A stretch of 64,000 nt of DNA. It comes from Stichopus chloronotus (Eukaryota > Echinodermata > Holothuroidea > Aspidochirotida > Stichopodidae). The position numbers and the translations under genes were made by a program. Under the pieces are notes generated by a model. The model was given only the letters and a program-made list of their open reading frames with translations. It did no database searches and had not been told where the DNA came from. Location of the stretch: the NCBI GenBank assembly GCA_021234535.1, contig CM037830.1, positions 37,510,937 through 37,574,936 on the forward strand, in the 5' to 3' direction. Numbering within the stretch: the first letter of the stretch is position 1; each line of letters opens with the position of its first letter. Positions 1 to 64,000 of this stretch are shown piece by piece.

Positions 1-2358
1 GCATACTGTATGACATAAGAAATCTTAAAAATTTGATGAAACAATCATTTGTATAATTAGGTGTAAGTGTAATTAAGTATAATTAAGTGTAATCTTGCCA
101 TAGGTAGAACAGACCAATCAGATGTCTAGATTATTTAAATACCAATGGTGGTAGTATACATGTAATTAATTTCATGTGTTCAGAATATTCAATGTGAAGC
201 ATGTTGTGTCCAACCTCAGTTGTATATATGTTTCAACAATCGGTGGCAAGATTGGACAGTCGTGACCTCACACAGCATGAGAACAACTGCTCTGGCTGAT
301 GGGTAATGTTATAGAAACAGCTGTCAAGCTAATATAGACACAGTGAAACATGAGAAACATGGCCTTAACACTGGAAACAACTGAGAGTCACTCATTAGCT
401 GTTTAAGTTAATTTGCAGATACCCTTACAGGCCTAGTAGGACTTTAATTGATAATTACCAGCATGTGAATGGTGCATATTGAAGAATTAAATGTTATCCT
501 GTCATCTTGTTGGTAATTACTTATTAAAGTAAACTGTAGCATATTTCAGCAATTGCATATGTATTTGTTTTTGTGTTGTTTTTGTGATTCATAGAAATAC
601 TTTGACCCACAAAATCTTTCCCAGAAGTGTTTTTTTCAGTGGCTGTCATCTATCTTTAACTTATTATGATTCTTGATATTTTAGAAAAGTGAACTTCTTC
701 CTTTCAGCATCCTTGGCTTTGCACTTTAATACCAGAGCATGTCTTTAAAGTACAGGTATTTGTTCCAGCCTGAATCTGTTGCTCTCACAGATTGGTGTCA
801 GTTTATTAATCATCAGAACTACGAATAATAAATGCATTGTGTTTAGTACAAAGATCCTGACATGAGTTGTACAGGGTACCACTTACATGCAGAAATTTAA
901 TAATTTTTAAAAGCAATTTAATGCAAATAACTATCGAAATATACATAATAATCTTCACATACATACCTTAGAACGACAAATATTTGGCACAAACAAGCAT
1001 CTGGATGTGTAGATCCGCATATCATTTTCAGTAAAACTGAACACGTAAGGTTACTATTTCAGTACACTGATACACTTTTGGGAAACAAGGTTCTCTAAAT
1101 TTTATGTCCAATATAAAACTGAACAGAATGTGATGTTTTCTACTGAAGGGAACCCACAAAGGCAGACAATCACACTTAGCAGTGGTCTGTGTGCATTGAT
1201 ATGTGGTTCTAACAAACTCAACCTACTTCGATGCAGTGTTCTTCGCAGCACTGACAAGATGCCTTCCTTAAATTGTAACCGTAAGGGAACCTCCGTGGCT
1301 TGATTGCGTAGCAGATGTACGTCTGCACGATCGAGAAGAATCAACTGTCATTAACCAACAAATTTTGTTTTTCTTATGCACATTATGGCAAGATAATGTG
1401 GTTCTCACCAGGATAAAACAGCCATTTTAGGGTTCCCCTTAGGCATTGGATGCATTGACACAAAGGTTTGATTGTTATCACGGAGAGAAACCAGGCATAC
1501 CTTGCTCGGGGTGTAGAAGATGAACTCCGACTGAACCTAGCTTTCATAGGATGTTAATCGATAAACAGAGCAGGTTCTGTATTATGTAGTTAATACTGGA
1601 CTAGAAAGACCTTTAGAGCGGAGTAATTTAGATTTATAAGAACAAAAATCCTGTAGTCATCAGGTTACAGGTTTAATTCTATAAGGAGTTTTGACTTGTA
1701 ATGTACCGTATATCATCTTGTATAGAATCTCATTTTGCAACATCAACCTTTTGACTTCTGAGGAAGAGTAACATGAAACAGCTATTTTACATGTTACTTT
1801 GGGCTATAAAAAAAAACTGGCTTGACAAATACACCGATAAAATGCCAAATTGAAGGTAAAATGTGACAGATAAATTACTTCCTCAGTCACAACAACCAGT
1901 TTGTAAAACAGGGTTTGCAACTTCTGTTGTCGATAAAAGTATCATTGTATAGTTCTTTTGTGAATTTATAATGACTCACCTCCACATGGAAAGAAGATGT
2001 TCATTCATTGCTCTACTTTGAGTCAATAAGATGTATGCATTTGCTTACTCTTCACTTATCATTGTGTCTGATTTGTAGAGCAGCCATCCATCTCAAATAG
2101 TGTTTTTTTTTCAGCTCTTCCTTTCTTATCTACCCCTGTTACTCATGTACATCTATATAACATATCTGTTGCCATCTGGTAACCTTTAAACACTGCCCTC
2201 TGTAATTATTTCTTGTCTGCCTTTCTGGTATGCCCATTTCAACTGTCTTTTAACGAAGTGGTCATTTTTTTGTTTTAACTTCCTTTTTGATTGGCATCTC
2301 AGATGTTCTTTTCAAGAACATGTTAATATCCTGTGTATTTGAATGTCCACTCATGTTG
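1..2358. other. Non-coding stretch, intron or intergenic
   Basis: No open frame here resembles a protein or carries flanking splice sites. The DNA is AT-rich and unstructured apart from short homopolymers. It could be intron of the plus-strand gene whose last exon lies at 20690, but nothing in the sequence proves this. Confidence 0.5.
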
Positions 2359-2432
2359 GGTGTATTTGTGAGTGTATGTATGTATATATGTATGTATATA
2401 TGTGTGTATGTATGAATGTGTGTTTGTTTGTT
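2359..2432. repeat. TG/TATG-rich microsatellite
   Basis: Imperfect array of TGTA, TGTG and TATA steps, read directly from the sequence. No gene overlaps it. Confidence 0.85.
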
Positions 2433-3151
2433 TTGCATAGTTCTATCGCCAGCTACTAAAGATGACCCATATCAAACCTGACTGATAATTTGTGATAAAG
2501 TTGGCACATTGAGGTGACTTTCTCAGTATCAATGACACAAATTTCACCGCTTCTGCATAGGGAAATAACGGTCGGTGAGTCATACAATGGACTAGTCCAT
2601 ACTTGATCTCTTTGAAAACATTGTGATGTCTGTAATGTTGACTATCAAGAAGACTATATTTTCGCCAATAATGAGCAATGGCTGGTTATAACTATGGTTT
2701 CATTAACAATTCCAGCTGTTCATTTGCCTCTTGCTTTGATTTAATGTCACATTTTACTGCTCCAGCACGTAAATGCTGTTTGGCCAGTGTCATCAATCAT
2801 GTAAGGTTAGCAATCCCCTTTCATCCTCTTAGTTCCTGTATGTCTCAGGAACCCTGGTTAGTTCCCCTTTACAAACATTCTTTATATGAAGGTGAAAGAT
2901 TGAATACTTATAAGTAATTGTTTAGCTCTCATAGAGATGGAAGGAATGCTTTCGAATGAAATATTTTCAGGGTCAACGGTTTCATCTGGTGAAAGGACTT
3001 GTCCAGGATCAGTCAACAAAAAGAAAAAAGAAGAAACAGTGAAATGGTCTGAAATTGTCATCATATGAGTGTCACTTACAACCTATGTCATAAAATTGTT
3101 GATCAAATAGAAAGCATCATTAACTTGATTAATTGAACAATTTTGTTTGAT

Positions 3152-3205
3152 AGCAATGAAGATAACAGTGGGAAAGCAATGAAGATAACAGTGGGAAAGC
3201 AATGA
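3152..3205 (+). repeat. 23-bp direct tandem duplication
   Basis: A 23-bp unit beginning AGCAATGAAGATAACAG occurs at 3152-3174 and again, identical, at 3175-3197, followed by the first 8 bases of a third copy. The perfect identity suggests a recent slippage event. Confidence 0.9.
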
Positions 3206-5482
3206 TTTTAAACCCAAAACTTTCATAGCAAAACAACGTTAGGCCCACTTTTACTTTACTCTTTAAATGAAAGTAAAAGTCAACCATATTCTTTTTTAAG
3301 CAAAGTGCTTGTATTTTGTGGATAATCACAAAGTTTTGATTTTTTTCTGAGCTCAAAAGGAGTTGCCATATAAGTTAAAGCTGTATGAACATCAAGTTGA
3401 GTAACTGAGAGTACCTTTGTATTTAAAAATCAAGAGGTTAGACATCATTTGAAATCAACAGAGCTCAAAGTTCAAAGGATATATGGTACACATTATATGT
3501 TAAGTAGGTAAATATGCTTTAACTTCAAACCCGAACAATGTTGTTGAATGCATCAATCAAATAAACAATTGCTGTAAGGATAAACACTGAATTAATTTAT
3601 GGATATCAGAGGGGGTCAAGGGTGCATTATTTCCAAGGGTTGACTTTAAGGTGTTACTGGGAATCCCTTAATTATACTCAAGCACATTTTTAACAGTTTC
3701 AATTGGTAAAGAAATGTATTATCCTGAAGTTTCACTCCCTCAGTCTCATTCCATAGTGTTTACCCAGTGGAAACTTCAACCCTTTGAGATGGCTGCCCAA
3801 AATGTTTGCTGAAAGTGACACATTCTTTTGTAAAGTTTTATGTCAATATTTGTTTTGCGTCATATTGAAGTTTCTATGTTAAAACACCGATGCCTGAATA
3901 CGCATCAGCATTGCAAGGTGAAATGCGTTATCTGAGTGATCCTCATCCTTTCCAACCTCTTTGGAAACCTCCATGTTAAATAAGAAATTTAATTCCCCTT
4001 CGTAAGCGTGAATGCCTTGATATATCAGCAAACAGTGACAGGAATCTTTGGCCATTATATTGTACAGATTATGAAAATCTTTACCACTTTTGTGCTTATC
4101 CGGTATGGATGAACATCTGAATAGCGTATTTCCACTTCTTCTGTTCCTCATTGGTCATTAAACTGATTTACAATGACTGTCTTTAGTTGCGGTTTCTTCA
4201 CTTCATTGCTGCAAGCCTTGTTTAATTCTGGTTATTTTTGTTATTTTTTAAAACGTATCTTCTTATTTTCATTTCAAAAGATAAATTTCATTTAGCTGTA
4301 CTTAAATAGTGGATTCATAACCATGCATGAGTCATCTTCCACTTTCCCTTAGAAATTTCAGTTCACAGCTTTTTACCACCTACTTGCTTTACAATTCGTT
4401 ACTTACGGCTGAAATAGTATCATTTAAATTCATTCACCTGTGTAATATTGTACATCTTTAGACTAATACACCTTCGTGAAAGTTATGTGTCAGTTCCATG
4501 TATAAAGCTACTGTAGGCTAGCACTCAGTCACCAGTGTCATGGGATGGATAGTAAGTTGTACATTTAAGCAGGCACATCAGTAACTCATACTGTTTTAAG
4601 CTGCTCCATCCGAGGGGATCCACACTCTTTGTACATCGACTGATCAACCATAAAGTGTTTGGGATTTCAGTTCACTGAGATTAATATTTCAGAAGCAAAA
4701 TCGACATTTCTGGTTTGCGTCTATCCATCTTAATAGTACTATAGCCAAGATGGGAAGGAGAGCCTGTATTAACCTTTTCATTTGACCTTCAGTGTTCATG
4801 AGGCGGTCTTTAATTCCATTACTTCCCCCTCATAAAATGGATCTGATATAAATAAAAGAGGAAGAAAGGAACTATTTATTTCTCTTTCAGGCACATATCT
4901 CGTGGAATAGAGCCGTAAAGTCATCGTTCAGTCGGTTTTTAGAGAAAAATATCAGCTCAGCTTGGCACAAAATAGAATTACCTTCTAACCATTTGCTCAG
5001 GTGAATCATAATATCAGAATGAGATGGAGTGGCTTTGCCACATCAAAAACTACCTTGAAACAGTAGACGAAAGTACTTAATAGTCAACAGAGATTGAAAT
5101 GTTCAAGGATGATAGGTTTGTTTTGGAAAAAAAATTTTCCCAAATATTCTCTGCAGTTTGTTTCCAAATCAGCTTTGTAGATGACTTCTACTGCATGTCC
5201 ATTACCCTCACCATCGAATTTGATTCTCCTCATTAAAATTGCAAGCTATGTCAATAGGAAGATCAGCTGGTTAATCCAAATTAAATTAAAACTTGAAAAG
5301 GTCAAGTAAGCAATAATATATGATTACAGGGCTGTTAAGAAGTTTCAATGAAGGGTTCATATTGAAATAAAAATACTTGGTCAATAAATTTATCTTATGT
5401 AAGCTGAGACAAAACATAAATCTGCATATAACAAAAAAAGTTGACCATTAATGTGATGCTTTTGCTATTAGAGAAATATTCT

Positions 5483-5552
5483 GGGGGGGGGCTGTCAATG
5501 TCCTTCCCCTTTGCTTCTGGTTTTTTTTTTTTTTGCTGTTTTTTTTTTTTTT
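5483..5552. repeat. G9 run and two T14 runs
   Basis: A nine-base G run at 5483-5491 is followed by two 14-base T runs (5521-5534 and 5539-5552) separated by GCTG. On the minus strand these give a lysine-rich open frame that I regard as spurious. Confidence 0.9.
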
Positions 5553-6245
5553 CTGGTGGGACACCATGAGACATCAAAATGCACACTGTGCTTTTAATTA
5601 TTCACTGCGCTCCTTTTTAACAGTGGCTGCTTGCGTTCAAGTTATTGTGGTTAATTATTGAGGTTAATTTTGACGGGGGTGGATAAGTTGCAGCTGAATT
5701 AAATATGTTTTCCACACCATCTGGACGTTCTCCATGGAGTATTCATTACCACATATTAGTGAGCAGACCCTTAAAATCTTGGAGCCTAGCTGCCTTGTGT
5801 TCTAGTTTTTAAAGGTGGAAACTATTGCAGAAAAAATAGACTCATTCCCTATTCATCCCATACTGTTTTGTTTGTGGTCAGTCCTCTGTGGCAACCTGCA
5901 GAAGAACTAATCAATAGTCATTGTTCTCTTATCGAAACAGATCTGCATTTATACTGTCAGGAATGTACTCTAATACTCTAATATAATCCACAACAGCATC
6001 AATAAATACATCAAATATCCAATATGATACAATATTCACCCCTTATTTTTTTTTTTAATTTGAGTACAGTCAAACCTAGGCTGCTGTTCTGTTTATTATC
6101 CCAGGTAAGGTGGTTTAGAATGCAGACAATGTTGCATACTTCAAGAACCCCATGGAACAATTGCATGCAATCAGGACTGTCAGTCAAGGGCAGATTAGGT
6201 ATTTTTGATTCCTTGCCGAAGGCAGAGGAATCTATGCGATGGTGA

Positions 6246-6286
6246 TGTCGTGTGTGTGTGTGTGTATGTATGTATGTGCATGTGTG
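6246..6286. repeat. TG/TATG microsatellite
   Basis: (TG)n changing to TATG steps, immediately left of the 145-bp repeat block. Confidence 0.85.
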
Positions 6287-6298
6287 ACGCCTGCTTGT

Positions 6299-6855
6299 AA
6301 ACACGATATCTCAAGAAGCGTAACTCTGAGTGATCTCATACTTGGCATGTAGATTGCCCATATTGAGCAGATGATCCCTATTGTTTTTGGTGGAGGTCAA
6401 AGGTCATTTGGGGTCAACAGGGGTCAAATTGTGAAAACCTTGTAAACACGATATCTCAAGAAAGGAAGCTTGTAGAAATCTCATGTTTAGTATGTAGTTG
6501 CACCATGTTGAGTAAAGGAACCCTATCGTTTTCAGTGGAGGTCAAAGGTCATTTGGGGTCAACAGGGGTCAAATTGTGAAAACCATGTAAACACGATATC
6601 TCAAGAAGAGAAGCTTGAGTAGATGTCATATGAAGTGGGTAGGTGTATCTTATTGAGTACAAGGGTCGCCAGAGGTCAAAAGGTAAATACCTTGAAAATT
6701 GCTTGTAAACACGATATCTCCAGAACGGTAAATGTGAGAGATCTTATAGTTAGCGTGTGGATTGCCCATATCGAGTAGATGATCCCTATTTTTTTTGGCA
6801 GAGGTGAAAGGTCATTTGGGGTCATGGGAGGTCAAAATGTGAAAAACTTGAATCT
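6299..6855 (+). repeat. About 145-bp tandem repeat with AGGTCA half-sites
   Basis: Four units start with AAACACGATATCTC at 6299, 6444, 6589 and 6707; the first two are 145 bp, the third is shortened to 118 bp and the fourth decays near 6855. Each unit continues with a conserved block around GATCCCTATTGTTTT (altered in unit 3) and a tail rich in AGGTCA/GGGTCA. In units 1 and 2 the tail contains two AGGTCA half-sites separated by one base (6394-6406 and 6539-6551). It has no coding potential. I infer a lineage-specific dispersed repeat, because a diverged copy occurs at 8.05-8.33 kb. Confidence 0.85.
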
Positions 6856-9800
6856 ACAATATTTAAAGAACCGTCCTTCTAGTGAATTTTATACTTGTAA
6901 TGTAGAATCCTCTTGTTGATTTGAGAACTTCTTTTAGGACATACCAACATAGTCTCTTCGATAACCATGAAGAAAAGATGAAGACAACATTAAATCTGGT
7001 ATCAAAGATTATTACTTTGCAAACCTTTTGCCACTATCCTCATAAGGACATGTGAGCATGCATGAATTGTAAATTGGAATTGATTAAATATACCACAGGT
7101 TATTAGCTTTATAAAAAGAACTAAATTACTGATCATTTGGATCAAATACCCTTGAGCGTGCATGAACTGTGATTGCTTAATTGAATGAATCAAATTGTAA
7201 CTGACCCCCCTCTGTTCAAATTGGTCACTGTTATCTGACATAATTTATCACAGTTGACTGCCAGTAGAAACCACAATGTCCAGAATAAATCATACAGTCT
7301 GTTGAGCCAGGTGCTCAATGGACTTAACCATTTACTGTATAAACAGTGTCTCTGTTTAGCCCTTAAAGGGAAATAGGGCGTTTGTTTTACAGAAAACAAC
7401 CATATTTTTATAACCATTATTTGTGGACATAGAATGATAGATTATTCAAAATAACGAATTACAGTAGCCTTATTTTCAAGGAATAAGATTCTCACAGATC
7501 AGAAATTTAGCTATTTGTTGCTCAACAATAATTTGTTCACCCAAACTTTTGAAATTCAAATGATGCATCGGTTACCCATCACATGCATAATGTTTTGAGG
7601 AGATGAAGCTTTGACAGATATTTATTGATGAGACTGAATGATTTAACAATGGTTAAGGCGAATTTCTTTGTATGCCATGTTGGTGTATTCTAAACGCCCT
7701 ATTTCACTTTACAGTAGTTCAGGTAAGCTTTAAACAAATGACTACTGTGTATCAAACCAGGTAAACTTGTACTGTGTGTTGTGTCTTTAAGTAGACTAAA
7801 GGCAAAATTGCAAGTCATGCTAGATTCTTGTTTAATAGGAATATCAGTTTTTGCTAATTTTCAAGGACCTCATAGCCATTGGGAAGGGCATCATGCCAAA
7901 AAATCAAATATGAAAGAGCTGCCACCAGTAGCTGTAACTCGACAAAATAAAGTGCTATAATTTTGATTAAATAAACATGTTTACCTTTTTATCAAGTTAT
8001 TAGACACGACAAAATATAATTTGTTCCCCTGCAGCATCATATCCGTTTGGGAGTTTTCTCATGTTTGTGTAGGTCAAAGGTTATTTGGGGTGACAAAAGG
8101 TCAAAACCTTGTATGCATGATATTTTAAGGGTGATAAATAAGAGGGATCTTATACTTAGTTTGTGAATTGTTCATATTTAGCATGTTGATGGCCATATAG
8201 GGTAGGTGATCCCTATTGTCTTAAGTGGAGGTGAAAGGACATTTTGGGTCACGAGATTTCAAAAGGTTTTGACCTTACTAAGATGGTATCTCAAGTAGGA
8301 TAACTGTGTGGGATCTCATGCTTGTCATGTGGGCGATTCATGTTTGTTAAAATATATATCATGAGGCAAGGAATCACTAAGCCTTTTGGCTTTCTAGTTG
8401 TACTAGTTGCATTTGAAGTGGAATTTCTTGTTCACCTCTACCATGTTGTCTCTCCCCCCCCCCCCCTTTTGGGGGATGATAGCTTTTTTAGCAAGTACAA
8501 AGTTGAATTGACACGTTACTTTTGGAAACATTTCACTTTAACACCACCTAGAGTGGTGCATCAGTTCGCACTTTCAAATGAAGAGATTTTACTGCTATGT
8601 GATGAATTTTTCCACAGATTATTTATTTTTTGTTTAAAACTGAAATTGAACCAGTGTGATAATTTTCAATCTCAGCAGGCCTTTGTGTTGTTTAACAAAA
8701 AGTTAGTAATTGTTTCAAGTTCACTTCATTACATTATTTGGACATTTGTATATATGAGCATAAACCTGGTTTAATATCGTTAACACGGGTTGTTTAATTC
8801 AACACGTTCAAAACCTGCCCCCCCCCCATTCAGTGACAGATAATAAACAGAAGCCATTATTATGATCATCCCTGTAAAATCTCTGTGCAGTCTGCTCATG
8901 AAACATCGTAGCTCTCATAGTAGATTTCTGTGAAGTTTTACCAACAAAATAAACAAGTTCACAGAGGGTTAGGCTCTATGTCGCCTAATTGTATTTGACG
9001 TACATACTCGAGGAGCGGATGAAGTTTGTCAACAACAGAGTAACATGATGTTTATAAATGTTGGCAGATTGCCTGGTGTCAACCATCGATTTGATATTGT
9101 TGCACATACCCGTTATTGATCACAATTCAGCGAGGGACCTGCTGGCTGTAAATTTAAAAAAAAAAATAAGGTGTAGTTGTTACATTTGTTCAACAAAACC
9201 TACCTGACATTGCAGAAGCTATGCCATGTAGTGCATGCTTTGATTGACATTCCTCAGATCTGGTAGCTGCTATGCCTTAAGTGTATCATTGGTGGAAGTC
9301 CATGTCATAGGGCAGTGGATTTGAAATAAATTAAACTCACTATCCCAAAATATGGGACTGTTTCCAATGTGCTGAACTTCAATAATACCCAGAGATTTGG
9401 AATATCATGAGATTTGCATGAAATCTTTTTTTTTTTTTTTTGCTGTTTTTTTTTTAAAGTATTTACTCTGTTGTCTGGTAAATATTGCTGATGTTACGTG
9501 AATCTGTCCATTCAACATGTTGACTAAAAGTACTTATGTGATTCACGAATACTCAGTTTTGGTTTCTTTTTTTTTTTTTTTGTAAAATGTCTCTGTGTTC
9601 TATGTATATTGATAAAGTGGAGTATCTAATGACATTGCTCTGAAGGCATAACAACTTTACATGTTAGAAATATTGGTAGTTCACCACAAGTTCCCCTTTG
9701 TTTACAAGGGAATTCAAGAATGTAATAAAAAATCAGTCAGTCTGTTCGTGTTGTTAATAATCATTTTGTTTTTCACAGTGTTCATCATGTCTTTGTTAAC

Positions 9801-12800
9801 TTAGGTTTCATTTGCATTTAATTTGAACCTCCTTCTTATTGGTACTTTAAGATGTGTGTGGAACCTATTAAAATTCAATCCTGTAGTTTTTTAAGATCAC
9901 TGGCACTGATAGTTACAGCGTGTGACATAAATATCTCGCAGAACTAAAGTGTCAGTTAACATTGCTACAGGGACTGCATCTTTACGTTTTTGTGAGTAAG
10001 GTTGTGGAGGAGGTCACTGCACTATTAATACTCTTTATTAAAAGAAAATATGTTACACCTTAATCTACATTTATAAAGCTAGTCAATAGCTATATTTACT
10101 GGCACTGCCCAAAATCACATTTCGCTGCTGCTCCAGTCAATGTTGGCAAATTCAATGATTGGACCCGTTGTAGTTAAACTCAAGAAAAGCAGGTGGTCCA
10201 AAGGCTTACATCTACTTTTAATGTTTTTTGAGACGTCATGTGATTGGAGAAGTGTTATTTCATGACGCACAAATGATGTTACTTGTATACATTGTGTGGC
10301 AAGTAAACCACAAACAGATCTTTGTCACACAGACATGAAAATGGCAATTAGCTGTTCTTGCTCTCATTTGGAGTCAAGATATTTGGTTAAAAGTTAATGA
10401 TGCGTGTCCCAGAAATATTTTGAGAGTTTATAGAGGACTGGAGGTATATTTCACACATAAACAGGAAATATTGTCAGAATGAACAGTGAGGTACATTGAA
10501 AATCATCAAAAAATTTTAAAACAATGCAATGGTATATTTATACAAACTCTGGTAACTAAATCTACTTGTGTCCACGATTTAACGGTTGAAAGTCAAATCC
10601 AATTTCACAAAAAAAAAGCAAAACATATAGAGATGTTTGAACATTGAAGAAGCGATATTTTTACGAGTAAACAATAAACGAATGATGTCACTGTTACGTT
10701 TCATGACGTAAACATGGTGGATTATTATGGAGATGTTTATTTTATGAGGCTGTCACTAGTATTATACTTATTATGGCAATTAAAACGCAAACTTGTACGT
10801 GATAATGGAAATTAGATACCCTTGCCTTTATTTTTAACCAAGATAATTGTTTGGAAGTCGAAGCGTTTCAAGATTGGTAGGGTGACTGAAGACATTTCGG
10901 CGTAAACTAATGACGTCACCATAGAACAGTGTCCCGTACTGTAGTTAAGAAAGCCATTTAGAGTGACCTAATATGCTCTACTTGTATCGCTTGAAAATTT
11001 GTCCATGATTGCAGCTTTTTCTTTTTTTTCCCCATAATTTGAACCAGTTGTGTCTACATGGGAGACTGCTGCCAACCACGTTGTATGTTATACATTCTAC
11101 ACAATCACACCTAACTTGTCTAATGTAAGGTGATTACGTGCCTGATGTACCGCTTTGTTTTTGCTCTTTTGTGTTTCTCAGCTGTTTGAAACATTTTAGG
11201 TGATGATGTTAACGAGGACGCTGCATCTCACTCAGTCTTCCGAGGAAACTGAAATATAATTAACATTTGTTCAGCTAAAACTACTCACGAAATGGATTTT
11301 CAAAATATGTGTGCAGTCTTGGTATTTATTATATCTGAATTGGCATACTCCTCTGGCTATTTCAGAATTAAAAAATGGGTTAATTTTGTTACTCCCCAAG
11401 ATGTTTGAGTTCCATAGCGAAGAAAATTGGCAGTTTCATTAAATTTGATTTTCTCCATCTTGTCAAGAAATTTTTGCAGCAAATTTGCATGATTCCTGTG
11501 CATGCACAAATAACAAGAAAAAAAGGGAGAGAATATGTTGGTAATTTTCTTCATGCTGAGATAAGTTGAGACCGAGGTAAATTAAAAGCATTTTAGATTT
11601 TACGACTTTGACAACTGCCAATGAATTACATAGTGCGAGTGAAATGTCACGTAAACACGAATGAAACATTGGAAATTACGTATCAGAGTTGTTTTATACT
11701 GCCATCAATTAACACCCCTGGCTAGACCTGTAATAGGTTAATGTATCCTGATGACGCTTTAGACACTACATAGTGAGAGCAATCAGACGTAATTAAACTA
11801 AAAGTCAGATTGAGTTGGACAAGCATGTAAATATGTGTGAAAATCATGTAATACACGAGACCATAGTCAGTGATCCGTTCATCCTTTAAATGTTCATGGA
11901 GTCCTAACATTTCGCATCATCATAACTCAAACCAAATAATCAAACATGGAAGCCAATCAGGCATCCTGTTTGTGACTATGTATGACAAAATCATGTTGGA
12001 GTATGTCCCCTCAGTATTGCAGTGGAGTGGGAGATATTTGAATACAGGATATGATTGGTCATTTTGCAATCATGTGACACATGATGACATTGTCAGTCTC
12101 TAGCTCATAGAGAAAGTCCCTTGAACCTTGAAACATGATGAGATGGACCAGATTAAGGGCCCCGTGCTCACATGGAGGTTGCTGTCGTGATGTTGAAGTG
12201 AAAGACACATCATACAAAATTACAACAGTCAGCTAGCGTACAGATTAATTAACCAGAATGTACATCAATTTAGTTATGTTATAAAGTAACAATGGTACAA
12301 CATGACCAAGCGATTCTATCAGAATAACAGTGGATTACAAGGTAATATACAGTGGTGCTTTTATGGGATCATTTTGTTTTGCTTTGTCTTTGCCTCCCTG
12401 CTCATCATCCTGTCTCAACACAAAAATGACACTCTCATCACACCCCACCTGAAAATTGCCTGTATGCAGTTTGCTCTTGTGCAGTTTCATGCAACTTAAA
12501 TTTTCATTTAGGAGAAGCTGTTACTCTGGAAAATGAAATAATGCACTAGTTGTGGAAGACTTTATTGAAAGTGTTAATGTGAGGTTACCTGTAAAGAAGC
12601 AATAACATGTTTACAGGATAGCATGAAACATTTTTTCACCCTAGTTTGGCATTGATCTTAATGGAGTTGTGTAAACTATTCACTTTGTTTTATCTGATTA
12701 TGTATTATGTACAGCCTTGATGTGAAAGTTAAGACTCTGTAATAGCCTACCACTGTCACTTCAGTATTCTAAGTATATCAGTTCATCCTGAGTATACAAC

Positions 12801-14227
12801 AAAAAAAATTCAATTCTGCAATCTCCATCACTTGCGCTGGCCTCTCTTTCTTGAAATTTGATAGACAATCTAATTGCAGTTGAAACCTGTTTCAACCTGT
12901 GTAATGTTCTTACTCACAGGACCTGCTTTCAACATGCTGACATGTATCTCTGTCGCTGTTTTTTAACACCGGCAGAAATGAGATGTAGTTCCATGACGGC
13001 AATAGAAAAGCAGGCTTCTTGACGTCTCTTCCTCGGTGTGAACAGTCACAAAAAGTAGTTGCTTGCAAAATAGTCAATCTACAGAGATCACTGCTTCCTG
13101 CATGTAGTAAAACCATTTTATACCACGTGTAAGTTACGTCAGAACTTTTCTTCATTACTTGCAGTGTTTTCAATCTCTTCAATCCATTTCAAGTGTCCCT
13201 CTCATATAGATATTATGTCAGTCTCCTTTGAGGCTTCGATAGCCTCCAATAAACGTTCACATCTTGATAATGCATGGATGACGTCCTTCGTTTTGTACAG
13301 CAAGAATATATTCGGTATGATTCCAAGTGTATCAGCCTTAGCTTCAAGTGATGATGTCATCACATAATTCCTACCTCAGTGGACACTAACTAATTTTGCT
13401 TTTCATTTTAAGTAGGGGGGTGGGAAGGTTTCACCGAGGTTTGTTTATCATTCACCAGCATAACATTTCATCAGCGAGGTATACTGACCTTGTACACAAG
13501 CTGCTTATCTCAAAGGAAACAAGAGGGACATCTCGCAAGCAGTGTTCTGAAAGCTTTTCTGCATTCCAGACTGCAATCCTGTCATCTACGTGAGATGATC
13601 ATTTGATCCCTCAGAGAGATGATCATTTGATCGCTCATTTTTGTGTGCTTTGATCCTTAGTACCACTGGTAGTAGACACTCATAAAAAACGACATTCACA
13701 AGCTCAAAAGTGATAACTGCATAAAGCTCCTAATTTTCCAAAGTATCCATAATTGATTAATTTTTGAGCATTGTTGTGTACATCAGATGGACACCAGCTT
13801 GTGATCGGTCACAGCGTTAATCTCACGGTTGTCCGTCAGCCTGCTCGTGGAACTTGCAGGAGTTTTGTTTTTTGTTTTTACACTGTAAGGGAACAAGATA
13901 GAGTTATGTTGCACCTACATCTCCAAAATGATTCGAAGATATACACACTTTGTCTTTTCATGAGTATGTTTTGACTCCTCTTGGCACTCAGGTCTTGTGG
14001 GCAGTTAACATTTTTGTTGTGTTTTGATCGTGCAGGCACCGCGTTGTCATGGGAACACGTCGTCATGATCCAGTGAGTTAACGAGTTTGCTGTCTTCATT
14101 GTTGCATTCTGTTTTAAAAAAGCTATGTCAAGAATCCCCCCTGGGGCAATCATTTTAGTAATCCCAATCAAAGCCTTCAGCAGTATGAACCAACCAGAGG
14201 ATATCAGAGCCATGAGAAAGTACTCCA
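6856..14227. other. Non-coding stretch, intron or intergenic
   Basis: Apart from the 8-kb repeat copy there is no supported gene. Homopolymers include a C run near 8455-8466, a C run near 8818 and T runs at about 9427 and 9570. Open frames here (for example 8322-8774) have no recognisable domain and are probably chance. Confidence 0.5.
8045..8330 (+). repeat. Diverged copy of the 145-bp repeat
   Basis: Blocks matching the 6.3-kb repeat recur in the same orientation: the AGGTCAAAGG-type block, the TTGTATGCATGATAT block that replaces the usual start, the GTGATCCCTATTGTC block, and a further tail. The copies are clearly older than those at 6.3 kb. Confidence 0.7.
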
Positions 14228-14260
14228 AGAGAGAGAGAGAGAGAGAGAAAAAAAAAAAAA
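14228..14260 (+). repeat. (GA)n followed by A-run
   Basis: A GA microsatellite passing into a poly-A run. On the minus strand it forms a long T/CT pyrimidine tract. Confidence 0.9.
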
Positions 14261-17200
14261 GAGAATTTAAACATGAGACTGGATATTTCTTGTTTCTCAT
14301 TTCAGTGTTAATTACACGTAACAACTTTGGAATGTATCACAGATTACTAGTTCTAGAACACTCCACTGTGACAAACCAAGTCAAACGTGGATAACGTTCA
14401 TGAATATTGAATTTTTTCATTTGCAACTGATTTTGTTTGCTTCCTCTAATCCCACCTCATCGGTAATTATGTGCAGCTCCCCTGGGACTTGAAAAATCTG
14501 GTTTAATCATGATTATAATGGAAAGAAGGGTTACAAATAAACCAACTTTGTCTGAAAACCAAGTGGCAATGAAACTATAATATGTCAGCAAGTAGGAGGG
14601 ATAAGTTTCAAGTCGAGTTAATATCTTTATTATGTCTCACAGAATTTTATAATGTACAATTTGTCTAGATAATGCACTGTGCATGTGCGACATGTTGGAT
14701 TTTCTGGGCAACCTTTGCCTGGTCTGAAGTGTCTAGAATACTCAAGGCAGATTGGCAGCCCTTATTCATGTTTTAGTGTAATCTAATTTAGATGCATGCT
14801 AAGCAGTGTTGTAACTAGACAGACTGGAGAGGTGGTTGTCTTGAAAAAAGTAGCAGCTAATTTATGGACCCACCCCAGAAAGCAAAGAAAGCCCATGTGC
14901 AAATCTTTTACTGGACTTGGACAACAGAAGTGGTCATCCAAATTTTCTAGTCATGGTCGGTGTTTGTATTTTTGTCTCTTTGTGGTGGTCGGTTGTGGTA
15001 TCGGCTAACACGGATCACCGTGTTTACAACCCTGTTGCTGAGTATTATTTCGTTGAGGAGGATTTCGTATGCCATGCCTGAGAAACATGAAAAAAAGTTA
15101 CCCAGAATTATGAGATGATCCTTATATTTAGACAATTTATTAAATCTGTGAAGTTTTGAGGACATTGCCACTATTTTCACAAAGGCAGTTAATCTAATTT
15201 TAATTGTGGCTTGTTCCAGAATTGTGCAGTTGATATTCCATGCACTTTTCGTACTTTTGAACAACCAGTTTGAAAAAGCATGGCTAATACTAGAACTTAA
15301 GTTGATATTAAGCATATACTCTAAGCAGATAAAGTTTGAAATTGGTAGCGTATGAATTAGGCACCTTCAGCCCTTACCACTTTACGAGGAAAGTCCAGAA
15401 CAAACTCGTTAATATTTGAAAAGAGTAAAATATGGCAGTCAGTGAAGCAATCATGGCATGTAATTGATTTTGAGCCATTAAATGCGGCAGTTGATTACAT
15501 TTTCTATCAAAGTAACCTTTGAAGTAAGCAAAGTGTGATGTCGTAGATGTTCATACACTTCAAACATAATTTGTTTTCCTGTTTTGGTTGTTTGCATTGT
15601 TGTCTTGGCCTTGAATTAAGTAAAGGTCGGACAAAGTAAAGCTGCTAGCATGCCTGGAGTAAATGTCAGTGTTTATGAAGCACTAATGCATGCAATGTGG
15701 TAACAGTATTTGGTGCATTAAATTTAAAAAGAAGAAAATTGTGTCCATCACTGTGACTAAAAACAAAAGGAAATGTCAGCATCGGCATTCACAAAAGAAA
15801 GCGTGTTTGTTTTACTTTTAATGCAAGAGGTTACAATTAATTTTAATGACCAGAAAGGAAGTGTCTGTCAGAATGGGACACAAATGCCATTTGCAGTGCA
15901 CGGAAGTGCATCATACTTTGACCTGTGTCAAAGTATATATAAGAAAACACATCTTTAGTACGGTATATAATATCAGGGAATTTTCAATGGAACAAAAATG
16001 GCTGAACCCATATTTCTTGCAAACAAAATTGTCAGGTGGTAAAGCTATATGGAAATTGAAAAAAAAAAATCAGCTTTCAAGTCTGAAAATTATTTGTAAT
16101 GGCTTCCCTTCCAAATTTTGCTAATACATTGATCAAGTTTATTGGCAAATTACAGATAAGGAGAAACACAAGAGTTGATTTTTATGGAGAAGTCAGACTT
16201 TTCTAAGAAGCGGATGTCATCACGAAATGTTCCACGAGCTCGAGCAGTCACGGAAAATGGAAGTAGTATTTGGTGCCTATGAATATCTTGAAACATGTAG
16301 GACACCAAAAACCTAAGGCTTGATTTTAAATAGAAATAACCAGAAAAAACAAAGGATAATTAAATTGCGATGGAATCAGAATCGTGCAAATCAGTGATAA
16401 GAAACCGATCTATATAGCTATACAATGTTGAATTCATGCAAAAAACACGTTGGTAGGATTGTTGGTAAAGCTAGAAATCAAACACAAATATGTGACTTTT
16501 TAAAATGTCAAGTTTTGAAGAGTAATAATTGGTCAGTTATCTAGTGTGTAGTGTAGAGTCATCAAAGGATCAGTGTAAATGATTATACCAGTTAGCTAGG
16601 TTTCTGGGTCGTTCGGGCACTCTGGTGTTACTTTGTACAAGATGCAAGGACGTTGGAATTTTTTGGTCACATTTGATCTGGTTACTCAGTCGTGTTGCTC
16701 CTTGGACACCTATGTCATTGTAATGATGAAGCCTACAAGAGCACATGGACCTTGTTTTCATGTAAAAAGTATTTTTGTTGGGTTACCCCTCATTCCCCTT
16801 CCCCAAAGTTGCTTGCATGTTGGCATAACATGAGATATTTACAATGCTTTGTATTAGCTGTAGTAAATTCATAGAAATGGATAATTTTGCTGCTGACTAG
16901 TTCAAGTACATGTGGCCAAGAAAAGTGTAAACTGGGCCCTTCTGTCTGTGGCTTCTTGCTAATTATACAGCTAGAAGCAAGGCTGTGTATGTTTATCCAT
17001 ACAGAATTTGACTTTCAAGTGAAACTTAATTGTAATTTAAGGTGTAGCTTGTTTCTGGTATCAATTCTTCCAGCTACATTTACTTGCTACATTTTCTGTA
17101 AGTTTGCCACAGAATTTAGTCTTAAACATTTTGAGCCATTTTAGGTTGATTAAGGACCAGTATCTGCTGCTGTCTCATGCCGTACATACTAATGTGTGGC

Positions 17201-20200
17201 TTCAGTTTTACTTTCATGATGTCAGATCTTCTATCTCCATGTCTGTGGGTGAGTCAAATCAGCTGTGGTGCAATCATATGAAAATGCTGGTGGGCACGAT
17301 ATGGATCAAAGAACGTACATAGGCAAAAACTTTTCTCCACTTTAGTCCACATTATGACTCAGCTATTCTGATGGGCTTCTTTACATTCAGCCACACCTAC
17401 CCACATGTGAAACGAATTAAATAAAATACCCCATCGTCCAAATCTGTTGAACGTGAAGGTGTAATTGAATTTTGTGCTTTATGAAAATGTCAACATTGGT
17501 GCAAATTTGTTCACCAGTTAACCCAAACATTTTCACACGTAACTGCCGCAGACAAAATATCAACATTTTGTGCCCCTTCCTTGACATACGCACGGATTGC
17601 AGCGAGGCTGCCGTACAGAGATCTTAACATAATGACGGACTCTTTTAATGAAAAAATCTAAGTTGTTAGTCACCGCTCTTGTGATACTCCTGTTACGAGG
17701 TGCGCAGTCTGTAATTGCTGTGTACAATTATGTGGATAGAGGATCTATAGAGTCTTATAACATGCCACCCAGCAGGTTATACAATCACATGCCATAATGA
17801 CCTACTTTGTGCAGATTAAGTAACCTGGATTGAGGTTGACGCAATTACCTACCATCTGCAAAAGTGGTCTGTTACCTGCTGTGTCTTAGAACTTCAATTA
17901 AATGGAACTGCAATTGCATAGGATTTGCAATCGTTCAAAGAAGCATGAAAGGTGAAGTGCCTGTTGTTCAGGAACAGATTTTGTCTTTTTTTTTTAGCAT
18001 GTTCCGTAAAATTTCTGTCAGAATTGTAGCCATGATATCGAAGGAAACTGTCACCATACTTGGCATGTTCCGTTTTGCATGTGTTGAGCACTGCATGGCG
18101 CACGTCTGATGTTTACCCACCTAATTTGTCTCAGTGCCCTAGCATTCCCACTGTGTCAAGTTACCTGCAAACTTTGTCGACAGTGAATTGTTGCTCTTTT
18201 ATGAACAGTATGAAGTTTACTTGTTCTGTCAGTGTGGCTTTGGAAAAACTCCTTGATGACAGCTACCAGTTTAGTAATTTGTAGTTAAAATTGCTACTAA
18301 AGACATGTCTATTCACAGAAGAAAAAAAGAAATGTTTTTTTCAGATTTACAGCAATAGTTTTTGTTTGATGATATGTGAAATGATACGTTTATTGTGTCA
18401 TCGTAAGTCTGATATTTTTTTCAACAGCAAGATATCGTCCCAAGGAAACCGATCGTTTATCTATTCTCTCGTCAGATTTGAGGAAAATTTTCTAATATTT
18501 GATGGGATGCATCTGTCTCTCAACATTCATCATTCAAGAATTTTTTTTTTATGATAGACTGTGAGGCAATACTGATTCTATACTCTCCATTCATGTGTGG
18601 CATGCTGTCCCGTAGGACAGCTCCCTTTCATATTTTAAATCTCTGAAATCAGATCCCTGACACAAGTACGAGCAGACTGCCGTCCGAGCTGAAGAACGAT
18701 TCTGTGTCGATACACAGAGGGTTCTATGAGGAGATCGAAAGTTTAAGTGGCCAGTAAATACAGCTATTCATCCACTGTTATCATCTTTATTGTACTGTCT
18801 ATGAAGTCATGTAAAGTACCTAGGCACGCTTCTCATTTTCGAGAAGCAATTCTCTTTCGTTCGACGTTTCTTAATTCGCATTGAGTGGTTTGCTCTAGAA
18901 TTGAGCTCATTGTATTGAAAGAATCATGTAGATGGGAATGAGATTTTGTGGTAAAGATTGTTTGGAATATGGCTTCATAAGACCAGTTTTTATTTTGGCA
19001 GTTATGTTTTTTATTGTCTTGCAAATAAATGTCTTGAGTAAGACAAACTCGCAATGGTATACATGCAAGCATGATAATTGTTTACTTCCATGTAGCGCAT
19101 AGCCTGTATTACATCTCCTTGCCCTTTACGTGGTCACTGCCCACCGGGAGACTATAGACACTCTGCATACTGCATACCGTACACACCTCTATATAATACC
19201 ACACCACGGCAGGCTGCATCGTACCCATACCAATTGAGCTTTCACAGTAGTCTAAAATCCTACTGTTAACCAAGGATATGCTAGAACATTCCATCCAAAA
19301 TAATCTTTCTTAGGAACAATCATGGATAGTGGGAGGTTTTGATTTTTGTAGACACATTTTCTAGTTTTTCGTTTGGCCTGATCGTATCAAAATTTTGAGA
19401 TGCGTTTTTGACTAGGGGAATATGTGTTAAGTTACTTTAGGAGTGTGAAAACCAATTCTTTTAAGAAAAATTTGATGTGTTGAGGTCAACCGTTTTGGTA
19501 ACCATTCTTGACATGCTCTGCGAATGACACCATTGTGTTCAGATAGTACTTCATAGATTTTACTGACTAGGCAGCCAAGAGCCAGCCGTAGAGTGTTTCT
19601 AACCATACAGATTCTTTAAAATGATTTATTTGATAGCAATTATGGATGATTTTTTCCTGGTTGATCTGTTACATGCTGAATGTGTAAACAGATAACAGTT
19701 AGCTGTACGAAGTTAAATACTACACAGGCTGACTGACAAAGACAAGAATGCCTTAAACATATTGAGGTACTTTCTGGTGTCGTTCAAGTGATTTCTATCC
19801 TCTTTCGATGAGATTACGGGGTGTTTTATGTAAGCATTTTTGCCCTCTTTCATAGTCGATAGTTGTCCTGTCAATTTCAGCAGGATTTTTACTGAAGCCA
19901 GGAATATTACTCACTCCCCGATATCATTGATTCTACCGAAACGGATATGATCTAAACTATGACCGTGCAGATCTTCGTGTGAGTTTCGTGTGTATCTGCA
20001 GCCAAAGTTCTGTCGCTGCAGAATTGGGTCGAATCTCTCCTCTTCAGTCGTAATTACTTTCTCCTTCATACCTGTTCCAAGAATATGTCCATTTACTCTG
20101 AATTTAAACTGTTTGGATGGTTTCCAGGGTAGATGCAAACACTGGTATTGAATTTAAAGCTTCGATAAGTGCTTGTGGAAGACATAATGTTGGTTTAGAT

Positions 20201-20689
20201 CATCAGCCTGAAACAAGAATACAATAATCAACCATTTTTTGGGGGGGAGGGGAGTGTTTTTGATTGGAATAGCAATCAAAGTATTTCATTCTTTGTCATA
20301 ACAATTTATACATGTCTGACTTACGTCTTTTGGAATTCTGCATAATACTTCTTGTCTCAATTATTATGCATTGTAAAGTACAAGGAAAGTTAAACAATAT
20401 AAGCATTGAGTTAAGCCCTTACCTTCATACTGAAAAAAAGTCATCCAAGGGGTCAATGTTATCAGGCATGTACATTTTCCACATTGTCTTCCATCTAAAT
20501 TCAAGCAAGCATATAAATCTGTCCCCTTCTTTTTTAATTCCACATCTGTCCACTAATTAATTTTGGTTTCTGAGTTACTTTTGTGCTTTTTTCCCCCTGT
20601 CTCGGTTTAAACTTCAAACACGGTATCCTTTGCAAGACCATAATTTGCTCTTTAACCATCGTCTGTTTCCTCTTTTTTTCGCCCATCAG
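14261..20689. other. Non-coding, probably last intron of the gene ending at 20842
   Basis: The right edge is a clear 3' splice site with a pyrimidine tract of T and C ending in CAG, so at least the right part of this stretch is intron of the plus-strand gene. I found no other exon that I could support inside it. Confidence 0.55.
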
Positions 20690-20842
20690 CAAGCCTTCAA
20701 CGCCACCGCAGTCGTGAGGCACATGAGGAAGCTCGGTCTCGGAGGTGACGCCGCCAACGGAGGGAACAGAAGCAACAGCAGCGAGTCGGACAAGAGCGAA
20801 AGTGCAAAAGATCTTTCTCCAAAGTCGTCAGTCAGTAGCTGA
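20690..20842 (+). CDS. Terminal coding exon of an unrecognised gene
   Basis: An exon of 50 codons plus a TGA stop follows a strong 3' splice site (pyrimidine-rich run ending CCCATCAG at 20681-20689). Only one frame is open; the other two stop within about 20 codons. The first 20 residues (starting QAFNATAVVRHMRKLGLGG) look folded or conserved. The remainder is a low-complexity tail rich in serine, asparagine, aspartate and lysine, ending KSSVSS. The exon is clearly richer in G+C than the surrounding AT-rich DNA, as expected of real coding sequence. Upstream exons are outside the window or hidden in it, so the protein is partial. I do not recognise the family and give no function. Confidence 0.65.
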   Translation, partial: QAFNATAVVRHMRKLGLGGDAANGGNRSNSSESDKSESAKDLSPKSSVSS

Positions 20843-22260
20843 ACAAACATCTCAGGGACTGCTTTACGTATAGATCCATATTATCATCAACAGATCCAGA
20901 TGGTTGCTTGAGTTATCAACAGAAGCCAGACTCACAGATGAAGAAACCAAATGGTTTACTACTACACATATTACAAAACCTGTATGCTTTCATTTACCCC
21001 CACCCTGCAAGAGAGAGAGAGAACCTGTTTATTTTTCATATTTTATTTCCTTTCTTTTTTGCATTTGATTTAAAGCTTCAAAAAAGAAAGGAGCCTTTTT
21101 TTTTAAAGGTAGCTGAACTTTTAGAGGGAGTTTTACTAAGCAGTTTGATATGGAAGGAAATGAAACAAATTGAAATATGAATGAAATGTCAGTATTTTAC
21201 TACAGAGAGTTGAATTGTTGAATATCTTAAAATTTTGCCCAATGCCACAAGTTCGTGTGATAATTATCTGCTACTAGGATTCCAGCATGTAACAGCCATT
21301 CCTGTTCATGGTTTCTTTCTTTTGGTATGATTTCAATGGTGTGTGAAATGACGGGAAGTCTGCGATTGTGAACAACTACATCGACCACCCAAAACCTGAC
21401 ACATGTTGTTTTACTTTACAAATACCTATTCACAATACTTGTAAGATTCATTTGTACTACACCCATGGATTTCTCATGTTCCCACCTTGCCACTGTAATT
21501 TTGGTTGCAAAAGAGTGCAAATGCAACATAAATTGCTGACTGTGTATACCACAGAACCACACATTCAGTTCATGTTGCTTTCTTAACAGCACACAATTTA
21601 CTTTCTAAACATTGGTATAAGGATCATCTAATGGGCGACGGTCAACATGTAGTATAGTTCTACTCAGAAGTATGTGGATGATAAAGCTGGTTATGTAAGA
21701 TGAAAGAGAGAATTATGACACCAGTGCCATTGAAACAACAGGACTCAAAAACAATAGCCTGACTGCAAGGAGCCCAAATTGTCTTGAATAGATACCGTCT
21801 CTCTTAAAAGTAGGAATGACATCATTTTTAGTATCTGCTGTTGGTAGCTAATGTCCTACTCTCGCAGGGACAGTTATTGCTTTATACATTATATAGATTC
21901 TTTCATACAATAGTACGGTGTATACTGTGTGCGTAAATTAATTGAGTAGAACTAAGCTTTGGTTGGAGACATTTCAGTCCTTTTTTGCATAAAATTTTTA
22001 ATGTGTGTGGGAAGCCACTAAATTTTCCTGCAGGATATCTTCCATTTTGTAGAAGTATGAGTTGTCAAACAAGCATAATCACCCTGAAAAAGTTGTCATA
22101 TTCCACACAGAGCCTGTGAATTGGCATGGCGGCAGCACAGAGGACTTCCAAAAACCATGAAAGCTGCTCCAGCACCTAGCAAGTGTCAGTTGCATTCACT
22201 TATTTCATGTGACTGCAGTTTTCATGGGAATTTTGCTAACATTTAAGTGGTCGGAAATAA
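20843..22260 (+). other. Probable 3' untranslated region
   Basis: The sequence follows the TGA at 20840-20842. It contains no further splice-like coding block. An AATAAA lies near 22255 and would be an acceptable poly(A) signal, but other sites further right are possible, so the end is only a guess. Confidence 0.35.
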
Positions 22261-23799
22261 ACTGCTTTATATTTATCAAGCTGAATTTTAATCCACGAAT
22301 GAATGTGAGGCTTTGCTCACACAGCTCATTGATGACAGCTTCTACTGCTGCACCTAATTTTCCTCCTGGTTCCTTCAAGAAACATTCTAAAACTACATCA
22401 ACTTTATTGCATTTTAAAGTGAAGAAATGAAGTAAAGAAATGAAATTAATATAATTGCTATTAATATCTCAGTTTGAACAGATGTTATGCTTGTTATCAC
22501 GCTTTAGGGAGCAAAGTTGCCGCCATTGTAATTCCTGTATGCTGCTTCAATGTTACACATCATTTCAGTACCATACTATCATTTTATCATTCTTCATTGA
22601 CTATGCTCAGCTGTCAATATCGATATTCATAGCCCATTAACAGAATTCATGTTTGTTTCAGCCAGCTCTTGTGCCTTGTGTACTGAAAGTTTGATTGAGA
22701 TAACATTGATATGGATCAATTTATCCAATTCATGTGGGTACATTCATCTAATGGATGCACACTGGTCGTGCTGGTGTCGTATCCTTTCAAGGCAGAGCAA
22801 TACTTACACATTCTTTGTACTTTTACGCCACACAACAGAAGCTTCACTCTGGCTAAACTATGTGACTCTCTGATTAGTATATTTTACAGGAATACATTAC
22901 AACAGTGTGTTTCACTGAGTTTGGCAATCTCGGGATTACCCTGCTGGAAAATATTCTTGCAGACAATTTAGACTGAAAAGTTTGAACCAAATACTGTCCC
23001 TAAAATAGTCAACGGGTTATCAAGACATCCATTCATATTTTGTCTGTCCATATTCTACAAAGCACACACACACTGTCATCTTCTATCTTGGATCTCTGTG
23101 TCTCATTCATATAACATTGTTGCCTGCTAGTATCGATCACGAAGGCAACAAAAATCAATACAGGAACAGAAGTTGCTGTCTTTTTTTTCTTCTTTTTTTT
23201 CCGTGATAATGAACGTCTTAAATCGGAGTACACATTTTAATGTGTGCTAGCTGGTAAGATATATATTATATGTTTAAAGATTAAAAGATCCATACTTCTA
23301 ACATGTATAGCAGATTTTATGTGCAAGTATCTGTGAAACAAAAATTCAAAATCCTCTTAAGCTATCTGTCGCAAGCTATCTGTTCCAAACCAAAATGATT
23401 AATTAACTCCCAAGCTGTGGTGGATTTTGCACTTTATTTGCATACAATTACAGCAGTTTTGTTCTTTATGGGTAGGTGTGTTTCATGAGTAGCTCGCCTA
23501 TCAGAGCAAATTGGTTCTAAGTAGTACTTTGTAAATACGTCGGCATGGCAACCAGACATTATTAAAGTTTCTCTTTGTGTTTATACAGGGACAAAGCATG
23601 TTACACTGGTTCAGGTGGAGTCACTGGTGTTCATTGCAATATGTGAAGCGAAACTAAATGTGGTCAGTTATTAACTGTAATTGAGTAGGCAGCATGACAA
23701 CAAACATGAAAAAGTTTTTACTTTCCTGATCACACGAGGAGGATAGGATCGGCCTATACCATCACACCATTGATCACATGACAGTAGAAGGGGGTTACA

Positions 23800-24210
23800 C
23801 AGTCACAGCAGTTGCTTGTGTAATGATGCAGTTATTTATGTGATAATTTAGTAGCTTAACTGATAATGCAGTTGTGTGTATGGTTATACAGTTGCTTGCA
23901 TAATTATACAGTTGGTTGTTTGTTTCATGCAGTGGTTATAATTTGATCGTGCAGCGGGTTACTTTAGTACATAATGTACATTGACCGACATTATTATGCA
24001 GTTGGTCATATATTGCTCATGGTTATGTGATGATCAGTTGGTAGTTATAAGTCAGTTGGCTTGTTATATTCTCCTGCATGTGACTGGTTAAACAGCTAGG
24101 TGATTTCAATTCATTTGACTGGTTACATTATCTGTTGCATGTGGTTATAGCTGGTGGTTATAAATCAGTTGAGCAGTAGAATGTATTGGAATGACCTGTT
24201 AAGCAGTTGC
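23800..24210 (+). repeat. Decayed tandem repeat built on GCAGTTG/GGTTAT
   Basis: Phrases such as CAGTTGCTTG, GCAGTTATTTATG, ATACAGTTGGTTG and GTGGTTATA recur about every 25-30 bases over some 400 bp. The copies are strongly diverged, so the unit length is only approximate. Confidence 0.6.
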
Positions 24211-26663
24211 TGGATAAATCAGATGTTGATGGAGTTTCTTGCGTGCAGCTCTCCTGTATTTGTTGTTTAATCATATGAAATAGCTCATGATAGGATTATC
24301 CAGATGTTTTAATATGTTTATGCAAAAGAAATTTGTATGAATCCCATTCAGTAATATTAATCCTGTAGTGTCACACTAATCCTTACAAAGGTTCACACTC
24401 AGGGTGTGACATGTTGGTACACTTGGTTTAGTGAAATAGTCTAAGGTCACTTACTGACCTCATATTACGTGCCTTTCTATTGACTCTTTGGACATCAAAA
24501 GATCCATACATGTGGGTGAAACTGTTATATCTTGACATGCTCTCCATTGCTTTCCAATATGCTTCAGATCTATTCATGGATACTAGTTTTCTCTACCCTT
24601 GGTAAAATTCACCAGAAATTTGCTGAACTCACCACGTCTTGAGAAATGATTCCCCTTTTCATATGGAACCAACTCCTGCATAATTTCATGATTGCATCGT
24701 GGGTCATGAATGCCTGTCAGGACATTGATTTTATGGTACAAGAAAAAGACCAATCACCCTCTGCATGTGCCAAGAGACAGTTTTATATCAGTGATGTCAG
24801 GGACACTTTTAGCAGCCGATGTTGTGCTTCTGTTGGTTGTGACATGCTTGCAGTCTCTGCATATTTCAAGTTTTGTAGAATCCTGTCCATAATTCAAGGC
24901 ACCATGGATAATGTGCAGGTTTTAGGTTTATTTTACATTCACATCTTTGGAAAATAATGATAGTAGTATAAGGCTAAAGTCACATCAAGTTCTTTTATCA
25001 AATTATATATCTTGACAGTGATTGTTTTTTCTATTGCGTTCATCTCAGGGCAATCAATAGGTCGTTAATTAAGGCAGATAATGTCCAATAAAAGAGTGTA
25101 AGTTTAAGAATCTAATATGTAAAGATAGCAGGATGTTTCAAATAACATTATTATATTTAAATATTTGCATAATTTCTGTTTGTCCTTTTAACTGTTTTAA
25201 TAACAATTTCATTGCATTTATGATTGCAGAATGGAGTATAAGTCATCATTAAAGAGTAGGAACTTACTTAAGTATCACTTTTATTCTGTTTATTCTGATG
25301 TTAACGTAAAGTGACCTTTAAGATACAATTTGTGTACCTTTCCAAAAGTATAGAAGTACATGAAAGATGATGCTGGCCATTCTCTTTGATAACTGATGGC
25401 AGACTTGCTGCAGTTTGTTGTAAAACTTGATGCTGACAAAGCAGCATACATTAATATTTAGGCATGAAAAAATGCTTCTCTGCAATGCTGACCTAGTTTC
25501 AAGTCTTCATCTGGGTAAGATGTGTGGAAATCTGATATTTTACTCTAAAAATGAAGAAATGACATGCTTTGTTAAGAAATACATACTAAATTCGAAAGTT
25601 GTCAGCATAGAATAGTTTTGGTTGAAAACCATGTCTCAGAGAAAGTAACATGGCACACTGTCATAGGAAAGGAAGATGTGATGTAGCATGTAGAATCGAA
25701 ATGTATAACAAATGAACATAAAGGCCATTTTGGTCTGTGTGTCTCTCTGGCATTTGTTGGGCCATTGTTCCTGTCGTGGAGCCTTTGCAGTATTTTACAG
25801 TATTCAGGCATCGTGCTGTGCTGTGAGTCATATATGGAAAGCATTCATATTACCAACCATTTTTCTGTGATGAATTATTGAAGTTCTGTGCAATTTTATG
25901 TACAAGAAAGGATAACTGTAATTTTTGTATGAGCAAATACTTTATTTTGGAAGTGAATGATTTAGTACATGTTTAAATTTCACCATGATTGGTCCTTCTT
26001 CAGTCCACTTTGCAAAAATGTTATGTAGAATAGAGACAAAAGGTTGTATACTTTCTTTTTTATGAATTCTGGTACAAAGTAAATATCCTTCCTGTGTTTG
26101 AAACCTGTCCACTATTCAATTTAGTTATTGGACTGGTGCCGTCCCAGTTTAGCAGTGATGACATCACACATACCATGTTGAATCTTTCTGTGAATATGAA
26201 AGTTGTGAAGGCTGCTATCTTCCATACCTGAGAGCTGTAGTGCCTTGATCATTGAACTTGAAAAAAAAAGAAAAAATGTTAAATTAACTGATGGTTTTAT
26301 TGTATAGTAACACAACAGCTTTTATTACCTTTGTATAGTTTGTGCATGTTATGTATCTAAGATTGAAAACAAAAATATGAACAATTGTCCCGTGATGTAT
26401 ATTACAGCATGCTTTTGTAATATTTAAGGTGGAGGAATTTGTCTTCAGTTAAATGTATTTAGTGGCATTTTACAAAGCCTACCTAGTAAGTATATACCCA
26501 GACAATAGAAACTGTTGTGACCAGTATGTCAGTCAGCTAGGCTGCTAGTATTGACACTGCGATGGCACGTTCAGTTTGTCAAGCGTTACAGACTGGATCA
26601 AAGTCTAGTTGTGCAAAATAAACCTTTAGTCTCATTCTAATGATAATATGTGACAAACGATAA

Positions 26664-26701
26664 GGGAGGGAGGGAGGGGGAGGGAGGGGGCTTGGAGGGG
26701 G
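26664..26701 (+). other. G-quadruplex-forming motif
   Basis: Seven runs of three to five guanines are separated mostly by a single A (GGGAGGGAGGGAGGGGG and onward). This satisfies the usual G3+N1-7 rule for intramolecular quadruplexes. No gene is nearby. Confidence 0.8.
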
Positions 26702-29149
26702 CACTTGGCTGCATTTTTTTCTTTTGAAACATCACCTTTGCTGAACAAAAAAATTGGTGAAGTAAATTTAATCATTTGCCAGTTGGTGGTTCCAAGCAAA
26801 TTGCTTAGTCTGTGAGACATCATACAAAAGAAATAGATTTCAGAGTTTGAGAGGAGATCATCTTCCTCCATCAATGTTGATGCTCAAAATAACTAAAGAG
26901 CAAGAAACTTCTCAAAGGTAACCAAGGAAGGATCTGTTAGGAGTGTTACATGAACACTGACTAACATGAAGGTTTTGCAAACTGTGAGTTTATTAAATGT
27001 CTATTTGTTTAGCCTGGTTACATAGGTTAACTTTATATTCTGAATGTATTAAATCGTCATTGAGTAACAGACACTCTTTGTTACATTTTCTTGACAGCAC
27101 TTTCAGTTCTCTCTTTGATGCAGAAAATTTCTGCTCTCTATCATCAGAAATATAGTCACTTAATGTAGCTTTCAATATTGAACATTTGATACTTGAAACA
27201 GATTATGTTCATCTTGCAGTTAATGCAGATTTTCTTCGTGAGATAACACTGAACAATGTTATGTCAGCAGCAGGCCTTGTGTGTTGAACTGGCCAAGATC
27301 TTTCCCAATAGCAGATTAGCATGAAAAGGGAAAAAAAGGGGAAAAAATCACTGAGGACATGAAGAGGACAAAAGAAAGTTTGTAAGAGACTTAAATAAGA
27401 TCAGTTATGTGTTATGTGGAACATACTTAGAAGTTACTTAATGATTACTTACAATTCTGATAGTCATCTTTGCATCTTACTTCTTACATTTTGAGAGCTA
27501 AAATATAATTAAATAGGTGCAAAGATAATCCACAATGGCAAAATAAACATTCTGTTTTTCAAGGTAAATTTGCAAACCTTCAAATTTCTCTGTTTATTAT
27601 GTAAATGGTGCAAAGGTATCACATCACTTTTTAAATAGTATTCTTTGATTACTTAACAAATCCCAATTATTAAATAGAGATGCCTGAAACGCATATTCCT
27701 CTTTGCTCACTTTACAGATTGTTGTCATGGTGATATGAATATTCAGTAATGATAAGAAAAAGGAAGCAAAGATCAGAAGACATTTCATAGTGACTTTGTA
27801 AAAATCTGGTTTAATTTATCCTGAAAACACCGGCTTAGTTTATCTTGAAAACACTTAAAGAGCTAGGTGGTGATAATGAATGTATCTGAAATTGAATCAT
27901 CAATGTTGTATTATGTTCTGAAAAACATTTTAACATATTAACAAGACATGTTAAAGGTAAGAAATGAAAAAGCACAGTCGCTCGACTGTGGTCTCTGTAA
28001 ATTGTTAAAAGGTTTTATTTCTTTCTGCACTTCTAAAGGCAAATTGAAAAGATTGCCTTCTCATACAAGGCCTCTCACGTTTCAACTGCGTGGGACTACA
28101 ACAAAAGATGTAAATGTTACTAAGTGGATGAAGGTTTCCGATCAATGGAGAATTCTTCTTTTTGATGAGGATTCAGCTTCCATTGATTATTCTTAATACC
28201 TAACATCATGTTAAAGATTCTCACGGGAGATTATGCCGGAAAGCCAGTCTTATCTCCAGCTTGCTATTAGTTTTTTTGGGCAGATAATAGTTTTTTTGGG
28301 GGGTTTTTTATGTAGTCTTCATCTTTCACTATGGTAAATTTTGAAGCCTCGGTGTTTTTGTTGGTTTCTTCAAAACAGTTTGTTTTTCGTTTGTACTATT
28401 TTTAACATTTCATTGAAATCATCATGACATGTGACCTGGAACACCTTGAATTTAAAAATTAGTGCGTTGGATCCTGTTTCTGGATTATCGTTATGAAGTA
28501 ACAATCATAACTTAAGGTGCTTTGGCGTTGGAACAGTTTCTTTTGGATGGTTTCGAGTAATGCACGACGGTCAATAGTGAACAGTGATTCTGGCATTGTA
28601 GGACGCAAATTAATATATGATCAAAATTTTCCGCAACTGAGCGTTATTGTAAATTAATTCCTATTTTGAACGGTTGTTGAGAGGGGTCTGTTTGTCATTG
28701 GTGTATATACTGTAATAGAAAAAATTTGTTGAAATCGTTTCTACATGTTGTCAAGTTTTTTTTGTATGAACACGTCTTAATGTTTGATAAGTGTACATTT
28801 TCATCATTGACAGGACATGTTAGAGATGTGTTGAAATGAGAACATAAATAATTTAAGCAAACCATACCACTGTCTTTAGTTTTTGCATTTCTGTTGTCTT
28901 ATTGTCATTTTTCATTTATTTACTGTTTTATTTTGGCTCTTTACAAATATGAGGTCTTATCATTATGTAGCTAGGTCTGGGTGTCCATCCAACCATTTAT
29001 CGGTCTCTGTATCTATATCAATCAACCCCATAAATGACCCTTGGTGACCTTTCACCGTTTGTGGGCACTTTCTCTCTCGTAAAGCATGGCCTGTGCATTT
29101 GAGTTAAGTATGTCATAACATGCAAAACCTATGTACTTGAATAGAGGGT

Positions 29150-29285
29150 ACAGAACCCTGCTTGGATAGAACCCTGAATGTTTGAAAACCCTGCTTGAAT
29201 GCAACCCTGAATGCTTGAAAACCCTGCTTGAATGCAACCCTGCTGAATAGAACCCTGAACCCTGAGTGCTTGAATAGAACCCTGT
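29150..29285 (+). repeat. Minisatellite of GAACCCTG / CTTGAATGC phrases
   Basis: Phrases ACCCTGCTTGAATGCA and ACCCTGAATGCTTGAAA alternate through about 135 bp, with two close copies near the middle. The minus-strand reading frame over it gives a repetitive peptide and is not taken as a gene. Confidence 0.75.
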
Positions 29286-30817
29286 ACATAAGGGATAAGA
29301 CAACTAGCCTGGATTAATGTCTTAACAAATTGTTGACTTAGGATTGAAGTTAGAAGGGTATACCTCTAGACACATAGACAAGTGATAAAAGGTTTTTTTG
29401 TGCAACATCAACGTAGTTTGCCATTCTCCTTCATTTGGGTCTTTGGAAGACATTGTCCTCAAAACCATCAAGGACGGTCTGTATGACTGTATGAAGAACT
29501 GAATATTGCATTTTATTATTCAGAATCAAAGCCACTAAAAGTCTTGTTTTTCATATCACACTTAGACAAACGTAAAGTGTAGTACATCTTGGTGCTGCCA
29601 CGTATCTCACTCAAGCAGAAAACAAACGTATTTAAACAAGTGGCTAGATTCCTTATGCTGTATTCAATATCATTGCATGGGAGATTAGTTGTCATGCCCA
29701 AAGGTATTATTGAGATGCAGAGAGGTTTCCTGACTATTTTATTGAGATCAATTCATCATGAGTCTGACAGACTATTTCAGGACTCATTGGAGAAAATATC
29801 TGGCAAAGCACGTATGTTACTATTCACTGCATCATCGTCTTCCACATGAGCTGCCAAATTTGGGCACAACTATCACTAAGTATACATATCATTGGAGGCT
29901 TTAACAAGTTAAGGTCAATGGTCATCCTTGGGTCATTAATTGCGACTTCATGAAAACACTTTGTAGAAATATAAGGCATATGGTACATCGTCCAGTTTGT
30001 CAGAAAATGTCATTTTAAATATGAATATTGTATCATTGATACTCTTGTTTTCTTTCAAGGCTGATTTTTCTTTTCGGGAGTCTAAACAGAAGTTTTGCTT
30101 CAAGTCCTAGGAAAAGTCCTACAGCATAATGTGTGACAAATACTGCTTTAGATCTGTAACTTACTTGAACCTGCAAAGATCTGAAGAATTAATTTTGCAG
30201 AGAGGGGCCACTGAGCCGCAAGGATGATTCGATTAGGGAGGAAATTACTAGTTAAGAAATATAAACGAGGCACGAACGTTTACTGCAACCAGAGGATATA
30301 TGCTTCGGGCAGTATGCTCTTGAAATAAAATGAGAGGTTACATCAGGAAGTGTTTTTTTTTTTTGTCCTTTCTTGAGTTCGCCCTGCAATAATTTCAGCG
30401 AATCTAAGTCACATGTGTGTGTGTTTTGGTTTTTTTTTCCAGCCGTAAAGTAACTTTGAGAGGATTACTTTTAAATCTGGTGACGTTGGAATAATTTGCC
30501 AAAGAGGGGGGAAATTTTGTGTCCTAGTTACTGGAGGATGAAGCAAGGAGATGCAAGGGCAGACTGGAAAGATTTGTTTCTGTGTAGAAAGAGATTCATT
30601 CTAGTAGAAATTAATTTCGTTACTGTTTGCTCCAACTTTAACTATAGTATGTGTCATACGCTGTTTAAGAAGAGAGAGGGGGTGAGGTTGAAAGATTCAC
30701 ACCGAAAAAATGTACACACAAGAGGATGCTTCTGTATATACACAGTGCATTACCTCTTTGATGCATATGATAATATATTATGGTATTTAAGTAGGCCTAT
30801 ATCTGTTGAAGTTAATT

Positions 30818-30982
30818 ATGCCGTTTCGCTGCTCTTTTGTCGGCTGTACCCAATCACCACACCACGAGCTATTCCCGCCCTCAGCAATCACCCAGCGGTC
30901 AGTTGATGTTTGGTGGGTTTCAATGACCAGTTGTTGTTTCATTTTCGTATTTTTTTTTTTTTGGGGGGGGGGGCTTTTCTGA
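30818..30982 (+). CDS. Candidate first exon with a cysteine-rich THAP-like start
   Basis: A short frame begins MPFRCSFVGC and goes on to ELFPP and a tryptophan pair before a TGA at 30980. An initiator methionine followed by Cys-X4-Cys and then an FP motif is how several THAP-type zinc-finger domains begin, and that domain is usually split over exons. A possible donor (GCG|GTCAGT) lies at 30897/30898, inside the frame, so coding might stop there. The rest of the domain (Trp, Cys-X2-His, AVPTIF box) was not found nearby. The spacing between the cysteines and FP is also shorter than in the THAP proteins I know. I regard this as a weak candidate only. Confidence 0.15.
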   Translation: MPFRCSFVGCTQSPHHELFPPSAITQRSVDVWWVSMTSCCFIFVFFFFWGGGLF

Positions 30983-33719
30983 AGAAGGAAATATCTAGGC
31001 TATGATTACTTAAAGCAGCTGACCAGGATTTGATAATTAACGTTGACTATCCGCACATAATTTTTTAGGCCTGAATGTCAATAAATTGGACGTACGTCGC
31101 GTTGGCCTAAACGTTTAGCAGGGCCCCTTATCAGTTGGATTGGCAGTTACGGGTTACTTCTGTCACGAAATGGACTTCAGGCGCTCGAGTCAGTCACAGT
31201 ACGATCCGCATTAGCTAAGAAAGATTTTCAGGCTCGAGTCATACCATTCTATAAATCGGCTTTGGGATGTGTATAATGCATTCCATCTGTCTGTGACAAT
31301 TGATGTAACCAAAGCATGTGTCTGTAGGAGGCATCTTAAAGGTGTGTTCAATGTCCACACAGCGTGCACTCATAACGCAACTGTGAAGTACAAGTACAGT
31401 TTGTTGTTATGGTAGCCGATTCAGAACTACTTACAGGTCTAGCCCTATATCAGTTTGATATTAGCTTGTCCTTTGTTTTGCAGGGATTTGAATTTCCAAG
31501 TAATACCAAAATGTCAGACCCTATACATGCATTTTCGTATTTTTACTGAACGTGAACAACAAATAAAAAAGGATATTCAAATCAATTCCTTAAAGATTCT
31601 GTTAAACAAATTTAGAAATCAATTTAAAAGGAATTGCATTTTAAAAGAAATGTACGAAAGTGTAAGTTCTTTTAGAGGGATTTTTATAGCAAATTTGAGA
31701 GTAAGTTTACAATAATGATGTGATCCCTTGAACAAGTAAAAAACAACCCCTTTTTTGAGTGAATTTATAAATCAATTAAATAAAATTGCACAGAAATTAT
31801 TGAAAGTGTTAGTTATTGCACAGTGAATGTTAGGGCGATGTTAATGGTCATTTTAGTGTAGTAACAAAACATGATTTCACGAACAATTATGTACATTTTT
31901 CATCGTATAGATGCTTCTCGTTAGAAGTACTGCAAATACTGTCAGTGACTCACACGATGCAGCAAAAAGGCCAACTTCGGAGAGTGAATCTGACATCTTA
32001 AGTGCAGGCTCAATGTTGGAAAATTAATTTTAAAGGGAAACAAGGTTTTAAAGACATTTTACAATTTTAATACATATGTTTTAAACAGAAATGTTTGGAC
32101 ACAGAATAGTGGACAGATTTTAAATAGACGATTTTGTGCTCAATCCGTTGAAGTAGCTGGGTGCCGAGGGGAGGGGGGACAGTAATTCACAAGAATCGTT
32201 TGTTCGTCAGCGTGTGCGACGCCATTTTTACACGACGCACTTTCGCGGGATACTGGTTCAAGCCTCCTCAAGTTTATCGAGACGTCACAAAACTTCGCCT
32301 TAACAGACAATACGCAGGTTTCAATCGTTGACAGGTAAATGGATTCCTCTCGAAAATGCATCATGGCGACTGAGTAAAATTTACATCATTGTAATAAACT
32401 GTGGACTGATTCCTCCTATAAATCAGTTCAACTCGATTTACTCGAAGCTAAAATCCACTGATGTGACAACGGCACTCACTGAGACGATGGGAGGCACATG
32501 TCTACCATTTCCTGTAAGCAAGATCTGCTCACAGTCCACTGGTCCAGATAATGCGAGGAGAATTGGGGCTGAAAAAAGGTGACCCGCTCGCAAATGTGGC
32601 GTTGGAGGATGCCGCCGTTAATTTTAGGATCCTACGTGCATTTGTTTCATCGAGGGTAAAAATGTCTGCAGAACAATTATCGACCCCAAGGTTTCAATTC
32701 TGACTGTCGATTCCTTACAACACACGCAATAATTACATGATTATAGTGTATTATTTTTTAAGAATATTTTACTGTTATACTATGCTTGAGCTACACAAAC
32801 AATATATTATAATGTATGTTCCAAGAAAAGTAGGCCTTGGCTTTATTGAAACATATCCAGTGTAACCAAAGTGTATTGTTTTCAAGAGTTATCATCTTAG
32901 AAGTGAACTACCGATACACTATAGTCCTACTCGGCACAGTGCTATAGAGCACAACTACTCACTGAATTCCAGTTACATAAGATGAACTACAACTGTTTCT
33001 TTCTTTTCATGACGTATTCGCCCCAGATCAGAAGGTCTCGTTTTCACTTGAAACGAGGGAACTCCCAAGAAGCATTTCAATTTCTTTTATTACCATCGTT
33101 TTATATATTATTGAATTGAAAAATGATCTTCATAATGCACTTACGCCGTCCACATCAAGTTCAACATTTTCCTTGTTTGTGCGTAAACTAAGTTTTCGGA
33201 TGTGTTTATTCGTCAGTTTGCATGTATGTCTGTTTTTCTGGTAGTCGTTACCTCAACATTGTTTGCGTCTGTGTCATAATGTCTTAACAGCAATTTGTGC
33301 GTCTTCTTTTGTTTTTGCGACGATTGCATCATACCTAACTATTGGTATTTGGCGTTCCACAAAGTTTTTTCTTTAAACAGCAGGCTAAATATACTCAGAT
33401 TTCACTGTCAGTGAGATACATTTCACTTTCTTTTTTTTTGTTAGTCACTTCATTGTTTTCAAAGTTATTTTAATTAACTACAGTAACGTAATTTTGATAA
33501 ATTACGTTACAAATAAGTTCACAATAAAGATCGGATTCAGATAGCTCATCCAAAGTAGATGGTCATGATGGAAACTGTTGGTTATGATTTTCTTTTATGT
33601 GTCTCTGTAAAAGGCAACATCTGTTTACATGAATGTGTAATTGCACGTAACCTTTGTAAGTTTTTAATATGACGTTGGCTTTTGCGAGACATATCTACGG
33701 TGTACTATTCTAGGCTTCG
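30983..33719. other. Non-coding stretch
   Basis: No supported gene. The part around 32180-32620 has more CpG than its surroundings and could be a promoter or an unmethylated patch, but no start codon with coding continuation is visible there. Confidence 0.4.
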
Positions 33720-34769
33720 AACTTCAAACGACAAGCTGTCAAGCCACACCAGTGCAGAGCGGTACTTTATTATCTAAGCATTTCATCAGTCGCGCGACTC
33801 ACTGCAGCAAAAAGTAAAGAGACAGTTGGAATTTATCACAAGCCGCCAGTCCACTGACTGGCGTCCTTCACCGAGTGCATGGATAGAAGAACTTTTATGG
33901 ATGAAGTTTGCAAGAACGGACTCACTCCTGTATTAATTGACATCAATTAACCCGCCAGTCAGGGTATATATACTTCGTATTCGTCCATACAAGCTAATAA
34001 CGATCTATCAAGGAATGACCGTGAACCTCTACACTGATAGTTTGAGCCATGAAGATCCATTGTTTGAGTCCTGCTGCCTGTTCAGCACGACTTGACGTCC
34101 GAGAAGTGAAACTGTAAGATTAATGAACGCCAAGTGTATTTAAGTGTTGCAGGAAATATTGTCTCCCATTTAACGTGAGAGTTTTTGAGTTTCTCAAATG
34201 CCAAAATATTTGATCAGCCTTGCCCCCTTCCTTTTCCGTTCGTAGATAGCCTACAACTGATAATATTTTCTTCACTACATAAGAGTACAAGAACCTTCGC
34301 AATTAAGTATGTGGCACCAGTAATCATTTATTGATCAAATGAAAGCAAGCAAAAGAAAGATTAATCTTTCCGTTACAGATAAGACACTTCTGACAACCTT
34401 AGAACTCGCAAAGACAATGTCATCAAATGTTAGACGTAATATAAATATTCCATCTACGTAGTTGCTTAAATAATATGGAAACCAGACTCCAAACACATGC
34501 AGTTTTCGTTCTCTTTAAAATATATCTTTTAACCACAAAACCTTAACTTGGACCTCATGTAATTCATTAATCGTATAGTGGTGCCTGATCTAGGCCCTCC
34601 ATAAATTGTAACCCATGATTGATGGTGTAAACTGACGGGTAAATCGGTTTAGAAAAATGTACTTTCAACGCGATACCCGCCCTTTGTATTCCTCGAGAGT
34701 TACTTGGCCTTAAGCCAAAGGAGCGATTTTATAAACTTGATGCTTTCTTGAGGCTCCCAGTATGAGAGT
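33720..34769 (-). mobile_element. Possible 3' end of the minus-strand Penelope-like copy
   Basis: This lies directly downstream (minus strand) of the GIY-YIG-like remnant at 34770-35165. It contains short self-complementary pieces (GTCGCGCGAC near 33790) and a matched pair, GCCGCCAGTCCACTG and ACCCGCCAGTC, at 33843 and 33950. Assigning it to the element rests on position only. Confidence 0.3.
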
Positions 34770-35165
34770 TTATCTGAGGAAAAACTTCATAGGATTAAAG
34801 CTGTACAAATTATGAAAGATAAATGCAATGGACGAAAAAAAGCTTTTATGAATCATACGTGTATAATATTGATAGAATGTGTTCAGATCTTTGTTCAATC
34901 GGCGAAAATTTGAAAAAACTTTGAGTATTAGTTCAGTTTCCGTCAGAATTCTTTTCTTGTGGTGTGTCATGTTGCCATGGAGGATTGCAAACTTAAGACT
35001 GTGACTAGTCCTATTGAAACGATGGGCTAGCGGGAATCCCCCTTTGTTGACTCGTACACTGCTTATTGTGGTTGTTGAACAGTGTTCGAAAGGAAGTGGA
35101 AGTCTGGTTGATGTATTGTACATCGGGACATCGGGATGTACTGTACATCGGAATAGTGCAGACAA
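34770..35165 (-). pseudogene. Decayed GIY-YIG endonuclease end of a Penelope-like element
   Basis: An open minus-strand frame of about 130 codons contains a stretch that resembles the second half of the GIY-YIG domain of Penelope-like retroelements: an HRFNRTSHS segment (the usual H-F-N-x-x-x-H block), a lysine-rich segment, a TETELI block containing the family glutamate, and an N-K-D-L-N end. The first half of the domain (Y-V-G-x-T) is missing or scrambled. No start is assigned because it is a remnant. The assignment is by motif resemblance, not alignment. Confidence 0.4.
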
Positions 35166-35279
35166 GGAGATAAATTATGTGAGAGGTATCACAATTGGAA
35201 AAAAACTGGCCTGAGTATAATGACAGAGAGATCTAGAACGATGGGATCAGTACTCATGTGATCGCAGACACGGAATCGT

Positions 35280-35492
35280 TTATTGAATCGCATTTAACGT
35301 TACCTTGGGACTGTAGTTGGTCGTTTTTAATTTGCTCATAACCAGAAGTTGATGAAAAAGAAAATTAGGAGGCTGTCTTCTAGCAATAACAGGGGGTTTC
35401 GCAAAAATTTCTTTGATTCCTTTGTCAAGGGACAAAATGGGCCATTTTTTCCTGATAATATAAGATGCCAAATCTAAACAATCTAAACACAT
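35280..35492 (-). pseudogene. Reverse-transcriptase thumb fragment of a Penelope-like element
   Basis: The minus-strand frame contains W-P-I-L, then I-F-A-K-P-P, then the block RRQPPN followed by QLLV and SKLK. In Penelope-like elements the end of the RT domain typically reads W-x-I/L-L ... F-x-x-P-P ... R-R-P-x-N-L ... L-V-x-S-x-L, so this is a fair match to the region just before the linker and GIY-YIG nuclease. The fragment is about 70 codons. Its orientation matches the remnant at 34770-35165 but opposes the GIY-YIG fragment immediately to the right. Confidence 0.45.
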
Positions 35493-35523
35493 CTAAACAG
35501 GAGAGTCGGTCACTATTCTTAAC

Positions 35524-35900
35524 GTAAAATTTCCAGTCAGACCACATTAATCTTAATTGTGACTCTAGTAATGTAGTTTGTTTATTTCACTGTAGCTTGT
35601 GCTTACACAGTATCTATGTTGGCGAAACATCAAGTTGGTTTCGTGTACGATTTAACAATCACAAAAAGTCCATTCGTGACAATGCTATTGGATATTCAAT
35701 CGCTCAACATTTTACTCAAATTCATCACACCATTAATAATCTTAAAGTAACTCGAGTAGCTGACAACTTGCCTTTAGAGAAAGCCGAACGCGCGCGCAAC
35801 TACTGTGGATAATGAAGCGTCAATCACACAGCACTGGTCCGAACAAAGGTCTTTTCAGTCATTGCACCTTTCATCAAACATCTTTATGTGCATCGTTTGT
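35524..35900 (+). pseudogene. GIY-YIG nuclease fragment of a Penelope-like element, frameshifted
   Basis: The plus-strand frame carries a C-D-S-S-N-V-V block, a Cys-X2-Cys pair, then IYVGET, RVRFNNHKKSIRDN, an AQHF block followed by an H, and a conserved-looking glutamate in LPLEKAERAR. This order is characteristic of the C-terminal endonuclease of Penelope-like retroelements: YVG from the second half of the signature, the catalytic Arg, His and Glu, and a zinc-binding linker. The frame is interrupted at about 35805, where the family's tryptophan-containing end continues in another frame, so a single-base indel has broken it. No RT domain precedes it on this strand. The copy is 5'-truncated and dead. 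Confidence 0.65.
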
Positions 35901-36060
35901 CAAAATTACCAGTTTTTGAATAGGTTACCCAATGTACTGTTAGATTTCGCAGAAGATTCCAGGAGACCGAAAATTCCGAATAAATTCGTAGATTTTGTAC
36001 TCCTTCAGTCAAACAGTTTTGCTACTTTTTGTATTCTTTCTTGTCTTTTATTTTAATCTT

Positions 36061-36559
36061 GGAGTATACGTGGAAGTTAACTTTGTACTATATGCAAAAA
36101 AAGAATTCCCGAACGCCCTAAATTGTTTTCATAAATATAATTTATAATTTTATAACACCTACACAATTTGCTATTTATGGGATCTAAATCATTTCTTTTG
36201 TGGACAGTTTATTCAACCAACATGAAAGTAGTTGCATGTTTTCAGTCTTTCTGTGTTTCAGTTTATATCAGAATGTCGAAATAGCCTATAGCGAAACTGG
36301 CTTAGAGTCACGCTAGAAGATGACATTCAGTAATGACAGGTGTAGGCGTGCAATTGTTAAAAGTAGTAAAGAGCAATTAATTAGGCGTATTACAGTACAC
36401 CTAGAGGATATGTCTTATCATTCTGTAAGAGTTTCTATACAAAAATCTGTAAGATGGAAAACTTCAACATCGTCGAGATGAGTTAGGGCTCTGCTACACT
36501 CCCTGAGTACATACGCCCTCACAATTTGCGTGGGATGGTGGCATGGTTGTTTTTCTTTT
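36061..36559. other. Non-coding stretch
   Basis: I see no supported feature between the Penelope-like fragments and the palindrome cluster. Confidence 0.4.
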
Positions 36560-37215
36560 GCCGTCTGTATTTGTTAATTAATGACATCAACAAGTCATTT
36601 AAAGATGTTTGTTCTTAAAATAGCTAAAGGTAACAATAACTCATTTAATGACGTCATTAAAACAAAATTTGCATATCATTAAACCAATGTTATCATTTAT
36701 TAGATGTTTGGTATAAAAATAACTGATGCAATTAATTGAATTAAATGTCATCATTTCGTTAATGGATATATGTAAATGCATTAATGAAAATCATAAACTT
36801 AGTCTTACATACTATGGATTTCAATGATATCATTAGTACACTGTGGTGGATGTGTAGGCTCATTGTACATAGTAGTAATTCCTTCAAAATGCAGGCAATA
36901 TTAAATGATATAGTCATTGAAGCGAATTTAAGCGAACCATCATTATCGTTAAATCAAATTTATGATATAATTTAATACTTGGTACATATTAAGAAATGCA
37001 CTATATTTAATGTTGCCCAGATACCTGTAATTTATGATATCATAAAACCACGTAAGGCTATAAAACGAAAACTGGAGATATCAAGAATTCAATTTTGATA
37101 ACAAAAATTCAGTCAATTGACGTAATAAATCTTTTACGTATCAGTAATTCGAATTAATGATAGCCCTATCATTCATTCGAATTAATGATATGTCCATACA
37201 TTAAAAGACTTCATT
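36560..37215. repeat. Cluster of perfect AT-rich palindromes (ATGA...TCAT arms)
   Basis: Three perfect palindromes occur within about 400 bp: 18 bp at 36644-36661 (TTTAATGACGTCATTAAA), 12 bp at 36823-36834 (AATGATATCATT) and 16 bp at 37031-37046 (TTTATGATATCATAAA). There is also an 8-bp-arm inverted repeat around AATGATAGCC near 37155-37172, and the 15-mer TTCGAATTAATGATA occurs twice, at 37148 and 37176. No coding frame explains the pattern. Confidence 0.75.
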
Positions 37216-40200
37216 ATGTGATTTACTGTTTTATCGTAGGATTGTCAATTACCTGTGTGATATTATGTAATAGGTAATAAGGAGTGGTTTACCATATGTA
37301 CTCTTTAACAGTTCAATAACACAAAACAGTTTACTTGTAGGTCTACTATTCTTTATACAATATAGGCCTTCTGTTGTTTATTCATAACATTGTTCCGCTT
37401 AACCAATAAGCTTTCACTTGACAGAGGAATGACAGCATTGTATTCTAATTACTGCAACAGCTGTCGCTGACAATTTATATTAGAAAATCACATAAGGTTA
37501 AATACCTTGGCCTATAAGTATCTCATGAAACCTAAGAATCTTATCTTCCAGTAAGGCCTCCTCTTGCTTGATCATTATGTTGTCCACTTGTTTACCAAAA
37601 GGGGTACTGCAATAGTCGTTAATGTAATTGAAATATTATTTACAATATTCGTGTCATTTTATAAGTGTCATTTTATAGGTTGGTACATTAATGAATCATA
37701 GGCCAGGGTGATGCATAAACAAATTAACCTATGAGACCTATGGGTTGCTGCACACTTTCATATCTGATCTCATTTGGGTGTGTCTTATCGTAATCATGTA
37801 TATATCATATAAGCATAAACCCAAAGTGAACGATCGGTTGTGATAGTCACGTGAAGAATGAAAATGACCCGGGGGGGGGGGGCGGGGGTGGCAACGTAAA
37901 GTCATGATTAAGGTTTTCGGTGGAAGTCGAGATTGGTTACACGTGTCTTACATAGTATGATGGTTTATTGTTTGTAGATCTGTCATTGTCTTTCATGAGT
38001 CAGTTCTGATCACAGATATTGAAGATGGCTGATTTGGTTTTCTGCCCCTGTGTGTTTGTCGAGTGAGGCCCCCCCCCCAAAAAAAAAAATGAAATGGTAC
38101 TTCTGCTGCACAGCCAGAAGAAAAAAAAACATTCCTTTGGGCTCAAAATGGTAAAGTAATACTGTCGAATTCACGTTTAAAACTACTTTCGACTTGACCA
38201 CACCCTAGGCAATTTTCACACCCAAATACGACACTCACTGTTACCTTTCTGTTGATGTAGGCCTAGTGAATTTTGAAGTATTGCTGTATAGTGTATACAG
38301 TATATGTGTTACGAATCGTTCCTCTTTACCAATGTGGAAGATAAATGAAAGACATTTTGATCATTTTGTTCGTGACCTAGGAAAATTACGTACAGTTAGG
38401 TGACATTTTAAATGATAGCCTCCTGGTTTGAGTGACTACTAATTACTTCACAGCAAATCCTCACCGAAGAACGACGTATAATTGAGTACGGTACAGTTTG
38501 GCTGTTTCATTTTACTGGCTGCCGGGTGGTTGACTATTTTGTTCTTCCACGTTTGGCTATATGTACCCAACAGGCAAATCGTTTCAATACGTCATGTTCA
38601 TTTGACTTTACGGTGGGGGGGAACTTCTTTTTCTACTGGTCAGCTACCCGACACCCCCCCCCCCTCCCTCCCTCATTTTCATTGGCCCATGAGTATAACA
38701 GTATGATGAAAACAGACAAACTACTTCACAGAAGCATCTGCAACCAGCAAAACAAGTCTTTCGAGACCTGAATCGACTGTGAAATGTACTGAGATATTTA
38801 CTTTGCATATATGCGATACGATAGAGAATGCGTATCTATATGGCGCGCCTAGCGTATCAGAAGTCTGACTGGACGGAATTGTCACATGTCAGATTAAATC
38901 AATACCTGTCAATTTAAATTGACATATGCCGGTTTCTGTTGATTCTATTGGCCACTACCACGTGTGAGGGCGCACGTTACTCTGACTGGGAGAAACTGTC
39001 ATCAGGTCGTACGTAAAATTGAATGGACGTTAACGTCTGATAATTTAAATCAGCATGTACCGTTATCGCACAATAGTATCACAAGGAATATTTCATTGCA
39101 AGCCTAGAAAAAGTCACAATAAAAGAGAGAGTGTCGTTTATTTTTATCTACAATTAACATCACAAGATTGGCAGGTCATACGTACTTCTGTCGGTAACCT
39201 CAACTTTAATTAATCTTATTAGTTTCTCAGGAGTTACAAAAGAAGAAAAGCGTTCATATTTCGTGGAAAGCTACACAGACCTTTCTCAGGTTAGTGTATT
39301 ATATGACTTTGTGTATTATTCACGCGCACTCCATTGGTTCCGTGCAGTTTCGTATTAATATCTTGTTTGATGGATGGGTTTTATACTGGCCTACTAATAC
39401 TGTCATGCGTTATGATTTTTTTTTTCGCGTTATGATTTGATTACTCACTTGTACAATTTGATGTATCACGCACTTGACCTCATTTTAAGAATGTGATTTA
39501 GAATTACGAAAAAGGGGGGGGTGGTGGATGAGTGGGGTGGTGGAGGTGGGGGTTACTGTCGACATATTAAAGGGACACTGTTCGGTTACCGCGCATAGAA
39601 CATTATTATCATTATCGGCTTTGAATCTGAGTCCCTCATTCCTGAGTCCTTATGTATAGACTCGATTTTATTCGTCAATGATGGGAGATCTGGTTCGGAA
39701 TCATAGAGAGGGCGGTGTATTAGAAAGACATTGCCTTATAGCTAAAGATACTGTCATATAGCTGTCATTAATGTTGTCGCATTTCATACTGCAGGGGTTA
39801 GTACACAAATTTTACGAATAATGGGTGGTGGTAAATGTTACTTCCGAGGTGGAGTGAAGAACCACAAAATAAAAATAATTGAAACCCAAGCTATAAGTAC
39901 ACGTTAAAGAGACACAGTGTCTGTGATTCAGTGTGTCAAGAGATTTTATTTGGGTCATGGATCTGAATATCGAAGAGACTTCAGAATCTCAAGACCTTTT
40001 TTCCGATTTACCCAAAAGCAATCTCTTAACCTGACAAGTTTGTCGTGCTCAGATCGTGTACACGCACATGTGGTCTTTATATCTTAAGACCTACGTATGC
40101 ATGCAGCTGATATTGTACCATGAAGTTAACTGTGATAAATATTTGGATTCAGCCATAAGTTGACAGTATCCATGCACTGAATTTCTGGCAATGAAACGGC

Positions 40201-43200
40201 CGTACTTGGCATAGAAAATAAGTGTAATTGAATGCTAGAAATCTCTTCTCTTCTCCTTTTCAGTTTTCACGATGTATGTGAAGCCAGAAATTTACAACAG
40301 AATGAAGACACTACAAGAATAAAACAAAAACAGCAAAGGACTTTATGTTGATTAAACATGACGGTGAAGAGAGTGTTCTTTTCCTTATTAGTTTTTTTTC
40401 TCTTCATGTTGTGTATTTAAACTACGAGCTGGTTACATTTTCTTTAGAAATCATGATTTTGCATAAGTCGTTTAGAGGTATGAATTTCATTTGGCAAAAA
40501 CAGTGCAGAGGATGACGTCATACGGGCAAAATATGTTGAAGTATGTGGGTGTATGTCACTTATATCCTACAGTTCGTTCCACAAAGTTCAACGAAGATCC
40601 CTTTCCTGATTGTGAGAGACTTTTTCCATAAAATTTGTTCTCAGAGAATAGGTGATACGTAGTAAGCTCTCCTTCCATATAGTTTATCCATGGAGCTGTT
40701 ATTGAGATGGAAATGAAACGGTTTCAAGTAAGGCTTAGGTCGCCAAGTTCACACAGTAAGCTGTCTTTTGTAACGTTCTTCACATTAATCTGAGGCTTAT
40801 ACGGAATTAGAAAGTAAACACGTCGGCTACACTTGGTATTTGTTGTCGACTACACTTACAGTAGAACTGGAAGGTTTCCTACCCTGACACGGCGATGCCA
40901 GTTGTCATGGAAATATATAAATATTGGGCCCTTCGACGCTCTATGACGCGTATATGACAATATAACAAAAAGGGTGTAGGTCAAAGCATGAAAAAGAACC
41001 CATAACTGGCTATTTCAGGAAACTTCCGAAAAAAAATTCTCATCTAGTTGTCAAAAAATTAGACTTCTGCCTCTTCAGTTCAATTGAGCGAAATGTAGTC
41101 ATTTCTTTCAGTTAAACAGTCTTCGAATTTTGTAAAGTACATCTATTCTCAAAATGATGGCAAAGTAAACCTTCGTCTGAAAGCATTGTTCTGAGCTAGC
41201 TACTTGTTTAATGATTAGTTGGCTTAAATGATGTTGCTCCGTGAATGATATTGAACTATAACCGTCGAAGAAAGGAAAGCAATACCTTTGAGCCAACTAC
41301 ACAGCTCATCTTCAATCGATTTGCTGGGCCATAGAGTTTAGCAGAACTTAAATATTCTTTGTATCTCCATCTCAATACCAGCTCCATGGTGTAACTAAGG
41401 CAACTCACTCTGTTTAACGAAGCATTCCTGATGATCTCTCTTGAAAAATGTACGTATGCTCTTCACAGACTTCATCTACTTACACCTAGCTCAAGCAATA
41501 TTTAACTATGCTGAAAGTTTTTGTTACTTTAGTCTGCACCCTTAGAGTCAAACTGTTCGTCATTATCATTTCTGACAAAAATGTTGACACGTGAATCTTT
41601 GTCAGTAGCAAATTTTATTACATTAAAGAAATGCCAAATATTGCTTAAAATTGAGTCTAACGTTACCTAGTACGTGAATATTTTCTTAAAATTGAGATGT
41701 GTAGGCCTACTCCTCTCACAATCCTCTCACAGGCCAACCGTCACTCATTTGATGCTTTCATTCACTTATCCAAATACCATTGTATGCACTTTTTTTTATT
41801 ATGGTAACGATTATTAACAAAGATTACCCAGGTAAAATTCCAACATGGGCCTCCAACGGTGGCCGTGGCGTCACTTAAAAAAAAATCCAGTCAGTCGGAA
41901 TTTTAAACCTTAATGCCCACCATAAAGAGATTACCCTAGCCGCGTACGCCCCTAATCGGTATGCAATATATACGCTACCCTCTTCCATAATGAATTCCTT
42001 CCCATGAAGGTACTGGTATTGTCATTTTCTCGTGGGCCTAAATGATTACTTGAAGGCTTATTGAAAAACAACTTACATTGAATGATGCCACGACTTGTAA
42101 CTTACAAAACACCATGTCAATGAAAAACATAGACATAATAAAAGGCAGAAACTAGTCCTTAATTCGAAAGACAAAAGTCCAATGATCCTTGTGAAGAGAT
42201 GACAAAGAATCTTTAAATGATGGACAAAAGATTCGCGATTAGTTATACTTAAGATAACGGAAATCTAAAGTCCAAGTTTGAGGAGACATCATAGTAGGCT
42301 ACATACTTTCAAATCATTAGATTCTTGAGATCACAAATTAATAACACATCTTAATATTTCTAAGTGTTCTCAATATTTTTTCTCCTTAAAATTAGTTTCC
42401 TTAAAGGCTGTAATGCATCACCCCAGACAGTTTCCATTCTCCCAACCACCTACCTCTAGTCCCTCCCTCAGCCTGTCTTACATTCCTCCACATATGTAAT
42501 CAAAACAATGGATCCCTGTGTACGCTGTGTAATACGAGCTGCTCTGCATCTTTCGAATTTGCTGGCAATCTAAGAGTACTGTAACTTATAACCAGTTGAG
42601 AATTTTCCTTTCAGGGAGGTAAAAATATAGCTTAGGGTGATGCAATACAGCCTTTAAAGGTGATATTGCGTTTTAAATGCACCAACAAGTAAGTAATTAA
42701 AATCATTGTTAAACCATTCGGCCTCATAAATAAACAGCGACAATATCTCCTTAAAACTTTTACGTAAAACGGGTTATCGGAAGCGCAACATTTAAATTTT
42801 TGAAAGTCTGGGTGACTAGTTTATTCTTTGGCATCAAATAACTGACTTCCTGTCTGTAATAAAATTATTTCTGGATAAGGAGGCTACACTTCTGCCTTTA
42901 TTTTGAATAATTTATTATTCCGTGTCCCTAAATAATGATTCTATAAGTTATGATTTTTTTTCTCTCCAAACACCATATTTCCTTTTAAGGGCGTCACCGC
43001 ATTACTACATTGGATACCGTTTGTTCTTTAATTCTGCAACCAAGTGATCTTCTACGGGCTCTTCTTGTAACTTTTCAGTGCTAACGCTGTTCTGAGATCT
43101 TCCAATACTTTTCAGTGAACGAATTTTTCCCCAATTTTTTGAAAAACATGTACATCATCAATCTAAACTGTTTTTCTGTCACCCAAATGGTCTTATTTGA

Positions 43201-45285
43201 GCCTCAAAATTTTGAACAATAGTATCAGTAAACTCTTAAAACATTGGAAAATATTGATAATCTTTAAGCATTGAAAGATAGGCCTACTGTGCACTATTTT
43301 CAACAGTTGTGCTCCATTATTAACAAATCAATGATACATTTTTAAATATCATGAATGCCGTCATTTCACCTTAAATTTTTCATAGCTCAGACTATAATAG
43401 ACCTCTCTTGACAATGTTCTGACGTCACTGATATTTTTTAAGCCGGAAGGAAGGCTACGGAGGAAGAATATCATGAATCATTAATTTTAAAACCGTAATT
43501 ATACTCAACTCGGTAATTTAACAAAGACAGACAAAACGTTGATGCCTTAAAATACAGGTACGGTAGGTCATAAGTACCAGAACTGAACATAAGGCGCATC
43601 CGTATTTACTTCACAATAAAGTGTGACATGCATACCGGAATTAATCAAGGTCTATTGTATAAGTGAGATGGTGGAGAAAATATATGTGAATCCAGATGAA
43701 AAGTTTTGGCCAGGAATGAAGAAAACTGTATCTACCGGTACCATAAGATTATCTTTGACAGTACAATCAAATAAACGATGATGTCCATGTTTTACACAAG
43801 TGCTTCCCCTAAAATCTAGTTTCTGTGTCGCTTTGTTACCTGGTTACCTTAGCTACTGTAGTATTCAACCGTCTTAGCTACAATTTTATTTCGTTCATGA
43901 ATGTAGTCCTGTTTATTCGCGCAAGCTGGCAGGGCATGCGCATAGGCTATTAGGCATATCCCAGGACCAATCTCAGTCATACGTCCTTTTGCCATCCTAC
44001 TGAGAATTCGCAGACCCTCCTGGCCGGGGTTCGAAGCCTCTTACCCACGTAAAATTGCTTCCGGTAATCATAACAATTTCGGTACTACATTAGTAACCTT
44101 TTCATAGTTTCTTCATTTTAACTTTTTCATTTTTTTATTTCTTTTTAGAACGGCATCCCCACCCCACCCCCTTCCCCTTGCGCTCCAATTGTATACGCCA
44201 GTGCTCAGTATAACAATTCCATAATTTCTTCAAGTTTCAGGAAATACACAAAAAAAAAAATCAAGAATTTTTACCGTAGTTGAGAACTTCCGATAGGCCT
44301 AAAGTGCTTTAAGTTTTTGACAAATGAGCGATTTTGTCGGCTGAAAAAAAAATTAACAATTTTTTGAAAAAAATATAAACCTAATCGTAACTGCAGAATG
44401 CGCAGTCACAAAATGAGGGCTACAAGCTGGACCCTTCGGTTGCAGGATAGTGTTGTTCAAGAAGTTTCAATGCCTGTAAAAAGAGGCTGATTTCTTTCTA
44501 AATTATTTCACACCCAATTCAATAACTTTATTCGTCGGGTCAGTCGTACTAGATGTAAGTACTACATGCTGGCATTGGTGTTATTATGTTGGCTACGTAT
44601 AAATCCGAGAAAAAAAAATTTAATTTTCTGTACATGTAACCACATGAAGCAGTCCGTTACCTAACAGTAGCTGGTCTGCTGAAAAAAAATATGGAAAATG
44701 TGAAAAAAAAACGTAAAGTGCGGGGGAAAAAGGCCCATTTGTCTAAACCTGCATGTGTGCAGTTCTAAATCCGTGGCGCTACACCACTTTCCTTAAATTA
44801 AGAAAAAATGCGTTTGATACCGTCACGTTGTGATAAGTAGTTGAATGCTTTCTGCAGCCGTGTATCATCCATCTCTAAGTAAATCTAAGCACACTTTGCT
44901 CACGTAATTCTCTTGGACACAAATGAAAGTTCATGGACAGAAGTTACAACAAACTGGAAAACCGTGATATGGAAATTACGCCTCCCAACTTGGACATGGT
45001 TTTATGATAGGACTACATCACTCCGTGATACAGTCACCAACACACTCCTTCAACCAAATTACCAAATGAGAGCAATTGTGGAGTTGATTTTTCATAAATA
45101 TATATTAGTGTTCCTGTTCATAAATTCTTCAAACCATTTCTTTGTCCCACCTTTGAGCGATACCATTGCCCTCATTAGGCTCCCCCCATGGGTATACTTG
45201 GCAATGGATGATCTAATAATGCCCTCCTAAGAAGTCTTGAATGGGTCTACCACCAACTCAATGATCTACCAAAGAGTTGCTATTG
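37216..45285. other. Non-coding stretch with homopolymers
   Basis: No gene is supported here. It contains G runs near 37871 and 39513, C/A runs at 38071-38088, a C run at 38655, and an 18-bp palindrome at 38907. Short open frames lack any recognisable feature. Confidence 0.45.
38907..38924. repeat. Perfect 18-bp palindrome
   Basis: TGTCAATTTAAATTGACA reads the same on both strands. It lies about 125 bp left of two shorter inverted repeats (ACGTTAACGT and CTGATAATTTAAATCAG). Confidence 0.9.
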
Positions 45286-45330
45286 CCCTATAGCAGTGGC
45301 TCTTAACCTCTTTTGTCCCATAAGCAGCAA
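45286..45330 (+). mobile_element. hAT-type transposon terminal repeat (one end only)
   Basis: CAGTGGCTCTTAACCTC at 45294 closely resembles the common CAGTGGTTCTTAACC terminal inverted repeat of hAT DNA transposons. The eight bases just left of it (CCCTATAG) have TA in the middle, as expected of many hAT target duplications. I could not find the matching right end or a transposase, so this is probably a truncated or non-autonomous copy of unknown length extending to the right. Confidence 0.45.
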
Positions 45331-47021
45331 AGAGGACGCGGACAGACAATGACAAAGCAAGAACCTTTGTACCAATGTTCAGTACAGTCACTACAGTGCC
45401 ACATCATGGGAAGTAAACTTACATAGGTACAATAATAAAACAAAGACACTGGACAGTCATTCATGCGAGCATAATCTAGGATGATACACTCTACCAGTGC
45501 TACCACATCGCTCTCAAAACCCCGCTGAAAACAATAGAAAATAACAGACACTAACATGATGGTTTGTTTCCATTTCTCTTTCTATTGTGGCATTTCATTC
45601 AATTTCTGTCAAGTCCTTGACAAAACAATCTATGCAGATAACCACATAATAAACAAAACTTTATACGACATTAGGATGAATATGAACAAGAGCAGATTGA
45701 CATATCAACGAGACTCATCCTCATTGTGGACTGTCTACATTTACTGTTCCTATTGTATCATTGCCAACATTCATTTCCTTACAGATACTTGTACAAGAAA
45801 AGACCAGGGGAGGCAGGGCAGTTAGATCATAATAATATCATGCAAAACCTTGTAATTCAACAATCTTTTAGGTTCTTCTTTTTGAAACCAAAGTGAGGGA
45901 TGAAGCATAAAGTTACGCATTTTGGAACAAGCTGAGAGAGGCCCACTACTTGCTAGGACACAGTATTTCTAAAACAAAGTCAATATTTACCAAGTATACT
46001 TGAATCGTTTTTAACAAAGGTTTGATGCAGAATCACATGTGAGAAAAGATTAGCCAAACCAAGTTGCAAATTTACTAGTCTCAAGATGTTGTACAGAAAA
46101 AATGCCATAATGAAAACACCTGCAGGACCTAGTTGATTTGCAAGGTTCTTCCTTCGTTACTACATATTTTTAGCGTACTAAAATTTTCAAGAGAGATTTA
46201 AGAAAAGATCAGGTTCATATTATACTGATTTATCACACATAACTTCTTAGACCAGTTCACTCTATCTCTATGTCCACTAACTCTTGACACCATTAACTCT
46301 TTAGGTTGTTTTCCACTTACTTTCACATTTTGATTAATTGAAGCAGGTAGTGGAAGTGTTTGCACCAGGTCCAACATTTGGATCCGGGTACCTGAAATCC
46401 ATAGTCAGTCTAGGTACCCAAAATATACCTTCCCGCTAGGCTAAAAGTTTGTTGTGGAGTCATAACATAAATTTCACTTTGCCTGTTATTTATAACACCG
46501 GGTTATCTCACCTCGTACCTACAGCCATGACAGACAATGAAGTGTTCCTCATTGGGAGTGCATTCTGAAGTTTGTAATTCGTTCAATGGACGTAACTGAA
46601 ACCTTTGATCCAGGCAGCAATTTTAGAACCTGGTTGCACCATCATCAGTCTGCAGTGTGCAACCACTAGCAGAAAGGATTCACGATTGATAAGATATCAT
46701 CTGTTCAAGCTTGGTAAAAATTTACAACTTTGTTCCCTAGTTTACAAATTAGTGGTAAACACTGGCTGAAACCTTCTATTAAATCTATGCATTCCTTTTA
46801 TCTTCCATTTTTTGACACGTTAGCTGATCACTGCAAACATCTGTGGATTCTGTTCTCCAAGCCTTTTTTTCAGGTGCATACCAACAAATAGATGGCTGGA
46901 ACTTTTAAAAGAAAAAGAAGATGCCAAGTCCCACAAACACTTTTTGATGTTTTCTAAAACAGGTTTAAACTCTCCTTATTTCAATAATTGTTCTTTTTTT
47001 ACACTCTGTGGTACGCCAAGT
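45331..47021. other. Non-coding; probably includes NDUFB11 3' UTR at its right end
   Basis: The NDUFB11 stop lies at 47022, so the 3' UTR should extend leftward from there. I could not identify a confident poly(A) signal on the minus strand. Part of the left side may belong to the hAT fragment. Confidence 0.4.
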
Positions 47022-47160
47022 TCAATGTGATGACTCATCCTCCTCTGGCAAAATGATTTTATCCCTTGGAACGAAATCTGGATTGATTAACGGTTCCCCA
47101 GCTTCTCTCCGCTCTCGAAGAACTCTTTCTGCTTCTGCACGAGTCCACTTAATATTCTTG
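47022..47160 (-). CDS. NDUFB11: NDUFB11 exon 3 (C-terminal)
   Basis: Last coding exon of the complex I accessory subunit NDUFB11. It follows a 3' splice site (AATTGCAG) and starts with the third base of a split valine codon. It encodes 45 further residues: a W-T-R-A-E-A-E-R block followed by a charged tail ending ILPEEDESSH and TGA. Known NDUFB11 proteins have the same order after the membrane segment: a W-(S/T)-R-x-E-A-E-R block, a P-I/L stretch, then I-x-LPE(E)D near the end. This part is expected to lie on the intermembrane-space side of the inner membrane. The exon joins exon 2 in phase. Confidence 0.9.
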
Positions 47161-48699
47161 CTGCAATTACGATGAAGAAAGAACATTTATAAGTCAAAGA
47201 ATGTTCATAGGTAGAAAGATAAAAACAATGTTGTCAGCTGTAGTTTGTTTATTCCTTTTTTTTATGAGTAATATGAAAAAACGGTTGTGATATTGCACTC
47301 TGATCAGCTAAAGAGGTGGTGGTGGTTGAGGGGGGGGGGGGCAGAGGCATCAACTTTGAATCAGCTTGCCATTTGGAGAGTGAGTGCCAAATTCACAAGA
47401 ATTCAGGATTCTTGAATAGACAAACACTCGCATGTAAAGCTTTTCTAACAACTTAATATCAAAACTACTGAGATTATTAGAGTGAAACCACATGATGAAA
47501 AAGTAAGACTTCTTTGTCTAAGTTGATGCACAGAAACAATAACTTTTAATTCCCAGTAACGCCTAACTTAATTAGTGGTAATTAATCGGTTTATTGCATG
47601 GCTTTAATCAGCTGAGTCACAGGGCTACTGTGAGTTGAAATTTCAGGGACTGCAGTTAATTGTCCCATGGACAAGGGCAAGATGCTTAACTTGTATGTCT
47701 TTTTCTTTCTTTCTTTTTTTCAAGCTAAAGTTGTCCTCCCAAAACTTGTTTCCCTGATCTATACTACAGTAAGCTTCCACGAGTGTTGAACCTTCATTTG
47801 GTGTTGTACATTTGGTGCCTTATTGATATTTATACTGTTTATTATTATTTGTACATTGTTTGGAATATTACTTGAGCTTATGAGTAATAAATTTCTACTG
47901 TGTTCTCGACAGATTTTTCAAGAGGGGGATGCAGTCACACACTGACTGCACATGCAATCCCTACGCAATTGCCAGGGAACATATTTCAGGGAAGGGTGCA
48001 CCCTCACTCCCTCAGCTCCAGAAATGTTGATAATTTGAGATGCCAAATGGTGCCACTTAGAGACAATTTTTGCTCTTTTTCAAATGTTGGTATATATTGT
48101 CAACTTTTTTTGGTGGAACAGAGTTTTTCAAGAGGGAGGTCAGTTTTTTGTATGGGACGTTTTAGGGGAAGTGTGTTATTCATTAGGTTCACAGGGTCAC
48201 CCGTAAACCGTACTTGGAAGCATTGTCTTTAGCATACATCTACTAAATTTTAATGGTACTGGCCAATCACAAATTAGAAGAAGAGATTACTGTGCTGTAT
48301 GTTAGAGTAGTTGTGTGTCTTCTCTTTGCATAAGTTTAGTATTGTCTAACGATAAACTTACAGATAAGATGTAAAAAAACACAATGTAATCACGATTGCA
48401 ATCTTGATTACATTGCAATGTAATTACAATAAAATACTTTTTTTTGCTGTAATCATTATAGTAATCGTAAAATCTGAAGTAATCGCAATCGTCATCGATT
48501 AGATGTAATCGCCCTAAGAGTGAGCAATGCCGCAAATTGCTTAACACAAAGAGCAACACCCTAGGTTTTTTGGCTCTGTGTGGAGTAATATCTTCCAGCC
48601 AGAGGTCATTTTCATGAAAATGGCAGGTTGATTAACAAATCAGGAGTTACATGTCTACAGCTACATGCCATCATCTCAGAACTTCAAGAGAGTACTTAC
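47161..48699 (-). other. NDUFB11: NDUFB11 intron 2
   Basis: The intron is 1,539 bp, bounded on the minus strand by GTAAGT (donor, 48699-48694) and CAG (acceptor, ending 47161). It contains a G run near 47331 and the GTAATC-rich block at 48365-48520, and nothing else that I recognise. Confidence 0.85.
48365..48520. repeat. GTAATC/GATTAC-rich low-complexity block
   Basis: The hexamer GTAATC and its complement recur many times with variable spacing (for example GTAATCACGATTGCAATC), giving a locally self-complementary tract inside NDUFB11 intron 2. Confidence 0.7.
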
Positions 48700-48827
48700 A
48701 CATCTGGAAGGTAGTGAAAGTAGACTGGACCTAACACCATGACAATAGAAACACCAAAGAAAAAGATGATTCTCTTTGACCAGAGGTCTACAAAGTTGTC
48801 TTTGTCAAAGCCCCAGGTGAGGTAGTG
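48700..48827 (-). CDS. NDUFB11: NDUFB11 exon 2 (transmembrane segment)
   Basis: The exon is 128 bp, starting after CTCATCTCTAG and ending before GTAAGT; it encodes 42 residues plus two bases of the next codon. The peptide begins HYLTWGFDKDNFVDLWSKR and continues with one hydrophobic segment (IIFFFGVSIVMVLG) and YLPD. This is the diagnostic core of NDUFB11: a G-(Y/F)-D-K-D motif, W-x-x-R, an FFFGVSI membrane helix and YLPD. In the mitochondrial complex I structure the subunit spans the inner membrane once in the distal proton-pumping arm. No residue of this core looks damaged. Confidence 0.95.
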
Positions 48828-49177
48828 CTAGAGATGAGAACAAGGTAAGAGAATACAAATAAATAACATTTAATAGGGTAAATTTCTCCAGACTACCAGA
48901 ATCCTGAAAGTGACAAAAGTGCTAAGCAAAGTGAAAACTGTTGGTGCTTTACTGTTAAGTCACAAGCAAATGTGACACAATGCCATACAGCACCTCCACA
49001 ATATCAATCCCTGTGCTACAGTACATTATCAAGGCAGTACCTGATGACATTTTGCAATCAAACACTCAAGCCCACCCCTGATCAAATTTACCAACCAGCA
49101 ATTACTGGGCAGGCCTACGGCTATGAAAGAACCTGGTACAACCCTCACATTAGGACTAGGCAAAGCAGAATGATTTG

Positions 49178-49290
49178 ACCAACTTGCTTTTTTGACCAAC
49201 CTCCTAGGAAGCTGCTTTTTTTCATGTTTTGACCAATCTCCTTGGATGTTTTGACCAATCTTGATGGTCATTTTGACCAACCTCATTCAT
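49178..49290 (+). repeat. Short GACCAA(C/T)CT repeat
   Basis: TTTTGACCAA followed by TCTCC, CCTCC or CTTG recurs five times with a spacing of about 20-30 bases, inside NDUFB11 intron 1 and left of the retrotransposon. Confidence 0.75.
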
Positions 49291-50461
49291 GTTTTAGCAA
49301 GTTACAGAACATCAGCTTCTTCTTCATGTTTTTATGTCAATTTCAAAATAGCTAAGTAGGCAAAGCTGAACTTACTAAGTTACCAAACTAATTAGTGACA
49401 TGTGACTTAGGTCCTATATGTGGGCTCACACACTAAAGAGAGAATAGTCTTCATCAAAAAAAGATGACCAGTGTTACTGCAAAGTAATTAATGCTAAACT
49501 GATGTGCTAATTCCAGCAATCAATTCAACCACAGTCAAAACTAACTTCAAAATCATTCCCATTGCATGACTGTAATTATTTTCTTCATTTACTTTCAAAA
49601 GTTTGCTTAATACGATCAACCAAATATACTGGTCAAATCGTCCAAGTCTTTTAGCCTAATGGGCCACACACACAGAAGTCCCACAAGACCGCACATTGTA
49701 CAACGTGAACAAACAACAAGCAGCAAATGTCCCAAATAAGGCTGAATATTGTGTTCAACATTTGCTAAATCGGAATAAACTGAATTTACAGAAGAAAATT
49801 CACTTTTGTGCACTTCTGTTGCACAATATCCTACTGTATCTGAGGGCTGTGTGGTCAAGGGGGTGCTGTCCTGACCAGTGTCCAACTGGGACTTATAATA
49901 CATGGACTTCAACATGCCCAGATAGGAATCAAAAATGGTCACTAACGCCTCAGAAACTCATTACTAACAATTCAGGACTTGAGAGTGGACAGTCAGGACG
50001 AAATTAGACTCTTGGGACTTGCTTGAGAATTGACATAATTAGGGATACTTCATGGAGTGAAGTTGCTTCCGATGATGTTTTCAGAATTTCCATGGCCTCC
50101 CACCATACAGTGACAGCAATTTGCATTAAAGCATTGTATAGGCCTAGAAGGATCTTAACTCTATTATGACCAATACATGAATAAAAGTGTGGTTCACATG
50201 AAATTTAAAGTTTTAACAGCTAGAGCATCACATTTTAAAACCCACTGAATTTGTCACTCAAGTTTGTACTCAGAACTTTCTTCATCTCACTCCTCCCAGT
50301 GCATCCCAGCTATGACTATGAGTGTAACAAAACAAGGTGGTTGATATTCTGCGACAAGAGTGGCCTTCGTTCTCTGGGCACTTCGGTCTTGCAGGGCTGC
50401 AAACGGGCCAAACAGTTGTTCAAATTGGCAGTTGGCAGAATCGACTAGGAATCATCCAAGA

Positions 50462-50465
50462 CAAT
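50462..50465. repeat. Target-site duplication, left copy (CAAT)
   Basis: CAAT precedes the first base of the left LTR and is repeated directly after the right LTR at 60469-60472. A fifth base (A) could be counted because the LTR itself ends in A. Such 4-5 bp duplications are normal for Ty3/Gypsy integrases. Confidence 0.9.
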
Positions 50466-50896
50466 TGTAACAGAAATTCGGTGTTGCAAATAACAGAGTG
50501 ATTTATCCTCTTCCGTAGCTAATGTTGATTCCTTCTTTGCACAATTGTCGTTTCATGTTTTACCATGATTTTTTTTTGTAACGGGGTACCGCTCTTCTCC
50601 AAGGACCTTTTTTTTCAAAAACAAGACCCAGATATTGTTTCAGCTCTACGCACGTTTGTTTAACCTTTCCTTTATAGGCGCTTCTGCTACTGCGGAAGCT
50701 AGTCAGACGACCTTCTTTGGAGAAGGCAAAAACTTATTTTTAGAACCACGTGTTGAACGGGTTGGAAGTAAACAATGGTGATTGGTCAATGTTAGGTAGT
50801 AGCCCAAACTCCTTGCACGTATCTCTTTGTATTTTTTTTGAGTTGGGATGGTGGTTGGGCGTGGCCTAGAAACTGAAAAAGTAGAATTTTAGCCTG

Positions 50897-50906
50897 TGAT
50901 TGACAG
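50897..50906 (+). promoter_or_regulatory. PBX-MEIS-type composite site in the 5' LTR
   Basis: TGATTGACAG matches the well-known PBX/MEIS (TALE homeodomain) composite binding sequence exactly. The same site lies at 59204-59213 in the 3' LTR. A ten-base match can arise by chance; no function is shown. Confidence 0.35.
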
Positions 50907-51578
50907 GAAGGGGAAAATGAAGTTGTACAAAAACGAAATGTGCGAGAAAAGGTTGCGGAGAGTTCAAGATAGACAGGGCCAGTTACACGTGTAGACTTAG
51001 GAAATTCGTGCGTTATTGGGCGTCGTTATCTGTGACTTAACGTTAGTGTTTTTCCTTGGATTTGGAGAAATTTTGTGTACGGATTGTGCGGAGTAAAGTT
51101 GTGAGGTAAAGTCATTTTTCGTATTTCATAAAATCTCGTGTAATGAATCTATGTAGTTGAGAAGTAGAAATTCTACCGTCTTGTTTGCCTAAGAAACTGC
51201 TGTAACTGAAAACGCAAAGATTGTCGTAGAATTTTACAACGTTATGCATTGTAGCTAAAGCAATTTTAAGAAGAGCCGACTGATGACATCTAGTTAACTG
51301 TGAAAGATTAACATTTTTATTGCCGTAAGTCTTGAATGCAGGGTGCCGTAATTTTTAAGAAGTGTAACTCGCTGTGCATAAGACACTCGGAGCACAGATT
51401 TTCAATGTTGAGTAGGCCCAGTAACGACTGTAAGCTGTAACCCCGAACCTCTGCCGCCGAAAAAGAAATCCAAAAGATCACAGTACAGCCAGTAAAGGAA
51501 GAAGACCCCAATAATCGACGCCCCAGAACAGAACAGATTTCGCACTTGCGAGTACACCGCCAAGACACAGAAACAGAT

Positions 51579-51898
51579 CTCGCACGTTAGTGTGAGGATA
51601 CAGTTTGTCGCCAGAGTTGCGACTTTCACAGAGCTCGCACGTTGCGACAAGACGGCTCGCTGGCAGGGGTTGCGACCTTCACAGATCTCGCACGTTAGTG
51701 TGAGGATACAGCTTGACGCCAGGGTTGCGACTCTCACACAACTCGCACGTTGCGACAAGACGGCTCGCTCGCAGGGGTTGCGACTTTCACAGAACTCGTA
51801 CTTTGCGACAAGACGGCTCGCTCGCAGGGTTGCGACTTTCACAGAACTCGCACGTGCGACAAGATAGCTCGCTCGCAGGGGTTGCGACTTCGACAGGC
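51579..51898 (+). repeat. Six-unit tandem array inside the 5' LTR
   Basis: Six units of 55, 53, 55, 53, 52 and 52 bp each begin CTCG(C/T)AC and end near TTGCGACTTTCACAGA. Units 1 and 3 share a GTTAGTGTGAGGATACAG variant after the start; units 2, 4, 5 and 6 carry GCGACAAGAC(or T)GGCTCGCT-like sequence. The pattern shows that a two-unit block was duplicated before single units were added. An identical array occurs in the 3' LTR at 59886-60205. Such arrays in LTRs often act as enhancers, but that is inference here. Confidence 0.9.
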
Positions 51899-52163
51899 CT
51901 CGCACATTAAAGATAATAGGAAGGCCGTATTGATTGTATAGGGTACACACGACAGTACAGTTGTTATTATTACCATTCCTTCTTCTTATTCTCTGTTTTC
52001 TTTATTTTCGTTGTGGCTCAAAATGCAGTCATTTTAACTATGTTCGGACTGGAGAGAGGTTTTTTTTTTAACAAAGTTTTGTAGACCTGTAAAACAACTC
52101 TTTGGCTGTTTATTGAGACTCTGCATTCCTCTGGTCAGTTGAAAAGTCGGCCGACGTTACACG

Positions 52164-52181
52164 TGGTGGCAGCGGTGGGAT
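52164..52181 (+). promoter_or_regulatory. Primer-binding site complementary to tRNA-Leu
   Basis: Two bases after the LTR end, 18 bases beginning TGGTGGCAGCGGTGGG are complementary to a tRNA 3' end reading ...CCCACCGCTGCCACCA. This is the acceptor end, with added CCA, of animal tRNA-Leu (AAG/UAG type). The site would prime minus-strand cDNA synthesis. Confidence 0.85.
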
Positions 52182-52217
52182 CAAGACCAGTACCGAAAGA
52201 AGACAGAGACAAAAGGG

Positions 52218-53735
52218 ATGCAGAGTTCCTGGTCCACTTTAACAAGTAGTAACACGGACCTACAGCACAGATACAGCACAGACAGGGAACATATGGATCC
52301 GAATTTACGGAACCCCTTCTCAGAGACAACATCTGACAGAGGCCAGGACCACGTTCCATTGGTCGGAGAGCAGGCTGACCTGTTGACACAACATGCCCAA
52401 GGTGTTGCTGAACAGTTGCCATCGGGCTTTATAGTCCTGAGTGAAACAGGGTCCGCGGCTCCAGATAGGATGTCTCCTGCAGTGGAGAGCGTGCAGGCGA
52501 AGTCCGACGTACCACCACAGCCAAGTACCAACCCGTTACACTTAGGACTTCCTCCTATTGACGATGTAACAAGGCCCACCGAGAGACATGGGTGTAAGTT
52601 CAATCCATTTAATGTCTTTCCACAGGAAATGAGGAATGAAGCCGGTGACAGAGGTCTACAGCACAGTTCCAGGTTTTGGGAGGAACAGGACAGACAGAAC
52701 AGAGTGCATGCCCAAGATAACGGTTGGAGAGCCGGTGAGTCACTGTGGAGGCCCCAGTGGAACCCGTTCAGCCAGAACAGATTAAGAGAGGATTCCCCTC
52801 GCAGACAAGACGAATACGGAGCGAATTTTATGGGCCGTTCTGGAAGGGCCAATGTTATGCCACCACAGTTCGATGGGACATCAAACTGGGACGATTACAT
52901 GGTACAGTTTGAACTCATTAGTGAGATAAATGGCTGGACAGAACAGACGAAAGCACTTTATCTGGCGGCTAGCCTGAAGAGTCAAGCAAGGGCAGTCCTG
53001 AGTGATCTCGATGGTGAGAAGAGAAGAAACTACAGAGAACTTAAAGCTGCGTTGGGTAGACGATTTAGCCCAGCCAATCAAACTCAACTTTTTCGAGCCA
53101 TGCTGAAGAACAGAAACAGACAACCAAATGAGAGCCTCGTGGAACTAGCCCAGGAGATAAAACGTCTGGTGGTAAAAGCGTATCCAGAGGCGCCGTTTGA
53201 CATGGTCGAAACACTGGCTAAAGAACATTTCATAGACTCGTTGGGAGATGCAGATACTAAGTGGAGAGTCTACCAGTCCCGCCCAGAAAACCTTTCTGAT
53301 GCTGTAACCATTGCAGTGGAACTAGAGGCCTTTCACCTGGCTGAGCTGAAGAAAGGTAACATGAGAAGAGCAGCAGCAAGGGCAGTAATACCGACAGAAC
53401 ATGATGTTGGTGTGGACAAGTTTGAAAAACAGATCCAGCTTCTCGGTGAATCTCTAAAGAAGACTTTGGAAAGTTGTATAGAGAAGATCGAAGCAAGAAT
53501 TAAGGATGAATCAACCACGACTAATGGAGCACTTTCGAGTGATGAAAAAGCACAAGGCTCAAAGGGAGGACAGAATACGAACTGGCGAAACAGTGACAGA
53601 CTACCTCCTAAGTGCTGGAACTGCGGCAAGATAGGACACGTAAAAAGATATTGTCCTGAACAACCACAGAAAAAGACAGTTAAAGACCAGGGAAACGAAA
53701 AGAGACCGGACTTGGGGGTCGAAGGCCGGCAGTAA
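52218..53735 (+). CDS. gag: Gag polyprotein
   Basis: The 505-residue structural protein forms the particle that packages the element's RNA. The N-terminal 210 residues are polar and of low complexity. A retrotransposon-gag (capsid-like) domain spans about residues 215-385, starting at the PPQFDGTSNWDDY block typical of Ty3/Gypsy Gag and containing the F-I-D-x-L block. A CCHC zinc knuckle for RNA binding follows at residues 466-479 (Cys466, Cys469, His474, Cys479). The ATG at 52218 has G at -3 and is the first ATG in gag frame after the primer site. The frame ends in TAA at 53733, overlapping the open pol frame by about 50 bases. Gag lies just after the leader and should be the most highly made product. 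Confidence 0.95.
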   Translation: MQSSWSTLTSSNTDLQHRYSTDREHMDPNLRNPFSETTSDRGQDHVPLVGEQADLLTQHAQGVAEQLPSGFIVLSETGSAAPDRMSPAVESVQAKSDVPPQPSTNPLHLGLPPIDDVTRPTERHGCKFNPFNVFPQEMRNEAGDRGLQHSSRFWEEQDRQNRVHAQDNGWRAGESLWRPQWNPFSQNRLREDSPRRQDEYGANFMGRSGRANVMPPQFDGTSNWDDYMVQFELISEINGWTEQTKALYLAASLKSQARAVLSDLDGEKRRNYRELKAALGRRFSPANQTQLFRAMLKNRNRQPNESLVELAQEIKRLVVKAYPEAPFDMVETLAKEHFIDSLGDADTKWRVYQSRPENLSDAVTIAVELEAFHLAELKKGNMRRAAARAVIPTEHDVGVDKFEKQIQLLGESLKKTLESCIEKIEARIKDESTTTNGALSSDEKAQGSKGGQNTNWRNSDRLPPKCWNCGKIGHVKRYCPEQPQKKTVKDQGNEKRPDLGVEGRQ

Positions 53736-56700
53736 TTTCAAGACCCGTGGAAGCTAGTGCTAGGACAAACTGGGTGGCGGATGACGAATCTGGGATCTAT
53801 GTTAAAGGATATGTGCAGGGTACCCCAGTGACCTTTCTGGTCGACACTGGATCCAACATAACCATTATCAGACCCAGCGTGTACAGGTCCATACCGGAGT
53901 CCTGCAGACCACAGTTGAGGCCAGTGGATAACATGACGCTAGCAGACGGGATAACTGAGTTACGATGCGAGGGATCTGCGACTTTCGAAATCAAGTTGGA
54001 TGGACACGTTGTTGAAAATACAGTATGGGTTGCGGAAATTGGTTCGGAGGCATTTGTTGGACTTAAGTTTATGAGAAGGCATAACTACCATTTGGACGTG
54101 ATAGGAGGGACTCTGTCTTGGGGAGGACCACGGGAGAGCAGTGATGATTGTGCGGTGTCGGAGACTTCTTGTTGCCATGTCTTGGTTGAAGAGACAGTGG
54201 TGATTGCCCCGGAGAGTGAGGCAATGATACTTGGAAGAATATCCGAGGGAAAACCGTGCTGGGAATCTGCTCTGGTGGAACCAGCTGAAAAGTTTATGAA
54301 GAAGCATAAATTGTTGGTTGCCAAGGGTCTGGTGGATCCAAGAGAGGAGAGGATTCCGATGAGAGTGTTAAATCCTACGTCCGAAGTGATAAGAGTCTAT
54401 GGCGGTACTGTTGCAGGGACGTTAGAGGAGGCATCAGTTTTAAATGAACTGTCAACAGATAGGCATAACAGCAAACAAATGGTGTCGTTGGTGACGTCAA
54501 ACAGTGATCGCCGGGAACAAATCCCCGATCATGTGAAAGAAATGTTGGAAAATGGAACTGAGCACCTGACCGAGGGACAGCAAAGAGAATTAGCCGTGTT
54601 GCTGAAAGACTATGCAGATGTGTTTGCCAGATCACCGGAAGATTTGGGATACACTACAGTCGTGCAACACAAAATTAACACCGGCAACTCAAGTCCGATA
54701 AAACAGAGAGCAAGACGTGTTCCAGTACAAATGAGAGACCAGGAAAGAGAACTTTTGAAGCAGATGCTAGACGCAGGTGTGGTCGAACCCTCAGCGAGTC
54801 CTTGGGCATCCCCCATTGTACTTGTGAAGAAAAAGAACGGGTCCACAAGATTCTGCGTCGATTATCGGAAGTTAAACGAACTCACAGAAAAAGACAGTTA
54901 TCCAATCCCGATCATCGCGGACTCTCTGGATGCTATGGCTGGTGCCAAATGGTTCAGCACATTAGATCTGGCGAGTGGATATTGGCAAGTGGGTATGGCG
55001 AAAGAAGATAGGCAGAAGACTGCGTTCATAACGGGGAATGGGTTGTACCAATTCCGAGTTATGCCTTTCGGCCTATGTAACGCGCCTGCAACATTTGAAC
55101 GGCTGATGGATCGTGTGCTGTCAGGACTTCATTGGGAATCCTGCCTAGTTTATCTGGACGATGTCATTGTGTATGGGTCCTCATTCAGTGAGGCGAAGGA
55201 CAGACTGGAGAAAGTGTTTGACAGGTTCAGAAAGGCTGGTTTGAAACTTGGTCCCAACAAGTGTCAACTGTTTCGTAAGAGTGTGACTTACCTAGGACAT
55301 GTGGTTTCCAGTGAGGGGATAGCCACAGATCCTGAAAAGGTTAAAGCTGTAGAAGAGTGGCCTCGACCACAGAGACTCACAGACGTCCGCAGTTTCGTCG
55401 GGTTGTGTGGTTACTACCGCAGGTTCATTCGCGGATTTGCTGAGATTGCTACGCCACTCTTTAAGTTAACAGAAAAGACACAGAAGTTCGATTGGAACGA
55501 GGAATGTGAGATGGCATTCTCCAAACTCAAGACTGCGCTAACCACGGCTCCGGTGCTTTCGTATCCAAGGAGTACTGGCGACGGTTTCGTCCTTGATACA
55601 GACGCAAGTAATTTCGCCACAGGTTCCGTCCTGTCACAGATTCAAGATGGCGTGGAAAGGCCGATTGCGTACTTTAGCAAAACTATGACCAAGCAAGAAA
55701 GGCGGTACTGTATTACCAGGAAGGAGTTACTGGCAGTAATACAGTCCGTGAAACATTTCCATCACTATCTTTATGGGACTCGTTTCCATATAAGAACAGA
55801 TCATGCAGCCCTGAAGTGGCTTATGAGTTTTAAGCACCCAGAAGGCCAGATTGCCAGGTGGTTAGAGGTACTTGGAACATATAACTTTGAGATTTCTCAC
55901 CGTCCTGGACAATCACATGGAAATGCTGACGGACTGTCCCGACGACCATGCCCAGGGGAATGCCAACATTGCTCAAGGGCTGAAGTAGGAGACACAGAAC
56001 GTAGTGGACCGATGGAACTACGACCTAAAAAGTGGAAGAATGAGGAAACGACCCTTTCGACTGAAATCAGGGAAGAGCAAGTTGAAGTAAATACCAGCCC
56101 AAACACGACACAGAAAGTAATTGCTGCGGTAAACTTGTCGGGAAAACAACAAAGTCCCTGGCTACAAAAGTGGACAAATGAGACGATCAGAATTGAACAG
56201 ATAAAAGATGTAGCAACCAGAAAGATTATAGAATGGAAAGAGGAAGGAGAAACGAAACCAGTATGGGAGGTCGTATCCCCAGAGGGTCAAGAACTGAAAG
56301 CTTTCTGGGCACAATGGGATCGCCTTGAGATGAGGAATGGTCTTCTCTGTCGTAGGTGGGAGAACAACGAAGGGGACATAATTACATGGCAGTTGGTGGT
56401 ACCAAGGAGTTTGCAAAGTGAAGTGATAACTCTCCTCCACGACCACCCCACGTCTGGACACCTTGGAGTAAAAAGGACCATCAGGCGCGTTCAAGAAAGA
56501 TTTTATTGGCCGACATGGCGTCGTTCTGTAGAGAGATGGTGTAAAGCATGCCAAGTCTGTTGTTCGAGAAAAATGCCGAAAAAGAAGGCTCGTGCCAAGT
56601 TACAGACGTACCGTGTTGGAGTCCCTCTAGAACGAATAGCTCTAGACATCTTAGGACCGCTACCAACTACTGAAAGAGGAAATAAATATGTTATGGTTGT

Positions 56701-57850
56701 TGCAGACTATTTCACTAAGTGGGTAGAGGCTTACCCGTTAACCAACCAAACTGCGGAATCTGTCGCCGACAAGCTGGTTTCGGAGTTCGTCTGTCGTTTC
56801 GGCGTCCCAAGGCAAATTCACACAGATCAAGGCAGTAATTTTGAGTCCAATTTGTTTCGAGAACTCTGTAAACTACTGGGGGTAGAGAAAACCCGGACAA
56901 CACCATACCATCCTCAGAGTGATGGAATGGTTGAGCGTTTTAACAGAACCATAGAGGAGATGTTGTCTAAAGTAGTGGACGATGATCAACGGAATTGGGA
57001 TCAGTGTATACCGTTAGTACTGATGGCATATCGGTCGTCCGTACATGACTCCTCCGGGTTTTCCCCCAATGAAATGATGTTAGGGCGAGACATTGATCTG
57101 CCAGTCGATTTGTTATTCGACAGAGGTCCCACAGAGCCTAAACACAAAGAAGAGTATGTTACACAACTAGAGACGAGACTTCGTAAAGTACATGAGAGCG
57201 CCAGAGAGAAGATGAAGGTGGTAGCAGACCGACAAAAACAACGTTATGACACAAAAGCCGAAGATGGTGGATTCAATAAAGGAGATTTTGTGATGCTGTA
57301 CCGACCGAAGAGACGCCGAGGTTTGAGTCCAAAGTTACAACGATATTGGGAAGGGCCATTTATTGTGATTGACCGACTCAGCGATGTAACTTACCGCATA
57401 AGGAGAAACGAGAGGAGCAAGGCTGTCGTTGTGCATTTCAATAGGTTGAAGCTTTGTCAAGCAGACGTTTCGACCATGGGGCAGCCTTGTACAGCAAAGA
57501 GAGAACCACCACAGAAGAAAGACATAGGCGTTCAAACCGAGACAACCCCTCTTGATGATGGAGCCACAGAAGCATTACAGGGCAGAGAGACAAACAAAGA
57601 GAAACCTCAAGGAGCATCATCAGGAAAGCTCAAAACGACGATGCAGAGGGTACCTCGTGAGGCAAGAGACACGACCAGACAGGCCAAGAAAAAGACCACA
57701 AGGCAAAGGTTCAAGGGTCAAGGAAACAGGAAAGTATGTGCCCACGGGAAGGTAAAGGTAAAACCAAATGCGGGACGAAGGTCGAACCGTAAACGAAAAT
57801 TGCCCGCTTGGTTTGGTGACTTTGTGCAGACAGGACAGATTATCCTGTGA
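53684..57850 (+). CDS. pol: Pol polyprotein (PR-RT-RNaseH-IN), expressed by frameshift
   Basis: The -1 frame is open from 53684; residues below count from 53747. Aspartic protease: DTGS at 33-36. Reverse transcriptase: about 305-560, with catalytic Asp407 and the YLDD box at 469-472. RNase H: starts near Asp617 (DTDAS), with the KELLA glutamate, RTDHAAL and NADGLSR blocks. Integrase: an HHCC zinc domain near residues 895-935, then the DD35E triad Asp967, Asp1027 and Glu1063. A GPY/F-type module (YWEGPF) lies near 1197. The basic C-terminal tail ends with a lysine/arginine stretch and a PAWFGDFV motif. No chromodomain is visible. There is no good ATG at the start, which agrees with synthesis as Gag-Pol by frameshifting at 53690. 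No stop or lost catalytic residue was seen. Confidence 0.95.
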   Translation, partial: RPGKRKETGLGGRRPAVISRPVEASARTNWVADDESGIYVKGYVQGTPVTFLVDTGSNITIIRPSVYRSIPESCRPQLRPVDNMTLADGITELRCEGSATFEIKLDGHVVENTVWVAEIGSEAFVGLKFMRRHNYHLDVIGGTLSWGGPRESSDDCAVSETSCCHVLVEETVVIAPESEAMILGRISEGKPCWESALVEPAEKFMKKHKLLVAKGLVDPREERIPMRVLNPTSEVIRVYGGTVAGTLEEASVLNELSTDRHNSKQMVSLVTSNSDRREQIPDHVKEMLENGTEHLTEGQQRELAVLLKDYADVFARSPEDLGYTTVVQHKINTGNSSPIKQRARRVPVQMRDQERELLKQMLDAGVVEPSASPWASPIVLVKKKNGSTRFCVDYRKLNELTEKDSYPIPIIADSLDAMAGAKWFSTLDLASGYWQVGMAKEDRQKTAFITGNGLYQFRVMPFGLCNAPATFERLMDRVLSGLHWESCLVYLDDVIVYGSSFSEAKDRLEKVFDRFRKAGLKLGPNKCQLFRKSVTYLGHVVSSEGIATDPEKVKAVEEWPRPQRLTDVRSFVGLCGYYRRFIRGFAEIATPLFKLTEKTQKFDWNEECEMAFSKLKTALTTAPVLSYPRSTGDGFVLDTDASNFATGSVLSQIQDGVERPIAYFSKTMTKQERRYCITRKELLAVIQSVKHFHHYLYGTRFHIRTDHAALKWLMSFKHPEGQIARWLEVLGTYNFEISHRPGQSHGNADGLSRRPCPGECQHCSRAEVGDTERSGPMELRPKKWKNEETTLSTEIREEQVEVNTSPNTTQKVIAAVNLSGKQQSPWLQKWTNETIRIEQIKDVATRKIIEWKEEGETKPVWEVVSPEGQELKAFWAQWDRLEMRNGLLCRRWENNEGDIITWQLVVPRSLQSEVITLLHDHPTSGHLGVKRTIRRVQERFYWPTWRRSVERWCKACQVCCSRKMPKKKARAKLQTYRVGVPLERIALDILGPLPTTERGNKYVMVVADYFTKWVEAYPLTNQTAESVADKLVSEFVCRFGVPRQIHTDQGSNFESNLFRELCKLLGVEKTRTTPYHPQSDGMVERFNRTIEEMLSKVVDDDQRNWDQCIPLVLMAYRSSVHDSSGFSPNEMMLGRDIDLPVDLLFDRGPTEPKHKEEYVTQLETRLRKVHESAREKMKVVADRQKQRYDTKAEDGGFNKGDFVMLYRPKRRRGLSPKLQRYWEGPFIVIDRLSDVTYRIRRNERSKAVVVHFNRLKLCQADVSTMGQPCTAKREPPQKKDIGVQTETTPLDDGATEALQGRETNKEKPQGASSGKLKTTMQRVPREARDTTRQAKKKTTRQRFKGQGNRKVCAHGKVKVKPNAGRRSNRKRKLPAWFGDFVQTGQIIL
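53690..53696 (+). promoter_or_regulatory. -1 ribosomal frameshift site GGGAAAC
   Basis: The heptamer fits X-XXY-YYZ and is in the correct phase (gag codons GGA and AAC at 53691-53696). The pol frame is open from 53684 and is exactly -1 to gag; the gag stop follows at 53733. GGGAAAC is an established retroviral slippery sequence. Nine bases downstream, CCGG at 53706-53709 can pair with CCGG at 53726-53729, and GGGTC in that loop (53716-53720) can pair with GACCC at 53742-53746, giving an H-type pseudoknot. The pairings were found by eye. Confidence 0.8.
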
Positions 57851-57877
57851 TGATGTGGCTGTATTACAAACTTTTGT

Positions 57878-57899
57878 CTCTTGTTTTATTTACCTACAG
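57878..57899 (+). promoter_or_regulatory. Putative 3' splice site ahead of ORF3
   Basis: A pyrimidine-rich run (TCTCTTGTTTTATTTACC) ends in TACAG at 57899. The first ATG after it is the ORF3 methionine at 57910, with G at -3 and +4. Retroviruses use the same layout to express env from a spliced RNA. Possible donors include GTAAGT at 52594, GTGAGT at 52735 and GAG|GTAAAG near 51104 in the LTR; which is used, if any, cannot be told. Confidence 0.5.
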
Positions 57900-57909
57900 A
57901 TTAACAGAT

Positions 57910-58614
57910 ATGGCTGATGAAAGGCAGTATGAATGGAGTGACAAAGAAGTCGAAGCCTGTAGGGAATACCGATGTCAAGTGTGCAAACAAAGAATGGATA
58001 CTGGCAAAGAACTAAAGAAACACCTCGAGAAAGCACACCCCAAGAGGGACAAGAAGTTCCACTGCAAGGAATGCCAATACAGTACGGACAGACGCCATGA
58101 CCTAGAGAAACACGTCAGAAGGTTACACAAGAAGGAGACCGGTGACAAAGGTGAACAATCTGGCAAGAAACTGGAACTCACAGAGAAGGTGACAGACAAA
58201 TTCTACCCAACACCCCCGAAAGTGCAACGCAGATTCGACTATGCACCTGCCTTAGACGATATCCTGAACAGTCCAGTGTCACAACTGAGCCAGCCACCCA
58301 CCCCCCAGAGTCCATCATGTTCCCCAGTCGACAGGATTACAACAAAACAGATACCGTGGATCTCACCCAACAGACGTGGTCCCGATCCAAGGCTCTTCCG
58401 TCCCTCTACATCAAAGCCGGAGACAGAGACCGAAAAACATGTAGACCAAGTCCGACAGATGGCGAGACAGCTACCGTCAGATGAAACACAAATCGAATGG
58501 AGGGTTAGACGCATCACAGAGGGAAAGAGATTTGTGGTGACAACGGAGACTGCAGTTGGGAAAGACGGTTCATTCTACCGAGTGGTGCGGGAGGAGTACC
58601 AAAACAACGAGTGA
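57910..58614 (+). CDS. ORF3: two-finger C2H2 zinc-finger protein in the env position
   Basis: The predicted product is 234 residues from ATG 57910; the frame is open upstream to 57847 and could also start at ATG 57850, overlapping the pol stop as TGATG. Two adjacent classical C2H2 fingers each fit Cys-X2-Cys-X12-His-X4-His, at about residues 22-43 and 51-72. They are followed by a basic, lysine-rich linker, a proline/serine-rich middle and an acidic-basic C-terminal part containing IEWRVRRITEG. There is no signal peptide, membrane segment or fusion motif, so it is not an envelope protein. A nucleic-acid-binding accessory role is inferred from the fingers only. Expression may be by splicing (acceptor at 57899) or by reinitiation after pol. 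I do not recognise a described family. Confidence 0.85.
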   Translation: MADERQYEWSDKEVEACREYRCQVCKQRMDTGKELKKHLEKAHPKRDKKFHCKECQYSTDRRHDLEKHVRRLHKKETGDKGEQSGKKLELTEKVTDKFYPTPPKVQRRFDYAPALDDILNSPVSQLSQPPTPQSPSCSPVDRITTKQIPWISPNRRGPDPRLFRPSTSKPETETEKHVDQVRQMARQLPSDETQIEWRVRRITEGKRFVVTTETAVGKDGSFYRVVREEYQNNE

Positions 58615-58758
58615 CCCTGCAGGAGAGAAGACTAAATTTTTGTTACGGTTGAATTATTTCTTCTGCCCTATTTTAAAGTAATTGCAAATAATCTGCTTGG
58701 GAATTTCTGTGATTATGTTCATTGTGTTTACATAAATGCGTGGAAGCATTTCTCTTTT
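58615..58758 (+). other. Short 3' untranslated segment of the element
   Basis: AT-rich non-coding stretch between the ORF3 stop and the polypurine tract. Confidence 0.8.
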
Positions 58759-58772
58759 GGGGGAGGGGGTGG
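58759..58772 (+). promoter_or_regulatory. Polypurine tract
   Basis: GGGGGAGGGGGTGG directly abuts the first base of the 3' LTR, preceded by a T/C run. This is where plus-strand DNA synthesis is primed. It is interrupted by one T near its end. Confidence 0.85.
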
Positions 58773-60468
58773 TGTAACAGAAATTCGGTGTTGCAAATAA
58801 CAGAGTGATTTATCCTCTTCCGTAGCTAATGTTGATTCCTTCTTTGCACAATTGTCGTTTCATGTTTTACCATGATTTTTTTTTGTAACGGGGTACCGCT
58901 CTTCTCCAAGGACCTTTTTTTTCAAAAACAAGACCCAGATATTGTTTCAGCTCTACGCACGTTTGTTTAACCTTTCCTTTATAGGCGCTTCTGCTACTGC
59001 GGAAGCTAGTCAGACGACCTTCTTTGGAGAAGGCAAAAACTTATTTTTAGAACCACGTGTTGAACGGGTTGGAAGTAAACAATGGTGATTGGTCAATGTT
59101 AGGTAGTAGCCCAAACTCCTTGCACGTATCTCTTTGTATTTTTTTTGAGTTGGGATGGTGGTTGGGCGTGGCCTAGAAACTGAAAAAGTAGAATTTTAGC
59201 CTGTGATTGACAGGAAGGGGAAAATGAAGTTGTACAAAAACGAAATGTGCGAGAAAAGGTTGCGGAGAGTTCAAGATAGACAGGGCCAGTTACACGTGTA
59301 GACTTAGGAAATTCGTGCGTTATTGGGCGTCGTTATCTGTGACTTAACGTTAGTGTTTTTCCTTGGATTTGGAGAAATTTTGTGTACGGATTGTGCGGAG
59401 TAAAGTTGTGAGGTAAAGTCATTTTTCGTATTTCATAAAATCTCGTGTAATGAATCTATGTAGTTGAGAAGTAGAAATTCTACCGTCTTGTTTGCCTAAG
59501 AAACTGCTGTAACTGAAAACGCAAAGATTGTCGTAGAATTTTACAACGTTATGCATTGTAGCTAAAGCAATTTTAAGAAGAGCCGACTGATGACATCTAG
59601 TTAACTGTGAAAGATTAACATTTTTATTGCCGTAAGTCTTGAATGCAGGGTGCCGTAATTTTTAAGAAGTGTAACTCGCTGTGCATAAGACACTCGGAGC
59701 ACAGATTTTCAATGTTGAGTAGGCCCAGTAACGACTGTAAGCTGTAACCCCGAACCTCTGCCGCCGAAAAAGAAATCCAAAAGATCACAGTACAGCCAGT
59801 AAAGGAAGAAGACCCCAATAATCGACGCCCCAGAACAGAACAGATTTCGCACTTGCGAGTACACCGCCAAGACACAGAAACAGATCTCGCACGTTAGTGT
59901 GAGGATACAGTTTGTCGCCAGAGTTGCGACTTTCACAGAGCTCGCACGTTGCGACAAGACGGCTCGCTGGCAGGGGTTGCGACCTTCACAGATCTCGCAC
60001 GTTAGTGTGAGGATACAGCTTGACGCCAGGGTTGCGACTCTCACACAACTCGCACGTTGCGACAAGACGGCTCGCTCGCAGGGGTTGCGACTTTCACAGA
60101 ACTCGTACTTTGCGACAAGACGGCTCGCTCGCAGGGTTGCGACTTTCACAGAACTCGCACGTGCGACAAGATAGCTCGCTCGCAGGGGTTGCGACTTCGA
60201 CAGGCCTCGCACATTAAAGATAATAGGAAGGCCGTATTGATTGTATAGGGTACACACGACAGTACAGTTGTTATTATTACCATTCCTTCTTCTTATTCTC
60301 TGTTTTCTTTATTTTCGTTGTGGCTCAAAATGCAGTCATTTTAACTATGTTCGGACTGGAGAGAGGTTTTTTTTTTAACAAAGTTTTGTAGACCTGTAAA
60401 ACAACTCTTTGGCTGTTTATTGAGACTCTGCATTCCTCTGGTCAGTTGAAAAGTCGGCCGACGTTACA
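58773..60468 (+). repeat. 3' LTR, 1,696 bp
   Basis: It has the same length as the 5' LTR and matches it at a constant offset of 8,307 bp. All encoded chance reading frames are identical in both copies, and I saw no base difference in the stretches compared. It carries the tandem array at 59886-60205. Confidence 0.97.
59886..60205 (+). repeat. Six-unit tandem array inside the 3' LTR
   Basis: It is identical in unit number and order to the array in the 5' LTR, as expected because both LTRs are copied from one template during reverse transcription. Confidence 0.9.
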
Positions 60469-60472
60469 CAAT
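60469..60472. repeat. Target-site duplication, right copy (CAAT)
   Basis: Direct repeat of 50462-50465, marking the right edge of the insertion. Confidence 0.9.
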
Positions 60473-60575
60473 ACACTTGGAAATATGTGCTTAAGTTAAG
60501 ACTTTCAGGATTCAACTTACTGTATTGTAAGTGTTACTGTTCTGATTAACGTTAAGCCAAATTAGAATCACTTAC

Positions 60576-60803
60576 TGGGCTGTTGATATCATTCTGTTCG
60601 TCGTAACTTCGTCGCCCTTCTTCAATGATTTCTTGGACTCTCTTTGGGTCTACCTCTGTAGCTTTCCCAATCACAAATTCTGACTGTTCAACCTTTTTTG
60701 ATGTAGAGCTGTAAAGAGCCATGGGTGTTTTCTGTAAAGATGCCTTTGAGACTTGATAAACATTTGCAAGCCTGGATCGGCACAGCCTGGCTATGTTCGC
60801 CAT
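60576..60803 (-). CDS. NDUFB11: NDUFB11 exon 1 (N-terminal)
   Basis: The first coding exon has 76 codons ending in phase 0 at a GTAAGTG donor. The ATG at 60803 has A at -3 and G at +4 and is the first ATG in frame; the frame is open further upstream but without another ATG. The N-terminus (MANIARLCRSRLANVYQ) is rich in Arg, Ser and hydrophobic residues and lacks acids for its first 30 or so positions, as in a mitochondrial presequence. After about residue 45 it becomes charged. With exons 2 and 3 the protein is 164 residues, close to the roughly 150-160 of vertebrate NDUFB11. This exon is the least conserved part of the family; its assignment rests on phase, spacing and the targeting signal. 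Confidence 0.85.
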
Positions 60804-61338
60804 GTTGAACTTGAAGTTAATGCGGTCCAAAGACTAGATGATCAGGCCCCACATTTGAAACACGGCGTATATGACGTACACTACTAGCACTGCATGCAGT
60901 ATATATGGTCGACTGCTACTGTGCTAGTGTCTGTACGTGTAGTGTATACGCGATGTATGTGCGGATTGCCTGATTTTTCCTGCGTGCCTACCTCTCGTTT
61001 CCTGCGAAGAACGTGATTGGCACCGCAGTTATCACCGGGAATTGGCACACTAATGTCTCCGAGACACAGGTTTATAATACAGTAGTAGCTGCGAATGCAA
61101 TTGCTATGTAGATCACAAACCAAAATCACGCAGAGCAGGCTGTTGCGAAAATTTTGATTGCCAAGAGCCAAAAAATAGCAAACTTATGATTACCTAAAGT
61201 CATTAATATTTTCTAATCATAATAATGATAGCTTTAAAAAAATAATATTATGTTAAATATAGCATTTAAAAGTTGAAAAGTGAGTTGAAATGCCTAAAAT
61301 AGTTTTCATTATAGCAATAAAATCGTCTCCTACAAATA
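60804..61338. promoter_or_regulatory. Probable NDUFB11 promoter region
   Basis: A 535-bp interval upstream of the NDUFB11 start, with more CpG than the flanks in its left half (for example ACGCGATG near 60950). It may serve both NDUFB11 and a divergent transcript starting near 61339. No TATA box in a convincing position. Confidence 0.35.
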
Positions 61339-61596
61339 ATGGAAACTTTCGTTTATCGCGGGCCGTGTTTGGATGAGAGAAGCAGAGGCATGTGCTTTTT
61401 CATATCCATTGCCCAAAACTTAGCAAACCCGACTCCCGAGCAAGCTTACGCTCTAAGTGGTTCTTTGTATTCTATTTACACATTACAGAGACTGATATCA
61501 ACGTCAAAATCTTCCTGCTCGGCGAGATATTACATTTACAATGACTTGGTGGTAGAGTTCGCACAACGTGTGGAAAAGGTTAGGGAAATGTTATAG
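61339..61596 (+). CDS. Divergent open frame, possible first exon, unrecognised
   Basis: An 85-codon frame begins METFVYRG with an A at -3 and contains balanced, protein-like composition (MCFFISIAQNLAN, ALSGSLYSIYTLQRL, VVEFAQRVEKV). It begins 535 bp from the NDUFB11 start, in the opposite direction, as in many head-to-head gene pairs. A possible donor (AAG|GTTAGG) lies close to its stop, so it may be the first exon of a gene continuing to the right. I do not recognise a family, and a chance frame is not excluded. Confidence 0.25.
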   Translation: METFVYRGPCLDERSRGMCFFISIAQNLANPTPEQAYALSGSLYSIYTLQRLISTSKSSCSARYYIYNDLVVEFAQRVEKVREML

Positions 61597-62510
61597 TCAA
61601 TTGGTTTTCAGTGTCATTCTTTTGGTCTTTCGTTAACTTACTTTCTGTTTCAACTTCTCTTCACAGCCAAGTGTGTTTCTGCACCCTAGGCTATGGATAT
61701 ACTGAGTGTTCAAAGCCTAACCTTACTCGTTACTTAGTTTCTTTGCCACACTAACTTAGTAGGAATACATAGGACTTCTTAATTAGGCCTAGGCGAAATA
61801 TGATGATGTCAATTGTCATTGACACTGGTAGGATACGCCACCACGTTCGAAGATAAAAAAAAACGTTGTGACCATTCACACGGAAATTTTCGTGTAAATA
61901 AGGGCACCTGTAGTCACAATTCACACGACGAAAACTTATTGGGGGCGCTGCGTTAGTTTGTACAGGCCAAAGAGTTCTTTGGTATACAGCCCGGCCCTCA
62001 TTACTGTACCTTCGTCGATGGCGTACTACTGATGACACTCCTAATCTAAAATTTGAGAGCAGAAACCGGTCTAGTTTGGTCCTAAGAACCATTCTTGTCG
62101 CAATACTACATCAAAAGTAAGGTTACTTCACCTAAAAGGTGAAAATGCTCCTAAGAAGGACATGCATAAAGACATGTATACCTCAGGGCATAACCTAACG
62201 AATTCTCATCAGGGTTCTTGGTCGTACTGCTGCGTTAGATAGTGAACCTCTAATCTCTAACCTCTAATCTCTAATTACCTTACAGTAGCTCCCAGCAGTC
62301 TTTATTGATAGGCTACCATACCACATGTCTTGACTTTTATTGACAGTTTACTGATTGAAATTATCATAGGAATTAGTCCCCCTCCCCCATTGCCCTTTGC
62401 TGATACGAAAATGTGGGTAAGCCTACTGCCCTCAACTGATACAGAAATTCCATATGAATAACATGGTGCTTGTGAGTGCCCTCATATAGAGTCGGCCTAC
62501 GAAATATTCT
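61597..62510. other. Non-coding stretch
   Basis: No supported gene. It contains a single diverged, inverted copy of the downstream minisatellite unit at 61874-61929 and a short CTAATCTCTAAC tandem near 62248-62277. Confidence 0.5.
61874..61929 (-). repeat. Diverged inverted copy of the 45-bp minisatellite unit
   Basis: On the minus strand this reads as a decayed version of the 62.5-kb unit, sharing the ATTCACACGGAAATTT, AATAAGG and CACAATTCACACG pieces in the same order. It lies about 600 bp from the array in opposite orientation. Confidence 0.65.
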
Positions 62511-62885
62511 GTGTGAATAGTGACCCCCTTTCAGGTGTCTTTCTCCCTACGAACATTTCCGTGTGAATAGTGCTTCCAAGTATCCTTATTCGTTCGAAAA
62601 TGTCCGTGTGAATAGTGCTTTCATGTGTCCTTATTCGTACGGAAATTTCCGTGTGAATAGTGCTTTCATGTGTCCTTATTCGTACGGAAATGTCCGTGTG
62701 AAAAGTGCTTTCATGTGTCCTTATTCGTACGGAAATGTCCGTGTGAATAGTGCTTTCAGGTGTCCTTATTCGTACGGAAATTTCCTTGTGAATAGTGCTT
62801 TCATGTGTCCTTATTCGTACGGAAATGTCTGTGTGAATAGTGCTTTCATGTGTCCTTATTCGTACGGAAATGTCCGTGTGAATAG
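62511..62885 (+). repeat. 45-bp minisatellite, 8 units plus a partial
   Basis: Units start with GTGTGAATAG at 62511, 62561, 62606, 62651, 62696, 62741, 62786, 62831 and 62876. The first unit is 50 bp and divergent; all others are 45 bp with few changes. Each unit ends in CGTACGGAAATGTCC or the perfect palindrome CGGAAATTTCCG. Because 45 is divisible by three, long repetitive frames are open on both strands (15-residue repeats); I treat these as by-products, not genes. Confidence 0.95.
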
Positions 62886-63469
62886 GCCCCACCTAAAAAA
62901 AAACGAGGAGTCCACTGAGCCTCCAGTTCCAAGTGGAGGTGCAGTAGTAGTGGCTTCTTATGTACATTCGTGTGTTATTTGCCATGGTTGCATATATACA
63001 CTTATGTGTTATTTTATAGTGCTTTGATTTGCGACTGCGCCTCCAGAGGCTCAGTGAGGTCTCATATTGTATTTTGTATTCTGTATTTGTACCTTGGCAT
63101 TGGTTGGCACAGTATCTCCACATCAGCTGTGCATCTGTACTGTACACAACTCATTGGACAACTGCAAAATAGTTGCTAGGCACTGTTGCTTTCATGCAGT
63201 GCCAGAGATGCGTTCTGATGTGTGGTTTTTAGACATGTTTTGTTAAAAATGAACTGCTCTAGACCTACAGGTACACTTTAAGTGAGTATAATTACTTTCA
63301 GAGGGTCTTCTTTCCAAGTAAAGTCACCGTCAAGCGAGTAACAACAATCTCAGTCAGCCCTGTAGAGGACAGGAGTCAAACTGTAATTAACTTAAACATC
63401 ACAGTACCTCAGACAATGACTCAAAGCGACTAGTAGCTAGCATTTTACAGGTTCACTGTGACTCTGACT
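62886..63469. other. Non-coding stretch
   Basis: No supported gene or recognisable element. Short open frames continue out of the minisatellite and are not considered real. Confidence 0.45.
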
Positions 63470-64000
63470 GAAGATATTAATCTATATCATTCTCATGGTT
63501 GTTCCCTCCCACATCAACTCCTACTCCACCTGAAAATACAAGTCAAATTTCACTGTGACTCCTAACTCCAGTAGCAGGTACACTGCAATTATAGTCATTG
63601 CGACCCTGATTCCCGGCTAACCAATAGATGCATCATTTCTCATGTGACTTCCACCTCTAGATATGCCAGAGGTGGCTGTCTGTCCCAGTTCTTGCATGGC
63701 CCCATCAACATCTTATGCCGGTGGGCTACTTTAAACCAGAACTCTGAATCCACCTGATAATGCGTGTCAAACAAAGAGGCGGCTCCGACTCCAGGAGCAA
63801 GTACGTGCCTTTACTCAGTCACTGACACTCTGCCTCCAGTCTAAAAATAACACTGATAGATACATGATTCTCATGCCATCCTACCTCAACTCCAGTTCCA
63901 CTTGAAAATGCGTGTTTGTGAAAGTAAAGAGCACTTGCATATTTCAATCGCTGTGACTCCCAGTCCAGTCTTGGATGCTTTATTCTCTTTATTCCTCCCA
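63470..64000 (+). repeat. Diverged repeat tract running off the window
   Basis: Phrases such as CATCAACTCC, CCACCTGAAAATAC / CCACCTGATAATGCG / CCACTTGAAAATGCG, and CTGTGACTCC recur at 63525, 63750 and 63898. The copies are strongly diverged and unevenly spaced, so the unit is not defined. Confidence 0.45.

What the first reader, a model, noticed from the sequence alone, without database searches (positions are those of the whole stretch)
57850..58614. A Ty3/Gypsy element carrying a two-finger C2H2 protein where retroviruses have env
The frame after pol is intact, 234 residues from its best ATG, and has two textbook C2H2 fingers side by side. It has no membrane or signal features, so it is not an envelope. 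Extra ORFs after pol in Ty3/Gypsy elements are mostly env-like; a tandem C2H2 protein there is unusual as far as I know. It could bind element DNA or RNA, act as a silencing suppressor, or guide integration. These roles are inference only.
Basis: partly seen in the sequence, partly recalled or inferred. Interest (0 to 1): 0.78.

Follow-up and report, generated by a model that had tools for sequence, protein, structure and literature searches.

The report
Zinc-finger gene in retrotransposon env slot
A jumping gene of the retrovirus-like Ty3/Gypsy kind carries, in the place where retroviruses keep their envelope gene, a conserved gene for a small zinc-finger protein that probably works in the cell nucleus as a regulator of the element itself, not as a coat protein.

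Summary
A full-length Ty3/Gypsy element (50466-60468, LTRs identical) carries after pol a 234-codon frame (57910-58611) with two C2H2 fingers. It is not private to this copy: ten copies are 98-100% identical, and diverged families (about 24-49%) carry it at the same place. Of 33 RT matches at least 71% identical, 32 have the frame 2.4-3.5 kb downstream; at 60-66%, 0 of 33 by this query. Synonymous sites are saturated between families while the frame persists: purifying selection. The strongest predicted 3' splice site of the stretch read lies 3-14 nt before the ATG in five of seven families, as for a spliced env-type mRNA. Finger 2 keeps R/K, D/N, R/K at its base-contact positions in eight of eight sequences. 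Best reading: a nuclear regulator made from a spliced mRNA, most likely acting on the element's own LTR; RNA export, as by Cer1 CERV, is the main rival. Splicing, target and role are inferred, and a statistical test of LTR targeting was negative. Nine paper searches showed no described C2H2 ORF3. New variant of a known kind.

The parts
50466..52161 (+). 5' LTR, TGTAAC...GTTACA, identical to the 3' LTR
   Evidence: self-comparison, 100% over 1,697 nt; ends read
52164..52181 (+). primer binding site TGGTGGCAGCGGTGGGAT (complement of a tRNA-Leu 3' end; identity of the tRNA recalled, not tested)
   Evidence: same 18 letters after the LTR in L045 (B), L046 (C), L058 (G); two differences in L044 and L049 (B), one inserted base in L026 (D)
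52218..53735 (+). gag, 505 aa, retrotransposon gag domain (below cut-off) and CCHC knuckle
53747..57850 (+). pol, 1,367 aa as listed, protease-RT-RNase H-integrase
57872..57899 (+). predicted 3' splice site (polypyrimidine tract and CAG) of the ORF3 mRNA
   Evidence: best of 850 AG sites in the element; matrix recalled
57910..58614 (+). ORF3, 234 aa, two-finger C2H2 protein
57973..58038 (+). C2H2 finger 1 (contact positions variable between families)
58063..58128 (+). C2H2 finger 2 (R/K at -1, D/N at +3, R/K at +6 in eight of eight sequences)
58243..58266 (+). conserved [AW]PxLxxPhiPhi motif (APALDDIL), LxxLL-like
   Evidence: 7 of 7 sequences scanned; position
58381..58401 (+). conserved PDPRLFR motif
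   Evidence: families A-E (first P is S in B and E, last R is P in E); absent in F; position
58495..58596 (+). conserved C-terminal segment EWRVRRI...TTETAVGKDGSFYRVVREE, no Pfam family
52735..52740 (+). candidate 5' splice site CCG|GTGAGT in gag (highest-scoring donor of the element); a second candidate GGT|GTAAGT at 52594
   Evidence: not settled which, if either, is used
58759..58772 (+). polypurine tract
58773..60468 (+). 3' LTR; holds a 53/108-bp GCG-rich tandem array at about 59880-60216

Best explanation
ORF3 is a long-standing gene of a clade of Ty3/Gypsy retrotransposons. It sits in the env position and is probably expressed the way env is, from a spliced subgenomic mRNA, but it encodes a soluble nuclear nucleic-acid-binding regulator and no envelope. 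Shown here by sequence: the gene, its linkage to pol, purifying selection, the strong predicted acceptor before its ATG, and conserved finger-2 contact positions. Inferred: that it is spliced, that it enters the nucleus, and that it binds DNA of its own element, most likely the LTR, raising or protecting transcription through the conserved PxLxxPhiPhi motif as a cofactor contact (a Tax-like feedback gene).
For: 74 matches in the host genome, ten copies (window included) at 98-100%. ORF3 lies 2.4-3.5 kb downstream of 32 of 33 RT matches at >=71% identity, 18 of 36 at 67-70%, 0 of 33 at 60-66%, 0 of 3 below 60% (105 of the 150 listed RT rows and 62 of 74 ORF3 rows entered). Between families A-E ORF3 products are 29-40% identical while pS is 0.72-0.88; the neutral simulation gives 0.10 identity at 1.5 substitutions per site and 0 of 400 open pairs. 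dN/dS within families: A 0.43 (L040), B 0.43 and 0.24, D 0.27, E 0.37. The acceptor ranks first of all AGs of the stretch in each of the 11 copies tested of A, B, C, E, G, 3-14 nt before the ATG. Finger 2: -1 R/K, +3 D/N, +6 R/K in 8 of 8 sequences while +2 and +5 vary. PxLxxPhiPhi in 7 of 7. LTRs of A, B, C and G hold tandem arrays. A 250-aa homologue in an outside source, E 3.2e-52.
Against: No binding, RNA or localisation data. The LTR-target step failed its statistical test: neither GCG nor GAG triplets exceed dinucleotide shuffles in the LTRs of A, C (two copies) and D (z -0.9 to 1.5), and the LTRs of D and E have no comparable array. One related group seems to lack ORF3. dN/dS is higher in some comparisons: A 0.53 (L038) and 0.63 (L041), C 0.68 to 1.45 in four copies; nine of twelve A copies, one B and one C copy have non-synonymous but no synonymous changes in ORF3, so no ratio. 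The acceptor ranks only 8 of 232 and 2 of 55 in D and 3 of 60 in F. No donor is settled, and a gag donor would leave the gag ATG upstream of ORF3. In finger 2 position +1 is also mostly basic, so the pattern is not limited to the base-contact positions. Single-sequence models were poor (pLDDT 44, fingers 64).
Confidence: 0.45

Rival explanations
1. ORF3 is an RNA export or RNA-handling factor: it binds the unspliced genomic RNA in the nucleus and takes it past the retention of intron-containing RNA, as CERV does for Cer1 and Rev for HIV-1.
For: Same position and a predicted spliced message, hence the same problem of exporting RNA that keeps splice sites; [quoted passage not shown] C2H2 fingers can bind RNA (recalled).
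Against: Finger 2 shows DNA-type contact conservation; the conserved PxLxxPhiPhi motif lacks the last spacing of a leucine-rich export signal (consensus recalled); CERV is 517 aa with other domains, and sequence similarity to it was not tested.
Confidence: 0.25
2. ORF3 counters host silencing, for example by binding host chromatin or silencing factors, without reading the element's own DNA.
For: In A, B, C ORF3 products are 38-40% identical while RT is 69-82%; fast change would fit an arms race.
Against: Finger-2 contact positions are held constant; nothing in the sequence names a host partner.
Confidence: 0.12
3. ORF3 guides integration: it tethers the integration complex to DNA sites or chromatin.
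For: Finger protein encoded just behind integrase.
Against: Separate frame with its own ATG and predicted acceptor, not a pol fusion like a chromodomain; copies lie on many contigs, and target bias was not tested.
Confidence: 0.1
4. ORF3 is made by reinitiation at the pol stop (TGATG at 57848-57852), perhaps with a hydrophobic leader, or by spliced-leader trans-splicing, not by cis-splicing; its role may stay as above. (Concerns expression only, so it overlaps the other readings.)
For: TGATG overlap in this family and an upstream in-frame ATG in C; the short acceptor-to-ATG distances (3-14 nt in five families) resemble trans-spliced messages (recalled), and no donor is settled.
Against: No upstream in-frame ATG in the copies of B, D, E, F and G checked, whereas an acceptor-like AG lies near the start in all seven families, strong in five; whether the host trans-splices is unknown.
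Confidence: 0.25
5. A captured host-gene fragment or decaying frame of this copy only.
For: C2H2 fingers are abundant in animals (recalled).
Against: Ten near-identical copies and many diverged families at the same place; neutral decay excluded.
Confidence: 0.01
6. An envelope-like membrane protein.
For: Position; hydrophobic reading upstream of ATG 57910 in A and of the C start.
Against: The hydrophobic stretch is the polypyrimidine tract and has no start in five of seven families; C2H2 matches in 6 of 6 representatives and no envelope family in Pfam. No transmembrane predictor was run.
Confidence: 0.02

Closest known systems
Cer1 of Caenorhabditis elegans with CERV (Ty3/Gypsy family)
   Same: Frame between pol and 3' LTR, not env, nuclear regulator, spliced mRNA, acceptor before the ATG also in related Cer1 elements (PMC10309623: abstract, passages and one section seen)
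   Different: CERV is 517 aa, partly in the gag frame, with a possible C4 finger and globular domains; here 234-268 aa (F cut at 207 by the stretch read) with two C2H2 fingers first. No sequence comparison was run.
Bdelloid rotifer LTR retrotransposons with GDSL, DEDDy, TM or coiled-coil ORF3
   Same: Non-env ORF3 after pol, said to be expressed from spliced messages (PMC5408684, passages)
   Different: The words C2H2 and zinc do not occur in that text; enzymatic or membrane products
Grande gene23 and Retand additional ORFs of plants
   Same: Additional ORF between pol and 3' LTR, Grande product nuclear (PMC7264820, PMC11963269, passages)
   Different: Antisense with own promoter in Grande; the word zinc does not occur in either text
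MDG1-group sORF1/sORF2 of Drosophila
   Same: Accessory proteins of env-less Metaviridae (PMC11952523, passages)
   Different: sORF2 is a short transmembrane, fusogen-like protein, mostly upstream of gag
Complex-retrovirus regulators Tax, Tas/Bel1, Rev (recalled)
   Same: Spliced regulatory genes acting on the LTR or genomic RNA
   Different: Different proteins; the element here has no env

Membership tests
Ty3/Gypsy (Metaviridae) LTR retrotransposon | LTRs, target duplication, PBS, PPT | tested here: met
Ty3/Gypsy (Metaviridae) LTR retrotransposon | pol order protease-RT-RNase H-integrase | tested here: met
Ty3/Gypsy named clade (Mag, CsRN1 and others) | RT position in a reference tree | not tested
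   no reference set at hand; Gmr1 order (IN before RT) is excluded
Chromovirus | chromodomain at the end of integrase | tested here: not met
   no chromodomain among the Pfam matches of pol
Env-bearing Metaviridae (Errantivirus type) | envelope/fusion glycoprotein domain | tested here: not met
   no envelope family in Pfam scans; C2H2 matches instead
Env-bearing Metaviridae (Errantivirus type) | signal peptide and transmembrane segment | tested here: inconclusive
   no predictor run; an upstream in-frame ATG in A and C would read a hydrophobic leader, none in B, D, E, F, G
Cer1/CERV-type regulator | frame between pol and 3' LTR | tested here: met
Cer1/CERV-type regulator | made from a spliced mRNA | tested here: inconclusive
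   acceptor strong and conserved; no RNA data, donor unsettled
Cer1/CERV-type regulator | CERV H, M and G domains / sequence similarity | not tested
   CERV sequence not fetched
C2H2 zinc-finger protein | CX2-4CX12HX3-5H fingers | tested here: met

The most novel reading that the evidence does not exclude
ORF3 is a retrotransposon-encoded sequence-specific transactivator whose second finger and the tandem arrays in the LTR evolve together: families with Asp at +3 and an array (A, C, G) have GCG in a repeat unit, the Asn family with an array (B) has GAG and no GCG. That would be a Tax-like LTR feedback loop in an env-less Ty3/Gypsy clade, with a readable protein-DNA code. (Only G was a prediction made beforehand; the A and one G array also contain GAG/CTC, and the enrichment test was negative.)
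Probability: 0.15. Interest if true: 0.85.

Novelty: new variant of a known kind. Interest (0 to 1): 0.6.

Why it matters
Frames after pol are usually labelled env-like. Here a clade of Ty3/Gypsy elements keeps a DNA-binding-type protein there, with what looks like env-style splicing. If true, it would show that retrotransposons without env evolve regulatory genes like those of complex retroviruses, gives a protein family to look for in repeat libraries, and offers a natural set of finger variants paired with LTRs on which an element-host transcription contest could be tested directly.

Tried and rejected
Host-gene fragment and neutral decay: rejected. Envelope: rejected on domain content. LTR-target idea: a prediction was noted before the D, E and G LTRs were read; A, B and C had been seen already. 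Outcome mixed: the G array holds GCG as predicted, D and E have no comparable array, F was never read, and triplet counts did not exceed shuffles in A, C (two copies) and D (B, E, G were not put through that test). [ST]P enrichment in ORF3: 31 of 2000 shuffles reach the window value, but 154 to 1036 of 2000 in the six other sequences, so not pursued. Full-protein fold without alignment gave pLDDT 44; the finger piece gave 64, and Foldseek listed zinc fingers first but none with E below 0.41. Protein database: ORF3 alone no hit; six-family profile two hits; an eight-row profile that included one of those hits found none, which I cannot explain. Phage collection (ORF3) and viral contigs (RT piece): nothing. 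The RT tree of A, B, C, G, H is unrooted and splits G+H from A+B+C, so loss versus late gain of ORF3 is open. Host species was not identified.
Full report
The element. Between 50466 and 60468 lies a complete LTR retrotransposon: LTRs identical over 1,697 aligned nt, termini TGTAAC...GTTACA, target duplication CAAT, primer site and polypurine tract, gag of 505 aa with a CCHC knuckle and pol with protease, RT, RNase H and integrase in Ty3/Gypsy order and no chromodomain match.

The third frame. The frame after pol is open from 57847 to 58614; from ATG 57910 it gives 234 aa. Both fingers are CX2CX12HX4H. Pfam finds C2H2 families in the protein, under the curated cut-offs; zf-C2H2_4 matches 6 of 6 family representatives and zf-C2H2 5 of 6 at E <= 0.01; a profile of the six matches CTCF fingers in the PDB at E 2.4e-23. 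The in-frame ATG at 57850 would add a hydrophobic leader, but that leader is the reading of a polypyrimidine tract. Family C has a comparable upstream ATG 19 codons before its start; the copies of B, D, E, F and G checked have none.

It belongs to the element. A search of the host genome returned 74 matches (150 of 195 candidates scored). Ten copies, the window's included, are 98-100% identical. More diverged relatives fall into families that I call A (window) to G. ORF3 matches and RT matches were paired by position. The RT list is capped at the best 150 of 1,662 candidates; I entered 105 of its 150 rows, and 62 of the 74 ORF3 rows, 12 being second pieces of the same copy. RT identity >=71%: 32 of 33 have ORF3 2.4-3.5 kb downstream on the same strand; 67-70%: 18 of 36; 60-66%: 0 of 33; below 60%: 0 of 3. 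These are floors, since one query was used: family G (RT 68%) was missed by it but carries a finger-bearing ORF3, in the copy read broken into pieces in different frames. A group with RT 65% identical, with seven pol frames of 1,376 aa, shows no finger-bearing frame in the 1.4 kb read from about 3.0 kb after the RT start of one copy; where its pol ends was not determined. Eleven of the 62 ORF3 matches had no RT match nearby in the rows entered.

Selection. Aligned ORF3 products of A-E are 29-40% identical over 216-241 codons while synonymous differences are saturated (pS 0.72-0.88). For A, B and C ORF3 is 38-40%, RT 69-82% and integrase 58-71% identical by the same script, so ORF3 evolves faster than pol but is held. 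Neutral simulation from the window frame leaves 0 of 400 pairs open at each of four distances, with mean identity 0.10 at 1.5 substitutions per site. Within families dN/dS of ORF3 is 0.43 (A against L040; its RT 0.12), 0.53 (L038) and 0.63 (L041); 0.43 and 0.24 (B), 0.27 (D), 0.37 (E), and 0.68, 0.68, 0.91 and 1.45 for four C copies that carry stops or indels. Several copies in the other comparisons carry stops or indels too. Nine of twelve A copies, one B and one C copy have no synonymous change in ORF3 (1 to 3 non-synonymous in A, 2 in B, 7 in C) and give no ratio; integrase of the A copies gives equally noisy values, 0.43 to 2.58 where defined. The evidence for selection therefore rests on the comparison between families.

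Anatomy. The alignment of six families shows two fingers, a [AW]PxLxxPhiPhi motif (7 of 7 with the outside homologue), PDPRLFR (A-E with small changes, not F), and a C-terminal segment ending TETAVxxDGTxYRxxREE, weaker in E and F, that no Pfam family covers. In finger 2 the residues at -1, +3 and +6, which by the classical code (recalled) touch bases, are R/K, D/N and R/K in all eight sequences compared, while +2 and +5 vary; +1 is also mostly basic; finger 1 is not so held.

Expression. With a generic splice-site matrix (frequencies recalled), the acceptor ending at 57899 is the best of 850 AG sites of the window element. The corresponding site ranks first in all tested copies of B (4), C (3), E (2) and G (1), 3-14 nt before the ATG; in D it ranks 8 of 232 and 2 of 55, in F 3 of 60 (the E, F, G and second D stretches are only 0.7-1.4 kb). 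Donors are less clear. The highest-scoring donor of A and of C lies in gag; in B the highest lies in pol. A, B and C each have a GTRAGY beside an NPF codon triplet in gag. Using it would leave the gag start upstream of ORF3, so an LTR donor, reinitiation or spliced-leader trans-splicing stay possible.

How it may work. A soluble two-finger protein with a conserved DNA-reading face and an LxxLL-like motif fits a nuclear regulator. LTR tandem arrays exist in A, B, C and G; D and E have no comparable one. A note made before reading D, E and G predicted GCG for Asp-type and GAG for Asn-type fingers; arrays of A, C and G contain GCG and that of B GAG, but A and one G array also contain GAG/CTC, the D LTR shows no excess of GAG, and LTR-wide counts in A, C and D do not exceed shuffles. 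I keep this as a lead. The best studied parallel is CERV of Cer1, a non-env protein whose frame lies between pol and LTR, made from a spliced mRNA and needed for nuclear export of genomic RNA (PMC10309623, abstract, passages and one section).

Novelty. Nine answered paper searches and passages of nine papers showed no C2H2 ORF3 in Ty3/Gypsy; the library lacks most subscription papers and repeat libraries such as Repbase were not available, so it may be catalogued without comment. The six-family profile found two proteins in an outside source, E 3.2e-52 and 7.2e-23; their organisms are unknown and may be this one. ORF3 alone and an eight-row profile found none.

Noticed in passing
52218-53735 (gag codons 32, 129, 182); L045 and L047 gag: NPF tripeptides recur in the N-terminal part of Gag: 3 in A, 2 in B, 2 in C, none in pol or ORF3 of the window. 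NPF is an EH-domain ligand (recalled), so a link to host membrane traffic is possible.
   Followed up: partly
52594-52626; L045:765; L047:561: A GTRAGY donor-like site followed 32-35 nt later by CAG sits on or beside NPF codons in gag of A, B and C; too short for a usual intron, unexplained.
   Followed up: partly
59880-60216; L044, L045, L046, L047 and L058 LTRs: LTR tandem arrays differ by family: 53/108 bp in A, 22 bp in B, 8 bp TAACTGCG in C (5 against 14 copies in two insertions), 51 and 63 bp in G.
   Followed up: partly
L055 (C3:2315400-2316800): A related group with seven 1,376-aa pol frames (RT 65%) shows no finger-bearing frame in the 1.4 kb read before and into the LTR of one copy.
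   Followed up: partly
L044/L049, L025/L026, C22:12244978/12253244, L034/L039: Several relatives lie as head-to-tail pairs 7.4-8.3 kb apart that may share the middle LTR.
   Followed up: no
62483-62930: A tandem repeat of 45-bp period just outside the element, with open frames on both strands.
   Followed up: no
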